Shown in pieces: positions 1 to 53,148 of a stretch of 53,148 bases of DNA. The stretch covers positions 1-53,148 of the forward strand of contig NZ_BCQV01000003.1 in NCBI RefSeq assembly GCF_001552255.1, written 5' to 3'. This stretch comes from Alicyclobacillus shizuokensis NBRC 103103. Its GTDB lineage: Bacteria > Bacillota > Bacilli > Alicyclobacillales > Alicyclobacillaceae. The notes below the pieces were generated by a model, which made no database searches, was not told the origin of the DNA, and saw nothing but the letters and a program-made list of their open reading frames with translations. Numbering within the stretch: the first letter of the stretch is position 1; every line of letters starts with the position of its first letter. The position numbers and the translations under genes were made by a program.

Positions 1-69
1 CGATCGGTCCGGCGTGGAAGCGTGGTGACACGTGGAGCGGACGGATACGAATCGGTCGAGGGCTTCACC
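1..69 (+). rRNA. 23S rRNA, 3' end (partial)
   Basis: The first bases match the conserved 3' end of 23S rRNA, with the block AATCGGTCGAGGGCTT at about 50-65. The gene starts outside the window. The exact 3' end is estimated from family knowledge. A short spacer of about 45 bases separates it from the 5S gene, as in a standard 16S-23S-5S operon. Confidence 0.85.
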
Positions 70-115
70 AGAGGGTGGAGGGAGGAGCGCTTCGCTATGT
101 CGGTGTCAAGGAGAG

Positions 116-233
116 GTCTGGTGACGATGGCGGAGGGGACCCACGCGTACCCATACCGAACACGAGAGTTAAGCCCTCCAGCGCCGATGATACTGGGAGC
201 GGGAGCTCCTGGGAAAGTAGGAGGTTGCCAGGC
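116..233 (+). rRNA. rrf: 5S ribosomal RNA
   Basis: A region of about 118 bases carries the conserved 5S loop sequences CCATACCGAACACG and GTTAAGCCC. Its two ends (GTCTGG at 116 and CCAGGC ending at 233) pair to form helix I. It follows the 23S end and is followed by a strong terminator, as expected for the last gene of an rRNA operon. Confidence 0.95.
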
Positions 234-244
234 GCAGGACACCG

Positions 245-284
245 CACCCGGTGGAGAGCATCCCCGCTCTCCCCGGGTGTTTTG
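245..284 (+). terminator. Rho-independent terminator of the rRNA operon
   Basis: CACCCGG (245-251) plus GGAGAGC pairs with GCTCTCC and CCGGGTG (273-279) around a short loop, followed by TTTTGTT. This is a GC-rich stem with a T tract just after 5S. Confidence 0.9.
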
Positions 285-388
285 TTGTGATGGGGGGGCT
301 CTCCTTGGTTTGGTGTCGTATCGCCAGGATAGTCCATATAGTCCATATGGAAAACAAGATGCGTTGGGCCTGACATTCCGTGACATGA

Positions 389-417
389 TTGTCCTGCGCC
401 ACATTATGTGTTATACT
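389..417 (+). promoter_or_regulatory. Sigma-A promoter for the tRNA pair
   Basis: TTGTCC at 389-394, a 17-bp spacer, and TATACT at 412-417, about 55 bp before tRNA-Gly. The tRNAs therefore probably have their own transcription start despite lying behind the rRNA operon. Confidence 0.6.
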
Positions 418-472
418 GATCAATGCCTGTAGTCAGGCGTCGCGTCCGTTGTGTAGTGCGGTGCATTGATGG

Positions 473-547
473 GCGGAAGTGGCTCAGGGGTAGAGCATCG
501 CCTTGCCAAGGCGAGGGTCGCGGGTTCGAATCCCGTCTTCCGCTCCA
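473..547 (+). tRNA. tRNA-Gly (anticodon GCC)
   Basis: Cloverleaf of 75 bases with encoded CCA. The acceptor arm GCGGAAG pairs with CTTCCGC. The anticodon stem TCGCC/GGCGA encloses the loop TTGCCAA, giving GCC. The T loop GGTTCGAATCC is canonical. Confidence 0.97.
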
Positions 548-551
548 AACT

Positions 552-628
<77 letters not shown>

Positions 629-649
629 CAACGAACATCCGAAGCCCAG

Positions 650-680
650 AAACCCTTGCATGGCAAGGGTTTTTCTCTTT
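650..680 (+). terminator. Rho-independent terminator after the tRNA pair
   Basis: AAACCCTT and AAGGGTTTTT form a stem around GCATGGC, followed by TCTCTTTT. It lies 22 bp after the CAU tRNA. Confidence 0.85.
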
Positions 681-1031
681 TGACAATCGGGCAAGCAACA
701 AGAAATCTACAAGGCGTTATTCATACCCTTCCCACTCGCCCAGCATGGCGTTCGACCTCGGTGTGGAGGCCGAGCTCCATATCCAACAGCCTGAACACAA
801 CGTTCCAGCCTGAACACAACGCTGCATCTGTGAGGCGAGCTGCATCCGCGAGTGAAGAAACCGTGCCTGCTGCCAGGTGTCTCCCACCTTCCCGTGTGTG
901 ATCGATTTGCGTTCCGTCATGCGCCACGCTCGAAGCCGACGAATATCGTATAGCGTTCAGAACGACTCCTGCCCAACCCTGGATCAGGGGGACCTGGACC
1001 TGAAACATGTCAAATCAGGGGCGTGGCCGAT
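681..1031. other. Intergenic stretch with a 16-bp direct repeat, no supported gene
   Basis: Between the tRNA terminator and the PhoD gene no open frame resembles a known family. The 16-mer CAGCCTGAACACAACG occurs twice, at 787-802 and 806-821, a period of 19 bp. Candidate reverse-strand frames have atypical composition. The rest may be degraded DNA plus the phosphatase promoter, but no promoter is clear. Confidence 0.5.
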
Positions 1032-2894
1032 ATGACGAGCGGATCGTGGAAAACGGTCAAAACGTGGTCGAGTGGGTCTATCTACGTGGCGGCAAACCGT
1101 CTCGGGCTGCACCATTGGGGGTTCTTGCCGCGGCTATCGCCTGGTGAGGGATTTCCGCAATCGGTGGCTGCTGGAGATCCGACGCCGACCGGGGCCGTCC
1201 TCTGGACGCGGGTCCATCCGTCCGTCTCCCGTGGACTGCGTGCCGCCAGCCTTCCCCCAGGGCACGTACAGTGGCTGGAAGAGGTGGGCCGGCCATCGTC
1301 GCGGCGGGCTTGGCGCCACATGCTGGCGCAGGCCATTCGCAGCGGCCGGTTTGTGCTGTTTGAGGTTGCCCGAGACCCCCAGTTCCAACAACCCGCGCTG
1401 AAAGGGTTTGCCCCCATTTGCGGCGATTTCGACAATGTGGTCAAGGTCGATCTGGATGGACGCCTGCATCCGAAGACGACGTATTATTACCGATTTGTGA
1501 CCAAAGACGGGCATGTCAGCCGCCCGGGACGGTTCAAGACCTTGCCGCCGCAGGGCGATCCGCTTTCGTCCCTCCGTCTGGGGTATGTTACCTGCGCCGA
1601 TTATACCAACGGGTACTACCACGCGTACCGGTTCCTGGCCGAGGAGGACGTCGATTTGGTCATCCATCTCGGCGATTACATCTATGAATCCGTCGCCGAC
1701 GCGAAGTTTCAAGCCCCGCTGCCGGACCGCGCGTTGCGCCTCCCCGGCGGCAGGCTGAAAGCTACGACGCTGGCGGATTATCGCAGCTTGTACCAGACGT
1801 ACCGGGCGGACGCAGACCTGCAGGCGTTGCACGAACGGCACGCGATGGTCGCGGTGTGGGATGATCACGAATTTGCCAACGACGGCTACGTGGACGTGGC
1901 GCCCGACGACGGCCTGGAAGCCGACGGCGACCGGCGCCGTGCTGCCACGCAAGCGTGGCTGGAATACATGCCCGTGCGCATCCCTCTGGCCGCGCAGCAA
2001 GATGCCGCTTCATTCCGGCTCTACAGATCGTTGCGGGTGGGCAACCTAGCGGAGCTCATCCTGACCGACGAACGACTCTACCGGAGCCCGCATCCGTGTG
2101 GATCGAAAGTGATGGGACAGCGCTATCTGACGCCCGGGTGCCCGCAGATGTTCAGCCCCAGCCAGTCGATGCTCGGGGCTGGGGTCTGTAACCAGCGGGA
2201 GTGGCTCGTGGATTGCCTGGCCAACTCGCCCGCCGTGTGGAAGCTGTGGCTGAATGAGGTGCACTTTACCCAGCTGAAGCTGCTTGGCCTCTATTGGAAC
2301 CTGGACGCCTGGGACGGGTATTCCGCAGAGCGTGCCTGGCTGTTGAGGAAAATTCAGGCGGCGAGAGTCAAAAACTTCGTCGTCCTCACGGGGGATATGC
2401 ATGCTTTTGAAGCCAGCCTGATACCGTCCCACTTTTCCTCCGTGCGTCCCGGGAAGAACCTTGGGGTCGAGTTGACGACCGGATCGGTCACGTCGGCCAA
2501 TCTCAAAGAAACCGTGGAGCAGGTGTTGTTCGCCCGTCCGGCCCGTGGCTTGCCCTTTCCTCCCTCTGTCGCAAAGAAGCTGGTCCAGCACGTGTGGAAG
2601 CCGCTGCAGGACGGGGCGCACGAATACATCGAACGGTTCTTGCAGGAGGTCTCCCGTGTCATCAGCCGCGAAAACCCGTGGATAAAATGGTTAAATACCA
2701 CGGAGCATGGTTACTGTATCCTGGAGCTGACGCCGGAGAGGCTCACCTGGACGGTGTACTCGGTGGGAGACATCCGCCTGCCTTCGGGTGCCAATAAGCA
2801 AATTTTGTACCAGTGTGAGGTGCCTTCCGGCCAGCCGTCCCTGCGCGTCCTTCAGCGTGCAGGGGATTCCCCTGCGAAGCATTCGAGCGCCTAA
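1032..2894 (+). CDS. Alkaline phosphatase D family metallophosphoesterase
   Basis: Predicted PhoD-type phosphomonoesterase or phosphodiesterase of about 620 residues. An N-terminal Ig-like PhoD domain has the typical VAAGDPTPTGAVLWTRVHP motif, then the family segment HPKTTYYYRF. The metallophosphatase domain shows HLGDYIYE, VWDDHEFANDGY and TGDMHAFEAS, which supply the expected metal-binding Asp and His residues. I chose ATG at 1032 because AGGGG lies 10 bases upstream; an in-frame GTG at 1023 is possible but has no spaced ribosome binding site. Characterised PhoD proteins such as that of Bacillus subtilis are exported by Tat, yet no twin-arginine signal is visible here, so the protein may be cytoplasmic or the signal lost. 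It appears monocistronic. The substrate cannot be read from the sequence. Confidence 0.88.
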   Translation: MTSGSWKTVKTWSSGSIYVAANRLGLHHWGFLPRLSPGEGFPQSVAAGDPTPTGAVLWTRVHPSVSRGLRAASLPPGHVQWLEEVGRPSSRRAWRHMLAQAIRSGRFVLFEVARDPQFQQPALKGFAPICGDFDNVVKVDLDGRLHPKTTYYYRFVTKDGHVSRPGRFKTLPPQGDPLSSLRLGYVTCADYTNGYYHAYRFLAEEDVDLVIHLGDYIYESVADAKFQAPLPDRALRLPGGRLKATTLADYRSLYQTYRADADLQALHERHAMVAVWDDHEFANDGYVDVAPDDGLEADGDRRRAATQAWLEYMPVRIPLAAQQDAASFRLYRSLRVGNLAELILTDERLYRSPHPCGSKVMGQRYLTPGCPQMFSPSQSMLGAGVCNQREWLVDCLANSPAVWKLWLNEVHFTQLKLLGLYWNLDAWDGYSAERAWLLRKIQAARVKNFVVLTGDMHAFEASLIPSHFSSVRPGKNLGVELTTGSVTSANLKETVEQVLFARPARGLPFPPSVAKKLVQHVWKPLQDGAHEYIERFLQEVSRVISRENPWIKWLNTTEHGYCILELTPERLTWTVYSVGDIRLPSGANKQILYQCEVPSGQPSLRVLQRAGDSPAKHSSA

Positions 2895-3044
2895 ACAAAG
2901 GTGGCTGTCGATCCGCTCGTCACATGCGACCCGGTGAGGCGGTCTGGCGCGAGGGAATGTGGACACGCGTGAAGAAGCGAAACGACACATATGGGAAGAT
3001 GCCGAAATCGGGTACAATCGTTACGAAGCGGTTGGCATCGGGAA

Positions 3045-3698
3045 TTATGCAGGACGGGTTGTGCGCCGCCGCCGCGTCCGGAGCACCAGCAACACGAGGA
3101 ACAGCGCCCACGGTACGCTGTACAGTACGAGTGCCCAGTGGCTGCCGGCATCGGTGCCGCTCAGCAGGCCGTGCAGCGTGACCAGGATGAACACCGGGAT
3201 GGACAGGTAGTGGATGGTCCGCCACACCTTGGGTCCAATCATCGGGCGCAGATACGAGGTGAGAATCAGGACGAGGACGCCGTACATTCCTAGGACCCCG
3301 AGCGCCACCGGCAGCGGCCGGTACGACGAAACGAACGGAAGCAAGAGGCGTTGCAAAGAGAAAGGGATAGTCGTATCCTCGTGCAGTCCCCACAGGTGCA
3401 GAGCGAGAAATGCCAGCAGAAAAAGGGCGATGAACTGGTGCAGGTCCGTCGCTAATTTGCGCGCCCGCCACCTATCCCACAGCCCGCTGGCGCTGGCCAT
3501 GCCGAGCAGCACGCTCGCGGCCAGCAGTTCGTACACCGTGAAACCAGCCGCCCGCTCCATGTACCAAAAGAACTGATTGGTACCCGCCTGTGTGTGGTAC
3601 AATACGTGCGCCAATCCGTACGATCCGGTGATCATCAAGAACAGAAACAAGCCCGCGCTCAACAGGGCAGGTGTCTGCCGTTCATTTACCAGTTCCAA
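3045..3698 (-). CDS. Ferric-reductase-like transmembrane haem protein (YedZ/MsrQ-like)
   Basis: Integral membrane protein of 217 residues with about six hydrophobic segments. Paired histidines lie in LHQFIALFLLAFLALHLWG and in IHYLSIPVFILVTLHG, the arrangement used to bind b haems in the ferric reductase-like transmembrane domain family. Such proteins pass electrons from quinol or flavin across the membrane to an extracytoplasmic partner. There is no NAD- or FAD-binding extension, so it is a minimal haem module. Its start overlaps the end of the ApbE gene by 13 bp, so it is the last gene of a three-gene leftward operon whose first product is an anchored low-complexity protein. The partner that accepts its electrons is not identified. 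Confidence 0.8.
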   Translation of the reverse strand: MELVNERQTPALLSAGLFLFLMITGSYGLAHVLYHTQAGTNQFFWYMERAAGFTVYELLAASVLLGMASASGLWDRWRARKLATDLHQFIALFLLAFLALHLWGLHEDTTIPFSLQRLLLPFVSSYRPLPVALGVLGMYGVLVLILTSYLRPMIGPKVWRTIHYLSIPVFILVTLHGLLSGTDAGSHWALVLYSVPWALFLVLLVLRTRRRRTTRPA

Positions 3699-4624
3699 GC
3701 GTGAATCACCCTTCCGTGTTTGGTCACAATCACCCAGCCGTCAGGCGCGTGACGGCGCAGCCAAGGCATCCCATCGGTGCTGCCGAGGAGGAGGGCGGCC
3801 TTGGCCAGCACCTCGGCCGCCGCCAACCGCGGGTGAAGGACGCTGCAAGAGACCACGTCGGTTTCCGCCGGCCGGCCTGTGCGCGGATCGATGAGGTGGT
3901 GCAGAGTGGCGCCTGCTCGTTGCCAGCGGCGGCGGTAGGTACCGCTGGTCGCCAGCGAGAGATTGTCCACATCGAGCGTCAACAGCGTCCGTGCAGGCTC
4001 CTGTGGATCTGCGATGCCGACTTGCCACGGCCGCTCGCCGTGTCGCCCGGAGCAGACCATGTCACCGCCCGCGCTGACGATAAAGTCGTGAACGCCGTGG
4101 CTGCGCAGATACAGGGCGGCCTGCTCCACAATCCACCCTTTGGCGAGCCCTCCCAGGTCCAGCTTGTAGCCAGGCGCCACCCGAACGCGTCGTTCCGATT
4201 CACGAACCTCGAGCGGGCAAGCCGCGCCTGATGCGGGTGGCAGCGTGGGTACCGGATCCTCCGAGGGGGAGGGCAGCATGTCGAACGACACCGCATAGCC
4301 CAGGCTCTCCAACCATGTGCCGAGGCAGGGGTTGAAGAGGCCAGCCGTCGCCTCGAATCCTTCGACGGCCAAGGCCGCCACGCGTGCCGTCGCGGGGTGC
4401 ACGGGTACCCATGTCCCGAGCCGCGCGTTGACCCGGGCGACGTCACTGTCCGACCGGAACCGCGAGAGCCGCCCTTCGTGCTCACGGATGATGGATTCCG
4501 TTGTGTCCAGTACAGTCTCGAGATCTGTCTCGATGGACTCTACCTCGATGGACGGTGGCGCGATGGCGATTTCCGCCGTCGTCCCCATGGCGGAGAACGT
4601 CCTCGTGTGCATGGTCGGCCTCAC
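3686..4624 (-). CDS. apbE: ApbE-family FAD:protein FMN transferase
   Basis: A 312-residue protein with the ApbE signature blocks: an early MGT motif near residue 13, YKLDLGGLAKGW in the middle, SAGGDM, then LATSGTYRR and HHLIDPRTGRPA near the C terminus. The family transfers FMN from FAD to a Thr or Ser of target proteins, often extracytoplasmic redox proteins. No signal peptide or lipobox is evident, so this copy would act inside the cell. The GTG start overlaps the upstream stop as GTGA; ATG at residue 5 is an alternative. It sits between a Gly/Ser/His-rich anchored protein and a haem-binding membrane protein, suggesting it flavinylates a component of this module. No canonical flavinylation domain is encoded in the operon. 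Confidence 0.9.
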   Translation of the reverse strand: MRPTMHTRTFSAMGTTAEIAIAPPSIEVESIETDLETVLDTTESIIREHEGRLSRFRSDSDVARVNARLGTWVPVHPATARVAALAVEGFEATAGLFNPCLGTWLESLGYAVSFDMLPSPSEDPVPTLPPASGAACPLEVRESERRVRVAPGYKLDLGGLAKGWIVEQAALYLRSHGVHDFIVSAGGDMVCSGRHGERPWQVGIADPQEPARTLLTLDVDNLSLATSGTYRRRWQRAGATLHHLIDPRTGRPAETDVVSCSVLHPRLAAAEVLAKAALLLGSTDGMPWLRRHAPDGWVIVTKHGRVIHAWNW

Positions 4625-5088
4625 GACGCGTGCGACTGAACATCCGAATGGTTTCCAGGGCTGATGCCGGCACTGCCTTGTCCGCCGCCGTCAAACAGCC
4701 CGGACCCGCCGGAGCTGCCATAGTTGTCACCATAAGACCCGTGGTGGTGACCATACCCGTCGCCGTAGCCATAGTTCCCGGACTCTTCTGACCCAGACGA
4801 CCCAAATTGCGACCCTGGTTCAGTTCCGCCGCCAGATTGGGCTCCTGAACTCGCGCCATCACCGCCGGAACCTGTGCTTGAGTTCCTATGCGAGTGGGCG
4901 CCCGCGTCGCGGCTGGCCGTGGTAGAGGATACGGGGCTGGCCTCTGCGGATTGGTGGATGTTGTACCAAATGGTGAAAAAACCGGCGACACTGGTGATAA
5001 CCGTGCCCCAGGTGAAGACAGACAGCAGTCGCGCGCGCAGCGCGCTTCGCTGTTTTCGATCCGATTTCAAGTCGGTGGATTTCGCCAT
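4621..5088 (-). CDS. Membrane-anchored Gly/Ser/His/Tyr-rich low-complexity protein, first gene of the ApbE operon
   Basis: A 155-residue protein. Residues 1-20 are basic and about 21-45 form one hydrophobic helix (LLSVFTWGTVITSVAGFFTI), followed by an outside tail of roughly 110 residues dominated by Gly, Ser, Tyr, Asp and His. The tail includes GYGDGYGHHHGSYGDNYG. The ribosome binding site GAGGAGG precedes the ATG at 5088. No known domain is recognised. The tail contains GDGASSGAQS, which only loosely resembles the ApbE target consensus and lacks its terminal Thr. It may be a structural or metal-binding partner of the haem protein; this is inference from the operon. The four-base GTGA overlap with apbE supports co-translation. 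Confidence 0.7.
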   Translation of the reverse strand: MAKSTDLKSDRKQRSALRARLLSVFTWGTVITSVAGFFTIWYNIHQSAEASPVSSTTASRDAGAHSHRNSSTGSGGDGASSGAQSGGGTEPGSQFGSSGSEESGNYGYGDGYGHHHGSYGDNYGSSGGSGLFDGGGQGSAGISPGNHSDVQSHAS

Positions 5089-5169
5089 CCATTTCGCCTC
5101 CTCGAGGCACCATGGGCTTGTTATTCTGGAGTATAGGCGGTGATGATTGAAAAAGTCTCAAACAGGCAG

Positions 5170-5198
5170 TTGCATAGGAGGCGAAGTCTGGGTAAAAT
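5170..5198 (+). promoter_or_regulatory. Sigma-A promoter for tRNA-Gly(TCC)
   Basis: TTGCAT at 5170-5175, a 17-bp spacer, TAAAAT at 5193-5198, about 95 bp upstream of the tRNA gene and on the same strand. Confidence 0.5.
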
Positions 5199-5293
5199 AG
5201 AAGGGTAACTGTGGAGGCATTGAAGGGGACTGGCTCGGGAAGGGCCTGTACGGAAGTAACCTACACAGGTACGCAGTTTGTCCGGAAAGATAT

Positions 5294-5367
5294 GCGGGTG
5301 TAGTTCAATGGTAGAACTCCAGCCTTCCAAGCTGGTAGCGGGGGTTCGATTCCCCTCACCCGCTCCA
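5294..5367 (+). tRNA. tRNA-Gly (anticodon TCC)
   Basis: A 74-base cloverleaf with encoded CCA. GCGGGTG pairs with CACCCGC, the anticodon loop is CTTCCAA giving TCC, and the T arm is GGGGTTCGATTCCCC. It is a single-gene unit with its own promoter. Confidence 0.96.
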
Positions 5368-5388
5368 CAACGAACCAAACTAAATTTG

Positions 5389-5433
5389 AACTGCCGCTGT
5401 GATTCACTAAGTGTGAAGAATACAGCGGCAGTT
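5389..5433 (+). terminator. Hairpin after tRNA-Gly, possible terminator
   Basis: AACTGCCGCTGT (5389-5400) pairs perfectly with ACAGCGGCAGTT (5422-5433). The 12-bp stem lies 22 bp after the tRNA. It is followed by TGTGTG rather than a clean T tract, so it may terminate weakly or only protect the 3' end. Confidence 0.5.
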
Positions 5434-5456
5434 TGTGTGAAAGGAGATACATTCAT

Positions 5457-5522
5457 GTGAACGTACGGGCACTTCTTCGGCAGTTGAATGAAATCGCCGT
5501 TGTCGCCGAGAAGAAGGGTTGA
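5457..5522 (+). CDS. Possible short ORF, perhaps the 5' half of a frameshifted small gene
   Basis: AAGGAG at 5441-5446 lies 10 bases before a GTG that opens a 21-residue frame (VNVRALLRQLNEIAVVAEKKG) ending at TGA. The next frame continues with similarly protein-like sequence (NNKRLVDAIARTGVDIPHL) until about 5620. A single base change at about 5518 would join the two. No family is recognised, and chance cannot be excluded. Confidence 0.25.
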   Translation: MNVRALLRQLNEIAVVAEKKG

Positions 5523-5620
5523 ACAATAAGAGACTTGTCGACGCCATCGCTCGCACTGGCGTGGACATTCCTCATCTGGAGTTCTTGGGGTGCTTTCGGG
5601 GACCTCACAAAGCATCAACA

Positions 5621-5658
5621 GGTTCGAGGGGGAGCCGTGGTCCCCCTCGAAAACCTTT
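5621..5658. terminator. Hairpin between the small ORF and the MFS gene
   Basis: TTCGAGGGGGA (5623-5633) pairs perfectly with TCCCCCTCGAA (5641-5651), with seven loop bases. It lies 19 bp beyond the 3' end of the leftward MFS gene and could stop transcription from either side. Neither flank has a long T tract. Confidence 0.5.
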
Positions 5659-5676
5659 GTGTGACCGGACCTCCTG

Positions 5677-7305
5677 TCATTCCGGCTGACGCTCAGGTGC
5701 ATGCGGAACACGGACCATGTCCTTGTCGCGAATCAAGATCAGACACAAGAGTGCACCGATTGCCAGGATACTTCCTGCCATCACCAGAACATCAACCGTC
5801 CCGTGAATGAAGGAAGTGCGGGCGATGTGCTGGAGCGTTGGAAACGCGGGATTGTGTACATACGGAGCGGCCTCTGGTGAGGAACTCGGCAATCCCATAC
5901 TTCCAGCAATCGTACCGGCCTTTTGCACGCCTGCAATCATGTTCTGCTTCGCGGCTTCCGTCAATCCAGGGACGCTAAGGGCGTTCACCATGCCCTGCAC
6001 GGAGTGGTTGTACCGGGTGGTCAGCATGGCGCCCAGAAAAGCGATTCCGAACGCGATCCCGATTTGACGGCTCACATTGTTCACGCCCGACGCCATTCCA
6101 ATCTGGGTGGGGTGGACGGTGCCCATCGCGATGCTGGAGAGGGGAGGATTGACCATCCCATTCGCAATTCCGGCGATGATGAAGGATGGAAGCAGTACGA
6201 TCCAATCCGCCTTGGTGTCGACGGGCGAGATGCGGGTCATGAGGAATACCGCGATCGATAGCAACGCAAGGGCAATGACCAGGAACCACTTGGGTCCGAA
6301 TTTGTCTGTCAATCTTCCGGCGAGGGGCGCGCCAAGCAAGACGAGTGCACTCATCGGCAAAGTCCGAAGTCCCGCCTGAAGGGAGTCAAATCCCAAGTAA
6401 TTCTGCAGGAACAATGTCAAATAGAAGAACAGGGAGTAGAGCCCTGCGCTTAAGGTGAAGGCAGCAATGGCCGAACCTGTGAAACTCGGATTTTTAAAGA
6501 GCCGCGGATCAATCATCGGGTTTTTGATGCGCATTTCTCCGACAATGAAAACCACAAGGAAAACCGCAGCGACAATCAGCAAGGTCAGGATGTACCCGGA
6601 AGACCAGCCCTTTTCGTTGCCTTGCAGCAGGGCAAGCACAAGGCACAGCATGCTGACCGTGAGCGTGATGAGCCCGAACACGTCTATGAAATGAGCGGCC
6701 CGTTCTTCCTTCGATTCACGGATGGCCCACAGCGACAGCAAAATTCCGATAACGCCAATCGGCACATTGATGTAGAAAATCGATTGCCAGTTGACTTTCA
6801 GGACAAGGATACCACCCACGAGAGGTCCAACTGCCGTGGCTAGGCCCGATACTCCGCCCCAAATGCCGAAGGCCGCGCCGCGCTCTTTCCCATGAAATTC
6901 AGTCGAGATGATAGAGAGGGATAGTGGCATCATCGCCGATGCTCCGAGGCCTTGGATGGCACGGGACAGATTCAGCGTCGCGATATGCGACATTGTAAGG
7001 AACGTAAAATCGCCGGAAAGGGCGCAAAACAGAGAACCGAGACTGAAAATAAACAACCCGGTGATGAAGACCTTCTTTCGCCCAAGGATGTCTCCAAGGC
7101 GCGATGAGGTGATGAGCACAACCGCGAAGGAAAGGGCATACGCGTCAATGACCCATTCCAGGTCCGAGAAGGGGGCATTGAGGCTTGCTTGAATCGTCGG
7201 CAATGCCACATTGACAATGGTGACGTCGAGCAGGGCCATGAACAATCCAAAGCAAACTGCCGTTAAAGCCCACCACTTGTGCGATTTCACTTTTTCTGTG
7301 TTCAT
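5677..7305 (-). CDS. MFS multidrug efflux transporter, DHA2 (EmrB/QacA) family
   Basis: A 542-residue membrane protein with about 14 hydrophobic segments, the DHA2 topology. The family motif LDVTIVNVALPTI lies in the first helix at about residues 27-39, and the MFS loop motif GRLTDKFGPKW occurs in the middle as LAGRLTDKFGPKW. Such proteins expel drugs or lipophilic compounds using the proton gradient. It is three bases downstream of a PadR regulator, which probably represses the pair from the palindrome at 7891-7907. Substrates cannot be predicted from the sequence. Confidence 0.9.
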   Translation of the reverse strand: MNTEKVKSHKWWALTAVCFGLFMALLDVTIVNVALPTIQASLNAPFSDLEWVIDAYALSFAVVLITSSRLGDILGRKKVFITGLFIFSLGSLFCALSGDFTFLTMSHIATLNLSRAIQGLGASAMMPLSLSIISTEFHGKERGAAFGIWGGVSGLATAVGPLVGGILVLKVNWQSIFYINVPIGVIGILLSLWAIRESKEERAAHFIDVFGLITLTVSMLCLVLALLQGNEKGWSSGYILTLLIVAAVFLVVFIVGEMRIKNPMIDPRLFKNPSFTGSAIAAFTLSAGLYSLFFYLTLFLQNYLGFDSLQAGLRTLPMSALVLLGAPLAGRLTDKFGPKWFLVIALALLSIAVFLMTRISPVDTKADWIVLLPSFIIAGIANGMVNPPLSSIAMGTVHPTQIGMASGVNNVSRQIGIAFGIAFLGAMLTTRYNHSVQGMVNALSVPGLTEAAKQNMIAGVQKAGTIAGSMGLPSSSPEAAPYVHNPAFPTLQHIARTSFIHGTVDVLVMAGSILAIGALLCLILIRDKDMVRVPHAPERQPE

Positions 7306-7308
7306 CTC

Positions 7309-7845
7309 TTAGTTCGCTCCTTCTGTACCCTGCTTCATCTTCTCAACCCACTCAAGTTCCAATTCCCACTCTGCTTTGATGTGTGTCATCACGCTGATCG
7401 ATGATTCCACATAATCGCCAATGTCTCTGTGACGGTTTTGCAAGTCCTCGATTTCGTGGTCGAGGTGAAAAATGTGGGTCTGGCAATAGTTCCGGTAATG
7501 ATCAAGCAAGTACAGTTGCTCATTGGGTTCGATGAGGTCCCAAAATACCATTTTCATTTGGAAAAGCTTTTTGTACTCGCCCGGATTTGACACCGTGTCC
7601 ATCATCAACTGATGAAACCGCTGCTTTCCTTTCTCCGTGATGATATATTCCCGCTGCCTCGTGCCCTTGCCTTGCGCGTTTGTTGCTTCAATCTGTCCAT
7701 CTCTGGCTAGTTTTTCGAACAAAGGATATAGCCTGCCGCTGCTCAACTTGGCATATGGACCAATAATGTCGTTAATGATTTTCACGATACGGTACCCGTG
7801 TGAAACGGAGCGCATCAGGAAGCCAAGAATGACGAGTTCGTACAC
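7309..7845 (-). CDS. PadR family transcriptional regulator
   Basis: A 178-residue PadR/Vir-like repressor. The N-terminal winged helix shows the family hallmark LGFLMRSVSHGYRIVKIIND and the wing segment LSSGRLYPLFEKLARDGQIE. A longer C-terminal region rich in Glu, His and Leu is the dimerising helical domain (PadR subfamily 1 length). The GTG start at 7845 is supported by GAAGGAGGTG 5 bases upstream. It heads the operon with the DHA2 exporter and probably binds the 17-bp palindrome in its own promoter. The inducing ligand is unknown; the family often senses phenolic acids or drugs. Confidence 0.88.
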   Translation of the reverse strand: MYELVILGFLMRSVSHGYRIVKIINDIIGPYAKLSSGRLYPLFEKLARDGQIEATNAQGKGTRQREYIITEKGKQRFHQLMMDTVSNPGEYKKLFQMKMVFWDLIEPNEQLYLLDHYRNYCQTHIFHLDHEIEDLQNRHRDIGDYVESSISVMTHIKAEWELELEWVEKMKQGTEGAN

Positions 7846-7888
7846 CAGGACACCTCCTTCACGTGAAGTATAGATTTATTCTCATATA

Positions 7889-7918
7889 GATATATCACAA
7901 TGATATACATCGCGTCAA
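7889..7918 (-). promoter_or_regulatory. Promoter and PadR operator for the PadR-MFS operon
   Basis: Reading leftward, TTGACG (7918-7913), an 18-bp spacer and TATATC (7894-7889). The perfect palindrome TATATCA-CAA-TGATATA at 7891-7907 covers the spacer and the edge of the -10 box, an ideal place for a repressor. Assignment to PadR is by position only. Confidence 0.6.
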
Positions 7919-8046
7919 TGGTGTACGGTGCGGAACCGGGCATCATGGGCATCCTCATCCTGGCCACGGGCTTCATGCATCCCGTGGCTGCATCTTTCAT
8001 CGGTATTGCGAAAGACACGCCTGTGTGGTATCTCGTTAGTGAGTGA
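7900..8046 (+). CDS. Possible 48-residue hydrophobic peptide or gene remnant
   Basis: An open frame from ATG at 7900 to TGA at 8046 encodes a peptide with one clear hydrophobic stretch (GIMGILILATGFMHPVAASFIGIA). It lies in the divergent promoter region and overlaps both operators, and no ribosome binding site is visible. It may be the tail of a lost membrane protein gene or chance. Confidence 0.2.
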   Translation: MIYIASMVYGAEPGIMGILILATGFMHPVAASFIGIAKDTPVWYLVSE

Positions 8047-8055
8047 TTACTCACT
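8038..8055 (+). promoter_or_regulatory. TetR-type operator upstream of the ABC exporter operon
   Basis: AGTGAGT-GATT-ACTCACT is a perfect inverted repeat with 7-bp arms, 18 bp before the chosen ATG of the ABC ATPase. The size and spacing fit TetR family operators. The third gene of the operon encodes a TetR regulator, so feedback control is likely. Confidence 0.65.
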
Positions 8056-8072
8056 TTAAAGGGGCGGATGAC

Positions 8073-8819
8073 ATGTTCGGCAAAGGGAGCCGCGAAGAAG
8101 GATGGGGAATCCAGGTCAGCCACGTGGACCGCAAGTTTGGCAAGAGGCTGGTGCTGCAAGACATCGATTTTGAAGTCAAGCCCGCAGAGATATTCGGGCT
8201 GTTGGGCCCCAGCGGATCGGGAAAGACGACGCTGGTCAAGCTCATGGCTGGAATCGATCGGCCTACGAGTGGAACGGTGGTCGTCGGCGGGGTACAGATG
8301 CCCCGGCTCGACATGTTGGGAAAAATAGGATACATGGCGCAATCGGACGCGCTGTACGCAGAGCTTACCGCGAAAGAGAATCTGGACTTTTTCGCATCCT
8401 TGTTCGGCCTGAGGGGCAGGGGACGCAGGCGTCGAATCGAGGAAGTCATGGAGCTTGTCCACCTCACCGATTCCATGAAAAAGCGGGTGTCGACGTATTC
8501 TGGCGGGATGAAACGGCGGCTGTCCCTGGCCATCGCGATGCTCCATCGGCCGCGGATTCTCATTTTGGACGAGCCGACGGTTGGCATCGATCCCGCCTTG
8601 CGCGTGTCCATCTGGAATGAATTGCGGGACATGAGTCAATCCGGAACGACCATCTTGGTCACAACCCATGTCATGGACGAGGCGGAGAAATGTCATCGTC
8701 TGGGTATGCTGCGGGACGGACGGCTGATTGCCGTCGGCACACCAGGCGAGCTGAAGGCAAGCACAAACGTGACGACAATTGAAGAGGCGTTCCTCGCCTT
8801 TGGAGGTGTTCGGGGATGA
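8073..8819 (+). CDS. ABC exporter ATP-binding protein (ABC-2 / DrrA type)
   Basis: About 248 residues. Walker A is GLLGPSGSGKTTLVK, the signature is YSGGMKRRLSLA, Walker B is ILILDEPTVGIDP, and the switch histidine is in VTTHVMDEAEKC. It energises export through the ABC-2 permease encoded next, which it overlaps by four bases (ATGA). I chose ATG 8073, with AAAGGGG upstream, because the earlier in-frame GTG at 8043 lies inside the operator palindrome. The C-terminal EEAFLAFGG is typical of this subfamily. The exported substrate is unknown. Confidence 0.9.
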   Translation: MFGKGSREEGWGIQVSHVDRKFGKRLVLQDIDFEVKPAEIFGLLGPSGSGKTTLVKLMAGIDRPTSGTVVVGGVQMPRLDMLGKIGYMAQSDALYAELTAKENLDFFASLFGLRGRGRRRRIEEVMELVHLTDSMKKRVSTYSGGMKRRLSLAIAMLHRPRILILDEPTVGIDPALRVSIWNELRDMSQSGTTILVTTHVMDEAEKCHRLGMLRDGRLIAVGTPGELKASTNVTTIEEAFLAFGGVRG

Positions 8820-9844
8820 GGGTTTGCGCCCTGGTTGTCCGGATTTGGCGTCAATTCCTGCATGACAAACGGACCCTGATGCTGATGCTGGTGGCGCCCA
8901 TCCTGATTCTGACCCTTGTTTCTCTCGTTTTCAACGGCAACACCTATAAGCCCAAAATCGGCACCGTCGATGTGCCGGCGATGGTGACGCAGCGCCTGGC
9001 CCAGGAGGACGTGAGCCTGGTTTCGTATTCGTCAACGAACAGCGCGCTTGAGGCATTGAAGACGCAGACCATCGACGCCTACATCAGCTGGCAAGACGGA
9101 AGGCCCGCTGTCGTTTTGGAAGGCAGCGATCCGTCCAAGAACAAGGCGATTCTCCTCGATCTTCAACAAATGGCCGAGGCCTCCTCGCCCGGCCCAACCG
9201 GCATCCAGCCCAAAATCACGTATCTGTACGGATCGGCCAAGATGTCATCCTTTGACAACTTCGGCCCTGTCCTCATTGGTTTCTTTGCGTTCTTCTTTGT
9301 CTTTCTGGTTGCGGGGATCTCCTTCCTGAAGGAGCGCACCACGGGCACACTTCAGCGCCTCGTGGCCACGCCGATTCGGCGTTGGGAAATCGTGGCGGGC
9401 TACGTCGCCGGATTTGGGTTGTTCACCACCATCCAGGCCATTTTGATAGCATGGTTTTGTGTCGACATCCTGGGCATGATGATGAATGGAAGGCTCATCA
9501 ACCTGTTGTTGATCACCCTGCTTTTGTCTATCACCGCGCTGACGCTGGGGACGTTTCTATCGTCGTTCGCCAACTCTGAGTTTCAAATGATGCAGTTCAT
9601 CCCGCTGGTCATCGTACCGCAGGTGTTCTTTTCTGGGCTGTTCAACATTGATACCATGGCGGTGTGGCTCCGTTGGCTGAGCAAGATCATGCCCCTCTAC
9701 TACGGCGCAGACGCCATGCGAAACGTGATGATTCGGGGCAAAGGGTTTACTGACATCGTGATGGATTTGGCCGTGCTGCTGGCGTTCTCGCTCGTTTTCA
9801 TGGTGCTGAACGTGTTGACGTTGCGCAAGTATCGGCACGTGTAG
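8816..9844 (+). CDS. ABC-2 family exporter permease
   Basis: A 342-residue membrane protein. One N-terminal helix (about residues 20-40) is followed by an outside domain of about 120 residues and then five hydrophobic segments. The motif FLKERTTGTLQRLVATPIRRWEIV in the membrane region is a hallmark of ABC-2 drug or lipid exporters. It overlaps the ATPase by ATGA and is 20 bp upstream of the TetR gene, so the three form one operon. Confidence 0.88.
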   Translation: MRVCALVVRIWRQFLHDKRTLMLMLVAPILILTLVSLVFNGNTYKPKIGTVDVPAMVTQRLAQEDVSLVSYSSTNSALEALKTQTIDAYISWQDGRPAVVLEGSDPSKNKAILLDLQQMAEASSPGPTGIQPKITYLYGSAKMSSFDNFGPVLIGFFAFFFVFLVAGISFLKERTTGTLQRLVATPIRRWEIVAGYVAGFGLFTTIQAILIAWFCVDILGMMMNGRLINLLLITLLLSITALTLGTFLSSFANSEFQMMQFIPLVIVPQVFFSGLFNIDTMAVWLRWLSKIMPLYYGADAMRNVMIRGKGFTDIVMDLAVLLAFSLVFMVLNVLTLRKYRHV

Positions 9845-9864
9845 CCGGTGATGGGGGTGAAGCC

Positions 9865-10530
9865 ATGGCTGAGGAGATGGAACAGTGGCTGTCTTCCCTG
9901 CTTCGTCTCACCGATGAAGAAGAGAAGATGACGGAAAAGCAGATCAAAATCATTCAGGCCGCCGTGGACATTTTTGCGGACAAAGGGTACGCGTCGACGT
10001 CGACAAGCGAGATCGCCCAGCGAGCCGGTGTGGCGGAGGGCACGATTTTCCGTCACTACAAAACGAAGAAAGACCTCCTCTTGTCCATAGTCGCGCCTGT
10101 GATGTCGAAGCTCGTCGCGCCGTTCGTGCTTCGCGATTTGCACCAAGTCCTGGATACGGAATACGAGCAGTTTGAGGACTTTCTGCGGGCGATGATGCGC
10201 AACAGGTTGGAGTTTGTTGTCAAACACGCGCCGATTGTGAAGATCATGCTGCATGAGATCCCGTTTCATCCCGAGCTGCAAAGCCAGTTCAAGGAGCAGC
10301 TGTTCCCCCAGGTCGGCGAGCGCCTGAAGCGCATCATCACGCATTTTCAGTCCCGCGGGGATCTCATCGAAATGCCCCCGTTCGCTCTTCTGCGAATGAG
10401 TGTGTCCGCCATCATGGGCTACATTTTCACGCGCTGCTATCTCTTTCCGGAGCATGATTGGAACGATGAGGAAGAGATTGAGCGTGTGGTGAATTTCATC
10501 ATGCACGGATTGGCGCCGAGGAAGGAATGA
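9865..10530 (+). CDS. TetR/AcrR family regulator of the ABC exporter
   Basis: A 221-residue protein. After about 30 extra N-terminal residues, the TetR helix-turn-helix reads STSEIAQRAGVAEGTIFRHYKTKKDLLLSI (residues about 50-75). The rest is an all-helical ligand-binding domain. GGGGGTG lies shortly before the ATG. Being last in the exporter operon, it most likely represses it through the palindrome at 8038-8055 and is released by an exported compound. Confidence 0.88.
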   Translation: MAEEMEQWLSSLLRLTDEEEKMTEKQIKIIQAAVDIFADKGYASTSTSEIAQRAGVAEGTIFRHYKTKKDLLLSIVAPVMSKLVAPFVLRDLHQVLDTEYEQFEDFLRAMMRNRLEFVVKHAPIVKIMLHEIPFHPELQSQFKEQLFPQVGERLKRIITHFQSRGDLIEMPPFALLRMSVSAIMGYIFTRCYLFPEHDWNDEEEIERVVNFIMHGLAPRKE

Positions 10531-10657
10531 TTCTCCCCCGACGCGTTTTTCGGAAAGGCTTGCCGCGCGGCACGGGGTTCGTGTCCTGGCCTACGGATGC
10601 CGGGTCGAGGCCGACCGGCTTGAGCTGGGCGACCCCGTGCCTGTGCAGCTCACTTGA
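10531..10657 (+). pseudogene. C-terminal remnant of sfsA (DNA/RNA nuclease SfsA family)
   Basis: Directly after the TetR stop, a frame without start or upstream body reads TRFSERLAARHGVRVLAYG and ends ELGDPVPVQLT-stop at 10657. This matches the conserved C terminus of SfsA (pattern F-x-x-x-L-x-x-A-x-x-x-GVxVxAYxCxV ... GxPVPV-x-L). The other roughly 190 residues expected for the family are absent. It abuts the remains of an ABC permease on the other strand, so this is probably a deletion or rearrangement junction. Confidence 0.7.
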
Positions 10658-10665
10658 TTCGTCAC

Positions 10666-11144
10666 CTACAGCGACATCTCTCGCCGGCGGAAGCCAGCGA
10701 CGGCGACGGCAAACAGCGCCGCGGCTGCGAGGGCGAGCCAGAGTGAGGTGGAGACAACGGGACCACGCCCGTGAATCAGGTCCTGCGGCTGGAAGACCGT
10801 GAACACGGACAGGTTAACAGATACGCCATCGATCCGTTGTCTACACTGCGCGCCATGAGTTTGGTGGCTGTCGTCACGGTATAGATGGCGAGGATAATCA
10901 AGTAGATGAGTCCGTAAAATTCGCCCGCGAGGAAGTCTCCCACTTGCGAGACGCCGGATTGGTACCCGATGACCTGCAGCATCCCGGGCGGCAAACTTTG
11001 CAACAGGGAGTTGAGCGCCGACGACTTGGCCAGCGACGGATACACGCCGATAAAGAGCCACAGATAGACGCTCGTGCCCAGTGCGTAACTCAGGATTGTA
11101 GGCGTATGGATCTTCAGGGTGGTTCGGAAAAGAGCCGCGCTCAC
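10666..11144 (-). pseudogene. ABC-2 permease with internal deletion and frameshift
   Basis: The first about 110 codons encode the start of an ABC-2 permease (FRTTLKIHTPTILSYALG ... ARSVDNGSMAYLLTCP). The frame then goes wrong and stops at 10776. The typical C terminus of the same family (VFQPQDLIHGRG then a final hydrophobic helix and FRRREMSL) resumes in another frame and ends at 10666. About 100 central residues with several membrane helices are missing. A shared CCTGTCCG at the junction suggests deletion between short repeats. The start GTG at 11144 has AGGAGG upstream, and the gene follows the ATPase directly, so the exporter is probably dead. Confidence 0.8.
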
Positions 11145-12029
11145 TTATAACGCCTCCTGTCCAGCGTAATAGTGCATGAAGATCTCCTCCAATCCCAAAT
11201 CCCGGGTGGTCATGCCTGTGACGTCGCACTGGGACAGGGCTTTGACGAAGCGGTTGTAATCCCCTCGCACCTCGATGTCGATTTCGTCGCCTCGCGTTTG
11301 CACGATTCGACATCCCGTTCTCTGCAGCTTCTGCACGTCTTCCCGGCCCGCCAGCTGCACCGTGAACACCCTGCGTTGGTGGGCGCGCAGGTCTTTCACG
11401 TCTTCCACGGCGACAATCCGCCCGTCCTTGAGGATGCCGACCCTGTCGCAGACGCGCTCCACTTCCGGAAACAGGTGCGAGGACAGCAAGACGGTGGCGC
11501 CCCGCCGCTCCTCCTCCTCAACCAGTTCCAGAAACCGCTGTTGCATCAGCGGATCCAGCCCGGATGTCGGCTCATCCAGGATCAAGACTTCAGGTCGGTG
11601 CATGAAGGCAGCCACGATGCCCAGTTTTTGTTTCGTCCCCTTTGACATTTTTGGAATCGGCATGCGGACGTCGAGTTCAAACCGCTCTATGAGTTCGTCT
11701 CGTCGCGTCACATCCTGGAGTTTCCTCATCCCTCCAAGCAGACGCAGAAACCTCATCCCGTTCATACCTTCCATGAAGCTCAACTCGCCGGGCAGGTATC
11801 CAACCATCTCATGTACCCGCGTCGCTTCCTGCCAACAATCATGCTGGCCAACGGTGGCGGCGCCGGAATCCGGACGGAGAAATCCCATGAGGATGCGGAG
11901 GGTCGTGGACTTTCCCGCCCCGTTCGGTCCCAGGTAGCCAAAGACCTCCCCCTTTTGGATGTCGAGGGACAGGTCGAAGATGCCCCGGCCACTCCGAAAT
12001 CTCTTGGTGACTTGGCGGAGACGTATCAC
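11145..12029 (-). CDS. ABC exporter ATP-binding protein, partner of the broken permease
   Basis: A 294-residue ATPase. Walker A is YLGPNGAGKSTTLRILMG, the signature is MSKGTKQKLGIVAAF (degenerate SKGTKQK form common in this subfamily), and Walker B is VLILDEPTSGLDPLM. A C-terminal DUF4162-like region follows. The GTG start at 12029 overlaps the upstream TetR stop as GTGA. The gene looks intact, but its membrane partner immediately downstream is deleted, so it lacks a function unless another permease serves it. Confidence 0.88.
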   Translation of the reverse strand: MIRLRQVTKRFRSGRGIFDLSLDIQKGEVFGYLGPNGAGKSTTLRILMGFLRPDSGAATVGQHDCWQEATRVHEMVGYLPGELSFMEGMNGMRFLRLLGGMRKLQDVTRRDELIERFELDVRMPIPKMSKGTKQKLGIVAAFMHRPEVLILDEPTSGLDPLMQQRFLELVEEEERRGATVLLSSHLFPEVERVCDRVGILKDGRIVAVEDVKDLRAHQRRVFTVQLAGREDVQKLQRTGCRIVQTRGDEIDIEVRGDYNRFVKALSQCDVTGMTTRDLGLEEIFMHYYAGQEAL

Positions 12030-12673
12030 TGTTGATGGACCTCCTTGTATACACCGCGCTTGATGATGTCCAGGTACACGTCCAGCTCGTCGTGCAGCCG
12101 CTGAAAGGATGCCTCGAAGTTCTCATCCACTGCGTCCGGAATTTGGCTGATGTACGCCTCCCGAAACCCTCGCGTCATGCATTCAACGATGAAGAAGACC
12201 TGTTCCCACCGCAGCCCGTCGCGCAGCTTGCCCGGAGGGAGCAGCGCCGCGACCTGGGCCATATATTGCTGCGTCGTGGCGGTGATGGCGTCCATTACCT
12301 TCGCGTATACAGGGTGTTCCGGTTCTTTGGCTATTCGCACCAAAAACCGATAGATGAGTGGGTGCTCTTGGCTGAATCGGATTTTGCGCATGGTGACTTC
12401 CTTCAACCAATGAAACGGATCGTCGAAGGATGGCGCGTCCTCTGCAGGAAACGCATTGACATAAGCTTTGAGCGCAATCTCCACAACATACAGGAACAGG
12501 GATTCTTTGTCTTCGAAGTACTTGAACAGCACTCCCTTGGAAATCCTGGCCTGCTCCACGATGCGGTTGGTCGAAGCCCGGTCATACCCGTTCTCCGCGA
12601 ACTCTCGGAGACTCGCCTGGACAATCTGCCCTTGTTTCTCCATGGGTAGGTTCAAAAACTGCGGAGAGGGCAC
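12026..12673 (-). CDS. TetR/AcrR family regulator
   Basis: A 215-residue protein. The N terminus PSPQFLNLPMEKQGQIVQAS is typical of TetR proteins, followed by the helix-turn-helix SDNRIVEQARISKGVLFKYFEDKESLF region (seen as TNRIVEQARISKGVLFKYF). I chose GTG at 12673 because GGAGG lies eight bases upstream; the frame stays open for another 130 codons upstream, but that part has no family likeness. It overlaps the ATPase gene by 4 bp and heads the operon. A promoter and palindrome upstream suggest autoregulation. Confidence 0.85.
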   Translation of the reverse strand: MPSPQFLNLPMEKQGQIVQASLREFAENGYDRASTNRIVEQARISKGVLFKYFEDKESLFLYVVEIALKAYVNAFPAEDAPSFDDPFHWLKEVTMRKIRFSQEHPLIYRFLVRIAKEPEHPVYAKVMDAITATTQQYMAQVAALLPPGKLRDGLRWEQVFFIVECMTRGFREAYISQIPDAVDENFEASFQRLHDELDVYLDIIKRGVYKEVHQQ

Positions 12674-12788
12674 ACGTGTCACCTCCAGTTCTGGATGGGT
12701 TGCGGCCTGGACCAGGCCTGGCTCGGTCACGAGGGCGATGGCCGGCGGCCGATGGTCTGACCTGCAAAAGGGTGATGATGCAGCTGCC

Positions 12789-12838
12789 GTGACCATGTGG
12801 TCACGAGAGATGATAGCGGGTTGGAGGTGGGGAGTCAA
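12789..12838 (-). promoter_or_regulatory. Promoter and operator of the second TetR-ABC operon
   Basis: Reading leftward: TTGACT (12838-12833), a 17-bp spacer, TATCAT (12815-12810). The palindrome GTGACCATGTGGTCAC at 12789-12804 covers the expected transcription start. This is a convincing sigma-A promoter with a repressor site for the TetR protein encoded first. Confidence 0.65.
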
Positions 12839-13319
12839 GGGGGAGGTTGTCTGGAGACGGGTCATGTAGCAAACAGTTGCGCGTGGCTTTGGGTCATTGT
12901 AGGGAGCGCAGAGAAGTATGTGCACACATGGCACGGCAGGCAGGTGAGGCACGATCGGGTGCATGATCGAAGGAGTCTTATACGACATTTTTAGGGAATC
13001 TGCATCAATGCTCGCGTGGATGTGAAGCCGTTGTTGATACGCACAAGATCCGTCCTCCGTCATGAGCAACGAAAGATTTATTCCCGTGGAAAATGGAACC
13101 CTGTATTGTTCTGATGCACAGCTCTCGGCTTCCTGCAGTTACGGGATTTCGATATTCGTGTGAAGAAGCTGGTCATCCGCTCACAACACCAGCCATAGCG
13201 CATCCCACATTCTACCCAAGAGGGGCGGAGGGCTCATTTTGTGTACCATCCCTTTTTACAGACACAACTTCAACTGTCCATGTCAGGTTCGAAATAACCT
13301 AAGAGGTTATTGACGAAAG
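12839..13319. other. Intergenic region without a recognised gene
   Basis: About 480 bp between the TetR promoter and the insertion sequence. Several short frames exist in both directions, but none has a family likeness or good ribosome binding site. The stretch is more AT-rich than its left neighbours and may be worn-out sequence that tolerated the insertion. Confidence 0.5.
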
Positions 13320-13391
13320 TAAATAGGGTCTGCTGAACGAACGGAAAGTCCTTTACCGGCCAGGATTTTTGGACCCTGGACGCGAATTTAT

Positions 13392-13432
13392 GTGCAAGGG
13401 TTTTTGTAGACAGGAGCGCAAAATCCTTGCAC
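13392..13432 (+). repeat. Subterminal hairpin in the IS leader
   Basis: GTGCAAGG (13392-13399) pairs with CCTTGCAC (13425-13432), ending three bases before the transposase ribosome binding site. Structures here in other IS elements damp read-through expression; this role is inferred. Confidence 0.5.
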
Positions 13433-13447
13433 ATGGAGGACAGATCG

Positions 13448-14926
13448 ATGTTCCGCGCGAGGGAGAACCAACTTATTTTGCCAGGTGATTTCTTCCTTCC
13501 GTTCGGTGGGAAGTTGAATGAGGATAATCGCTGGGTCAAGCTTGCGCAGGTGATCCCGTGGCGGAAAGTGGAAAAACACTACGGAGAACAGTTCAAATCC
13601 CGGACGATGGGTCAAGAGGCGTATCCAGTCCGTATGGCGCTTGGCGCCCTCATTATTCAGGAACGGTTAGGTCTCAGTGACCGGGAGACGGGCCAGCAGA
13701 TCACGGAGAACCCGTATCTGCAGTACTTCATCGGACTTCCGGAGTTCCAACAGAAGCCGCCGTTCCACCCTTCCCTGATGACGCACTTCCGCAAGCGGCT
13801 AGGCAGTGACATCATCAACCAGGTCAACGAATGGATTGCCGAGGAACAAGACGATGACCACGCTGATTCGGATGATCAGGACGGTGGTTCCGGGTCTGAG
13901 GCGGACACACATGCGACGGAAGTGCGTGCTGAGAATACCCAAGAAACCGGAAATCAAGGCAAGCTCCTTTTGGATGCGACGTGTGCGCCGGCAGACATCG
14001 CTTATCCCACAGACCTGTCGCTGCTCAACGAGGCGCGTGAGAAACTGGAGGAAATCATCGACGTCCTGCATGCAGCACGGAAAGGCGGTAAGCGCAAGCC
14101 ACGGACGTACCGTGAGAAGGCACGCAAAGCGTACCTGGCCGTGGCCAAACAGCGTCGTGTGAGTTCGAGGGTGCTTCGCAAGGCGATTGGCAAGCAGCTG
14201 CGGTTTGTGGCCAGGGACCTGCGCATCATTGCGCGGTTGAAAGATGAAGTCGGGCTGAGCGTACTCAGCTGGCGTCAGTACCATCAACTTCTCGTGATTT
14301 GCGAGCTGCACCGACAGCAAGAGGAAATGTATCGCAAGTGCACGCATCGCATTGAAGACCGCATCGTGAGCATCTCGCAGCCGCATGTGCGTCCAATCGT
14401 TCGAGGCAAAGCGCGGGCCAATGTGGAGTTCGGGGCCAAGGTGGCAGTGAGCCTCGTGAATGGGTATGTGAGGCTGGAACGGTTGGAGTGGAACAACTTC
14501 CACGAGGGTCTGACGTTGCAGGCGGCGGTGGAAGCGTACAGGGAGAGGTATGGTTGTTATCCGGAAACCGTGCTGGCCGACAAGGCGTACCGAACCCGGG
14601 AGAACCTGCGCTATTGCAAGGAACGGGGCATCCGGTTGAGCGGGCCAGCATTGGGGCGGCCATCGCGGTCCTTGGCGGTGGAACAAAAGCGAATCGAGCA
14701 GCAGGATGCAGCGGAGCGCAACGAGATTGAAGGCAAGATTGGCGAAGGCAAGCGCCTGTATGGGCTCGGCCTGATCCGTGCACGTCTGCGAGAAACCAGT
14801 GAAACGGTGATTGCCTTGCAACTGCTGGTGATGAACCTGGAGCGGCGGCTTCGCCTGCTTTTTTGTGCTATTTTGTACAGACTTATGACGATTGGTGTGT
14901 CGGGCAGGGGACCGTTGCTCGCGTGA
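13448..14926 (+). CDS. Transposase, DDE type (IS4/IS5 superfamily)
   Basis: About 492 residues. The N-terminal DUF772-type domain reads FLPFGGKLNEDNRWVKLAQ and YPVRMALGALIIQERLGLSDRE. DDE candidates are the Asp in LLLDATCAPADIAYP (about residue 173), the Asp in TVLADKAYRTREN (about residue 376) and the Glu in IEGKIGEGKRLYGL near residue 430. An acidic insert (about residues 135-165) separates the N-terminal domain from the catalytic core. ATG 13448 is preferred because GGAGGA is 7 bases upstream; the TTG at 13427 is unlikely. It is full length and appears active by sequence. Confidence 0.9.
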   Translation: MFRARENQLILPGDFFLPFGGKLNEDNRWVKLAQVIPWRKVEKHYGEQFKSRTMGQEAYPVRMALGALIIQERLGLSDRETGQQITENPYLQYFIGLPEFQQKPPFHPSLMTHFRKRLGSDIINQVNEWIAEEQDDDHADSDDQDGGSGSEADTHATEVRAENTQETGNQGKLLLDATCAPADIAYPTDLSLLNEAREKLEEIIDVLHAARKGGKRKPRTYREKARKAYLAVAKQRRVSSRVLRKAIGKQLRFVARDLRIIARLKDEVGLSVLSWRQYHQLLVICELHRQQEEMYRKCTHRIEDRIVSISQPHVRPIVRGKARANVEFGAKVAVSLVNGYVRLERLEWNNFHEGLTLQAAVEAYRERYGCYPETVLADKAYRTRENLRYCKERGIRLSGPALGRPSRSLAVEQKRIEQQDAAERNEIEGKIGEGKRLYGLGLIRARLRETSETVIALQLLVMNLERRLRLLFCAILYRLMTIGVSGRGPLLA

Positions 14927-15225
14927 CGTTTGGCGGCAGGCCAAGACGCCATACAACAGCATACAAGCCAAGTGCCGTCGAATCTCGCAGAAAGACTCGT
15001 TCAGCAGACCCTAAATAAATATCATATACTTTCTGATCGTAAACCCTAAATATACTATTTGTTTACTATGCATTCCGCAATCCTGTCTTGATGTATCCCG
15101 ATTTGGCATGAATTTGTTGCCTCTATGGATATCTCTGCAATTCAAGGATGCAGCCACAATACGTTGACGTCTATCTCGTCATCAGCTCAGATAAAACGCG
15201 GAGGAATAATTCGGAGGAATAGTCA

Positions 15226-15459
15226 ATGAAGCGTGTAATAGCGATGTGGCTCGTTACCGTGGTTCTGATTGTCTTTCTGTACGTGGGAATGACCGCGCTT
15301 TGTATGAATCACGTAAAACCGACTGTGCTCGGTATGCCGTTGCTGTACTTCTGGTTTGTCTTAGTGCCTTTACTCAGTCCACTTATTCTCGGTGCTCTGT
15401 ATTTGTATGATCTTCGGCATAATCCACAGTTGGAATACGATCAGCAGGAAAAGGGATGA
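15226..15459 (+). CDS. Small membrane partner of the SSS symporter (DUF3311-like)
   Basis: A 77-residue protein with two hydrophobic helices (about 5-27 and 40-63), joined by a loop containing VKPTVLGMPLLYFWFV, the pattern of DUF3311-type proteins. These are usually encoded just before a sodium:solute symporter, as here (six bases apart). The start follows GGAGGAATAGTC. Its role is probably to assist or stabilise the symporter; no function is proven for the family. Confidence 0.75.
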   Translation: MKRVIAMWLVTVVLIVFLYVGMTALCMNHVKPTVLGMPLLYFWFVLVPLLSPLILGALYLYDLRHNPQLEYDQQEKG

Positions 15460-15465
15460 AATAAC

Positions 15466-16983
15466 ATGTCTGTGGCAACTGTCATTCTGGGATCAAGTCT
15501 ATTCATCGTATTCCTCATCACCTTGCTGGGTGCTTTTTCGGGCAGGTTACAGTCGAAGGACCTCGAGGGCTGGCTTGTGCACAGTAGGAGAATGGGTTCC
15601 CTCTTGGTATGGTTTCTCTTGGGCAGCGAGATCTACACGGCATTCACCTTTGAAGGGCTAGCTGGGTATGCGTATAAAAATGGGGCCGCCGCCTTCTACA
15701 ACGTAGCTCTGAATGACGTGGCCTATGCTGTTGGATTTTTCGTGTTGCCAACCATTTGGCTGATTGGTAGGCGCTTTCGCTATGTCACTCAATCAGATTT
15801 CATCGCGGGTAGGTATCAAAGCAAGACACTCGGGATTTTCGTTGCCTTTACCAGCGCCATTATTATGATTGCCTACATCGATTTGAACATCACTGGCCTT
15901 TCGGCAGTCATTCAGGTCATTGGTAACGGTGCTATCTCTGATCTGTGGTCGGACGTGATTGGTTTTCTAATTCTTGCGCTCGCAGTGTTCCTTGGAGGAA
16001 TTCGCGGCAATGCCCTCCAGGCGACGGTTAAGGACATGCTCATGTTTATTTCGATTGGTGTCCTGTTTGTCGTCATTCCCATCCACTACTTCGGTTCTTT
16101 TGGAATCATGTATAGCCAGTTCGTGCAGAAAATACCTTCCTACTTTGTATTGCCGGGGGTTTCTAAACATCTTGGGGTGGCATGGTTGATTACGACGGTT
16201 ATCCTCAATGGCATAGGTCAATGGATGTGGCCGCAGTGGTTTGGTGTAGCATTTACCGCAAAGAGCCCAAGGACACTAAAATTGCAAGCCGTGTTCATGC
16301 CATTTTATCAACTGGTAAAGGTCGGAGTCATCACAATCGGATTTGCAGCGGTGTTGATCCTCGGTACATCGAAGCAAATCAACGGCAACAACGTTGTTAT
16401 GATGTTGGCTACGAAGACATTTCCGGCGTGGTTCGTGGTTCTCTTTACTGTTGCGGCGATGTTGTCCGCCATCATTCCGGCAGGGCCAATTATCATGACA
16501 TCATCTGGTCTTTTGGCGCGAAATGTGCTCCAAGCCCTAAGACCGTCCATGGGTGAAGAAACCGTATACTGGGTGACTCGTCTGCTCGTCTTCCCGTTAA
16601 CCATTATCGCATTGATTCTTACACTGGTAGTTCCTTCCCTGATTGTATCCATCTTGCTCGTGGCTTATGATTTTATTTCACAATTCTTCCCGGCCGTGGT
16701 GATAGGTGGACTGTTCTGGCGCCGAGCGACCAAAGAGGGAGTTTTCGCCGGACTTATCACTGGGTGGCTGGTCACGGCCTACCTTGTTCTCACAAATCAC
16801 GATCCGATTGGTGGTTGGAATGCAGGGTTTGTAGCCTTACTGGCCAACCTAGCCGTTTTCGTAGTGGTGAGTTTGCTGACGAAACCTGTCCCACGGACGC
16901 ATCTAAATGAGTTTTACATGGGAGCCTTCCCGCAGGAGTCTCGACACGCAATGGGGAATGTCGCGCAACAGGCTGGTGATTGA
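15466..16983 (+). CDS. Sodium:solute symporter (SSS family)
   Basis: A 505-residue membrane protein with about 13 hydrophobic segments and SSS features: WFLLGSEIYTAFTFEGLAGYAY in the first helices, FRYVTQSDFIAGRYQS, the GGIRGNALQATVKDMLM block, and NGIGQWMWPQWFGVAF. It probably co-transports sodium with an organic acid or similar solute; the substrate is not readable. The last cytoplasmic tail is short. It forms a two-gene operon with the DUF3311-like protein and is convergent with the methyltransferase. Confidence 0.88.
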   Translation: MSVATVILGSSLFIVFLITLLGAFSGRLQSKDLEGWLVHSRRMGSLLVWFLLGSEIYTAFTFEGLAGYAYKNGAAAFYNVALNDVAYAVGFFVLPTIWLIGRRFRYVTQSDFIAGRYQSKTLGIFVAFTSAIIMIAYIDLNITGLSAVIQVIGNGAISDLWSDVIGFLILALAVFLGGIRGNALQATVKDMLMFISIGVLFVVIPIHYFGSFGIMYSQFVQKIPSYFVLPGVSKHLGVAWLITTVILNGIGQWMWPQWFGVAFTAKSPRTLKLQAVFMPFYQLVKVGVITIGFAAVLILGTSKQINGNNVVMMLATKTFPAWFVVLFTVAAMLSAIIPAGPIIMTSSGLLARNVLQALRPSMGEETVYWVTRLLVFPLTIIALILTLVVPSLIVSILLVAYDFISQFFPAVVIGGLFWRRATKEGVFAGLITGWLVTAYLVLTNHDPIGGWNAGFVALLANLAVFVVVSLLTKPVPRTHLNEFYMGAFPQESRHAMGNVAQQAGD

Positions 16984-17084
16984 CCATCATGAGGCGTGTG
17001 CAACGAACTGTCATGAGTCTGTCAGGCACCCACACGTTGCCCGGGTAGGGCGCAACGAGAGTCTCGCCTACGAATCAGCCTCCC

Positions 17085-17822
17085 TCAACCGTTCTTTGAT
17101 GCTGAATCCGATTCATCCTTTTTCACCGCCACAATCAGCGCCCGGTTGCCGACGACATACAGCGGTGCGGGGACGAGGCCGGCGGCCCGCAGCCATTGCA
17201 GGTGCTGTTCCACAGTGGCTGGCCGGTCGCCCCGGTCCTGCACGCGCTGTTGGTGCTCCTCGTAGCTTGCGCCTTCATGGGCGGCCCAGGCCGAATCATG
17301 CAGCGCGTCCATGTGTGACCAGAGAGCCTGCATCGGCTCCCACACGGCGGCATCCACCTGCACCCGGTCGAGCAGCGCGAACACGCCGCCCGGGCGCAGC
17401 ACGCCAGCCGCCCATTTGTACACGCCCGGCATTTGTTCGTGCGGCAGGTGGTGCAGGGACTGGACGGCCAGCACGCACCCGTAGCGCGCCTGCGGGGGAT
17501 GCCACCCCGCCAGGTCGAGCAAATCGCGCGTCACCGACACAAACCGGTCTGCGTCAGGCGCAAGCCGCTCGCGCGCCAATTCCATCATCGCCTCAGATCG
17601 GTCGACGCCGAGCACACGCACCTCAGGCAAGAGCGGAAACAAAAACGCCTCCACCTTGCCCGATCCGTACCCGAGATCGATCACCCACTCGCCTGGCTGA
17701 AGGATGCGCGCCAGCACGGATGCCAGCGCGTCCAGCTGGTAGGGACGCAGGGGATTGGCTTCGTCGCCGCGCGCGTCCCAGGCCCGGGCCACGGTTGGGT
17801 CTCGCCATTCCTGATACGCCAT
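17085..17822 (-). CDS. Class I SAM-dependent methyltransferase
   Basis: A 245-residue protein. Motif I is VIDLGYGSGKVE (residues about 44-55, with GYGSG in place of the usual GCGTG), the acidic residue after beta-2 is in VLGVDRSEAMMELAR, and QSLHHLP and RPGGVFALLDR are typical post-motifs. The ATG at 17822 has GAGGA 6 bases upstream; earlier in-frame starts are possible but have no family likeness. The methyl acceptor is unknown. It is divergent from metY, sharing about 260 bp. Confidence 0.82.
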   Translation of the reverse strand: MAYQEWRDPTVARAWDARGDEANPLRPYQLDALASVLARILQPGEWVIDLGYGSGKVEAFLFPLLPEVRVLGVDRSEAMMELARERLAPDADRFVSVTRDLLDLAGWHPPQARYGCVLAVQSLHHLPHEQMPGVYKWAAGVLRPGGVFALLDRVQVDAAVWEPMQALWSHMDALHDSAWAAHEGASYEEHQQRVQDRGDRPATVEQHLQWLRAAGLVPAPLYVVGNRALIVAVKKDESDSASKNG

Positions 17823-17824
17823 AG

Positions 17825-19378
<1,554 letters not shown>

Positions 19379-19479
19379 TGTGCCCGCCACGTCCTGCACG
19401 CCGGTCGGGCTATCCAGCGCAGCCAACTGCGGCGCCTTGCGGCTGCGCCGACATACAAGGAACAAGCGTTCAGAATTCG

Positions 19480-19507
19480 GGCCCCGGGACAACCCCGGGG
19501 CTTTTCC
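19480..19507 (+). terminator. Rho-independent terminator of metY
   Basis: GCCCCGGG (19481-19488) pairs with CCCGGGGC (19494-19501) around a short loop, followed by TTTTCCTT. It lies about 100 bp after the metY stop. Confidence 0.8.
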
Positions 19508-19547
19508 TTACGGTGCGCCGTCCAGGGCGCAGCACGAGCCTTTCTTT

Positions 19548-19580
19548 TTACTTGCAAAAAGTAAGTAAATAGAATATGAT
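19548..19580 (+). promoter_or_regulatory. Promoter with quinone-repressor-like operator
   Basis: TTGCAA (19552-19557), a 17-bp spacer and TATGAT (19575-19580). TTACT-N7-AGTAA at 19548-19564 covers the -35 box. It resembles operators of DUF24/HxlR quinone sensors (YodB, CatR) that control ring-cleaving dioxygenases in Bacillus. The regulator gene is not in this window. Confidence 0.55.
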
Positions 19581-19698
19581 AAGTCGGTGACAGGGCGGAT
19601 TCATCGGTCTTGTCCACCCGAGCATCGCCTGTCTTTGCTGCGCAGGATATGGCGTCCACGCACTTGGAAGAATAGCTACTATGAAGGGGGGCTTGCTG

Positions 19699-20661
19699 AT
19701 GCCATCGGCCATTCGCGGCATTCACCATATCACCGCCATCGCCGGCGATGTCCAGCAAAACGTGGATTTTTATGTCGGGCTGTTGGGGTTGCGACTGGTG
19801 AAGCTCACCGTCAACTTTGACGATCCCGGCACCTATCACCTCTACTACGGGGATGAACTGGGGCATCCCGGCACCATCCTTACTTTCTTCCCGTGGGGGG
19901 CGGGCCATCCGGGGCGCATCGGGACCGGTCAGGCCACCGTCACCTCCTTCTCCATACCCGAGGGTTCCGTTGGGTTCTGGACGGATCGGCTGCGGCGGGC
20001 CGGTGTCTCGTTCACCGGCCCCACACGGCGATTGGATGAACAGGTGATCTCGTTGGCGGATGCGGACGGCATCCGGTTGGAACTGGTGGCCCACCCGGGA
20101 GCCGAGGACCGCCCCGGTTGGCCGGAGGGGCCGGTGCCGCATGAACACGCGGTGCGCGGGTTTTATGGTGTCACCCTGTCTCTGGCCGACAGCACGGCGA
20201 CGGAGCAGCTGCTGGCCGAGGTGATGCAGTTTCGCCCGGTCGCAGCGGCCGACAACCGGCGCCGCTTCACAGTCGGGGACGGGGGGGCCGGCGCCTACGT
20301 GGACATCCTCACCCACACGGCAGATGCGCGCGGCCTTGTGGCCGTTGGCACGGTTCACCACGTGGCCTGGCGGGTGGCCGACCGCGAGGCGCTGGTTGCT
20401 TGGCAGGGACTGATGGCCAAGGCGGGCCTGCGTGTGACTCCTGTCATGGACCGGAAGTACTTTCAATCCGTGTACTTCCGGGAACCTGGCGGTGTCCTGT
20501 TTGAATTCGCGACCGATCCGCCCGGATTTGCGGTGGACGAATCTCCTCGGGAGCTTGGAACGCACCTGATGCTGCCCGAGTGGCTGGAGCCAGACAGGGA
20601 ACAGCTGGAATCGGTGTTGCCGCCGATTCGCATTCCGGCGGTGGGGGGTGGCGACAGATGA
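19699..20661 (+). CDS. Ring-cleaving dioxygenase, glyoxalase/VOC superfamily (MhqA/MhqO-like)
   Basis: About 320 residues with two tandem VOC modules. The first begins IRGIHHITAIAGDVQQNVDFYVGLLGLRLVK, and the second includes AVRGFYGVTLSLAD and VGTVHHVAWRVAD. Metal ligands are expected at the His of HHIT, the His of HHVAW and Glu in PGGVLFEFATDP. Bacillus relatives cleave hydroquinone-type compounds and give quinone resistance. ATG 19699 follows GGGGGG with 7-base spacing; the ATG at 19681 is an alternative. The stop overlaps the following esterase gene by ATGA, the usual dioxygenase-MhqD pairing. Confidence 0.88.
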   Translation: MPSAIRGIHHITAIAGDVQQNVDFYVGLLGLRLVKLTVNFDDPGTYHLYYGDELGHPGTILTFFPWGAGHPGRIGTGQATVTSFSIPEGSVGFWTDRLRRAGVSFTGPTRRLDEQVISLADADGIRLELVAHPGAEDRPGWPEGPVPHEHAVRGFYGVTLSLADSTATEQLLAEVMQFRPVAAADNRRRFTVGDGGAGAYVDILTHTADARGLVAVGTVHHVAWRVADREALVAWQGLMAKAGLRVTPVMDRKYFQSVYFREPGGVLFEFATDPPGFAVDESPRELGTHLMLPEWLEPDREQLESVLPPIRIPAVGGGDR

Positions 20662-21023
20662 CCGGCACCTCACACCCGCGGGATGGACACCTGGATTTCG
20701 CGCATGCGTTCATCCCGGCGCAAGATGCCGACGCCGCGACGCTGGTGCTGTTGCACGGAACCGGCGGCAACGAGGAGGACCTCATTCCCATCGGCCGTAC
20801 CTTGACGCCAGACGCGCACCTGCTTGGGGTGCGCGGCAAGGTGCTTGAGAACGGCATGCCGCGTTTCTTCCGCCGCCTGGCGGAACTGCTGACCACGGCC
20901 GGGGCCGACGTGTCGCTCTCCTGGCAAGATACCGGGCACGGGCTCGTCCAGGATGAGGTCTGGGCGGCGCGGGACTGGCTGCAAAAAGTGCTCAGGGCTC
21001 TCTCCACGCAGCCTAGGAAGTGA
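20658..21023 (+). pseudogene. MhqD-like carboxylesterase lacking its catalytic core (in-frame deletion)
   Basis: This 121-residue frame joins the N terminus of the phospholipase/carboxylesterase family (LVLLHGTGGNEEDLIPIGR ... LGVRGKVLENGMPRFFRRLAE) directly to its C terminus (LTTAGADVSLSWQDTGHGLVQDEVWAARDWL). Family members run to about 200 residues. The missing section of about 80 residues normally carries the nucleophile Ser (GYSNGA) and the catalytic Asp; only the final His (TGHGL) remains. The reading frame is preserved, and a shared CTGGCGGA-like repeat at the join could explain the deletion. It should be inactive as a hydrolase. Expression is still coupled to the dioxygenase by ATGA. 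Confidence 0.8.
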
Positions 21024-21120
21024 AGGGCACAAACTTGCGAGAACGAAAGGACTCTAGACGGCATGCAGCCGGACAACGAGAGGAAAAAGGAGCGACGCGG
21101 GCGTCACCCCAGACATGGTA

Positions 21121-22017
21121 TCACGTGAACCACGTGTCGATGGTGGAACGGTTATTTTGCATCCATTTTTCCACACCCGCCTGAGGGGTCTTGGCGGCAT
21201 GAATGTCTTGCTCCAGCGTTTCTAACTGGTGTTCGCTCAGCTTAAAGTTGCGGAACCACTTCATGGCTTGTGGATGTTCAGACGCCCAGGCCTTGTTCGC
21301 TTCCCCCTGAATTCTGCCAGCCTTGCCCCAATCGCCTTTCGGATCCGACAGATATTTGAGCTTGTACTCCGAGTATATCCAGTGCGGGCTCCAGAGTGTG
21401 ACCACTACGGGTTTCTTGGCTTCATAATCTTTCATGAGGGTTGCGAGCATGGCAAGGTCTGAACTCGGGACCAGGGTCAGCTTGCTGGCACCGTAGTCGT
21501 CCAATGCCTTCTGCGCAATATGCATTTCCACGGAGCCCGCATCAATACCAATCACTTGGTTACCGAATTCCGACGCATGAGTCTTCAAATCGGAGATGGA
21601 GTGGACATCCGTCACGTACTGGGGAACCACAAAGCCTTCCTGAGTTACTCCCTCATACCACCTGCCAATTTCCGTGAGGGTGGAGCTGTAGTGGTGCAAG
21701 TACTGTTGCTGCTCCGGCACCCAAGCATCCAAGAACACGTCCACGCCGCCTTTCGACAGACCGGCGTACATAGGGCCGAGATCGAGCGCCTGCAAGTCGA
21801 CATGGTAACCCCTCTGTCGCAGTAGGTTTGCCCACAGATACGTGACGGCCACGTCTTCTTCCCAATTTACATAACCCAGTGTGATTGTCTTGTCTTGGTC
21901 AGATGCGGTGCTCGCGTTCGCGTTATGGAGCGCGTTCTGACGAATCTCAACAATTCCCACAATGATGATGGCAGTCATCACGGCGGCAGTCACGCCCGCC
22001 CGCCTATTTTTGTTCAT
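21121..22017 (-). CDS. Glycine-betaine-type ABC transporter substrate-binding protein (OpuAC-like)
   Basis: A 298-residue protein. Residues about 8-25 form a hydrophobic signal anchor with no lipobox Cys, unlike usual OpuAC lipoproteins. The binding domain shows LGYVNWEEDVAVTYLWANLL, LDLGPMYAGLSKGGVDVFLDAWVP, and LWSPHWIYSEYKLKYL; tryptophans in these blocks are the expected aromatic box for a quaternary ammonium group. It is the last gene of the five-gene operon and overlaps the Rieske gene by 14 bp. GGAG precedes the ATG. It probably delivers a trimethylammonium-like compound to the permease; the exact ligand is unknown. Confidence 0.88.
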   Translation of the reverse strand: MNKNRRAGVTAAVMTAIIIVGIVEIRQNALHNANASTASDQDKTITLGYVNWEEDVAVTYLWANLLRQRGYHVDLQALDLGPMYAGLSKGGVDVFLDAWVPEQQQYLHHYSSTLTEIGRWYEGVTQEGFVVPQYVTDVHSISDLKTHASEFGNQVIGIDAGSVEMHIAQKALDDYGASKLTLVPSSDLAMLATLMKDYEAKKPVVVTLWSPHWIYSEYKLKYLSDPKGDWGKAGRIQGEANKAWASEHPQAMKWFRNFKLSEHQLETLEQDIHAAKTPQAGVEKWMQNNRSTIDTWFT

Positions 22018-22402
22018 CGGCCACTTCTCCCTTCTCCGGCTTGTTCAGAGTGGAGACGACAACATCCTCTCCAGCGACGAATATTTGGAACCTGCCCAGC
22101 GCCCGTCTTGGGTCGGACATCATTTGTCCACCTGCCGTGACATCGAATTCCCGGCCGTGCCATGGGCACCGCAGCACTTCGCCTTCCTTCACATAACTGT
22201 ACTGACCAGGCAGATCCGTGGGAGCGGACGTTCCGCACAGTTTGCCTTTGGATAACGGGGCCCCTTGGTGAATGCACCGATTGGAGAAGGCGAACAATTC
22301 TCCGGCCCCGGTGCGGCCGATTACCAAGGAAATGCGGCCAAACTGAATCTCCTTCAGCTCTCCTGGTTGCAATTCGGTGAGTTTGCAAACGACCTGCTGC
22401 AT
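22004..22402 (-). CDS. Rieske [2Fe-2S] ferredoxin-like protein
   Basis: About 132 residues with both Rieske ligand motifs: C-I-H-Q-G near residue 42 and CPWHGREFD near residue 80. The cluster is bound by two Cys and two His. Its size fits a soluble Rieske ferredoxin rather than an oxygenase subunit. ATG 22402 is preferred because AGGAGG lies 9 bases upstream; a GTG at 22411 would overlap the upstream stop. It is encoded between an amidohydrolase and a betaine-type binding protein, suggesting electron delivery to an oxygenase acting on the imported compound. No oxygenase subunit is in the operon. Confidence 0.9.
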   Translation of the reverse strand: MQQVVCKLTELQPGELKEIQFGRISLVIGRTGAGELFAFSNRCIHQGAPLSKGKLCGTSAPTDLPGQYSYVKEGEVLRCPWHGREFDVTAGGQMMSDPRRALGRFQIFVAGEDVVVSTLNKPEKGEVADEQK

Positions 22403-22407
22403 GTCGG

Positions 22408-23505
22408 TCACCTCCTGTGGTCCTGTGGGAGTTTCGGGTAGAGGGCCAGCGCGTTATCGTGAAATATTTTCTGGCGCAGGGAGTCGCGCATGTTCGGGAA
22501 CCCTCCAACGGGATGATCAAAGTCCCAGTGTGGATAGTCTGAAGAGAAGCACACCATCTCCTCGGACCCTAGCAAATCCAACCATTGTTCAAACTCCGCT
22601 TTGGAGAATTCCTCCATAGGTTGGGTTGTGAAGCGGATATGCTCGCGAACAATTTCGGACGGCAACCGCTTAATCCAAGGCACCTCATGGCGAAGGTCCC
22701 GGTATTGCTGGTCCATTTTTCTCATCAGGTGTGGCACGTAGGTAAAACCGGCTTCAATCATAAGCAGCTTGAGGTTCGGAAACTTCTCAAACACGCCGTT
22801 GAACACGAAGCTGGTGACCTGCATCATGTGCGCCGTGGAAATCAATGTGTGCCATTCGATGAAATATCTCGGGAAGCGGCCGAAATAGACAGCGGGTTCG
22901 TTGTGATGCATAGCGATCACCAGGTTGTTGCGTTCAGCCGCCGCGAATATAGGGTGATAATACGGATCGCCCCACACGATGTTGTCGATGGGGAGCAGCA
23001 CCTGGACCATTTTCGGATGCGGGCCCACCCGGTCGATCTCGCGGGCGGCCGCCTGCGGGTCCTGAGCTGCGATATGTACAGATCCATACAATCTGCTGTC
23101 TTTCTCCAACCAATGTTCAATCTGATAGTCGTTGTAAGCAGACGCCAGGGCGGTCGCCATCTCATGCCATCCATTCATGGAAGAAGGGCTTGGATCTAGG
23201 GCGCCTGTCAGAATGCCGTACCGAATGTTCAACTCGTCCAGCAGTTGGCTGCGTAAAAAGGCTAGATCCGATCCGGCTGGACGCCCGTCTGGGAGCGCGG
23301 CGTCTGCCCGGTTCAGCCCGGCCACTGTGGGCTGGGTGTAAGGCAGGTGTTTCTCCTGAACCCAACCACAGTCGGTGATGTAGCGCCGCCAAGGGTTGTC
23401 GAGATAGGGGACCAAGTCGGGATACAACACCCGCTCATGGATGTCTGTATCAATGATGCCCGTCTCCAGCGGCCCGTCAGTTGTTTGTCCCTGTTTGACT
23501 TCCAC
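22408..23505 (-). CDS. Amidohydrolase family protein (Amidohydro_2, TIM barrel metal-dependent)
   Basis: A 365-residue protein. The start GIIDTDIHERVLYPDLVPYLDNPW has the D-x-D/H metal motif (here DTDIHE) seen in the amidohydrolase-2 / decarboxylase subgroup. Later blocks are NNLVIAMHHNEPAVYFG, MIEAGFTYVPHLMRKMD and CFSSDYPHWDFDHP, the last carrying the conserved catalytic Asp. Members hydrolyse amides or lactones or remove CO2 from aromatic acids. GTG 23505 follows AGGAGG by 8 bases. The gene starts 29 bp inside the permease gene. A catabolic role on the transported substrate is inferred. Confidence 0.85.
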   Translation of the reverse strand: MEVKQGQTTDGPLETGIIDTDIHERVLYPDLVPYLDNPWRRYITDCGWVQEKHLPYTQPTVAGLNRADAALPDGRPAGSDLAFLRSQLLDELNIRYGILTGALDPSPSSMNGWHEMATALASAYNDYQIEHWLEKDSRLYGSVHIAAQDPQAAAREIDRVGPHPKMVQVLLPIDNIVWGDPYYHPIFAAAERNNLVIAMHHNEPAVYFGRFPRYFIEWHTLISTAHMMQVTSFVFNGVFEKFPNLKLLMIEAGFTYVPHLMRKMDQQYRDLRHEVPWIKRLPSEIVREHIRFTTQPMEEFSKAEFEQWLDLLGSEEMVCFSSDYPHWDFDHPVGGFPNMRDSLRQKIFHDNALALYPKLPQDHRR

Positions 23506-24334
23506 GTTGCATGCCTCCTATCGTCTGCGAAATCCTATCCAGGATGATGGCTAGAATCACGATGCACAGCCCGGCTTCCAACCCTTGCCCGATGTTGACC
23601 GTTTCCAGGGCTGTCATCACGCTGTTTCCGAGCCCTCCGGCGCCAATCATCGCCGACACCACCACCATGGAGAGGGACAGCATGATGGTCTGATTGATTC
23701 CGGTCATGATGCTCGGCAGGGCCAATGGCAACTGGAGCTTGACAAGCACTTGCCAATCGTTGGCGCCAAACGCAGCCGCGGCCGCCACGAGGTCGTCCGG
23801 GACTTGCAAAATGCCTATCCGAATCAGTCGTATGACAGGCGGGATTGCGAAAATCACGGTGGCCAACACCGCGGGCACCGGCCCCACACTGAAAAACATG
23901 ACCGCCGGCACCAGGTACACGAAGGACGGCATCGTTTGCATGACGTCGAGAATGGGCGAGAGGATGCGATACGCAAACCTGCTCTGGGCGCACCAGACAC
24001 CCAGCGGGAAGCCAATGAGCAGGGATACGCATGTCGACACCAGCACCAGGACCAATGTGGTAATCATGGCGTTCCACATGCCCAGGTTTTCAATCATCGC
24101 AAATCCCAAGACGGTTCCTACAACCAGCCGCCACTTTCCGCCGTAGTACGCCAGTGCTGCAAATGCGGCCGTCACCAGCCACCACGGGAGGGCAGACAGG
24201 ACGTGGATGAGGAGGTCCAGGAAGTGCAGCAGGGCATTGGAGAACTGGTTGAAACCCGAGCCGGTCCGGTTGTAGAGCCATGTCACGATTGTGTTGATCC
24301 ATACATCGAGCGGAATACTGTGCATGGACGTCAT
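23477..24334 (-). CDS. Glycine-betaine-type ABC transporter permease (OpuAB/ProW-like)
   Basis: A 285-residue membrane protein with about seven hydrophobic segments. The family EAA-loop region reads GILQVPDDLVAAAAAFGANDWQVLVKLQLPLALPSIMTGINQTIM, and the block SPILDVMQTMPSFVYLVPAVMFF is typical for ProW/OpuAB. The ATG overlaps the ATPase stop as ATGA. It forms the membrane channel of the importer. Confidence 0.9.
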   Translation of the reverse strand: MTSMHSIPLDVWINTIVTWLYNRTGSGFNQFSNALLHFLDLLIHVLSALPWWLVTAAFAALAYYGGKWRLVVGTVLGFAMIENLGMWNAMITTLVLVLVSTCVSLLIGFPLGVWCAQSRFAYRILSPILDVMQTMPSFVYLVPAVMFFSVGPVPAVLATVIFAIPPVIRLIRIGILQVPDDLVAAAAAFGANDWQVLVKLQLPLALPSIMTGINQTIMLSLSMVVVSAMIGAGGLGNSVMTALETVNIGQGLEAGLCIVILAIILDRISQTIGGMQRGSQTGTNN

Positions 24335-25152
24335 CCCTTCTCCGGTTCCACGTTGCGCAAGAGATTGGCTACGTAGTCATTGACTGGAGCCTTTTTCATG
24401 ACTTCGGGTGTGCCCACCTGGACCAGTTCCCCATCCTTCATCACTCCGACACGGTCCCCCAGGCGCATGGCCTCTTGGGGATCATGCGTGATGAAGAGGA
24501 TGGTCTTTTTCAGCGCTCCTTGCAGGCGAATTAACTCGGCCTGCATCTCCGTTCGCGTGACGGGATCGAGGGCGCTGAACGCTTCATCCATGAGGAGAAT
24601 GTCGGCATCGGTGGCTAAAGCCCGCGCCAAACCCACTCTTTGTTGCATGCCTCCGCTCAACTGGCTCGGATAGTGAGATGCCCACTGTTCTAGGCCAACC
24701 ATCTGAAGTTTCTCCTTCGCGATGCGCCAACGTTCGCTTTTGGGCACACGCTGGACCTCGAGTCCAAACGCGACATTGTCCAGAACGGTGCGATGGGGAA
24801 ACAGCGAGAATGTCTGAAACACCATCGCCATGCGCCGCCGGCGGAAGCGAAGCAAGTCCGGTTTCTTCATTGCGGTCACTTCTTCATCTTCTACCTGCAC
24901 ACGCCCCGCAGACGGTTCCACGAGTCGGTTGATGCACCTGAGCAGGGTGGACTTGCCGCTTCCGGAAAGCCCCATGATGACAAACAACTCACCGTCATGA
25001 ACCTCTAGGTCAACCTGGTGGATGCCCACGGTGCAGCCCGACTGCTCCTGGATTTGCCGCTTACTGGCGCCGTTTCTTAACAGTCTCAGCGCCTCATCGG
25101 ACCTGGGGCCGTAAAATTTGGTGAGACGGTAAGTCTTCAGGAGGGTACTCAT
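24331..25152 (-). CDS. Glycine-betaine-type ABC transporter ATP-binding protein (OpuAA-like, no CBS domains)
   Basis: A 273-residue ATPase. The OpuAA/ProV-specific N-terminal segment EALRLLRNGASKRQIQEQSGCTVGI is present. Walker A is MGLSGSGKSTLLR, the signature is LSGGMQQRVGLARAL and Walker B is ILLMDEAFSALDP. OpuAA and ProV usually have C-terminal CBS domains (about 400 residues); this one ends soon after the nucleotide-binding domain, so osmotic or cyclic-dinucleotide gating through CBS is unlikely. ATG 25152 begins the family-like region; the AAGGGAG upstream is rather far. It is the first gene of the leftward operon. Confidence 0.88.
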   Translation of the reverse strand: MSTLLKTYRLTKFYGPRSDEALRLLRNGASKRQIQEQSGCTVGIHQVDLEVHDGELFVIMGLSGSGKSTLLRCINRLVEPSAGRVQVEDEEVTAMKKPDLLRFRRRRMAMVFQTFSLFPHRTVLDNVAFGLEVQRVPKSERWRIAKEKLQMVGLEQWASHYPSQLSGGMQQRVGLARALATDADILLMDEAFSALDPVTRTEMQAELIRLQGALKKTILFITHDPQEAMRLGDRVGVMKDGELVQVGTPEVMKKAPVNDYVANLLRNVEPEKG

Positions 25153-25290
25153 GCGTGTACGTGCGTCACTCCCTTCTTGGCTGGAAAAAAAGAAGACAAA
25201 AGCAACCACAGCCCGTCCCCTCGGGCGTACGTCGCTCTTGTCTTCGGTGGTCCGATCGACAATTCGCAGTATGCAAATCAGTATAGAGAG

Positions 25291-25343
25291 AATATAATCG
25301 TCTCCAGTGGTTGTGTCAATATGTGTACCGTACGGACGGTACA
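25291..25343 (-). promoter_or_regulatory. Promoter of the importer operon with TetR operator
   Basis: Reading leftward: TTGACA (25319-25314), a 17-bp spacer, TATATT (25296-25291), nearly consensus sigma-A. Five bases further right lies the perfect 20-bp inverted repeat TGTACCGT-ACGG-ACGGTACA (25324-25343), between this promoter and the divergent tetR gene. The form is typical of TetR operators, so the neighbouring regulator probably controls both directions. Confidence 0.75.
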
Positions 25344-25380
25344 GATTTGGACTGAAACGGTGGGAAAGGATGAAGCGAAT

Positions 25381-25932
25381 GTGAGCACGCATCGTGGACG
25401 TCCGTCGAAGCGTGAACAGATTTTGCGAGCCGCCGCGCAGTTGGTCCGCGAACAGGGGGTGGCCCACCTGACGATGGAGGCTGTGGCCGAGCAAGCTCAC
25501 GTCAGCAAGGGGGGCGTATTGTATCATTTTCCAACGAAAGAAGAGTTGGTCAAGTCTATGGTGAATCACATCATGGACCAGTTCACCGCGAATATGGAGA
25601 GGACCGCTCTGTCCGACGAGGAAGGGGTGGGGCGGTGGACGCGGGCGTATGTATGGGAGACATTTAAACTGCTGGAGGGGGTCCCCGACATGACAGTTGG
25701 GCTCCTCGCCGCCAGTTCAGAGAATCCTGAACTCCTGAAGCCGGTACAAGACCACTACGACACTTGGCAGCTGCGGATTGAGAACGACGAGATTGACCCT
25801 GTGCTGGCCACCATCATTCGCTTGGCCGCAGACGGACTGTGGTTCATCGAACTGTTTGGCTGCACCTCTTTGGAACCCAAATTGCGGCAACAGGTAAAAG
25901 ACACACTCATAACCATGACGAAAGGACATTGA
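25381..25932 (+). CDS. TetR/AcrR family regulator of the importer and SMR genes
   Basis: A 183-residue protein starting at GTG 25381, preceded by AAAGGA. The helix-turn-helix region is LTMEAVAEQAHVSKGGVLYHFPTKEELV, a classic TetR sequence of the kind with a short core and a C-terminal TetR_C-like domain (about 75-183). It lies opposite the catabolic importer operon and just before an SMR exporter (5 bases apart). It likely senses the quaternary-amine-like substrate and binds the palindrome at 25324-25343. Confidence 0.88.
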   Translation: MSTHRGRPSKREQILRAAAQLVREQGVAHLTMEAVAEQAHVSKGGVLYHFPTKEELVKSMVNHIMDQFTANMERTALSDEEGVGRWTRAYVWETFKLLEGVPDMTVGLLAASSENPELLKPVQDHYDTWQLRIENDEIDPVLATIIRLAADGLWFIELFGCTSLEPKLRQQVKDTLITMTKGH

Positions 25933-25936
25933 CGAC

Positions 25937-26257
25937 ATGGCCTACTTGTATCTTGGCATCGCTATCGCCAGCGAGGTGTTCGCCACTTCCATGCTGAAGG
26001 CCACGCTGGGGTTCACACGTATTCTGCCTACCATCGGTGTGTTTCTCGGATACGGCGTCGCCTTCTACGCCATGTCGCTGGCGCTCAGGGACATCCCGCT
26101 CAGTGTATCCTACGCCATCTGGTCGGGCTTGGGGACTGCCAGCACGGCCATCATCGGCTGGATTTTCTGGAAGCAGGCTCTGAACGGGACGATGGTGGCC
26201 GGCATCCTGCTCATCATCGCCGGGGTGGTGCTGTTGAATCTGAATCGGGGCGCCTAG
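25937..26257 (+). CDS. Small multidrug resistance (SMR) transporter
   Basis: A 106-residue protein with four hydrophobic helices. The essential membrane Glu lies in YLYLGIAIASEVFATSMLKA (about residue 13), and PLSVSYAIWSGLGTASTAIIG and GWIFWKQALN are standard SMR blocks. Members export quaternary ammonium cations or guanidinium in exchange for protons. It shares an operon with the TetR regulator next to an importer for quaternary-amine-like compounds, so it may bleed off excess or a toxic product. Confidence 0.92.
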   Translation: MAYLYLGIAIASEVFATSMLKATLGFTRILPTIGVFLGYGVAFYAMSLALRDIPLSVSYAIWSGLGTASTAIIGWIFWKQALNGTMVAGILLIIAGVVLLNLNRGA

Positions 26258-26308
26258 CGGACGGCCGCCTTCTGGGTTCGCGGCGGCCGTCGGATTCCGG
26301 TGCGGGTA

Positions 26309-27310
26309 TTACCTCGCAAACCCCTCCAGCGCAATCTTACCAATGGTGCGCCGCGAGCGGATCTTGGCGAACGCGGCCGCCAGGTTGGCCGCGGAGATGG
26401 GCGACAGGCGCTCGGACAGGGTGGTCTGAATCTGCCCCGCGTCCACCCAGTCGGCCAGTTCGCAGAGGATGCGGTGCTGTTCCTCCATATCCGGCGTTTG
26501 GTGCTTGGAGCGCGCGAACATCGCCTCAATCGACCAGGTGATGCTTTTGTCCGCCATCGGCCGGAAGTTGAGCGGCTCCATCGGCGGCAGGATGGTGCAG
26601 ATGCGGCCCATCGGGCGGAGCACCGAGAGCATGTTCTCCCAGTTGGAATGCACTTCGTTCAGGCAAAACACGTAGTCCACCTGGGGAATGCCAAGCGCCT
26701 GCAGCTGCGTCGCAAACGGCTGGGTGTGGTCGACGACATGGTGCACGCCGTGGGCCAGGGCCCATTCCCGCGATTCGGGTCTGGACGCGGTCCCGATGAC
26801 AGTGAGGCCAGCGCGCCGTGCCAATTGCGTCGCTATCGATCCGACCCCGCCCGCGGCTCCGACGATGAGGATGGGCGCTCCCTGCATGCCCGTTTTGGCC
26901 ACGCCGAGGCGCTCGAACAGGCCCTCCCAGGCGGTCAGGCTGGTCAGCGGCAGCGCCGCGGCTTCGGCGAAGTCCAGCGTGCGCGGCTTGCGTCCGACGA
27001 TCCGTTCATCCACCAGGTGGTACTCACTGTTTGCGCCATTGCGCACGATGGAACCGGCGTAGTACACGTCGTCTCCTGGGCGAAACAGGGTGCACTCGCT
27101 GCCCACCGCCTCCACCGTCCCCGCCGCGTCCCAGCCGAGAATCCGCGGGGGCGCGGACGGATCGGCCGGGGGTTGCTTAGTATCGACGGGGTTCATCGCG
27201 ACCGCACGTACACGCACCAGCAGGTCACGGCCGGTGGGCTCTGGTTTCTCGACCTCGATGTCCACCAGATTTTGGTTGGGATCCAGAGCGACGGCTTTCA
27301 TCTTGGCCAT
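26309..27310 (-). CDS. Zinc-independent quinone-oxidoreductase-like MDR protein
   Basis: A 333-residue medium-chain dehydrogenase/reductase. The N-terminal GroES-like part includes RVRAVAMNPVDTKQ and LGWDAAGTVEAVG. The nucleotide-binding motif is ILIVGAAGGVGSIATQLAR, and LPLTSLTAWEGLFERLG is typical of quinone oxidoreductases. The usual zinc-site Cys/His pattern is not apparent. ATG 27310 follows GGGAGG by 7 bases. It probably reduces quinones or enones with NADPH; the substrate is unknown. It is transcribed alone. Confidence 0.88.
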   Translation of the reverse strand: MAKMKAVALDPNQNLVDIEVEKPEPTGRDLLVRVRAVAMNPVDTKQPPADPSAPPRILGWDAAGTVEAVGSECTLFRPGDDVYYAGSIVRNGANSEYHLVDERIVGRKPRTLDFAEAAALPLTSLTAWEGLFERLGVAKTGMQGAPILIVGAAGGVGSIATQLARRAGLTVIGTASRPESREWALAHGVHHVVDHTQPFATQLQALGIPQVDYVFCLNEVHSNWENMLSVLRPMGRICTILPPMEPLNFRPMADKSITWSIEAMFARSKHQTPDMEEQHRILCELADWVDAGQIQTTLSERLSPISAANLAAAFAKIRSRRTIGKIALEGFAR

Positions 27311-27462
27311 GGTATCGCCTCCCAACAGTTGTTCATCCCCATTGTAACGCAAATCGGCGCCAAGCGGCGCCGCGCCCCAGGCACCCGGCAGGCTGACCCA
27401 GTTGCCTGCGGACCCGCGGATGGGCCGGATACAGCGGTCGGGCCCGCCCAGGCTGGCTGGGG

Positions 27463-28824
27463 CTACTTTTTCACGTCAAACATCGTGATCATCCCGCTCA
27501 TGTTGCCTTGGCTGTCGGTCACGTGCGCCGCGATGTGGCAGTGGAACAACCACTTTCCGGGTTGGCTGGCCACAAACGACAGGTCATACGTGGTGCCGGG
27601 AGCGGTGTTGACCGTATCCATGGTCACGGGGGCGGGCAAGGGATACCCGTCCTGTTCAATCAACTGGAAGTGCATTCCGTGCAGGTGCATCGGATGATCC
27701 ATGGCCCCGATGTTGATGAGGTGGACGAGCACCTTGTCACCGACCTTGGCGGGCAAGACGGGCGTGGCCGGGTAGGACAGCCCATTGATGGTGTACCCGA
27801 ACTGCGGCGAGTCGTTGACGACCAATGTGTACTCCCGCTGATACCCGGGATGCACCTGTTTCCATGCGGTTCCTTTCGGTTCTACGATGAACGGGCCGAA
27901 CAAACCCATGTTCTCCTGTTTCTCCATATCTTTCATAGGGTGGCTATGGTAGATATACGTCCCAGGTGGAGCCTTGACGGTGAACGTATAGGTCCACGAA
28001 TGGCCGGGTTGAATATCGGGCTGACTGATTCCACCAGTGCCGTCCTGGGAAAACGGGACGTCGAGCCCGTGCCAATGCACGGTCGTCCCTTCCGGCAGTT
28101 TGTTGTCGACGACAATTTTCACTTTGTCCCCTTGGTCCACTTTGATTTCCGGCCCGGGTACAGATCCGTTGTACGCCCACGCTTTCGCCTTCTGCCCTGG
28201 TTTCACCTGCCACCATACGGGCTCGGCCGTCAAATGGAACACTTTATATCCGTCTTCCATCTTATACGGCAGCAGGCGGATATCGTCCGCTTGTTTCGGC
28301 TCCCCGGACCATCCGGTGCCGAGCGGCGCATACTGGGTCTTTGAACTGGAACTCGGTGTTTGGGAACGGGTGTCATGCATGCCCGTCATCGCATCGCCGG
28401 TCGTCGTTGGGGACGCGGCCTGGGGCTTGGAGACGACCACTGTTCCGGTCATGCCCGGATGGTAGGCGCAAAAATAGTGGTAGGTTCCCGGTTTGTGAAA
28501 GGTGTACGAGAAGGTTTGGCCCGTGGCCAGGTTCCCCGAATCGAAAAGCCCGTCCTTTTGCTCATGGGCACCGCTGGTGACCGTGTGCGCGACCGAATCG
28601 TCGTTGCGCCACGTGATGGTGGTGCCCGCGGTGATATGGATGGTTTTCGGATTATAGGCCATGTTCGTGATGGCGACGGTGATGGTCTTGTGCGGGGATG
28701 ATTTGGCGGAGGCGGCGACACCTTGGGCGTCGTTGTGGGCAGCGGCTGGGGTTTGACACCCAACGCTGACCCCGGCTACACACAGTGCGGTCAGAACTGC
28801 TGCCAGTCGATACAATCGTTTCAT
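27463..28824 (-). CDS. Lipoprotein: N-terminal cupredoxin fused to a multicopper oxidase
   Basis: About 453 residues. A lipoprotein signal (ALCVAGVSVGC, lipobox VSVGC) ends near residue 24. Residues about 45-135 form a plastocyanin-like domain with type 1 copper ligands (His in SVAHTVTSG, and Cys-His-Met in HYFCAYHPGM). After a Ser/Thr linker comes a two-domain multicopper oxidase with HWHG, YHSHP, HPMHLHG and HCHIAAH, the copper ligands for type 1, 2 and 3 centres. It is anchored outside, oxidising a substrate and reducing oxygen, or acting in copper or nitrite chemistry. ATG 28824 is chosen for the signal peptide; GTG 28860 is in frame. Confidence 0.9.
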   Translation of the reverse strand: MKRLYRLAAVLTALCVAGVSVGCQTPAAAHNDAQGVAASAKSSPHKTITVAITNMAYNPKTIHITAGTTITWRNDDSVAHTVTSGAHEQKDGLFDSGNLATGQTFSYTFHKPGTYHYFCAYHPGMTGTVVVSKPQAASPTTTGDAMTGMHDTRSQTPSSSSKTQYAPLGTGWSGEPKQADDIRLLPYKMEDGYKVFHLTAEPVWWQVKPGQKAKAWAYNGSVPGPEIKVDQGDKVKIVVDNKLPEGTTVHWHGLDVPFSQDGTGGISQPDIQPGHSWTYTFTVKAPPGTYIYHSHPMKDMEKQENMGLFGPFIVEPKGTAWKQVHPGYQREYTLVVNDSPQFGYTINGLSYPATPVLPAKVGDKVLVHLINIGAMDHPMHLHGMHFQLIEQDGYPLPAPVTMDTVNTAPGTTYDLSFVASQPGKWLFHCHIAAHVTDSQGNMSGMITMFDVKK

Positions 28825-28878
28825 CCCATCATCATCTCGGTGTCCATTTTTGGCGTTCACAAACTCGGTGCCAGGTCG

Positions 28879-28888
28879 ATTGTATCAC
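28879..28888 (-). promoter_or_regulatory. Extended -10 promoter of the multicopper oxidase gene
   Basis: Reading leftward, TGATACAAT is an extended -10 box, 55 bp before the ATG. No good -35 lies at 17 bp. Confidence 0.4.
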
Positions 28889-29134
28889 TTGTCCAGTTAG
28901 GGGATGCTAATTATCCGTGACAAGACTATGGCGATTGTTTGTCGATGACGGGGATTGTCATCGTCGCGCAGCCAGGAGGTTTATGCGCGACGAGGTCTCG
29001 CCTGCCGGAGGGCCGCCTTTTTTGGCGATGCCCAGCGGGCAGGGGGGAGGGGCAGAGCCCCGCTCACACGGCGCGCCGGGCGGGGCGGAAGGATTGTGCC
29101 CCGCCCGCGGGTAGGCGCCGGTCAAGTGAACCGG

Positions 29135-29335
29135 TCACCGCTTGTGGTGCACTGGGCAGCCGGGATCCAGCGTGACCTCTTGCGATCCGGGCTGCACCAC
29201 ATACCGGGGCACGTTGACCACGATGTTGCGCCGCACGTGAATCACCGGCTGCACCACGGGCACCTCGCGCGCGACATAGCAGTCGTGGTACACGTACACC
29301 GGCGGGCAAACAATGGGCGAGCAAGGTTTCATCAT
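29135..29335 (-). CDS. Small Cys/His/Val-rich protein, possibly spore-coat CotD-like
   Basis: A 66-residue frame starting with tandem ATG codons at 29335, preceded by GGAGGGAGGAAG. The sequence has PCSPIVCPPVYVYHDCY, then PVVQPVIHVRRNIVVNVPRYV, and ends GCPVHHKR. The repeated Val-Pro-His pattern and paired Cys recall CotD-like inner coat proteins, but the match is weak. An upstream start giving 123 residues is open, though that part looks unlike protein. It is transcribed away from the PadR gene, from the shared region. Confidence 0.5.
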   Translation of the reverse strand: MMKPCSPIVCPPVYVYHDCYVAREVPVVQPVIHVRRNIVVNVPRYVVQPGSQEVTLDPGCPVHHKR

Positions 29336-29484
29336 CAATTCTTCCTCCCTCCGTCGGAGTCGACATGGTATACATCCTTGCGTGTTCCATATCATGCTGG
29401 CGGGCGACCGCCTGATACGGACAGGTGTCCGGCGTGCATATGCCCGACGCTTCGTACTCCACGCCGCCATTGACTCCTCCGCTA

Positions 29485-29524
29485 CCTTGCCATACAATGC
29501 ACCCAACTAACTTGTATGACAAGG
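29485..29524 (+). promoter_or_regulatory. Long inverted repeat over the PadR start codon (likely PadR operator)
   Basis: CCTTGCCATACAA (29485-29497) and TTGTATGACAAGG (29512-29524) match in 12 of 13 positions as an inverted repeat with a 14-bp gap. The right arm contains the ATG at 29516. The site probably binds the PadR protein encoded here, or forms a hairpin in the mRNA. Confidence 0.55.
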
Positions 29525-29869
29525 TATGTGATCCGTTTGAACGACCGCACACAGTTGCTGAAGGGCACACTGGAGGGCTGCATCCTGCAGGTCATCCGCG
29601 GTGAGGAGGCATACGGCTACGAGATCTCCGAAAAGTTGAGGATGGCGGGCTTTCCGGCGGTTTCGGAGGGGACGATATACCCACTCTTGCTCCGGCTCGA
29701 AAAAAACGGTTTGCTTACCGCCACCTACAGGGACTCTCCGTATGGGCCCAGGCGCAAGTACTATCGCCTCACTGAACTCGGGGAGGTGGCGCTGAAGGAT
29801 TTCTACCGACAGTGGCGAGAGCTGGTGAGCTGTGTGGACCGGCTGTTCGCGGGGAACGAGGGGGAGTGA
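29516..29869 (+). CDS. PadR family transcriptional regulator
   Basis: A 117-residue PadR protein of the short type. The hallmark block is LLKGTLEGCILQVIRGEEAYGYEISEKL and the wing is VSEGTIYPLLLRLEKNGLL. It is paired with the membrane protein encoded 3 bp after its stop, a common arrangement in which PadR controls a co-transcribed membrane-stress protein. The true start is unclear: ATG 29516 lies in the inverted repeat and has no ribosome binding site, while GTG 29528 has AAGG only 4 bases before it. Confidence 0.85.
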   Translation: MTRYVIRLNDRTQLLKGTLEGCILQVIRGEEAYGYEISEKLRMAGFPAVSEGTIYPLLLRLEKNGLLTATYRDSPYGPRRKYYRLTELGEVALKDFYRQWRELVSCVDRLFAGNEGE

Positions 29870-29872
29870 ACC

Positions 29873-30589
29873 ATGACCACGTTCAAGGAACTCAACCGAA
29901 AGAACAACGAGCTGCATCATCGCTTGAACGATGAAAACATGGAGATCATGACCAACATGGTGGTGTACCTGCGCTCGCGCCTGTCTGACTTCCAGGTGGA
30001 GCTGATTCGCCAGGACCTGCTCGACATGGCGCTCTCCGCGCAGGACCGCCATGTGCCGCTGTCGGAAGTGTTTGGGGAGGACTACAAAAAGTTTTGTGAC
30101 GAGATTATCGAAAATGTGAAGCGACGGGACGGCCTGTGGACGGCGCTCGACTGGATCCGCTACATGAGCCTGGGGGTGGCCATGTTGGCCCTCTATGATT
30201 GCGTGTTGACAAAGCGCGTGCTGGACCTCTGGCGCTTCGTGGCCTCAGGCGCTCACGTGGTTCCGGCGTACCCCATCACAGCCGGTTTTGTGTTCAGTAC
30301 CTTGGCAATTATGGCGGCGGCGCATGCGTTGGTGTTTGCCATTGCGAGGCACGCCTTCGAGACCCATCGGCTGTTGACCCTCTCAAGGCCGAGGCGATTC
30401 GCCATAGGCGCCGCCCTGGCGACACTGTTCTGTGCGTTTGTGCTGGCGACGTACGCATTGTCGAAGGTCGTCCTCGTGCGTATTTCCATGTATGCGTACC
30501 TTTGTGCGCTGGCTTCGTTGTTCGTCCTCTACGGCCTGTTGTCTCTGGTCCTGAAACGGCGCCGCGTCCCCATCGCCGGGTCATGGTAA
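29873..30589 (+). CDS. DUF1129/DUF1048-like membrane protein, partner of PadR
   Basis: A 238-residue protein. Its N-terminal 85 residues are soluble and helical (KELNRKNNELHHRLNDEN ... SEVFGEDYKKFCDEII), like the region found in DUF1048 or DUF1129 proteins coupled to PadR regulators. About four hydrophobic segments follow (about 100-120, 130-155, 172-195, 198-222). GGGGGAG precedes the ATG at 29873. The function of the family is unknown, though some relatives act in envelope-stress or lantibiotic responses. Confidence 0.7.
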   Translation: MTTFKELNRKNNELHHRLNDENMEIMTNMVVYLRSRLSDFQVELIRQDLLDMALSAQDRHVPLSEVFGEDYKKFCDEIIENVKRRDGLWTALDWIRYMSLGVAMLALYDCVLTKRVLDLWRFVASGAHVVPAYPITAGFVFSTLAIMAAAHALVFAIARHAFETHRLLTLSRPRRFAIGAALATLFCAFVLATYALSKVVLVRISMYAYLCALASLFVLYGLLSLVLKRRRVPIAGSW

Positions 30590-30711
30590 GGAAATTCCTC
30601 CACAAGACGCACGCGCATGCGTGTTCCAAGTATTGGGCATGATACCTCCGACATGGGAATACCCAAGGTAGATAGACTCATTGTGGCAGTACAGAGGTGG
30701 GAGGGAGTATC

Positions 30712-32268
30712 GTGAGACGCCGACAAGGCCCGACCCCCGTCCCGCAGCAGGCCGAGCGGGCGGCTGCGGAGCTGGAGCGGCGGTTGATGCCCTGTCCCGA
30801 TTTGCGCCAGCAGAGTCTGGTGGTGGCCGGACGGACTGCGGTGATCGTCTGGTTGGAGGGTCTGGTCGATGAGCAGCGCCTGCAGATAGGGCTGGGGGCG
30901 TTTGCGGCAGGAGGCCGAGAAGCGGCGCAGCCGGGCTGGTGGGAGCGCCTGGGCCTGGGGCAGGGACGGGCGACGGCCGAATCCAGGCGCGGTCCGGCTC
31001 CAGGGGGGCGCTCGCCGCTGTTGCCGATGCGGTCCGTCCGGCACATGGAGGCCGCCGTGGAGGCGGTGCTGGCGGGCAACGCGGTGGCGTTCCTGGACGG
31101 GGAGCCGTTCGCCACCGCTTGGGATGTCGAGAAATCACCAGGACGTACCATCGAACGGGCAGAAAATGAACCGACCCTGCAAGGTCCACAAGAAGCGTTT
31201 ACCGAAAACTTGGGGGGAAACCTGGCGCTCTTGCGCAAGCGCCTGAAGACGCCCGGTTTCAAAGCAGAACCGTGGGAGTTTGGTGAGCGCTCGCGCACGC
31301 AAGCGGCGTTGCTCTATATCGAGGGCATGACCAAGCCGGAACTGTTGGACACTGTGCGCCGCCGCTTGGAATATGTGCACGTGGACGCGGTGGTCGACTT
31401 AAATGTGGTGCGTGAGTACATCAACGACGCACCGTTCAGCCCGTTTCCAACCACCGAGGAGACGGAGCGGCCGGAGCGGGTGGTATCGAGTCTGCTGCAG
31501 GGGCGGGTCGGCTTATTGATAGATGGATCGCCCAACTGTGTGATGGTGCCTGTGACCCTGCCCATGCTGCTCAACTCCCCAGAGGACTATTACATGCGCT
31601 TTGCGCTCGCTCTGCCGCTGCGCCTCATGCGCCACCTGATGTTTTGGTCGGCGATGTTGTTGCCTTCTCTGTATGTCGCCCTGCTCACGTACAACCAAGA
31701 CCTGATGCCGACGCCGCTTCTCGTCAGCGTCGCAGCCCAGCATACAGGCATTCCGTTTCCCACGGTGATTGAGGCGCTGGCAATGATGGTGGCGTTCGAG
31801 ACGCTCCGGGAGGCGGGCACGCGGCTGCCGCGGGCGGTCGGCCAGTCGGTGAGCATCGTCGGGACGCTCATCATCGGGGACGCGGCGGTACGGGCTGGGC
31901 TCGTGTCGCCGGGGATGGTGATTGTGGTGGCGGCGACAGGGGTTGCGTCGTTCACTCTGCCGGCTTTGGGGTTGGTGCAGGTGACACGATTGTTGCAGTT
32001 CTTGTTTGTCGGCGTCGCCGCCCTGATGGGGCTGTACGGGGTTATGCTACTGGCGGTGGCCACGGTAGGTCACCTGGTATCCATCCGCTCCTTCGGTATC
32101 CCCTATATGTCACCGTTGGCGCCAACGGTATGGAGCGACATGAAGGACACGGTCGTCCGCGCACCGTGGTGGGCGATGCGACAGCGTCCGCGCCAGTTTG
32201 AGCCGCTGGATTCAAGGCGGGCCAAGGGGAGGCCCGGGCAGCGCCAGAAGCGGTGGTGGGCGCGTTGA
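30712..32268 (+). CDS. gerA: Spore germination protein, GerA family subunit A
   Basis: About 518 residues. The soluble N-terminal half (to about 285) contains GGRSPLLPMRSVRHMEAAVE and the NT2 block EGMTKPELLDTVRRRLEYVHVDAV. Four to five membrane helices follow, with GRVGLLIDGSPNCVMVPVTLP, MRHLMFWSAMLLPSLYVAL and RLPRAVGQSVSIVGTLIIGDAAVRAGLVSP, hallmarks of GerAA/GerKA. GTG 30712 has GGGAGG 6 bases upstream. The A subunit forms the oligomeric nutrient-gated channel in the spore inner membrane. Genes C, a small membrane protein and B follow in an overlapping operon. The nutrient is unknown. Confidence 0.93.
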   Translation: MRRRQGPTPVPQQAERAAAELERRLMPCPDLRQQSLVVAGRTAVIVWLEGLVDEQRLQIGLGAFAAGGREAAQPGWWERLGLGQGRATAESRRGPAPGGRSPLLPMRSVRHMEAAVEAVLAGNAVAFLDGEPFATAWDVEKSPGRTIERAENEPTLQGPQEAFTENLGGNLALLRKRLKTPGFKAEPWEFGERSRTQAALLYIEGMTKPELLDTVRRRLEYVHVDAVVDLNVVREYINDAPFSPFPTTEETERPERVVSSLLQGRVGLLIDGSPNCVMVPVTLPMLLNSPEDYYMRFALALPLRLMRHLMFWSAMLLPSLYVALLTYNQDLMPTPLLVSVAAQHTGIPFPTVIEALAMMVAFETLREAGTRLPRAVGQSVSIVGTLIIGDAAVRAGLVSPGMVIVVAATGVASFTLPALGLVQVTRLLQFLFVGVAALMGLYGVMLLAVATVGHLVSIRSFGIPYMSPLAPTVWSDMKDTVVRAPWWAMRQRPRQFEPLDSRRAKGRPGQRQKRWWAR

Positions 32269-33551
32269 CAAGGGCGTGGGCGTGGTGCCGTGCTTGGCTG
32301 TCAAGCCTGTTGCTCACGGTGTCTCTGGCGGCCGGGTGCGCTGACTACACGGAGGTGGACGACTTGTATGTTATGACCGGGCTGGGCGTGGACGTGGCCG
32401 ATGACGGACGTTTGCGGGTAACAGCCGACATTATCAATCCAGACGCCAGCCAATCCCAGCAGACGGTCGGCACGGGCGGCGGGTCGCAAACGCCAGACCT
32501 GGTGGTGCAGACGGAGGCGGACAGTCTGGAGATGGCGATTGACGATGTACAGCGGCGCCTGCCACACCGGGTCTATCTGTCGCACAACGCGGTGGTGGTG
32601 CTCGGTGAGGGCATTGTACAGCGGCAGCTGCAGTCGCTCATGGACGAATTGGAGCGCAACCGCTCCATTCGCCGCAGCGAGCTGCTCATCATGACCAAGG
32701 ACAGGGCGGCCGATGTGTTGTCGGCGCGAGTGGCAGCATCGGTGTCCTCGGCTCTGCGCCTGCAGGACGTGGTGGAACAGGCGGCCGACTGGTCTCCGGT
32801 TCTCCGCAGCGACCAACTGCATGTCATGAGGCGCTGGCTGAGCCCCTCCGGCACCAGCGCCATGATCTGGATCGACAGGAACGGCCAAGGTGAGCCGATT
32901 GTGCGCGGTTTGGCTTTGGTGACGCGCGAGGGACGGACGTTGTGGGTGGACGCTAAGGAGTGGCGCGGGATGTTGTGGTGGCTCTCTTCCACACGGGGGC
33001 TGCTGGATTCGGTTGCATGCCCAAAACCGCATGGCACGAGGATATTCGGCGGCGGTCGTGCCCGCGAAGCAGCGGGCCACCAAGGAGAGGACGGGTTGAC
33101 CCGTTTGGACGAAACCGTCTTGGTTCACTGGCTGAGTACGCGCACGCGCGTACGCTGGGCGGGGACGGCGCAGAGGCCTAGGTTTTGGGTCGAGTGGCGG
33201 GGGGAAGGAGAGGTGGAACGCGGGTGCGCATCCATGCGCTTGGATACGGATGCGTACAGCCGGTTGGAAGCGGCCGCAGCGAGTTTGGTGCGGACCGAGA
33301 TGCAGGCGGCGCTGCAGCGTGCGCGGCGTGCGGGGGTGGATGCGATGGGCCTGCAGAACGCGTTGTACCAGGCGGACGCGAAGGCCTACCAGGCTCTGGC
33401 CGCTCATCCCGACTGGTGGCAAACGGCCCCGGTTCACTACGACATCCGGGCGCGGCTGGTCCGGTCTTACATGGTGACACACTCGCCGTTTGGCGAGTAT
33501 GCCCGCGAGAGTCAGAAGAAATCACTGGGCACGGGCGGATTGAGCCGATGA
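32253..33551 (+). CDS. gerC: Spore germination lipoprotein, Ger(x)C family
   Basis: About 432 residues. The signal peptide ends in a lipobox (LLLTVSLAAGC). Family blocks are YTEVDDLYVMTGLGVDVADDG at the N terminus of the mature protein and EGIVQRQLQSLMDELERNRSIRRSELLIMTKD in the second domain. The lipoprotein sits on the outer face of the spore inner membrane with subunits A and B. The gene overlaps gerA by 16 bp, or by 4 bp if TTG 32265 is the start. Its stop overlaps the next gene by ATGA. Confidence 0.9.
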   Translation: MVGALTRAWAWCRAWLSSLLLTVSLAAGCADYTEVDDLYVMTGLGVDVADDGRLRVTADIINPDASQSQQTVGTGGGSQTPDLVVQTEADSLEMAIDDVQRRLPHRVYLSHNAVVVLGEGIVQRQLQSLMDELERNRSIRRSELLIMTKDRAADVLSARVAASVSSALRLQDVVEQAADWSPVLRSDQLHVMRRWLSPSGTSAMIWIDRNGQGEPIVRGLALVTREGRTLWVDAKEWRGMLWWLSSTRGLLDSVACPKPHGTRIFGGGRAREAAGHQGEDGLTRLDETVLVHWLSTRTRVRWAGTAQRPRFWVEWRGEGEVERGCASMRLDTDAYSRLEAAAASLVRTEMQAALQRARRAGVDAMGLQNALYQADAKAYQALAAHPDWWQTAPVHYDIRARLVRSYMVTHSPFGEYARESQKKSLGTGGLSR

Positions 33552-33787
33552 ACGGGGTGGTCGGGGTGGGGCTGGCGCTGCTGTGCGGTGTGCTGCAATG
33601 GCGTTTTTTGCTCCGGGCCGAGGAACCTGGGGCCAAAACGGCCCGCTTGGTTTGGTGTGTGCTGATGGGGGCGGGTATGGTGGCAGCGTTTGTGGCGGGG
33701 CGTCAGGACTTTCCGTCCCTGCATCCACTCGGGTGGCTTGAGACGGTGTTCACGCCGCTGACGCGGTGGCTGTACGAGGTGGGATAG
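33548..33787 (+). CDS. Small two-helix membrane protein in the ger operon
   Basis: A 79-residue protein with two hydrophobic segments (about 1-22 and 35-50) and an amphipathic C terminus. ATG overlaps the gerC stop by 4 bp and the gene ends one base before the gerB start, so it is surely translated with the germination genes. Some Bacillus receptor operons carry a small D subunit of similar size that modulates the receptor; equivalence is suggested by position and topology only, since sequence likeness was not established. Confidence 0.65.
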   Translation: MNGVVGVGLALLCGVLQWRFLLRAEEPGAKTARLVWCVLMGAGMVAAFVAGRQDFPSLHPLGWLETVFTPLTRWLYEVG

Positions 33788-33788
33788 G

Positions 33789-34892
33789 GTGGCCCAGATT
33801 TCGCGTTACCAGGTGATTTTGATGCTGGTGTGGGTGGTGCTCGGAACGGGCATTCTCACCATGCCTGGCACCATCGCCCAGTTCACCGTGCACGACGCCT
33901 GGATGGGCGCCTCCTTCTTGCTGTTGGGAGGGGGACTGTCGGCCGGGGTAGCGTGGCTGCACGTGCGGTTGTTTCCCGGCCTCACGCTGACGCAGGCTGT
34001 GCGGGCGGCATTTGGACCGTGGATTGGCCGCTTTCTGGCCGTGTGGCTGTGCCTGTGGCTGCTGATTACCACCGCTACGGTTGGACGCGAGATGAGCGCC
34101 TTTGTCACGGTCGCCACATTGCCCAACACGGCGGAGTATCTGGTCGGCGCCGCTGCTTTCGCCTGTGTGGCGTATCTGGTGTATCTGGGGATTGAGGTGG
34201 TGGGGCGCGTCAACGAGTTCATCATGCCGCTGGTGCTGGTCATTGTCCCTCTCTTGTTCGTGTTGGCGCTGCGCTGGTTTGACGTTGCCGCCTTTCAGCC
34301 GGTTTGGGCGGAGGGATTCACTCCCATCTGGCGCTCCGGCATCGTCCCGGCTTTTGCCTACGGTCTGGAGTTTGTTGTCGCCCTGCAGTGGGTGCCTGCG
34401 CTGCGGACTCCGCGCACGCTGCCCTTGGACATCCTGATTGCGTCCGCAGTCAGCAGCCTGATTCTCACCGTGTTGGTGGTGGAGACGGTCGGCGTCGTCG
34501 GCTGGCCGGTGAAATACATGAACTACCCTGTGTTGGAGGTGGTGCGGGCGATTCGCCTGGGAAAGCTGATTGAGCGGCTCGACACCGTGTACGCGATGGG
34601 GGTGGTAGCCATCCTGGTGTTGAAGCTGAGTGCCATTCACCTGTCCCTGTGCCGCGCGCTGCAGGATGTCTGCGGTACGCAAGATGCGCGCTGGGCTGTG
34701 TTGCCGGCCGCGTTCGCCGTGTGGGCCGCGAGTTACTTTTTATTCCGCAACACTGCGGGCGTCACCGCCTTCATCCTGTCCGTGGTGCCTGGCTACTTTC
34801 TGGTGACAGCCATCTTCCTTCCGCTTGTTTCCTACGCCGCCGCTTGGCTGCGGCGGAGGCCGTGGCGGCGCACAGCAGCCGGCCGCCTCTGA
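33789..34892 (+). CDS. gerB: Spore germination permease, GerB (subunit B)
   Basis: A 367-residue membrane protein with about ten helices and the amino-acid-permease fold of GerAB/GerKB. Evidence: ISRYQVILMLVWVVLGTGILTMPG at the start, LTLTQAVRAAFGPWIGRFL, and RVNEFIMPLVLVIVPLLF. This subunit binds the germinant and gates the A-subunit channel. It starts at GTG 33789, one base after the small protein stops. It is the last gene of the operon. Confidence 0.92.
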   Translation: MAQISRYQVILMLVWVVLGTGILTMPGTIAQFTVHDAWMGASFLLLGGGLSAGVAWLHVRLFPGLTLTQAVRAAFGPWIGRFLAVWLCLWLLITTATVGREMSAFVTVATLPNTAEYLVGAAAFACVAYLVYLGIEVVGRVNEFIMPLVLVIVPLLFVLALRWFDVAAFQPVWAEGFTPIWRSGIVPAFAYGLEFVVALQWVPALRTPRTLPLDILIASAVSSLILTVLVVETVGVVGWPVKYMNYPVLEVVRAIRLGKLIERLDTVYAMGVVAILVLKLSAIHLSLCRALQDVCGTQDARWAVLPAAFAVWAASYFLFRNTAGVTAFILSVVPGYFLVTAIFLPLVSYAAAWLRRRPWRRTAAGRL

Positions 34893-34953
34893 CCCGCCCG
34901 CGTTGCTCATTGCCGTGGATTCGTCCGTTCATGCATCAGACCCTTTTATCTTT

Positions 34954-34959
34954 TATAAT
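34954..34959 (+). promoter_or_regulatory. -10 box of the aldo/keto reductase gene
   Basis: A perfect TATAAT at 34954-34959, in a locally AT-rich stretch 39 bp before the ATG. No matching -35 is evident at the usual distance. It is followed by an imperfect palindrome AAATTTCG-ATAG-CGAATTTT. Confidence 0.45.
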
Positions 34960-34997
34960 AAATTTCGATAGCGAATTTTGGGGCAGGAGATGAGACC

Positions 34998-35894
34998 ATG
35001 GAGCGGAGAAAATACGGCAACACCGATATGACGGTCAGTGTGCTGGGCTTCGGCGGCGCCGAGATCGGCTTTCGTGGTGCGTCCGTTCAGGATGTGGAGC
35101 GCCTGTTGGGGTCGGCGCTGGATGCGGGGTTGAACGTGATTGACACGGCCGCCTGCTACGCGACCAGCGAAGAGCTGATTGGCCAGGCGGTCGGTCATCG
35201 GCGCCAAGATTATTACCTGTTCACCAAGTGCGGCCACGCGGCCGGTCTGGATACGCCGGACTGGCACCCGCAGACAATAACCGCCAGCATCGACCGCAGT
35301 CTCAAACGACTGCGCACCGACTACGTCGACGTCATCCACCTGCACAGCTGCACCCTGGACGTGCTCAAGCAGGGGGACGTCATCGAGGCCCTGCAAAAGG
35401 CACGGGAGGCCGGGAAAACCCGCTACATCGGCTACAGCGGCGACGGCCAGGCGGCGCTGTACGCGGTCGAGTCGGGCGCCTTCGATAGCCTCGAGACCTC
35501 CGTGAACATTGCGGATCAGGAGGCGATTGAACTGACCCTGCCGAAGGCGCAGGCGCGGGGTATGGGGGTTGTCGTGAAACGGCCGATTGCGAACGCGGCG
35601 TGGCTGCACGCCTCCCTCCCGGACAATACCTACATCCAACCGTACTGGCGCCGTCTGCAGGAGCTGGATTTGGACATCACAAGGCGTGGCCCGCGCGATT
35701 CGGTGGCCGCCGCGTTGCGTTTTACCCTGAGTGTGCCGGGGGTGCACACGGCGATTGTCGGGACGTCGAATCCCACCCGGTATGTGGAGAACGCGGCGAT
35801 GGTGGCAGAGGGCCCGCTGCCGGCGCCGGAGTACGACGCCATCCGCCGGCGCTGGCGCGAGGTGGCCAAACCCGACTGGGTGGGACTGGAGTAA
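34998..35894 (+). CDS. Aldo/keto reductase
   Basis: A 298-residue TIM-barrel oxidoreductase. The catalytic set is visible: Asp and Tyr in VIDTAACYATSEE, Lys in YLFTKCGHA and His in DVIHLHSC. The NADPH-binding C-terminal part includes AIVGTSNPTRYVEN. Such enzymes reduce aldehydes or ketones. It is transcribed alone, ended by a hairpin. The TAACYA sequence lacks the typical Y-G pattern but keeps the Tyr. The substrate is unknown. Confidence 0.9.
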   Translation: MERRKYGNTDMTVSVLGFGGAEIGFRGASVQDVERLLGSALDAGLNVIDTAACYATSEELIGQAVGHRRQDYYLFTKCGHAAGLDTPDWHPQTITASIDRSLKRLRTDYVDVIHLHSCTLDVLKQGDVIEALQKAREAGKTRYIGYSGDGQAALYAVESGAFDSLETSVNIADQEAIELTLPKAQARGMGVVVKRPIANAAWLHASLPDNTYIQPYWRRLQELDLDITRRGPRDSVAAALRFTLSVPGVHTAIVGTSNPTRYVENAAMVAEGPLPAPEYDAIRRRWREVAKPDWVGLE

Positions 35895-35918
35895 AGCGGG
35901 GGCTGTGTCCGTATGACC

Positions 35919-35943
35919 ATGGCCAGCCCCGACGGCTGGCCAT
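35919..35943. terminator. Hairpin between convergent genes
   Basis: ATGGCCAGCC (35919-35928) and GGCTGGCCAT (35934-35943) form a perfect 10-bp stem around CCGAC. It lies between the converging aldo/keto reductase and the charged protein, so it could serve both, although no T tract follows on either strand. Confidence 0.5.
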
Positions 35944-35969
35944 TGTCGACGAAACATGGCTGACGCTGC

Positions 35970-36542
35970 TTAGCTCTCCGGATTGCCGGGCCGGCTCCTC
36001 CGCCGACGCCGGCGCGTGGTTGCCTTGCGCTTGGAAATGCGGAGCTTCACCTCCCGTTCAATCGTGGTGTGGCGCGTGATCATCGCGGGTGTCATTTTAC
36101 CCTGCGCGGTGAAGGCGCAAAAGTCGTATGGGGTTTTCAGCTCGTCTTTCGAGACCTGCATCTCGTCGGCCAGGCCGTCTCTGTCCAGCACCTCGCGCTC
36201 CCGAAACTTGGGTGAGAGCACAGCGTTTTCTCCGCTGGGCAGAGGGATGATGATTTCCTCTTCGCCGCTCTCGTGAAACAACTGTTCCAGCTCTTCAAAC
36301 AGAAGCTTGTTTTCCTCGTTGCGCTCCTTGGCAATTTCCTTGTTCTGAAAATAACGCCGGACTAAATCCTCCAGCTTCAGGCGCAGGGTCTCCTCGACCT
36401 CTGTTTCCGCGAACGCCGGCGGCGCCTCCGCTGTGTCGGTTGTTGCCTCCCCTTGGCTGGCCAATCCGTCTTCTTTCACGCTCGCCAAGGTCTTGTCTTC
36501 TGGCTCACTCGGCGTCCGCAGACGGTTCTCGGTTGTTGACAC
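35970..36542 (-). CDS. Hypothetical charged protein with a coiled-coil-like centre
   Basis: A 190-residue protein with no recognised family. Residues about 1-50 are Glu/Ala/Thr-rich and probably disordered. About 52-95 is a likely coiled coil (EETLRLKLEDLVRRYFQNKEIAKERNEE). A compact region follows (IIIPLPSGENAVL, then KTPYDFCAFTAQGKMT), and the end is very basic with RRRRRR. The GTG at 36542 is preferred because GGTGGAAGG precedes it. The acidic-to-basic polarity suggests binding to DNA or other polyanions; this is inference. Confidence 0.6.
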   Translation of the reverse strand: MSTTENRLRTPSEPEDKTLASVKEDGLASQGEATTDTAEAPPAFAETEVEETLRLKLEDLVRRYFQNKEIAKERNEENKLLFEELEQLFHESGEEEIIIPLPSGENAVLSPKFREREVLDRDGLADEMQVSKDELKTPYDFCAFTAQGKMTPAMITRHTTIEREVKLRISKRKATTRRRRRRSRPGNPES

Positions 36543-36835
36543 GATACCTTCCACCTCACAACGTGTTGTCCCAACGAAACTGCCCGTATCGCTCCGTCGA
36601 CTGGACCCCGGCGGGAACCCACAGAGGTCTATGTTACACGATGCGGACGGGCCGTGTCATGTGAAGGGAGGCTGCGGTTGCGAAGGCAGGTGAGCAAATT
36701 CCTTATTGTCAGGGACGGCAGACAGGTTTAGACTGTATCTGTTTTCTGACGGCGTCGCCGCCGGGGGATGTATGGACGCGCTGGAGGCTCGCGCGTCGAC
36801 GCCAGTCCAATTCGCACACAGCGGGGGAAGTCGGG

Positions 36836-38062
36836 ATGGGCCTGCCCAAAGACTTGCGGCGGATTTTGTGGATGTCGTCCGTGTTTCTCGTCATCTTTAC
36901 CTTCATGGGCATCTTTGTCAACCTGTACATCTGGGAGCGTCACCAAAGCATCGCCGAGTTGTGTTGGTACAACATCGTCCTGTTCATGGCCTGGGGCGTC
37001 GGTTTCACCACCGGCGCGGGCAGTCTCACGCGGTTTTCCTGCCGGGTGCCGATGCGCCTGTCGGCGCTCTCGGGCCTGGCGGCGTTCGTCGTCCTGTGCC
37101 TCGTCCATGTCCATGACGAGTACCTGTGGATTGCGCTGGTCGCCATCCCCGCCGGCCTGTTTGGAGGTTTTTATTATTCCGGGCAAAACCTGAGCATCAT
37201 CCGCTTGGGCCGAGGCGAGGAATTCTCCGCGTTCTACTTCTATCAGAACTTGATCAACCAGGTGGTCGGTCTGGTCAACCCGCTTCTGTTCGCGCTCTTC
37301 ATCCACTGGTTCGGCTATGGCAGCTCGTTCCTCCTGATGATGCTGTTTGTCTGCGTCATGTTTGCCCTCTCGTTTCTCGTCCCGCCCATCACGTACAAAC
37401 AGGACGTGGACGCGGGCGGATCGTTCTACAGCCACATGTCCTGGCGGGACGTGTTTCCGACGCGAAGCCTGCGCTGGATGCACGCTGGGTTATTTGCGGG
37501 CGCGCTGTTCTTCCAGTTCCAGTCTGCCCTCTCGCTGATTCTGACGTTCAGCGTCACCGGCAACAGGGTGGTCATCGGGCTGCTGAGCATGGGCTACACC
37601 CTGGCCTGTATCCTGGCCTTGCGGCTGTACCAGCGCCTGGAACTCCCGGGCCGGCAGTGGATGAACATCGGCGTGGGGCTCATCGCGGCCGGGTTCCTGC
37701 TCGCTGTGTTCCCGCAGGCCACTGTCCGCGTCGTCTCCAACTTTTTTACCACGGTCGGCATGTTTTACTTCGGATCCGTATGGAATGCGCAGCAGTACGC
37801 GATGTTCAGCGAGTTGTCGCCGATGCATTCGGCGCGCCTTTTCACCTGGCGCGAGAACACGTTTAATGTGTCGCGGATTTTTGTGTACGCGGCTTTGTTT
37901 CCGCTGCACCGGTTGGCGGGGCCGCCGTTTTACGCCATCCTGGCGGCGATTCTGGTCTGCTCGGTGCTGGTCCCGTATCTGCAGAACAAGTCGCTGGAGC
38001 TGGCGCGGGGGTCTCGCGTGGCGGCCCGCCCGCTGCCGCAGGGACCGGGCAAAGGTGTGTAG
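36836..38062 (+). CDS. MFS-like membrane protein
   Basis: A 408-residue protein with about 12 hydrophobic segments and a central loop, an MFS layout. The first helix (ILWMSSVFLVIFTFMGIFVNLYIW) and the segment GGFYYSGQNLSIIRLGRGEEFSAFYFYQNLINQVVGLV resemble uncharacterised MFS proteins of Bacillota. GGGGGAAG precedes the ATG. No drug motif is evident and the substrate is unknown. It is upstream of the flagellar cluster but probably a separate unit. Confidence 0.75.
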   Translation: MGLPKDLRRILWMSSVFLVIFTFMGIFVNLYIWERHQSIAELCWYNIVLFMAWGVGFTTGAGSLTRFSCRVPMRLSALSGLAAFVVLCLVHVHDEYLWIALVAIPAGLFGGFYYSGQNLSIIRLGRGEEFSAFYFYQNLINQVVGLVNPLLFALFIHWFGYGSSFLLMMLFVCVMFALSFLVPPITYKQDVDAGGSFYSHMSWRDVFPTRSLRWMHAGLFAGALFFQFQSALSLILTFSVTGNRVVIGLLSMGYTLACILALRLYQRLELPGRQWMNIGVGLIAAGFLLAVFPQATVRVVSNFFTTVGMFYFGSVWNAQQYAMFSELSPMHSARLFTWRENTFNVSRIFVYAALFPLHRLAGPPFYAILAAILVCSVLVPYLQNKSLELARGSRVAARPLPQGPGKGV

Positions 38063-38069
38063 CAAGATG

Positions 38070-38096
38070 CAAGATGCGGGCGCGTGGTGCCGATAT
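38070..38096 (+). promoter_or_regulatory. Sigma-D flagellar promoter of flgN-flgK-flgL
   Basis: CAAG (38070-38073), a 15-bp spacer, GCCGATAT (38089-38096). The Bacillus sigma-D consensus is TAAA-N15-GCCGATAA. The same CAAG-N15-GCCGATAT stands before hag. Confidence 0.7.
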
Positions 38097-38181
38097 ATTG
38101 ATAGAGGACAGGAGCACCCGTTGGGTTGACACGGCTGCTTGGGTTGGCAATCCCGGCCCCCATCAGCAAAGGGGTGGTTGC

Positions 38182-38676
38182 ATGAGCGACACAGTCCAGA
38201 GGCTGTTGACGCTGCTTGAACTGCTGCTGGCGGAGCACCAGCAGTTGGTTTCCTTGACGGAACGCCAAAAGAGTGCATTGATTCGAAGGGACACTCGCGC
38301 CTTGGAGCCGCTGGTGGCGAAGATTGACAGGTCCGTCACCCGCGTGCAGGAGCTGGAAACCGAACGCCGACGTCTGCAAGCGGATTTGGCCCGGGAATAC
38401 CAGCTGGAGGAAGGCCAGGTGACGGTGTCGGAACTGGCGCGCCGCTTGGAGGCGCCGCTGGCGGGGCGCCTGCAGAAGCTGGGGGCGGCCCTGCGCGAGG
38501 CGATTGTCCGGCTGCAGCAGCTCTGCGCCGAAAACGAGCGAATCATGCAGCAGTCGCTGCGCTACATTGAGCAGATGTTTGAGTGGATACGGGGCAGCGC
38601 CGAGAGCACAGGCTATGGGCCGCGGACCCCGGCGGGGCGTTCCCCGTCGTCTGTGGCCATCAACGTGCGGGCGTAG
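38182..38676 (+). CDS. flgN: Flagellar export chaperone FlgN
   Basis: A 164-residue, almost fully helical protein with FlgN-like layout: an N-terminal block MSDTVQRLLTLLELLLAEHQ, a long coiled coil (LEPLVAKIDRSVTRVQELETERRRLQ), and QQSLRYIEQMFEW near the end. It protects hook-associated proteins FlgK and FlgL, which are encoded next. ATG 38182 is preceded by AAAGGGG. The identification depends strongly on position before flgK. Confidence 0.85.
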   Translation: MSDTVQRLLTLLELLLAEHQQLVSLTERQKSALIRRDTRALEPLVAKIDRSVTRVQELETERRRLQADLAREYQLEEGQVTVSELARRLEAPLAGRLQKLGAALREAIVRLQQLCAENERIMQQSLRYIEQMFEWIRGSAESTGYGPRTPAGRSPSSVAINVRA

Positions 38677-38741
38677 AGAGAAGCTGCGGAGGGAGCAACC
38701 GCTAGGCTTCGTCATGCTGGAACATAGAAGGAGGTTGTCGC

Positions 38742-40388
38742 GTGCTCGGAACCTTTCTCGGCTTGGAAATCGCGACGCGGGGGCTGCAGGCGCAGCAGGC
38801 GGCGATTGAGGTTACCGCCCACAACGTCGCCAACGCCAATACACCGGGGTACAGCCGCCAACGGGCCGATTTGACCGCAACCCTGCCGCTGGAGGTCCCC
38901 GGATTGACCAGCGCGGTGCACGGACAGATTGGTACCGGGGTCGAGGTGGCGGAGATTCAGCGCCTGCGGGACAACTACCTGGACAACCAGTACTGGGACC
39001 AGAATCAGTACCTGGGCCAGTGGCAGGCGACACAGGATTCGCTGCAGAAGATCACGGCCATCTTGAATGAACCGTCCGATTCGGGCATTTCCACCGTGAT
39101 GCAGAGCTTTTGGAACGCTTGGGACCAACTCGCGACCAATCCGGGCGATTTGAGCGCGCGCAACCTGGTCGCGCAAAGCGCGGTCACGGTCGCCCAGACG
39201 CTCAACCAAATGGCCAATCAGCTTTCCGACCTGAACGACGATTTGACGACCAGCCTCGGCGACACGGTGGATCAGGTCAATTCGTACCTGACCCAAATTG
39301 CCCAGTTGAACAAGCAGATTGACATTGTCTCCCAATCTGGCAACCAGCCGAACGACCTGTTGGACCAGCGTGACTACCTGGTGGACCAGCTGTCGAGCCT
39401 CGTGGATATCTCGGTCAAGTCGGACGGGACGACGCCGTTCCAGATCTCGATTGGCGGCACGGTGGTGCTGGACGACCAAACGGTGGAGACCGATCCGTCC
39501 GACCCCTCGCAGCCTGTGCTGCATACCACGGGTGACCCGGCGAATCCGTTGTCCATTCCGGTGAGCGGTGGCCAGGTGAAGGGGTTGGTCGACTCGCTGT
39601 CGCTGCTCGCGGGCTATCAGGAGGATTTGGACGCGTTTGTCAACGGTTTGGTTAACGGCCCGGCGACCATCACCCTGGCCGGGGACTGGACGGTGAGCGC
39701 GTCCGCGGGCGGGGCGACCCTGCCGGTGGACATGACGATAGGGGGCCAATCGTATTCTGCCGGGACGCTGCTCTCCGACATCGCGGCGGACAATCCATCG
39801 CTCGGCATCACGTTTGACGCTTCGGGGGACGCGACCATCCCGCAGGGAACACAGATCACCGTTGACGGGCTGAACGCGTTGGAGGAGATGGGGTACAACG
39901 AGAACGGGGACCACGCGCCCCCCTTGTTCCTCGCCGGCACGGAGACGTCTGGGGAGCCCATCACCGCGGCCAACATTACGGTGAATCCGGAAGTGCTTTC
40001 GGACGTGTCCCAGTTGGCGGCGGGGCTGTCCACAAACGCGGGCGATGGGACGCTGGCCACCACCATCAGCAGCCTCAAGAGCGCCGAGATTCAGTTTTCC
40101 GATGCCGCCGACTCATCGGCCACGATGCCGCTCAAACAAGGGACCTTGGACGAATTCCTGCAGGCGGTCGTCGGCCAGCTGGGCATCCAGGGCCAGCAGG
40201 CTGAACAAGAAGTGTCCGCGCAGCAGGCGGTGATGCAGCAGATTGACATGCAGCGCCAGTCCGTGTCCGGGGTGTCGATTGACGAAGAGATGTCCAACCT
40301 GATTCAGTACCAGCAGGCGTACAACGCCTCGGCGAAGGTGATATCGGTCATCAACGATCTGCTCGATACCCTGATACAAAACGTGTGA
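38742..40388 (+). CDS. flgK: Flagellar hook-associated protein 1, FlgK
   Basis: A 548-residue protein. The N terminus LGLEIATRGLQAQQAAIEVTAHNVANANTPGYSRQRAD is the rod/hook signature, and the C terminus VSIDEEMSNLIQYQQAYNASAKVISVINDLLDTLI is the matching D0 helix. The central domain is rich in Asp, Thr and Gly. GTG 38742 follows AAGGAGG. FlgK forms the hook-filament junction. It is co-transcribed with flgN and flgL. Confidence 0.96.
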   Translation: MLGTFLGLEIATRGLQAQQAAIEVTAHNVANANTPGYSRQRADLTATLPLEVPGLTSAVHGQIGTGVEVAEIQRLRDNYLDNQYWDQNQYLGQWQATQDSLQKITAILNEPSDSGISTVMQSFWNAWDQLATNPGDLSARNLVAQSAVTVAQTLNQMANQLSDLNDDLTTSLGDTVDQVNSYLTQIAQLNKQIDIVSQSGNQPNDLLDQRDYLVDQLSSLVDISVKSDGTTPFQISIGGTVVLDDQTVETDPSDPSQPVLHTTGDPANPLSIPVSGGQVKGLVDSLSLLAGYQEDLDAFVNGLVNGPATITLAGDWTVSASAGGATLPVDMTIGGQSYSAGTLLSDIAADNPSLGITFDASGDATIPQGTQITVDGLNALEEMGYNENGDHAPPLFLAGTETSGEPITAANITVNPEVLSDVSQLAAGLSTNAGDGTLATTISSLKSAEIQFSDAADSSATMPLKQGTLDEFLQAVVGQLGIQGQQAEQEVSAQQAVMQQIDMQRQSVSGVSIDEEMSNLIQYQQAYNASAKVISVINDLLDTLIQNV

Positions 40389-40510
40389 TGCTCTGCACCT
40401 CGCTCGCGGGATGGTGTGGCTTTGTGGCGGCTTGCGGGCGGTGCCGGAAGAGCTGGCGCGGCGGCTACGGCCTGCCGGCGCGCGGTGTTCAGTTCGGGGA
40501 GGGATGAACG

Positions 40511-41425
40511 GTGCGAATCACCCAAGGCATGCTCAACCAGCAGATGCTGTATGATCTCGAAAACAACACGCAGCGACTCAGTCAACTGCAGAATGAGGTG
40601 GCGACGGGCCAGCGGATCAATTCCCCGGCGGATGATCCGATTGGCGTCGGTTTTGTGATGCGCTACAACAGCGACATCGCCTACTACCAGCAGTACCAAA
40701 GCAATGCCAACGCCGCTCAGGGCTTCCTGAATTACACCGATACGGTGATGAACCAGGCGATACAGGTTATCCAGCGTGCCCGCGACCTGGCGGTGCAGGG
40801 GGCGTCCGACACCATGGCGCCGTCCGACCGCGAGGCTTTGGCTTCTGAGGTCGACCAGCTGTATCAGCAGCTGGTGACCATCGGCAACTCGCAGTACAAC
40901 GGCCAATACATTTTCAACGGCCAGCAGACGAACATTGCGCCCTACCCCACAACCGGTGCCGAGAACGCCACAACCGATACGGGATCCATCCTGTACGACC
41001 TGGGTGACGGGATTGAGATGAACGTGAATACCCCGGGCAGCCAGTTTTTTGGCGATGCGGTCGCTGCAACGGACGCGGGCAAGGGCGCGAGTGACAACGC
41101 GTTTGACCTGTTGTTGAGCCTGAGCACGGCGCTGAAAAACGACGACGGGCAGGCCGTCAGCCAACTGTTGGGGCAATTTGACTCGCGGCTCGACCAAATG
41201 ACCGCGGCGCAGGCCAATGTGGGCGCACGGCTCGACCGCATCCAGTTTGAGCAAAACCGTCTTTCCGACTTGGTGAACAACTTCCAGTCCTTGCTCGCTG
41301 GGGTGCAGGACGCGGACATGGCGCAGACCATCACGGATTTGACCACCGCCCAGACGGTGCAGCAGGCGTCGCTCGCGGTTGGGGCACGCATCATCGTGCC
41401 GACGTTGGTGGATTTTCTGAAGTAG
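40511..41425 (+). CDS. flgL: Flagellar hook-associated protein 3, FlgL
   Basis: A 304-residue protein. The N-terminal block MRITQGMLNQQMLYDLENNTQRLSQLQNEVATGQRI is the FlgL/flagellin D0 helix, and the C terminus AQTITDLTTAQTVQQASLAVGARIIVPTLVDFL matches. GTG 40511 follows GGGGAGGG. It caps the FlgK ring and links to the filament. Confidence 0.95.
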   Translation: MRITQGMLNQQMLYDLENNTQRLSQLQNEVATGQRINSPADDPIGVGFVMRYNSDIAYYQQYQSNANAAQGFLNYTDTVMNQAIQVIQRARDLAVQGASDTMAPSDREALASEVDQLYQQLVTIGNSQYNGQYIFNGQQTNIAPYPTTGAENATTDTGSILYDLGDGIEMNVNTPGSQFFGDAVAATDAGKGASDNAFDLLLSLSTALKNDDGQAVSQLLGQFDSRLDQMTAAQANVGARLDRIQFEQNRLSDLVNNFQSLLAGVQDADMAQTITDLTTAQTVQQASLAVGARIIVPTLVDFLK

Positions 41426-41545
41426 CCTTCCCGGTCCCTGGCGTCGCTTTGGTGCAAGCTGCCGTCCGGCGCCTGAGCGCTGTGTGATCTGTGTCAAGTG
41501 GGCGAGAGTCCTGCGGACTGATGGCCGCATGTCGGAGGGGGACGG

Positions 41546-42118
41546 ATGATACCGCAAATCCAGATTCAGCAGGTGTTTGGACAAATCGGTATACGCTACT
41601 CCCCGGCGCACTGGGAGATTCACACCCGCCAGGCGGACTTGACGATTGACGCCCCGGCTGCGGAACTGACCATTCACACAATCCCCGGCCGCTTGGATAT
41701 CGACCAAACAGAGGCGTTTGCGGACGAGGGCCTGCGCACCCCGCTTGAGTTCTCCAAGCACCAGGCCGCCCTCGCCCGCCAGGCGGCCGCCCAGGGTGTG
41801 GCGGACACGGCCGACTGGGGCCAGCGCTTTTTGCACATTGAGCAGGGCGACCCCCTGCCGCAGTGGGTGATGCGCTATCGTGACCACCAGCGTCAATTTG
41901 CCCCTCAGTTGGTTCCGCGCCCGTTTTCTGTGAAGATTCACTACCAGCCGGGGCACGTGGATATCAAGGCGCACGTTCAACCCGTGCGGGTGTCCGCCGT
42001 CACGCATCCGGTCGAGGTGGAGTTTCAGCCGGGGAGCGTACACACCTACCTCGCGCGGGCTCCCCAATTGCGGGTGATTTCTCCACCGATGGCGGCGTTG
42101 GCTGACGTCCGAGCGTGA
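41546..42118 (+). CDS. DUF6470 family protein (YviE-like)
   Basis: A 190-residue protein with the family pattern IQIQQVFGQIGIRYSPAHWEIHTRQADLTI near the N terminus and repeated Ile/Pro beta-strand segments later. In Bacillus subtilis yviE lies after flgL and before fliW-csrA-hag. Its function is unknown. GGAGGGGGACGG precedes the ATG. Here the gene is followed directly by hag. Confidence 0.85.
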   Translation: MIPQIQIQQVFGQIGIRYSPAHWEIHTRQADLTIDAPAAELTIHTIPGRLDIDQTEAFADEGLRTPLEFSKHQAALARQAAAQGVADTADWGQRFLHIEQGDPLPQWVMRYRDHQRQFAPQLVPRPFSVKIHYQPGHVDIKAHVQPVRVSAVTHPVEVEFQPGSVHTYLARAPQLRVISPPMAALADVRA

Positions 42119-42246
42119 GCGCACGGATGCGTCCACGCCGGACCGCACAGCCGTGTTACCGGGCTGCGTCGAGATATAGATTGGCCTCTCGATCTCCTCT
42201 TTCCAGCCCTCTTGATTTCCAGCACGCGATTTCATGACGAACGATG

Positions 42247-42273
42247 CAAGTTTGGGGCGCTTTCCGCCGATAT
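42247..42273 (+). promoter_or_regulatory. Sigma-D flagellar promoter of hag
   Basis: CAAG (42247-42250), a 15-bp spacer, GCCGATAT (42266-42273), 76 bp before the hag ATG. The leader carries a GGAC/GTCC hairpin and a CCCCG/CGGGG hairpin (42309-42322) just before the ribosome binding site. Confidence 0.75.
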
Positions 42274-42349
42274 AAGGAATGAGTGGATGGACAAGTGTCC
42301 TCCGAACCCCGCGCAGCCGGGGAAACCTCACAAGGGAAGGGTGTACTGC

Positions 42350-43636
42350 ATGAGCTATGGACTCATCATCAACCACAACCTGGGTTCGATGAACGCTCTG
42401 GCGGCTCTGGACCAGAACCAGAACAGCCTGCAGTCCGCACTGCAACAGTTGTCTACCGGCAAGCGCATCAACAGCGCGGCCGATGACGCGGCGGGCCTGG
42501 CGATTTCGCAGAAGATGCAGGCGCAGATCAACGGTTTGGACCAGGCGTCGCAGAATGCGCAGGATGGAATTTCGTTGATTCAGACCGCGGAAGGTGCGCT
42601 CAACGAGACGCAGAGCATCCTGCAGCGCATGCGGGAACTGGCCGTCCAGGCGGCAAACGATACGAACACGGATGCGGACCGTGCGCAGATTCAGACGGAA
42701 ATTGACCAGCTCTCGCAGGAAGTCTCCCGTATTGGCAGCACGACACAGTTCAACACCAAGAACTTGTTGGACGGTTCTTTCAGCGGCACATTCCAAATTG
42801 GGGCCAACCAGGATCAGAACCTGTCCCTGAGCATTGGGGATATGCGCGGCTTCGCGCTGGGCGTGGCCGGCGATGTCGGCGAGCAGGTTTCTGCAACCGT
42901 CACCAATACCAACGGCACGCTCACGGCTGGAACATACAACGTCGTGCAAGACGGTTCGAATTACAACCTGGTGGACGGCAGCGGCAAGGTGGTCGCCACG
43001 AGCACGGACGGTGGCATTACCTACGTTTCAACGGCCGACCCGTCCGGCGCTGATCAGTTGGCGTTCAGCGGTGCCACTGAAGCCGTCACCTCTGGTGAAA
43101 TTACGATCTCGAGCACTAGCGGCGGCCTGACCGCTGTTGGGTACCACGACGTGGCCAACACCGGCCTGCAGGCTGGTACGTACACATTGGACGCTACTGA
43201 CCAGTACCTGAAAGATTCGAATGGCAACATTATCGCCACATCTACCGATGGTGTGACGTACAAAGATGCCGCCGGTAATACGCTCTTCAAATTGGACGCT
43301 GCGCCAGCCGCCGACACCACCATCCAGGTTGGCGGCATTGACGTGTCGAGCCAGTCGGCCGCAAACGCCGCTATAACCACCATTGACAAGGCGATTCAAA
43401 CGGTATCGACGCAGCGCGACAATCTGGGCGCCTATCAAAACCGTCTTGAGCACACCATCAACAACCTGGAGGCCTCGTCGCAGAACTTGACCTCCGCCGA
43501 ATCCGGCATCACCGATACCGACATGGCGTCTGCGATGGCTGAGTTCACAAAGGACAACGTCCTGCAGCAGGCGGCGGTGTCCATGTTGGCCCAGGCCAAT
43601 CAGCAGCCGCAGTTGGTTCTCAAGCTGCTCGGTTGA
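42350..43636 (+). CDS. hag: Flagellin
   Basis: A 428-residue flagellin. The conserved D0/D1 N terminus is LIINHNLGSMNALAALDQNQNSLQSALQQLSTGKRINSAADD (about 6-48), and the C terminus SAESGITDTDMASAMAEFTKDNVLQQAAVSMLAQANQQPQLVLKLL is canonical. The middle holds two similar repeats: GTYNVVQDGSNYNLVDGSG ... ATSTDG and GTYTLDATDQYLKDSNGNI ... ATSTDG. Bacillus Hag has about 300 residues, so this carries a larger surface domain. AAGGGAAGGG precedes the ATG. It has its own sigma-D promoter and a perfect stem-loop downstream. Confidence 0.96.
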   Translation: MSYGLIINHNLGSMNALAALDQNQNSLQSALQQLSTGKRINSAADDAAGLAISQKMQAQINGLDQASQNAQDGISLIQTAEGALNETQSILQRMRELAVQAANDTNTDADRAQIQTEIDQLSQEVSRIGSTTQFNTKNLLDGSFSGTFQIGANQDQNLSLSIGDMRGFALGVAGDVGEQVSATVTNTNGTLTAGTYNVVQDGSNYNLVDGSGKVVATSTDGGITYVSTADPSGADQLAFSGATEAVTSGEITISSTSGGLTAVGYHDVANTGLQAGTYTLDATDQYLKDSNGNIIATSTDGVTYKDAAGNTLFKLDAAPAADTTIQVGGIDVSSQSAANAAITTIDKAIQTVSTQRDNLGAYQNRLEHTINNLEASSQNLTSAESGITDTDMASAMAEFTKDNVLQQAAVSMLAQANQQPQLVLKLLG

Positions 43637-43663
43637 TTCGGTGCTGCTTTGGCGGGAAGCCGG

Positions 43664-43693
43664 CCGCCTTGGCCGGTTTCCCGGCCAAGGCGG
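43664..43693 (+). terminator. Perfect 13-bp hairpin after hag
   Basis: CCGCCTTGGCCGG (43664-43676), loop TTTC, CCGGCCAAGGCGG (43681-43693), 28 bp after the hag stop. Only TT follows, so it may terminate or stabilise the abundant mRNA. Confidence 0.7.
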
Positions 43694-43764
43694 TTCTGCA
43701 CGTCTCCTGCCTTGTGCGCGGCTTAGATTAACGGTCTGCGAATCGTGCATCCGCGTTCTGTACC

Positions 43765-43791
43765 TAAATCCATGCGTGCACCCGCGCGTAT
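43765..43791 (+). promoter_or_regulatory. Possible sigma-D promoter of fliD (weak)
   Basis: TAAA (43765-43768), 15-bp spacer, GCGCGTAT (43784-43791), just upstream of the fliD ribosome binding site. The -35 is perfect but the -10 has mismatches; fliD may also be read from hag. Confidence 0.3.
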
Positions 43792-43813
43792 TTCCTTATG
43801 AGGAGGCCTTGCC

Positions 43814-45850
43814 ATGACTTACATCGGTGCGCTGTCGGGGGGTTATTCGGGTGGCGGAAGCTCCGCCAGCGGAATAAACCAGGCGACGTACACGCTGGGC
43901 TCGGGGCTGTCCGGTTTGGCGTCTGGCGTTGACACCGACAGCATCGTCAACGCCATGGTGCAGGCGGCCCAGGTGCCGCTTGTGCAGCTCTTGCAGCAGC
44001 GGCAGATCCTGCAGTGGCAGGAGATGCGGTATCAGCAGGTCAACGCTTCGCTCACGCAGTTGCAGAACACGGTGCAGTCGATGCAGCTGCAATCCACATT
44101 CATGGCGCACTCAGTGACCTCGTCGAACACCTCTGTGGTGACGGGGAGCGCCACGACGCTGGCGGCCAACGGAACGTACAGCGTCACGGTCAACCGGCTG
44201 GCCCAGGGGGCGACCGTGGTTTCGACATCGCCGGTCACGGCCAATTTGAGCACGGAGACGGTCGGGGATGTCAACGGCGGCAACGGCATCACCCTTAACA
44301 TCAATGGACAAACGCTGCAGTTCAGTGCGTCCGACACACTGCAGTCCGTGTTGTCGTCTATCACGAGCAACACCGCTACTGGGGTCTCCGCGTTTGCCGA
44401 TCCGAACACCGGCAGTGTGGTCCTGCAGACGTCCTCGACGGGCGGCGCGGCGAAGATCCAGGTGGACAGCCAAACGTACGCGTTTTTGAGCGCCGCCTTC
44501 AACCTGGGACAGCCGCAGTCCTTGACCACCAAGGACCTTTCCGCAGGCCTCGCCCAGAACACGACGATCCAAATCAACGGACAGACCATCACGCTCCAAG
44601 CGGGATGGACAGCGGCGGATATCGCCGCCGCCGTGAACCAGTATTCGTCCACCACCGGCGTATCCGCGCAGGTCAACGGGGACGGAACCTTGACCTTAAA
44701 TCCGTACGAGACCGATTCCACCACGGGCACGACGTACGACCTGCTCTCGCTCATCAGCGTGGATGATCCGTCCGGTGCCCTCGGGCTGCCCAGTTACTCA
44801 GCCACCGACAGCCAGCGTGTGGCCCAGAACGCGGAGTACACGATCAACGGCTACACTACTACCAGTCCGACCAACCAGGCCACCTACAACGGTCTCACCC
44901 TGAACCTGTATTCCACCGGCAGCGCCAACGTGACGGTGGGAACGGACGTGGACTCGATTGTCAATGCCATCACCAACTTTGTGCAGCAGTACAATCAAAC
45001 GCTGCAATTGATGCAGGGGCTGTACAACGAGCAGCGCAATTACGACTACCAACCGCTGACGGCGCAGCAGGCGTCGCAGATGACCCAGGACCAAATCGAA
45101 AAATGGAACGAGCAGGCGCAGAGCGGCATGCTCGCCAACGATCCGCTTTTGGGCAGCATCATGGACACGCTGGAGAACGACATGCAGCTGCAGCTCTCCG
45201 GGCAGACCCAGTCGACCGTCAACGGACAAACGGTGACATTAAATACGCTTGCTTCCATCGGCATCACACCGATTGACCCGTTGACCGGCGTCTCGTCGGG
45301 AGCAACGGCGCCTGGGGTGACAACCACCGGCTGGAACACATACGGGCTGCTGCAGATTGACACGGACCAGTTGCGTGCCGCCATTCAGGCCGATCCGCAG
45401 GCGGTGATGCGACTGTTTACGAACAACCCGCAGATATCGAGCGGATCGTCTATGGGCACAGGCGTCGCTGTGCAGTTGTACAACGATCTTTCGAACTCCA
45501 TCCAGCAGTTGACCGATGAAGCCGGAAGCAACCCGAACATTCTCAGTGAAATCCAGACCCAAACTTCGAACGGGACAACCATTTCTGGGGCCGGGCTTCT
45601 TCCGTACACATTGATAGATCCTAATGCCGACTTTTCTACATTGTTTGGCTCGGATAGTCTCGATATCAGCTTTTTGGGCCAGCAGATATCCGGCATGGAT
45701 TCCGAGGCCGAGGATATGCAGCAACAGATCAGCGACTTGCAGCAGCGTTACCAAAACGAATTCAGCCAGATGGAGCAGGCCATTGCGCAGCTGAGTACGC
45801 AGTCCAGCTACCTGTCTAGTCTGTTCGGGTCTTCCAGTTCTTCGTCGTAA
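43814..45850 (+). CDS. fliD: Flagellar filament-capping protein FliD
   Basis: A 678-residue protein. The FliD N terminus reads GLSGLASGVDTDSIVNAMVQAAQVPLVQLLQQRQILQWQEMRYQQVN, then SVTSSNTSVVTGSATTLAANGTYSVTVNRLAQGATV. The C-terminal coiled coil includes QISGMDSEAEDMQQQISDLQQRYQNEFSQMEQAIAQL, ending with Ser-rich residues. It is longer than Bacillus FliD (about 500 residues), because of inserted domains in the middle. GAGGAGG precedes the ATG. It precedes fliS by 15 bp. Confidence 0.95.
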   Translation: MTYIGALSGGYSGGGSSASGINQATYTLGSGLSGLASGVDTDSIVNAMVQAAQVPLVQLLQQRQILQWQEMRYQQVNASLTQLQNTVQSMQLQSTFMAHSVTSSNTSVVTGSATTLAANGTYSVTVNRLAQGATVVSTSPVTANLSTETVGDVNGGNGITLNINGQTLQFSASDTLQSVLSSITSNTATGVSAFADPNTGSVVLQTSSTGGAAKIQVDSQTYAFLSAAFNLGQPQSLTTKDLSAGLAQNTTIQINGQTITLQAGWTAADIAAAVNQYSSTTGVSAQVNGDGTLTLNPYETDSTTGTTYDLLSLISVDDPSGALGLPSYSATDSQRVAQNAEYTINGYTTTSPTNQATYNGLTLNLYSTGSANVTVGTDVDSIVNAITNFVQQYNQTLQLMQGLYNEQRNYDYQPLTAQQASQMTQDQIEKWNEQAQSGMLANDPLLGSIMDTLENDMQLQLSGQTQSTVNGQTVTLNTLASIGITPIDPLTGVSSGATAPGVTTTGWNTYGLLQIDTDQLRAAIQADPQAVMRLFTNNPQISSGSSMGTGVAVQLYNDLSNSIQQLTDEAGSNPNILSEIQTQTSNGTTISGAGLLPYTLIDPNADFSTLFGSDSLDISFLGQQISGMDSEAEDMQQQISDLQQRYQNEFSQMEQAIAQLSTQSSYLSSLFGSSSSSS

Positions 45851-45865
45851 GGAGGTCTTTGATTC

Positions 45866-46264
45866 GTGACGAATCCAGCATATGCGGCGTACCGTCAGGC
45901 GTCCGTGCAGACAGCGAGCCCGGACCGGCTGCTCATCATGCTGTACGATGGCCTCATTGCCGCTTTGGAGAACGCGAAGGCGGCGCTGGAGAGCGGCGAT
46001 GTCGACGTGTCGCACAAGCAGTTGATGAAGGCGCAGAGCATCATCCGGGAAGGGTTGTGGGGGCCGCTTGACATGCAGTACGAGATCTCGAAGCCGCTGG
46101 CGTCCCTCTATCAATACTTTCACCAGCGCTTGGTCGAGGCCAACCTGAAAAAGGACGTCCATCCGGTCGTGGAGGTCCTTGACCATATCCGCGGCCTCCG
46201 CGAAACATGGGTGGAGGCAGCCGCCAAGGCTCGGCAGGAGCAGGCCCAGCAGCTGCAGGGATGA
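45866..46264 (+). CDS. fliS: Flagellar export chaperone FliS
   Basis: A 132-residue protein. The signature YAAYRQASVQTASPDRLLIMLYDGLIAALENAKAALE is complete, and the rest is helical. FliS binds flagellin before export. GTG 45866 follows AAGGAGGT. No fliT is seen after it, and a hairpin ends the cluster. Confidence 0.94.
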   Translation: MTNPAYAAYRQASVQTASPDRLLIMLYDGLIAALENAKAALESGDVDVSHKQLMKAQSIIREGLWGPLDMQYEISKPLASLYQYFHQRLVEANLKKDVHPVVEVLDHIRGLRETWVEAAAKARQEQAQQLQG

Positions 46265-46333
46265 TCCACCGGCGCAACGCGCGGTGCGGTCCGGCAGCCA
46301 CATTTGGTATCACGCTAGGGGAATCATCGGTAT

Positions 46334-46370
46334 GAGGCGCGTGTTTCCATTGGGAACGCGCGCCTCGCTT
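46334..46370 (+). terminator. Hairpin after fliS
   Basis: GAGGCGCGTGTT pairs with AACGCGCGCCTC (about 46334-46366) with a short loop, followed by GCTTTC. It closes the flagellar cluster. Confidence 0.5.
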
Positions 46371-46413
46371 TCATGTGCGGGACAAGGAGGCGGACGTCAT
46401 CCGGCCAGCGTGC

Positions 46414-46464
46414 TTGACACATTCCCAAGGATTCATATAGTGTTGAAATAACACCTTTGGGTGT
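46414..46464 (+). promoter_or_regulatory. Promoter and operator of the SRPBCC-ArsR pair
   Basis: TTGACA (46414-46419), 16-bp spacer, TATAGT (46436-46441). Two palindromes follow: GTGTT-GAAAT-AACAC (46440-46454) and ACACC-TTTG-GGTGT (46451-46464), which overlap. They fit ArsR autoregulation. Confidence 0.6.
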
Positions 46465-46491
46465 CATGTCAAAGCGGCTGGAGGTAAAAGG

Positions 46492-46911
46492 ATGCCAGAC
46501 TCGAAAATCTCCGATATTCGCAAGACCGTCCTTTTGAATGCACCGATTGACAAGGTGTGGAAGGCGGTTGCCACAGCGGAAGGCATTGCCGCGTGGTTTA
46601 TGCCAAGCGACTTTCAACCTGTTGTCGGTCATGAATTTATGCTGGACGCAGGTCCCTGGGGAAAGTCGCCCTGCAAAGTCACAGAGGTCAATCCGCCCCA
46701 CCGCATAGGGTTCAACTGGGGCAAGGACTGGCACGTCCTGTTTGAGTTGAAAGATCTAAACGGGAAAACGGAACTGACGCTTGTCCATTCTGGCTGGGAT
46801 GCCGAGAAGGTGACCGAGTTTGGTGAATCCCACACGGTGGTTCGGGATCGCATGGATGGCGGATGGAATCGCCTGGTCTTTGAGTCCCTGCGAGGCTATG
46901 TTGAGAAATGA
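46492..46911 (+). CDS. SRPBCC domain protein (AHSA1-like)
   Basis: A 139-residue protein with the START-like fold pattern: NAPIDKVWKAVATAEGIAAWFMPSDFQPVVG near the start, and GWDAEKVTEFGESHTVVRDRMDGGWNRLVFESLRGYVE at the end. Such proteins bind small lipophilic ligands. It overlaps the ArsR gene by ATGA, a frequent pairing in Bacillota. GGAGG precedes the ATG by 11 bases. Confidence 0.88.
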   Translation: MPDSKISDIRKTVLLNAPIDKVWKAVATAEGIAAWFMPSDFQPVVGHEFMLDAGPWGKSPCKVTEVNPPHRIGFNWGKDWHVLFELKDLNGKTELTLVHSGWDAEKVTEFGESHTVVRDRMDGGWNRLVFESLRGYVEK

Positions 46912-47264
46912 TGCGCACTGCCGTCCGACATGACGTGTTTCAGGCCATCGCGGATCCCAACCGGCGCCAGGTGATTCGACTCCTGGCGGAGGCGGACGAA
47001 CTGTCGATTGCGTCCATCAGTGACCGCCTGCCGATAAGCCGCACCGCGGTGAACAAACACCTGCGCGTGCTTGGCGACGCTGGGCTCGTGAAAAGCCGCA
47101 GGGTCGGACGGGAAACTCGGTACCATTTACAGCCCCAGCCGCTGTTGGAGGTCAAGCGTTGGCTTGCCGATTACGAGCGATTTTGGGATGAGAAGCTGGC
47201 CGCGCTCAAGCGGTACGTGGAATCGGAAGGGGAGGACGACGCTCATCCTTCCGACCTGGGATAG
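46908..47264 (+). CDS. ArsR family transcriptional regulator
   Basis: A 118-residue winged-helix protein: VFQAIADPNRRQVIRLLAEADELSIASISDRLPISRTAVNKHLRVLGDAGLVKSRRVGRETRYHLQPQPL. No Cys metal-binding site is seen in the helix, so it is not a metal sensor of the ArsR/SmtB type. It belongs to the subgroup coupled with SRPBCC proteins and probably represses the two-gene operon through the palindromes at 46440-46464. Confidence 0.9.
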   Translation: MMRTAVRHDVFQAIADPNRRQVIRLLAEADELSIASISDRLPISRTAVNKHLRVLGDAGLVKSRRVGRETRYHLQPQPLLEVKRWLADYERFWDEKLAALKRYVESEGEDDAHPSDLG

Positions 47265-47406
47265 GCCGGCGCGCCATCAGCGGAACCCAGGCTTGACGGA
47301 CGCAACCGAAATTTTGTTTTAGTCACCCATCGTCTCATCCCATGCCGTCCTATACTATCACCGGAAAGGGTTGCCCTTGTGAACCGATGAGATGGGAGTG
47401 AAACGT

Positions 47407-48348
47407 ATGCAGCAGGAGATGCGGACGACAGCAGCCACGACACAAAGCGAGGCGGCGGGCGGAATCCAGGGCGCCGCCCGGCCCATCCGCAAGGTCGCCT
47501 GGATTGGCTTGGGCGCGATGGGTCTGCCCATGGCCCGCAACCTCGTGCGGGCGGGGTTTGACGTGCGGGCGTTCAATCGGACGCCGAGGGACTACAACCT
47601 GGGCGGGGGACGTCTGTGCGTGTCAGCGCGCGAGGCGGTCGACGGGTGTGACGCGGTGATTCTGATGGTCGCCGACGGCGCGGCGGTACGCGAGGTGCTG
47701 TTTGGACCGGACGGCGTGGCGGACCACGTCCCGATGGGAACCCTCATCGTCAACCAGAGCACCATCGGTGTTGAGGAGACGCAGGCCGTCGCGCAGCGGC
47801 TGGCGCAGGCGGGGCTGGAGTTCATGGACGCGCCGGTGTCCGGATCTGTCCAGCCAGCGGAGCAAGGGCAACTGGTGGTGTTGGCGGGCGGATCGGCCGA
47901 GGCGTTTGCGCGCATGCAACCGGTGTTCGCGGCTATGGCCAGACACGCTTTCCACCTGGGCCCGGTCGGTAGGGGGGCGGCGATGAAGCTGCTGGTCAAC
48001 GCGTACCTGGGCGTGGTGGTGGAGGCGGCGGGCGAGTGCCTGACGGCCGCGGACAAGGCCGGTTTGGGCCGGGAGGCGTTCCTCAAGGTGCTGGCCGAAA
48101 CGGGGATGTGGTCACCCATCCTGGCCATGAAGCGGCCGCTGTGGACGGCGGACGAGTACGCACCGGCGTTCGCGCTCAAACACATGCGCAAAGACCTGCG
48201 TCTGGCGCAGGCGTTCCTGGGCGATCTGGGGCACGCAGGCGCGGCCATCCAGGCGGCGCTGTCGGCGTATGACCGGGCGGCCGACCAGGGCCTGGCGGAT
48301 GCCGACATGGCGGCGGTGGCGCGGGCGCTGGCCGAGCCGAGCGCATGA
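47407..48348 (+). CDS. Beta-hydroxyacid dehydrogenase family (3-hydroxyisobutyrate dehydrogenase-like)
   Basis: About 313 residues. The Rossmann motif is VAWIGLGAMGLPMARNLVRAG (about 27-47), the substrate motif is DAPVSGSVQPAEQGQLVVLAGG, and the catalytic Lys lies in GAAMKLLVNAYLGVVVEAAGE. ATG 47407 has GGGAG 8 bases upstream; ATG 47392 is in frame and lacks a site. The substrate could be 3-hydroxyisobutyrate, tartronate semialdehyde or a related acid. It is transcribed alone. Confidence 0.88.
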   Translation: MQQEMRTTAATTQSEAAGGIQGAARPIRKVAWIGLGAMGLPMARNLVRAGFDVRAFNRTPRDYNLGGGRLCVSAREAVDGCDAVILMVADGAAVREVLFGPDGVADHVPMGTLIVNQSTIGVEETQAVAQRLAQAGLEFMDAPVSGSVQPAEQGQLVVLAGGSAEAFARMQPVFAAMARHAFHLGPVGRGAAMKLLVNAYLGVVVEAAGECLTAADKAGLGREAFLKVLAETGMWSPILAMKRPLWTADEYAPAFALKHMRKDLRLAQAFLGDLGHAGAAIQAALSAYDRAADQGLADADMAAVARALAEPSA

Positions 48349-48382
48349 GGGCCAAACGCACGCGCTGCGTGTGCGCGGTCCG

Positions 48383-50056
48383 TTAACGGCCAGCTTCGCC
48401 ACCCGGCTTTGCCGGGTCCGGGTTGCACGGCGGCAGCCGCACCGTGAACGTGGTGCCCACGCCCAACTCGCTCTCGCACTCGATGTTGCCTCCGTGCAGC
48501 TGGACGATGGATTGGGTGATGGCGAGGCCGAGTCCGGCGCCCTGAGTCGCGGGGGCGGCCGCACGGCTGCGGGAGGCGTCGATGCGGTAAAAACGGTCAA
48601 AGATGTGCGGCAACCGATCAGGCGGGATGCCGCTGCCGTTGTCGCGCACGGTCAGCAGGACGGCGTCGGGCTCCGCCTGCACGCTGACCTCGATTCGGCC
48701 GGTGTCCGGCGCGGTGTGGTGGACGGCGTTTTGAAACAGGTTGAGCACCACCTGCTTCATTTTGTCCACATCCGCTTCGACCAGCGCCGGGCATGCCACG
48801 TTCAGACGCACCTGGCGCGATCCGGCCAGCACCTCCAACTGCGGGCGCATCCTGTCCAACAGTCCGCCGAGATCAGCCGGGCGGCGGTTCAGCTCCGGCT
48901 GGCCGTCCAAGCGGGCGAGTGTCAGCAGGTCTTCCACCAGGTGGCTGAGCCGTTCCGTTTCGGCGCGCATGCTGGTGAGCGCCTGTTCCAGCTGCTCGGG
49001 GTTTTTGGCGGCGCCGCGCTGCAGCACCTCAAGGAAGCCGCGGATGGAGGTCAGCGGCGTGCGCAGTTCGTGCGAAGCGTCGGCGACAAATTGGCGCATC
49101 CGTTCCGTCGCGATCCGCTCGTTCGCGAACGCCTGCGCCAACCGCTCAAGCATGGCGTTGAAGGACTCGGCCAACACGGCCACCTCGGTCTGCGGGCGGA
49201 CCAACTGCACGCGCTCCGCGAGGTTGCCGGCGCCAATGTGGCGGACAGTCCGAATCATGCTGGAGAGCGGCACGAGGGTGCGCCGGACCGTCGGGGTCAG
49301 CGCCAGGATGGCAGCCAAGAGCGCGGCCGCGGCCAGGATGATGAAGACCAGCAGTTGCTGCACGACGACGTGGCGAATTTGGGCGACATCGGCGCTGACC
49401 TGGATGAGTCCGGACGGCTGCCCGGGCGGGCCGATGGGCGTTAACACGACCAATTGCGCGCCGGCTGGTGTCTTGACGATTTGGTACTGGTTGTCAGCCT
49501 GCCCGTACGTCAGCGCGGCCTGGTAAACAGTCTTCGGCAGGTGCGGCGCGGCATCCGCCTGCTGTGGGTGGAACAGCTCGTGAAACCCGCCCGTGTCGTC
49601 GATGAAGGTGACGATGGCCCCGGGCAGCGTGAACGGGATGGGTAACGGGCGCTGCGCGGCCGTCGGGTTGCCGGTCGCTGTGGATAGGGACGGATCGGCA
49701 TCGACCGCATCAGTCGTGCTCCCGCTGGATGCACCGCGTTCACGCGGGACGGTGGCGTTCCCACGGGCCTTGCCTGGGCTCGCCGTGCCGCTGTCGGTAA
49801 AGGCGGCTCCAGGGTTGAGAAGGCTGCCCGCGGCCCATCTACCTTCCAGGCGCGGCGCATCGTGCAGCCAAAAGCGCAGCGGCAGAGCACGCACCTGGGT
49901 GTGCACCATGTGCGCAGTGTTCTGGTACACAAAGCGGCTCATCGCCAGGTATTGAAAGAAGCCGATGAACACGAGCAACCCGGCCAGGATGGCCAGGCAC
50001 CGGACCAAAAGCTGCGCGCGCAGGGAGCGGGGGAGTTGAAACGGCAGCCTCGTCAT
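48383..50056 (-). CDS. Sensor histidine kinase
   Basis: A 557-residue membrane kinase. The first helix is at about 18-38, an outside domain of about 210 residues follows, with a low-complexity Ser/Thr/Ala part (about 75-140), and the second helix is at about 247-270. Then come a HAMP domain (RTVRHIGAGNLAERVQL), a HisKA box (FVADASHELRTPLTSIRGFLE) and the HATPase boxes (NLFQNAVHHT, DNGSGIPPDRLPHIFDRFYR, GAGLGLAI). The ATG overlaps the regulator stop by ATGA. The signal is unknown; it pairs with the response regulator. Confidence 0.94.
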   Translation of the reverse strand: MTRLPFQLPRSLRAQLLVRCLAILAGLLVFIGFFQYLAMSRFVYQNTAHMVHTQVRALPLRFWLHDAPRLEGRWAAGSLLNPGAAFTDSGTASPGKARGNATVPRERGASSGSTTDAVDADPSLSTATGNPTAAQRPLPIPFTLPGAIVTFIDDTGGFHELFHPQQADAAPHLPKTVYQAALTYGQADNQYQIVKTPAGAQLVVLTPIGPPGQPSGLIQVSADVAQIRHVVVQQLLVFIILAAAALLAAILALTPTVRRTLVPLSSMIRTVRHIGAGNLAERVQLVRPQTEVAVLAESFNAMLERLAQAFANERIATERMRQFVADASHELRTPLTSIRGFLEVLQRGAAKNPEQLEQALTSMRAETERLSHLVEDLLTLARLDGQPELNRRPADLGGLLDRMRPQLEVLAGSRQVRLNVACPALVEADVDKMKQVVLNLFQNAVHHTAPDTGRIEVSVQAEPDAVLLTVRDNGSGIPPDRLPHIFDRFYRIDASRSRAAAPATQGAGLGLAITQSIVQLHGGNIECESELGVGTTFTVRLPPCNPDPAKPGGEAGR

Positions 50057-50736
50057 GGCAGGTCCACCCTGTAGCCGAGCCCGCGCACGGTGCGGATGAG
50101 CCGGTGGTCGCTGTCGCCCAGCTTGTCGCGCAGGGATTTGACATAGACCTCGACGATGTTGTCTTGCCCCTGGAAGTCGTAGCCCCATACTTCGTCCAAG
50201 ATCTTCGCTTTGCTGAGCACGATGCCGTGGTTGAGCACCAGGTAGCGCAGGACGTCGTATTCGGTCGTCGAGAGCGCGAGCGCCCGTCCCTGGTAGCGGA
50301 TTTCCTTGCGAGCGTCGTCGATGTGAAACGGTCCAATCCTCACTTCGTCCAATAGTTGTGGAAACTGGCCGCGGATGCGCGCGTGGATGCGCGCCAATAG
50401 TTCCTGAAAGCTGAACGGTTTGACCACGTAGTCGTCGGCGCCCAGGTTCAACCCTTTGACCCGGTCTTCGACTTCATCTTTCGCGGTCAGCAGGATGACG
50501 GCCACGTTCTGGCTGCGTTTGAGCAAACTGCACACTTCGAAGCCGCTGATGCCGGGCATCATGACGTCGAGGATGACCACGTGCGGGCGGAAGCCCTGGG
50601 CGCGGTTGACCGCTTCCAGCCCGTCAGCGCAGGTTTCGACCTGAAAACCTTCGTTCTTCAGTCCGAATTCTAGAAACTGGAGTATGTTCGGCTCGTCGTC
50701 CACGACGAGAATGCGGATATCGGCGTTGTTGTACAC
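50053..50736 (-). CDS. OmpR/PhoB-family response regulator
   Basis: A 227-residue protein. The receiver has VVDDEPNI (acidic pocket), VILDVMMPG (phospho-Asp near 57), LLTAKD and DDYVVKPF. The winged helix includes LSTTEYDVLRYLVLNHGIVLSKAKILDEVWGY and RTVRGLGYRVD. GTG 50736 follows GAGGTGACACT. It lies between GtrA and the kinase in one operon, so it is probably controlled together with the glycosylation genes and perhaps controls them. Confidence 0.95.
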   Translation of the reverse strand: MYNNADIRILVVDDEPNILQFLEFGLKNEGFQVETCADGLEAVNRAQGFRPHVVILDVMMPGISGFEVCSLLKRSQNVAVILLTAKDEVEDRVKGLNLGADDYVVKPFSFQELLARIHARIRGQFPQLLDEVRIGPFHIDDARKEIRYQGRALALSTTEYDVLRYLVLNHGIVLSKAKILDEVWGYDFQGQDNIVEVYVKSLRDKLGDSDHRLIRTVRGLGYRVDLP

Positions 50737-50757
50737 AGTGTCACCTCGGGTTCCATT

Positions 50758-51204
50758 CTAGCGAATGGGGCGGCTGCGGAACACCCACCAGCGGCCGCCG
50801 GCGAAGTTGACGACGGTGGTGAGGCCGGTGGCTGTCATCTTGACTCCCAGCGCCGGCCAGCCTGCGTGCCGCAGGATGGCGAGGAGCGCAAGGGACAGGC
50901 CGCAGGAGAGCCCGTTCACCGCCGCAAAGCGCAACGCCTCCCGGAGGCTGGGGTGCGCCTGTTGCCGGAACGTGAAGGTGCGGTTGCACAGGTAGCTGTT
51001 GACGAGGCCGCAGGTGTAGCTGACGCACTGGGCCACAAGCCATGGCCAGTGGCCAAGGTGCACGAGCAGCCAGAACACGCCCACGTCAAGGCCGGTGTTG
51101 AACATGCCGATGAGCGCAAACCGCATCGCTTGTGGCATCACGGCCTGACCGAATCGGGTCTCCCCTTGGCCGGCGACACCCGGTGCACGCCCGGTATCCG
51201 TCAT
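50758..51204 (-). CDS. GtrA family membrane protein
   Basis: A 148-residue protein with four hydrophobic helices. The pattern MRFALIGMFNTGLDVGVFWLLVHLG and NSYLCNRTFTFR is typical of GtrA, a putative flippase of lipid-linked sugars. It overlaps the GT2 gene by ATGA and is 21 bp from the response regulator. Confidence 0.9.
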   Translation of the reverse strand: MTDTGRAPGVAGQGETRFGQAVMPQAMRFALIGMFNTGLDVGVFWLLVHLGHWPWLVAQCVSYTCGLVNSYLCNRTFTFRQQAHPSLREALRFAAVNGLSCGLSLALLAILRHAGWPALGVKMTATGLTTVVNFAGGRWWVFRSRPIR

Positions 51205-52280
51205 GTCTCCGCGCCCAATCCGTCGTCAAACCCATCCTTGCCGGCGACCACGTACAGCGGCCGGCGGCGGCTCTCGCTGTGAATGCGCGCGACGTACTGG
51301 CCGAGGACGCCGAGGGCGGACAGTTCTATCCCGGACAGCCCAATGATGAGAGCTGTAAGCCACAGCACGACGGGCCAAGCGCCGCCCGCCATGCCTTCAA
51401 CCAGCGTCGCCAGCGCCAGGCCGAGTCCAATCGCCATAGCCAACGCGCCTAGGTACAGCGGCCACAGCAACGGCCTGGTGGAGAAGGAAGTGACGGCGTC
51501 GCCCGCCAGGCGCAGCATCCTCCGCAGCGGGTATTTCGTCGCCCCGGCGTAGCGGGGGTCCCGAACATACGGCACCGCCGTCTGGCGGAAGCCAACCCAG
51601 GCCACCAGCCCGCGCACAAACCGTCCGCGCTCGTCCAGTTTTCGCAGCACCTGGCAGACCGTGGCGTCCATCAGGCGGAAGTCCCCCGTGTCCATGGGGA
51701 TCTGGATGTCGGTGAGCGCGCCGAGAACGCGGTAGAACGCGGCCGCGGTTGTGCGTTTCCAGACCCCTTCGCCGCGGCGGCGGGTGCGTTGGGCGTAGAC
51801 CACATCGTACCCTTGCTGCCATTTGGCGATCAGCTCCGGGATGAGTTCCGGCGGATCTTGCAAATCCGCGTCCATGACGATGACCGCCGCGCCGCGGGCG
51901 TAATCGATCCCGGCCGTAATCGCCGCCTGGTGGCCGAAGTTGCGCGAGAAGTGGAGCACCCGCACGTGCGCGTCGCGCTGCGCGAGGGAGGTGAGCCAGG
52001 CCCCGGAAGTGTCCTGGCTGCCATCGTCGACAAACAGGATCTCGTACGGATGGCCCAACTGATCCATGACCGGCTTGAGCCGCTCGTAGGTCACCGGCAG
52101 CACCGCTTCCTCGTTGTAGACCGGGATGACGACCGAGTAACGCACGGCCTCTGCGGCTGCCGGGCCGAACGCCGGCCCCGCGTGCGAAGCCGCGTCCACC
52201 CGGTGGTGTGCGGATGCGAACTGCGGCGTCCGCGGGTCGCCCTGCGGCCGGCGAAACTCATTTGGAGCCGGTGTATTCAT
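51201..52280 (-). CDS. GT2 family glycosyltransferase with C-terminal membrane helices (YkcC-like)
   Basis: A 359-residue protein. The catalytic GT-A domain shows YSVVIPVYNEEAVLPVTYERL (about 47-67), DDGSQDTSGAWL, and VIVMDADLQDPPELIPELI with the DAD metal motif, then VYAQRTRRRGEGVWK. Two membrane helices (about 265-300) end the protein. It resembles dolichol-phosphate-mannose-like synthases that charge undecaprenyl phosphate; in Bacillus the YkcC-YkcB pair is alike. The gene overlaps the GT39 gene by 23 bp. Confidence 0.92.
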   Translation of the reverse strand: MNTPAPNEFRRPQGDPRTPQFASAHHRVDAASHAGPAFGPAAAEAVRYSVVIPVYNEEAVLPVTYERLKPVMDQLGHPYEILFVDDGSQDTSGAWLTSLAQRDAHVRVLHFSRNFGHQAAITAGIDYARGAAVIVMDADLQDPPELIPELIAKWQQGYDVVYAQRTRRRGEGVWKRTTAAAFYRVLGALTDIQIPMDTGDFRLMDATVCQVLRKLDERGRFVRGLVAWVGFRQTAVPYVRDPRYAGATKYPLRRMLRLAGDAVTSFSTRPLLWPLYLGALAMAIGLGLALATLVEGMAGGAWPVVLWLTALIIGLSGIELSALGVLGQYVARIHSESRRRPLYVVAGKDGFDDGLGAET

Positions 52281-53148
52281 ACAGCTGTGCGCCTCCCTGT
52301 CTCAAAAATCCACCCTGCCCCTGCGCGGAAGCCGCATTCCGGCCGGCCGCAGCGGATTGAGTCGACGATCCGGTGGATGCGGACGACGAGGTCCAGGCTG
52401 ATTCCGGTACCACCTTGCAGTGTTGGAGGATCCACTGGGTGACCTGCGATTGCCCGCCAAACCGCCCGCTTGATTGAATCAAAAAGTAGCGCAGCTTGCC
52501 GGATTGGGTCAACTGCTGCAGTTCCTGGACGGTTACGGCCGGGTCCGACCCCGAAAAGCCGCCCATCGCCATGACCGGCAGACCGGTTTGGAGGATGATG
52601 GGCGCGGCCTGGTTGGCGTTCTGCGTCGCCACCAGATACGCCCCGGCCGAGGCCTTGTAGTGGCGCTCCAGGTATTTTATCAGTGCGCTGTCCACCGTTT
52701 CGACGTCGCTCAACCCGCGCTTGCTCCCGTCCGGTCCGTTGCCGAGGCCGCTGTTGGCACTGCCGCTTGCGCCTGGGAAGCTGCCGCCGTTGGTGGCGCC
52801 GGGGAAAGCCCCGCTGTACCCGCGCGCGCCGCCGGCAAAGTAGCCGCGGCCAAAGCGCCTACCGGCTGCTCCGTTCCAACTGCTTCCGGGGGAGCCGCCT
52901 GTTTCCCCGCTAGAAAACCGGCCCGCCCAACGGCCTGGCTGGAAGTTTCCTCTCTGCCCGGTCGCTGCGAAGAAGGGCAGGCTGGTGCGGGTGAACGTCC
53001 CGGTCGGGCCGGCCGCTGGCATGACCGCGTTCACCCCGTACTGGATGGGGGTGAATGCCCAGTAGCCAGGGGCGACGAGCAACGCTGCCACACCGGCCGC
53101 CGCTCCGGCCCGCCGCAGGCCCAAGCCTGCCGCGTTCGGAGCGGCGGG
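52258..53148 (-). CDS. GT39 mannosyltransferase-like protein, C-terminal part (YkcB-like; 5' end outside the window)
   Basis: The frame is open to the window edge, so only the last about 297 residues are visible. A membrane helix (GAAAGVAALLVAPGYWAFTPIQYG) is followed by a long outside domain. This contains a Gly/Ser/Phe-rich low-complexity segment of about 75 residues, then ALIKYLERHYKASAGAYLVAT and LPVMAMGGFSGSDPAVTVQELQQL, the typical C-terminal domain of YkcA/YkcB-type mannosyltransferases. It probably transfers sugars from lipid-linked donors at the cell surface. It is the first gene of the leftward glycosylation and two-component operon, or lies near its start. Confidence 0.85.
   Translation of the reverse strand, partial: PAAPNAAGLGLRRAGAAAGVAALLVAPGYWAFTPIQYGVNAVMPAAGPTGTFTRTSLPFFAATGQRGNFQPGRWAGRFSSGETGGSPGSSWNGAAGRRFGRGYFAGGARGYSGAFPGATNGGSFPGASGSANSGLGNGPDGSKRGLSDVETVDSALIKYLERHYKASAGAYLVATQNANQAAPIILQTGLPVMAMGGFSGSDPAVTVQELQQLTQSGKLRYFLIQSSGRFGGQSQVTQWILQHCKVVPESAWTSSSASTGSSTQSAAAGRNAASAQGQGGFLRQGGAQLYEYTGSK

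Follow-up and report, generated by a model that had tools for sequence, protein, structure and literature searches.

We found that an importer operon in Alicyclobacillus shizuokensis NBRC 103103 encodes, between its transport genes, a protein that is most likely an amidohydrolase-related dinuclear oxygenase (ARO). We suggest, with a probability of roughly 55%, that this operon serves to take up a trimethylammonium compound, most likely choline, and to oxidise that compound with O2. It lies in a stretch of 53,148 nt that was analysed as a whole (the window). Choline is regarded as the likely substrate because many close relatives of the ARO gene adjoin betaine-making genes. A wider proposal, to which we give about an even chance, is that the ARO clade (26 genomes, at least 65% identity) is a new non-Rieske choline monooxygenase of amidohydrolase fold whose dinuclear site holds Mn/Fe or Fe2, and a further glycine betaine route in halophilic and related Bacilli; the window would show a variant with enzyme and ferredoxin integrated into the importer operon.

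In the proposed scheme, the importer, composed of binding protein, permease and CBS-less ATPase, would carry choline inward. The PF04909 protein, as a dinuclear Mn/Fe or Fe2 monooxygenase supplied with electrons by the adjacent Rieske ferredoxin, would hydroxylate C1 of choline to give betaine aldehyde hydrate, and the ferredoxin itself would be reduced by a general ferredoxin reductase. A dedicated betaine-aldehyde dehydrogenase (BADH), encoded in the same gene cluster in many relatives, would then form glycine betaine; in the window's lineage, either another aldehyde dehydrogenase would have to perform the last step or the aldehyde would have another fate. The divergent EmrE-type exporter could expel surplus choline or aldehyde, and the TetR protein may act on the shared promoter region.

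Operon layout and importer proteins

Five leftward genes overlap in series by 4, 29, 4 and 14 bp and lie opposite a TetR-SMR pair with an internal gap of 4 bp, which confirmed the block of five overlapping genes reported in a preliminary description of this DNA. The features are as follows.

21121–22017, minus strand: OpuAC-type substrate-binding protein (PF04069, 199.4 bits)
22004–22411, minus strand: small Rieske [2Fe-2S] ferredoxin, C46-x-H ... C-x2-H85 (PF00355, motif)
22408–23505, minus strand: PF04909 'amidohydrolase', read as an ARO (solved-structure matches, model, conserved residues)
23477–24334, minus strand: permease, ChoW/ProW-like (PF00528)
24331–25152, minus strand: CBS-less ATP-binding protein (273 aa) of a ProV/ChoV-type importer (Pfam ABC_tran; TIGR01186)
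25185–25245, minus strand: terminator-like long hairpin and T-run in the leader (leader fold z-scores)
25238–25262, minus strand: 25-nt leader block TTGTCGATCGGACCACCGAAGACAA, which can form a hairpin, antiterminator candidate (conservation, folding)
25291–25319, minus strand: sigma-A-type promoter of the importer operon, TTGACA-17-TATATT (11 of 12 matches)
25324–25343, no strand: imperfect palindrome that is probably the TetR operator and lies immediately upstream of the importer promoter -35 (self-complementarity, conservation in locus L091)
25381–25932, plus strand: TetR-family regulator with PF17937 C-terminal domain (profile matches)
25937–26257, plus strand: SMR exporter, Qac/EmrE subtype (PF00893)

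All seven genes are present in a congener (98–100% identity) and in another genus (67–86%). Among 61 genomes taken as relatives, with the window's own counted in, 4 held a clade member (at least 65% identity), and three of these four (G000, G002 and G029) showed the five-gene order together with the TetR-SMR pair. G001, from the same genus, gave no match at E 1e-40, indicating that the distribution of the gene set is patchy. The same gene order, which the preliminary description had proposed to look for in other genomes, is therefore found, but patchily. Its interpretation stood in so far as a redox unit and an importer of quaternary-amine type go together, face a Qac/EmrE-type exporter and are kept in relatives; the hydrolytic 'amidohydrolase' did not stand.

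The importer resembles OpuA, ProU and ChoXWV in having a ProV-type ATPase, a ProW/ChoW-like permease and an OpuAC binding protein. The ATPase scored 337.1 bits with TIGR01186, above the cut-off of 326.6, and 348.4 bits with the choline-type model TIGR03415, under its cut-off of 483.75; the permease scored 320.1 bits with TIGR03416, under the cut-off of 363. Unlike the known systems, the oxygenase and ferredoxin genes sit between those of permease and binding protein, and no CBS domain was found on the ATPase by Pfam, which matched ABC_tran, in agreement with the earlier observation; the ATPase homologue (406 aa) at locus L001, from Evansella vedderi and with a BADH-linked ARO, does carry one. 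The closest solved chain of the binding protein was 2B4L (OpuAC), and W52, W99 and W209, presumably the aromatic box, are kept along with a PHW motif. Its scores of 163 bits for OpuAC and 64 bits for the choline-type 2REG speak against choline, and a betaine cargo would suit this protein.

The PF04909 protein and its electron supply

The PF04909 protein scored 105.6 bits against a cut-off of 26.4. Its best PDB matches were 8SM9, 8SM8, 8SM7, 8SM6 and AibH1H2, and its closest solved relatives were AROs and AibH1H2 chains (137–363 bits); other families, the oxygenase PtmU3 (48 bits) among them, reached at most 70 bits. Identity to the closest solved ARO, 8SM9, was 48%, and the predicted model (mean pLDDT 88.9) gave a Foldseek TM of 0.90/0.96 to the same structure. 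From the published ligand count and motifs, D21, H23, H200, E251, D323 and H326 (three His, three carboxylates) are the candidate metal ligands, and this six-residue pattern was observed in all 93 aligned rows save L138, an ORF call without the N-terminal columns. It was concluded that the protein is most likely an ARO-type oxygenase, near AibH2 and SfbO, rather than a hydrolase, with monooxygenation and the metal as predicted properties.

The likeness to SfbO, AibH1H2, 8SM7, 8SM8 and 8SM9 covers the PF04909 fold and the six candidate ligands, and extends to the adjoining gene for a small Rieske ferredoxin and the permease genes close by (PMC10811679). According to PMC10401708, co-occurrence is 90% for a Rieske protein and 40% for permeases, and as of 2023 none of 555 AibH2-like proteins had been characterised. 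For the four candidate AROs studied in 2024, genomic data did not readily reveal the natural substrates (PMC10811679). The window clade differs from these AROs in its neighbours, which include BADH and genes for betaine/choline transport. The sulfate-binding arginines 232 and 235 of SfbO align with H219 and I222 of the window protein, an uncertain alignment because the listed Tyr 280 misses a Tyr in that numbering.

The Rieske gene overlaps the PF04909 gene by 4 bp, and a shared transcription unit is predicted from the layout. The loci of the other clade members (up to ~8 kb per side, shorter at contig ends) all showed a Rieske match in a six-frame search (25/25, partial in L003). A pyridine-nucleotide flavoprotein, presumably YumC-like and a ferredoxin reductase candidate, was present at 14 of 25 clade loci versus 1 of 76 remoter ARO loci. 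Taken together, sequence, fold and neighbours indicated an oxygenase with a Rieske electron donor, and not the hydrolytic 'amidohydrolase' with a separate redox protein claimed previously.

A rival reading, in which a different oxygenase would use the Rieske protein and PF04909 would mark a genuine hydrolase or decarboxylase, as the Pfam name suggests, is very improbable. PF00848 proteins were detected in 3 of 10 genomes searched: two, located elsewhere, in the window's own genome, one in G002 and one in G017. The Rieske oxygenase expected elsewhere in the genome thus has candidates, but in the same profile search G029, which carries the operon, had no PF00848 protein, and for this reason a distant Rieske oxygenase partner was judged unneeded. 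The bit-score gap between AROs/AibH1H2 and other families and the invariant six-residue pattern across aligned AROs also oppose a hydrolase, a reading rejected on the ARO structure matches of the PDB search and of Foldseek (8SM9).

Gene neighbours of the clade and the candidate substrate

The 26 clade rows formed one starred branch with an SH-aLRT of 99 (quick tree, 45 of 93 rows). BADH (at least 55% identity) was found at 14 of 25 clade loci (14/26 with the window, which itself has none) and OpuAC-type or BCCT genes at 13 of 25 (14/26 with the window), versus 0 of 76 remoter loci in both cases, although taxon and function are partly confounded because these 76 are largely from other taxa. Within G264, BADH accompanies the clade ARO and is not linked to the genome's remoter ARO (L137, L154). 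Counting against the contrast, an aldehyde dehydrogenase (38%) is encoded upstream of L088, a further remote ARO not counted in the 76. The ARO-linked dehydrogenases exceeded the TIGR01804 (BADH) cut-off, and the one at L006 was closest to 4MPB, 'Betaine aldehyde dehydrogenase' (734 bits, with the next group at 450). G017, which belongs to the same family, has consecutive genes for a GbsR/CudC-like regulator (scoring under its cut-off), ARO, Rieske protein and BADH. These neighbours suggest that the clade would oxidise choline to betaine aldehyde, and the quaternary-amine-like substrate class proposed earlier was a good guess.

The arrangement in relatives recalls GbsAB, BetBA and CudAB in its BADH and, only in G017, in the GbsR/CudC-like regulator. 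An orphan OpuAC-like binding protein and a BCCT transporter recall GbsU and CudT (PMC6207618). Unlike GbsAB and BetBA, ARO and Rieske ferredoxin occupy the place of GbsB or BetA in relatives, and the window operon is without BADH. Neither BetA nor a GbsB over 31% was found among clade-locus neighbours. Genome searches for BADH, confined to ARO carriers and giving no genome-wide background rate, placed BADH over the cut-off in G017, G061, G113 and G202, which have neither BetA nor GbsB (at least 74%). The ARO is often not the sole choline oxidiser, since BetA also occurs in 15 of 26 clade genomes (model at E 1e-30, which might also catch choline oxidase, CodA) and true GbsB in 6. It is not next to BADH in 12 of 26; G083 has ARO and BetA with no BADH at E 1e-185, and G063 has ARO and GbsB with no BADH at E 1e-150. 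The window's own genome showed no BetA at E 1e-30, a nearest GbsB relative of 37%, and a best BADH match of 643.8 bits (cut-off 668.6), located elsewhere.

It is possible, though clearly less probable than choline, that the same oxygenase acts on another quaternary or zwitterionic substrate, such as carnitine, gamma-butyrobetaine, proline betaine or a sulfonium analogue, in which case the aldehyde passed to the neighbouring BADH would be something other than betaine aldehyde, or the window subgroup would have moved to a different substrate. OpuAC-type binding proteins take several betaines. The window subgroup is a separate branch of the clade, and G000, G002 and G029, the only carriers of the five-gene form found, have no BADH over the cut-off. 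Thirteen positions (94, 127, 175, 205, 211 and 232 among them) are near-fixed differences between the subgroups. Against such a shift, fifteen residues, picked from clade-typical alignment positions, are identical in the window subgroup and 23 of 23 sister-group members: W48, E51, K52, Q58, D104, W113, M116, D174, W178, H201, N202, E203, F215, H226 and H273. Moreover, the BADH scores of ARO-linked and BetA-linked dehydrogenases within a genome are much alike, as in G243 (742.4 and 740.9 bits), and the regulator of G017, though under cut-off, also argues for choline.

Demethylation of imported glycine betaine by the ARO, in which N-methyl hydroxylation would yield dimethylglycine and formaldehyde in a catabolic importer-demethylase unit, is improbable. 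It would agree with the OpuAC-like binding protein and with the in vitro N-dealkylation of aminoethylsulfonate buffers by SfbO (PMC10811679), but leaves the adjoining BADH in 14 of 26 unexplained. The dimethylglycine-dehydrogenase type domain FAO_M gave no match in any of the 26 clade genomes, which is mild counter-evidence, as its 56-position model matched 1 of 14 controls in a limited test.

Plant choline monooxygenase is a Rieske-type enzyme whose fold and metal site are unrelated to those of the window ARO; the ARO would perform the same O2-dependent step with reduced ferredoxin. If choline is the substrate, a Mn/Fe- or Fe2-type enzyme joins the known choline oxidisers, suggesting how genomes with BADH and without BetA or GbsB make betaine. 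AROs are widespread with few known substrates, and clade-specific neighbours supply a concrete candidate. A literature search of titles and abstract openings among the matches listed, with few subscription papers, gave no link between PF04909 or AROs and choline.

The divergent genes and the regulatory region

The closest solved chains of the TetR protein were 2YVH/2YVE/2ZOY (45 bits). The SMR (small multidrug resistance) protein scored 77 bits with EmrE versus 55 for the group of 6WK5, which we take to be a Gdx protein, and lay under the NCBIfam cut-offs of named SMR proteins among those listed. The palindrome between the divergent genes, described before as perfect, is imperfect: 18 of 20 positions match its own reverse complement, which leaves a mismatch in one of the ten pairs. 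The core, ACCGTACGGACGGT, recurs unchanged (14/14) in the second genus (L091) amid a diverged intergenic region, which argues for more than chance, and a related sequence occurs at a second G029 promoter. It is thus a probable TetR operator, as judged from sequence. The promoter scan found 1 site versus 0.2 expected.

No leader match was obtained with Rfam, whose sole match in the region (21991–22128) was weak and at chance level, and the leader hairpin at 25185–25245 was not among the results of a simple terminator scan. The 23-nt core of the leader block was identical in G000, G002 and G029 (twice) and in no other of the 61 genomes, and the block's hairpin had a computed folding energy of -9.6 kcal/mol. 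The leader fold z was -3.9 for the window, -2.0 for L091 and -2.6 for L187. The terminator-like hairpin has GAAGACAA in common with the leader block, and the importer genes are thus preceded by a conserved leader predicted to form competing hairpins.

Identity of the PF04909 protein

The protein encoded at 22408-23505 (-) had been labelled an amidohydrolase in the preliminary description, but its closest solved relatives and its predicted-structure match were instead amidohydrolase-related dinuclear oxygenases (AROs; PMC10811679, PMC10401708). The nearest solved chains were 8SM9, 8SM8, 8SM7, 8SM6 and one chain of AibH1H2 (363 to 190 bits; for AibH1H2, see PMC7782822), while the second AibH1H2 chain scored 137 bits and the remaining PF04909 families 70 bits or less. 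The predicted structure (alignment of 31 sequences, mean pLDDT 88.9) matched 8SM9 with TM scores of 0.90/0.96, an rmsd of 1.3 and 48% identity. We regard the protein as an ARO with high confidence.

The published ARO ligand set consists of three His and three carboxylates. D21, H23, H200, E251, D323 and H326, the predicted metal ligands, were invariant in 26 rows of the clade (AROs at least 65% identical to that of the window) and in 67 remoter rows, except for L138, an ORF called without its N-terminal start, in which candidate-ligand columns are hence missing. The motif C-x-H/C-x2-H was present in the Rieske protein of the window, and a Rieske match was found in all 25 other clade loci.

Gene neighbourhoods of the clade

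The 26 clade genomes comprised four of the relatives, six named Bacilli in the genome collection (among the best 80 of 588 matches) and 16 of the 249 genomes of Evansella vedderi's order (18 hits there, two counted already). On a quick tree of 45 of the 93 rows with SH-aLRT support only, the 26 rows formed a single starred group (99). Within it, the three importer-type rows branched together with starred support of 100, and the remaining 23 made up an unstarred group (94). In G162, G253 and G227 the ARO match contained one internal stop, due to decay or sequencing error.

The gene neighbourhood of this clade ties the ARO to choline and betaine. When the fetched loci were searched in six frames, a betaine-aldehyde dehydrogenase (BADH, at least 55% identity) was found in 14 of the 25 clade loci besides the window, versus none of 76 remoter ARO loci (Fisher's test, p about 1.6e-10, no more than a guide, given that the rows share ancestry and that most of the 76 belong to different taxa); it was absent from the window locus. 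OpuAC-type binding-protein or BCCT genes were observed in 13 of the 25 and in the window versus none of the 76, and a YumC-like flavoprotein in 14 versus one. Among the 76, one locus held an aldehyde dehydrogenase at 34% and three a permease match of 24-28%; in L088, a remote ARO locus outside the 76, an aldehyde dehydrogenase (38%) lay upstream.

ARO and BADH shared a strand in each of the 14 linked loci, and in G264, which holds both ARO kinds, BADH was linked to the clade ARO only (L137, L154). The BADH label required four changes on the tree, at least two of them forced by starred branches. Dehydrogenases linked to clade AROs exceeded the BADH cut-off, and the closest solved match of that in L006 was the betaine aldehyde dehydrogenase 4MPB, which we take to be S. 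aureus BetB. One stop was seen in the ARO-linked BADH match of G064 (L004, G064:C1:4859929-4861290), again from decay or sequencing error.

In G017, a member of the window's family, a CudC/GbsR-like gene (183.6 bits, under the cut-off of 218), ARO, Rieske and BADH genes were consecutive, and an OpuAC gene lay opposite; the other clade loci gave no GbsR match. According to PMC6207618, gbs/cud clusters carry GbsR, GbsU and CudT, and the G017 arrangement is alike, with ARO and Rieske where GbsB or BetA stands. Orphan OpuAC-type binding proteins adjoined the ARO clusters in L005, L006, L141, L142, L147 and L149; their halves are swapped like those of B. subtilis OpuAC, and they resemble GbsU.

Choline as candidate substrate

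BADH above the cut-off was present in 21 of the 26 clade genomes and was not found at the thresholds used in G000 (the window's own genome), G002, G029, G063 and G083. BetA was present in 15 genomes and true GbsB (at least 74%; next best 38%, a wide gap) in six. Four genomes (G017, G061, G113 and G202) contained BADH without BetA or GbsB, and in three of them BADH was ARO-linked; no other finding speaks as strongly for a choline-oxidising ARO. On the opposing side, both systems are present in many clade members, and G000, G002 and G029 lack BetA, GbsB and a BADH over the cut-off, so that for the window subgroup the substrate is assigned from homology and clade-typical residues: fifteen picked clade-typical positions were identical in 26/26, and 13 others differed between subgroups. 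On balance, choline is the probable substrate of the clade AROs (probability about 0.6). That the entire proposed mechanism, with choline oxidised to betaine aldehyde and the Rieske ferredoxin as electron donor, holds in the window lineage seems only slightly favoured. The closest BADH candidate of the window's own genome scored 643.8 bits (cut-off 668.6) and is located away from the operon; by eye, it adjoins a putative ureohydrolase and a putative permease.

The best solved match of the window's binding protein was OpuAC, at 163 bits, with the choline-type 2REG well behind at 64 bits; by this similarity the importer may carry either choline or glycine betaine. The SMR protein was EmrE-like, and the nearest solved chains of the TetR protein were 2YVH/2YVE/2ZOY (45 bits), presumably multidrug-binding CgmR. 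The exporter might expel choline or the aldehyde.

Conservation and leader of the importer operon

The five leftward genes (overlaps of 4, 29, 4 and 14 bp), the divergent TetR-SMR pair and the ATPase without a CBS domain were as first described, whereas the palindrome at 25324-25343, called perfect, had one of ten pairs mismatched. A search for the same gene order recovered the whole set in the congener G002, at 98-100% identity, and in G029, which belongs to a different genus within this family (identities: ATPase 67%, permease 68%, ARO 86%, Rieske 75%, binding protein 74%, TetR 78%, SMR 74%). Counting the window's own, 61 genomes were taken as relatives; four of these had a clade member and three the five-gene form. 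The congener G001 gave no ARO match at E 1e-40. Two further genes adjoin the operon in the window:

19681-20661 (+), glyoxalase-family gene
20580-21023 (+), putative esterase-like ORF

Both were absent beside the operon in L090 and L091, which places them outside the conserved set as an indel between congeners.

Upstream of the operon, the following elements were recognized:

TTGACA-17-TATATT, importer promoter, directly downstream of the predicted TetR operator
25185-25262 (-), leader with mutually exclusive, putative antiterminator/terminator hairpins; also in L091 and in L187 at 1470-1590 (+)

A 25-nt leader block, identical in the window, L090, L091 and L187 (two genera), can fold as a hairpin (-9.6 kcal/mol), which shares GAAGACAA with the long terminator-like hairpin. 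The fold z values were -3.9, -2.0 and -2.6 for the window, L091 and L187, with 0, 8 and 4 of 200 shuffles folding as well, respectively. The long hairpin was not listed by a simple terminator scan, and Rfam gave no match to the leader. Among the 61 genomes, the block's 23-nt core occurred only in G000, in G002 and, in two copies, in G029. Judged from sequence, the leader looks like an attenuator, possibly common to a small TetR regulon. The second G029 copy lies upstream of an amino-acid-permease-family (APC-family) gene, where an operator-like palindrome similar to that of the window is again found at the -35 element.
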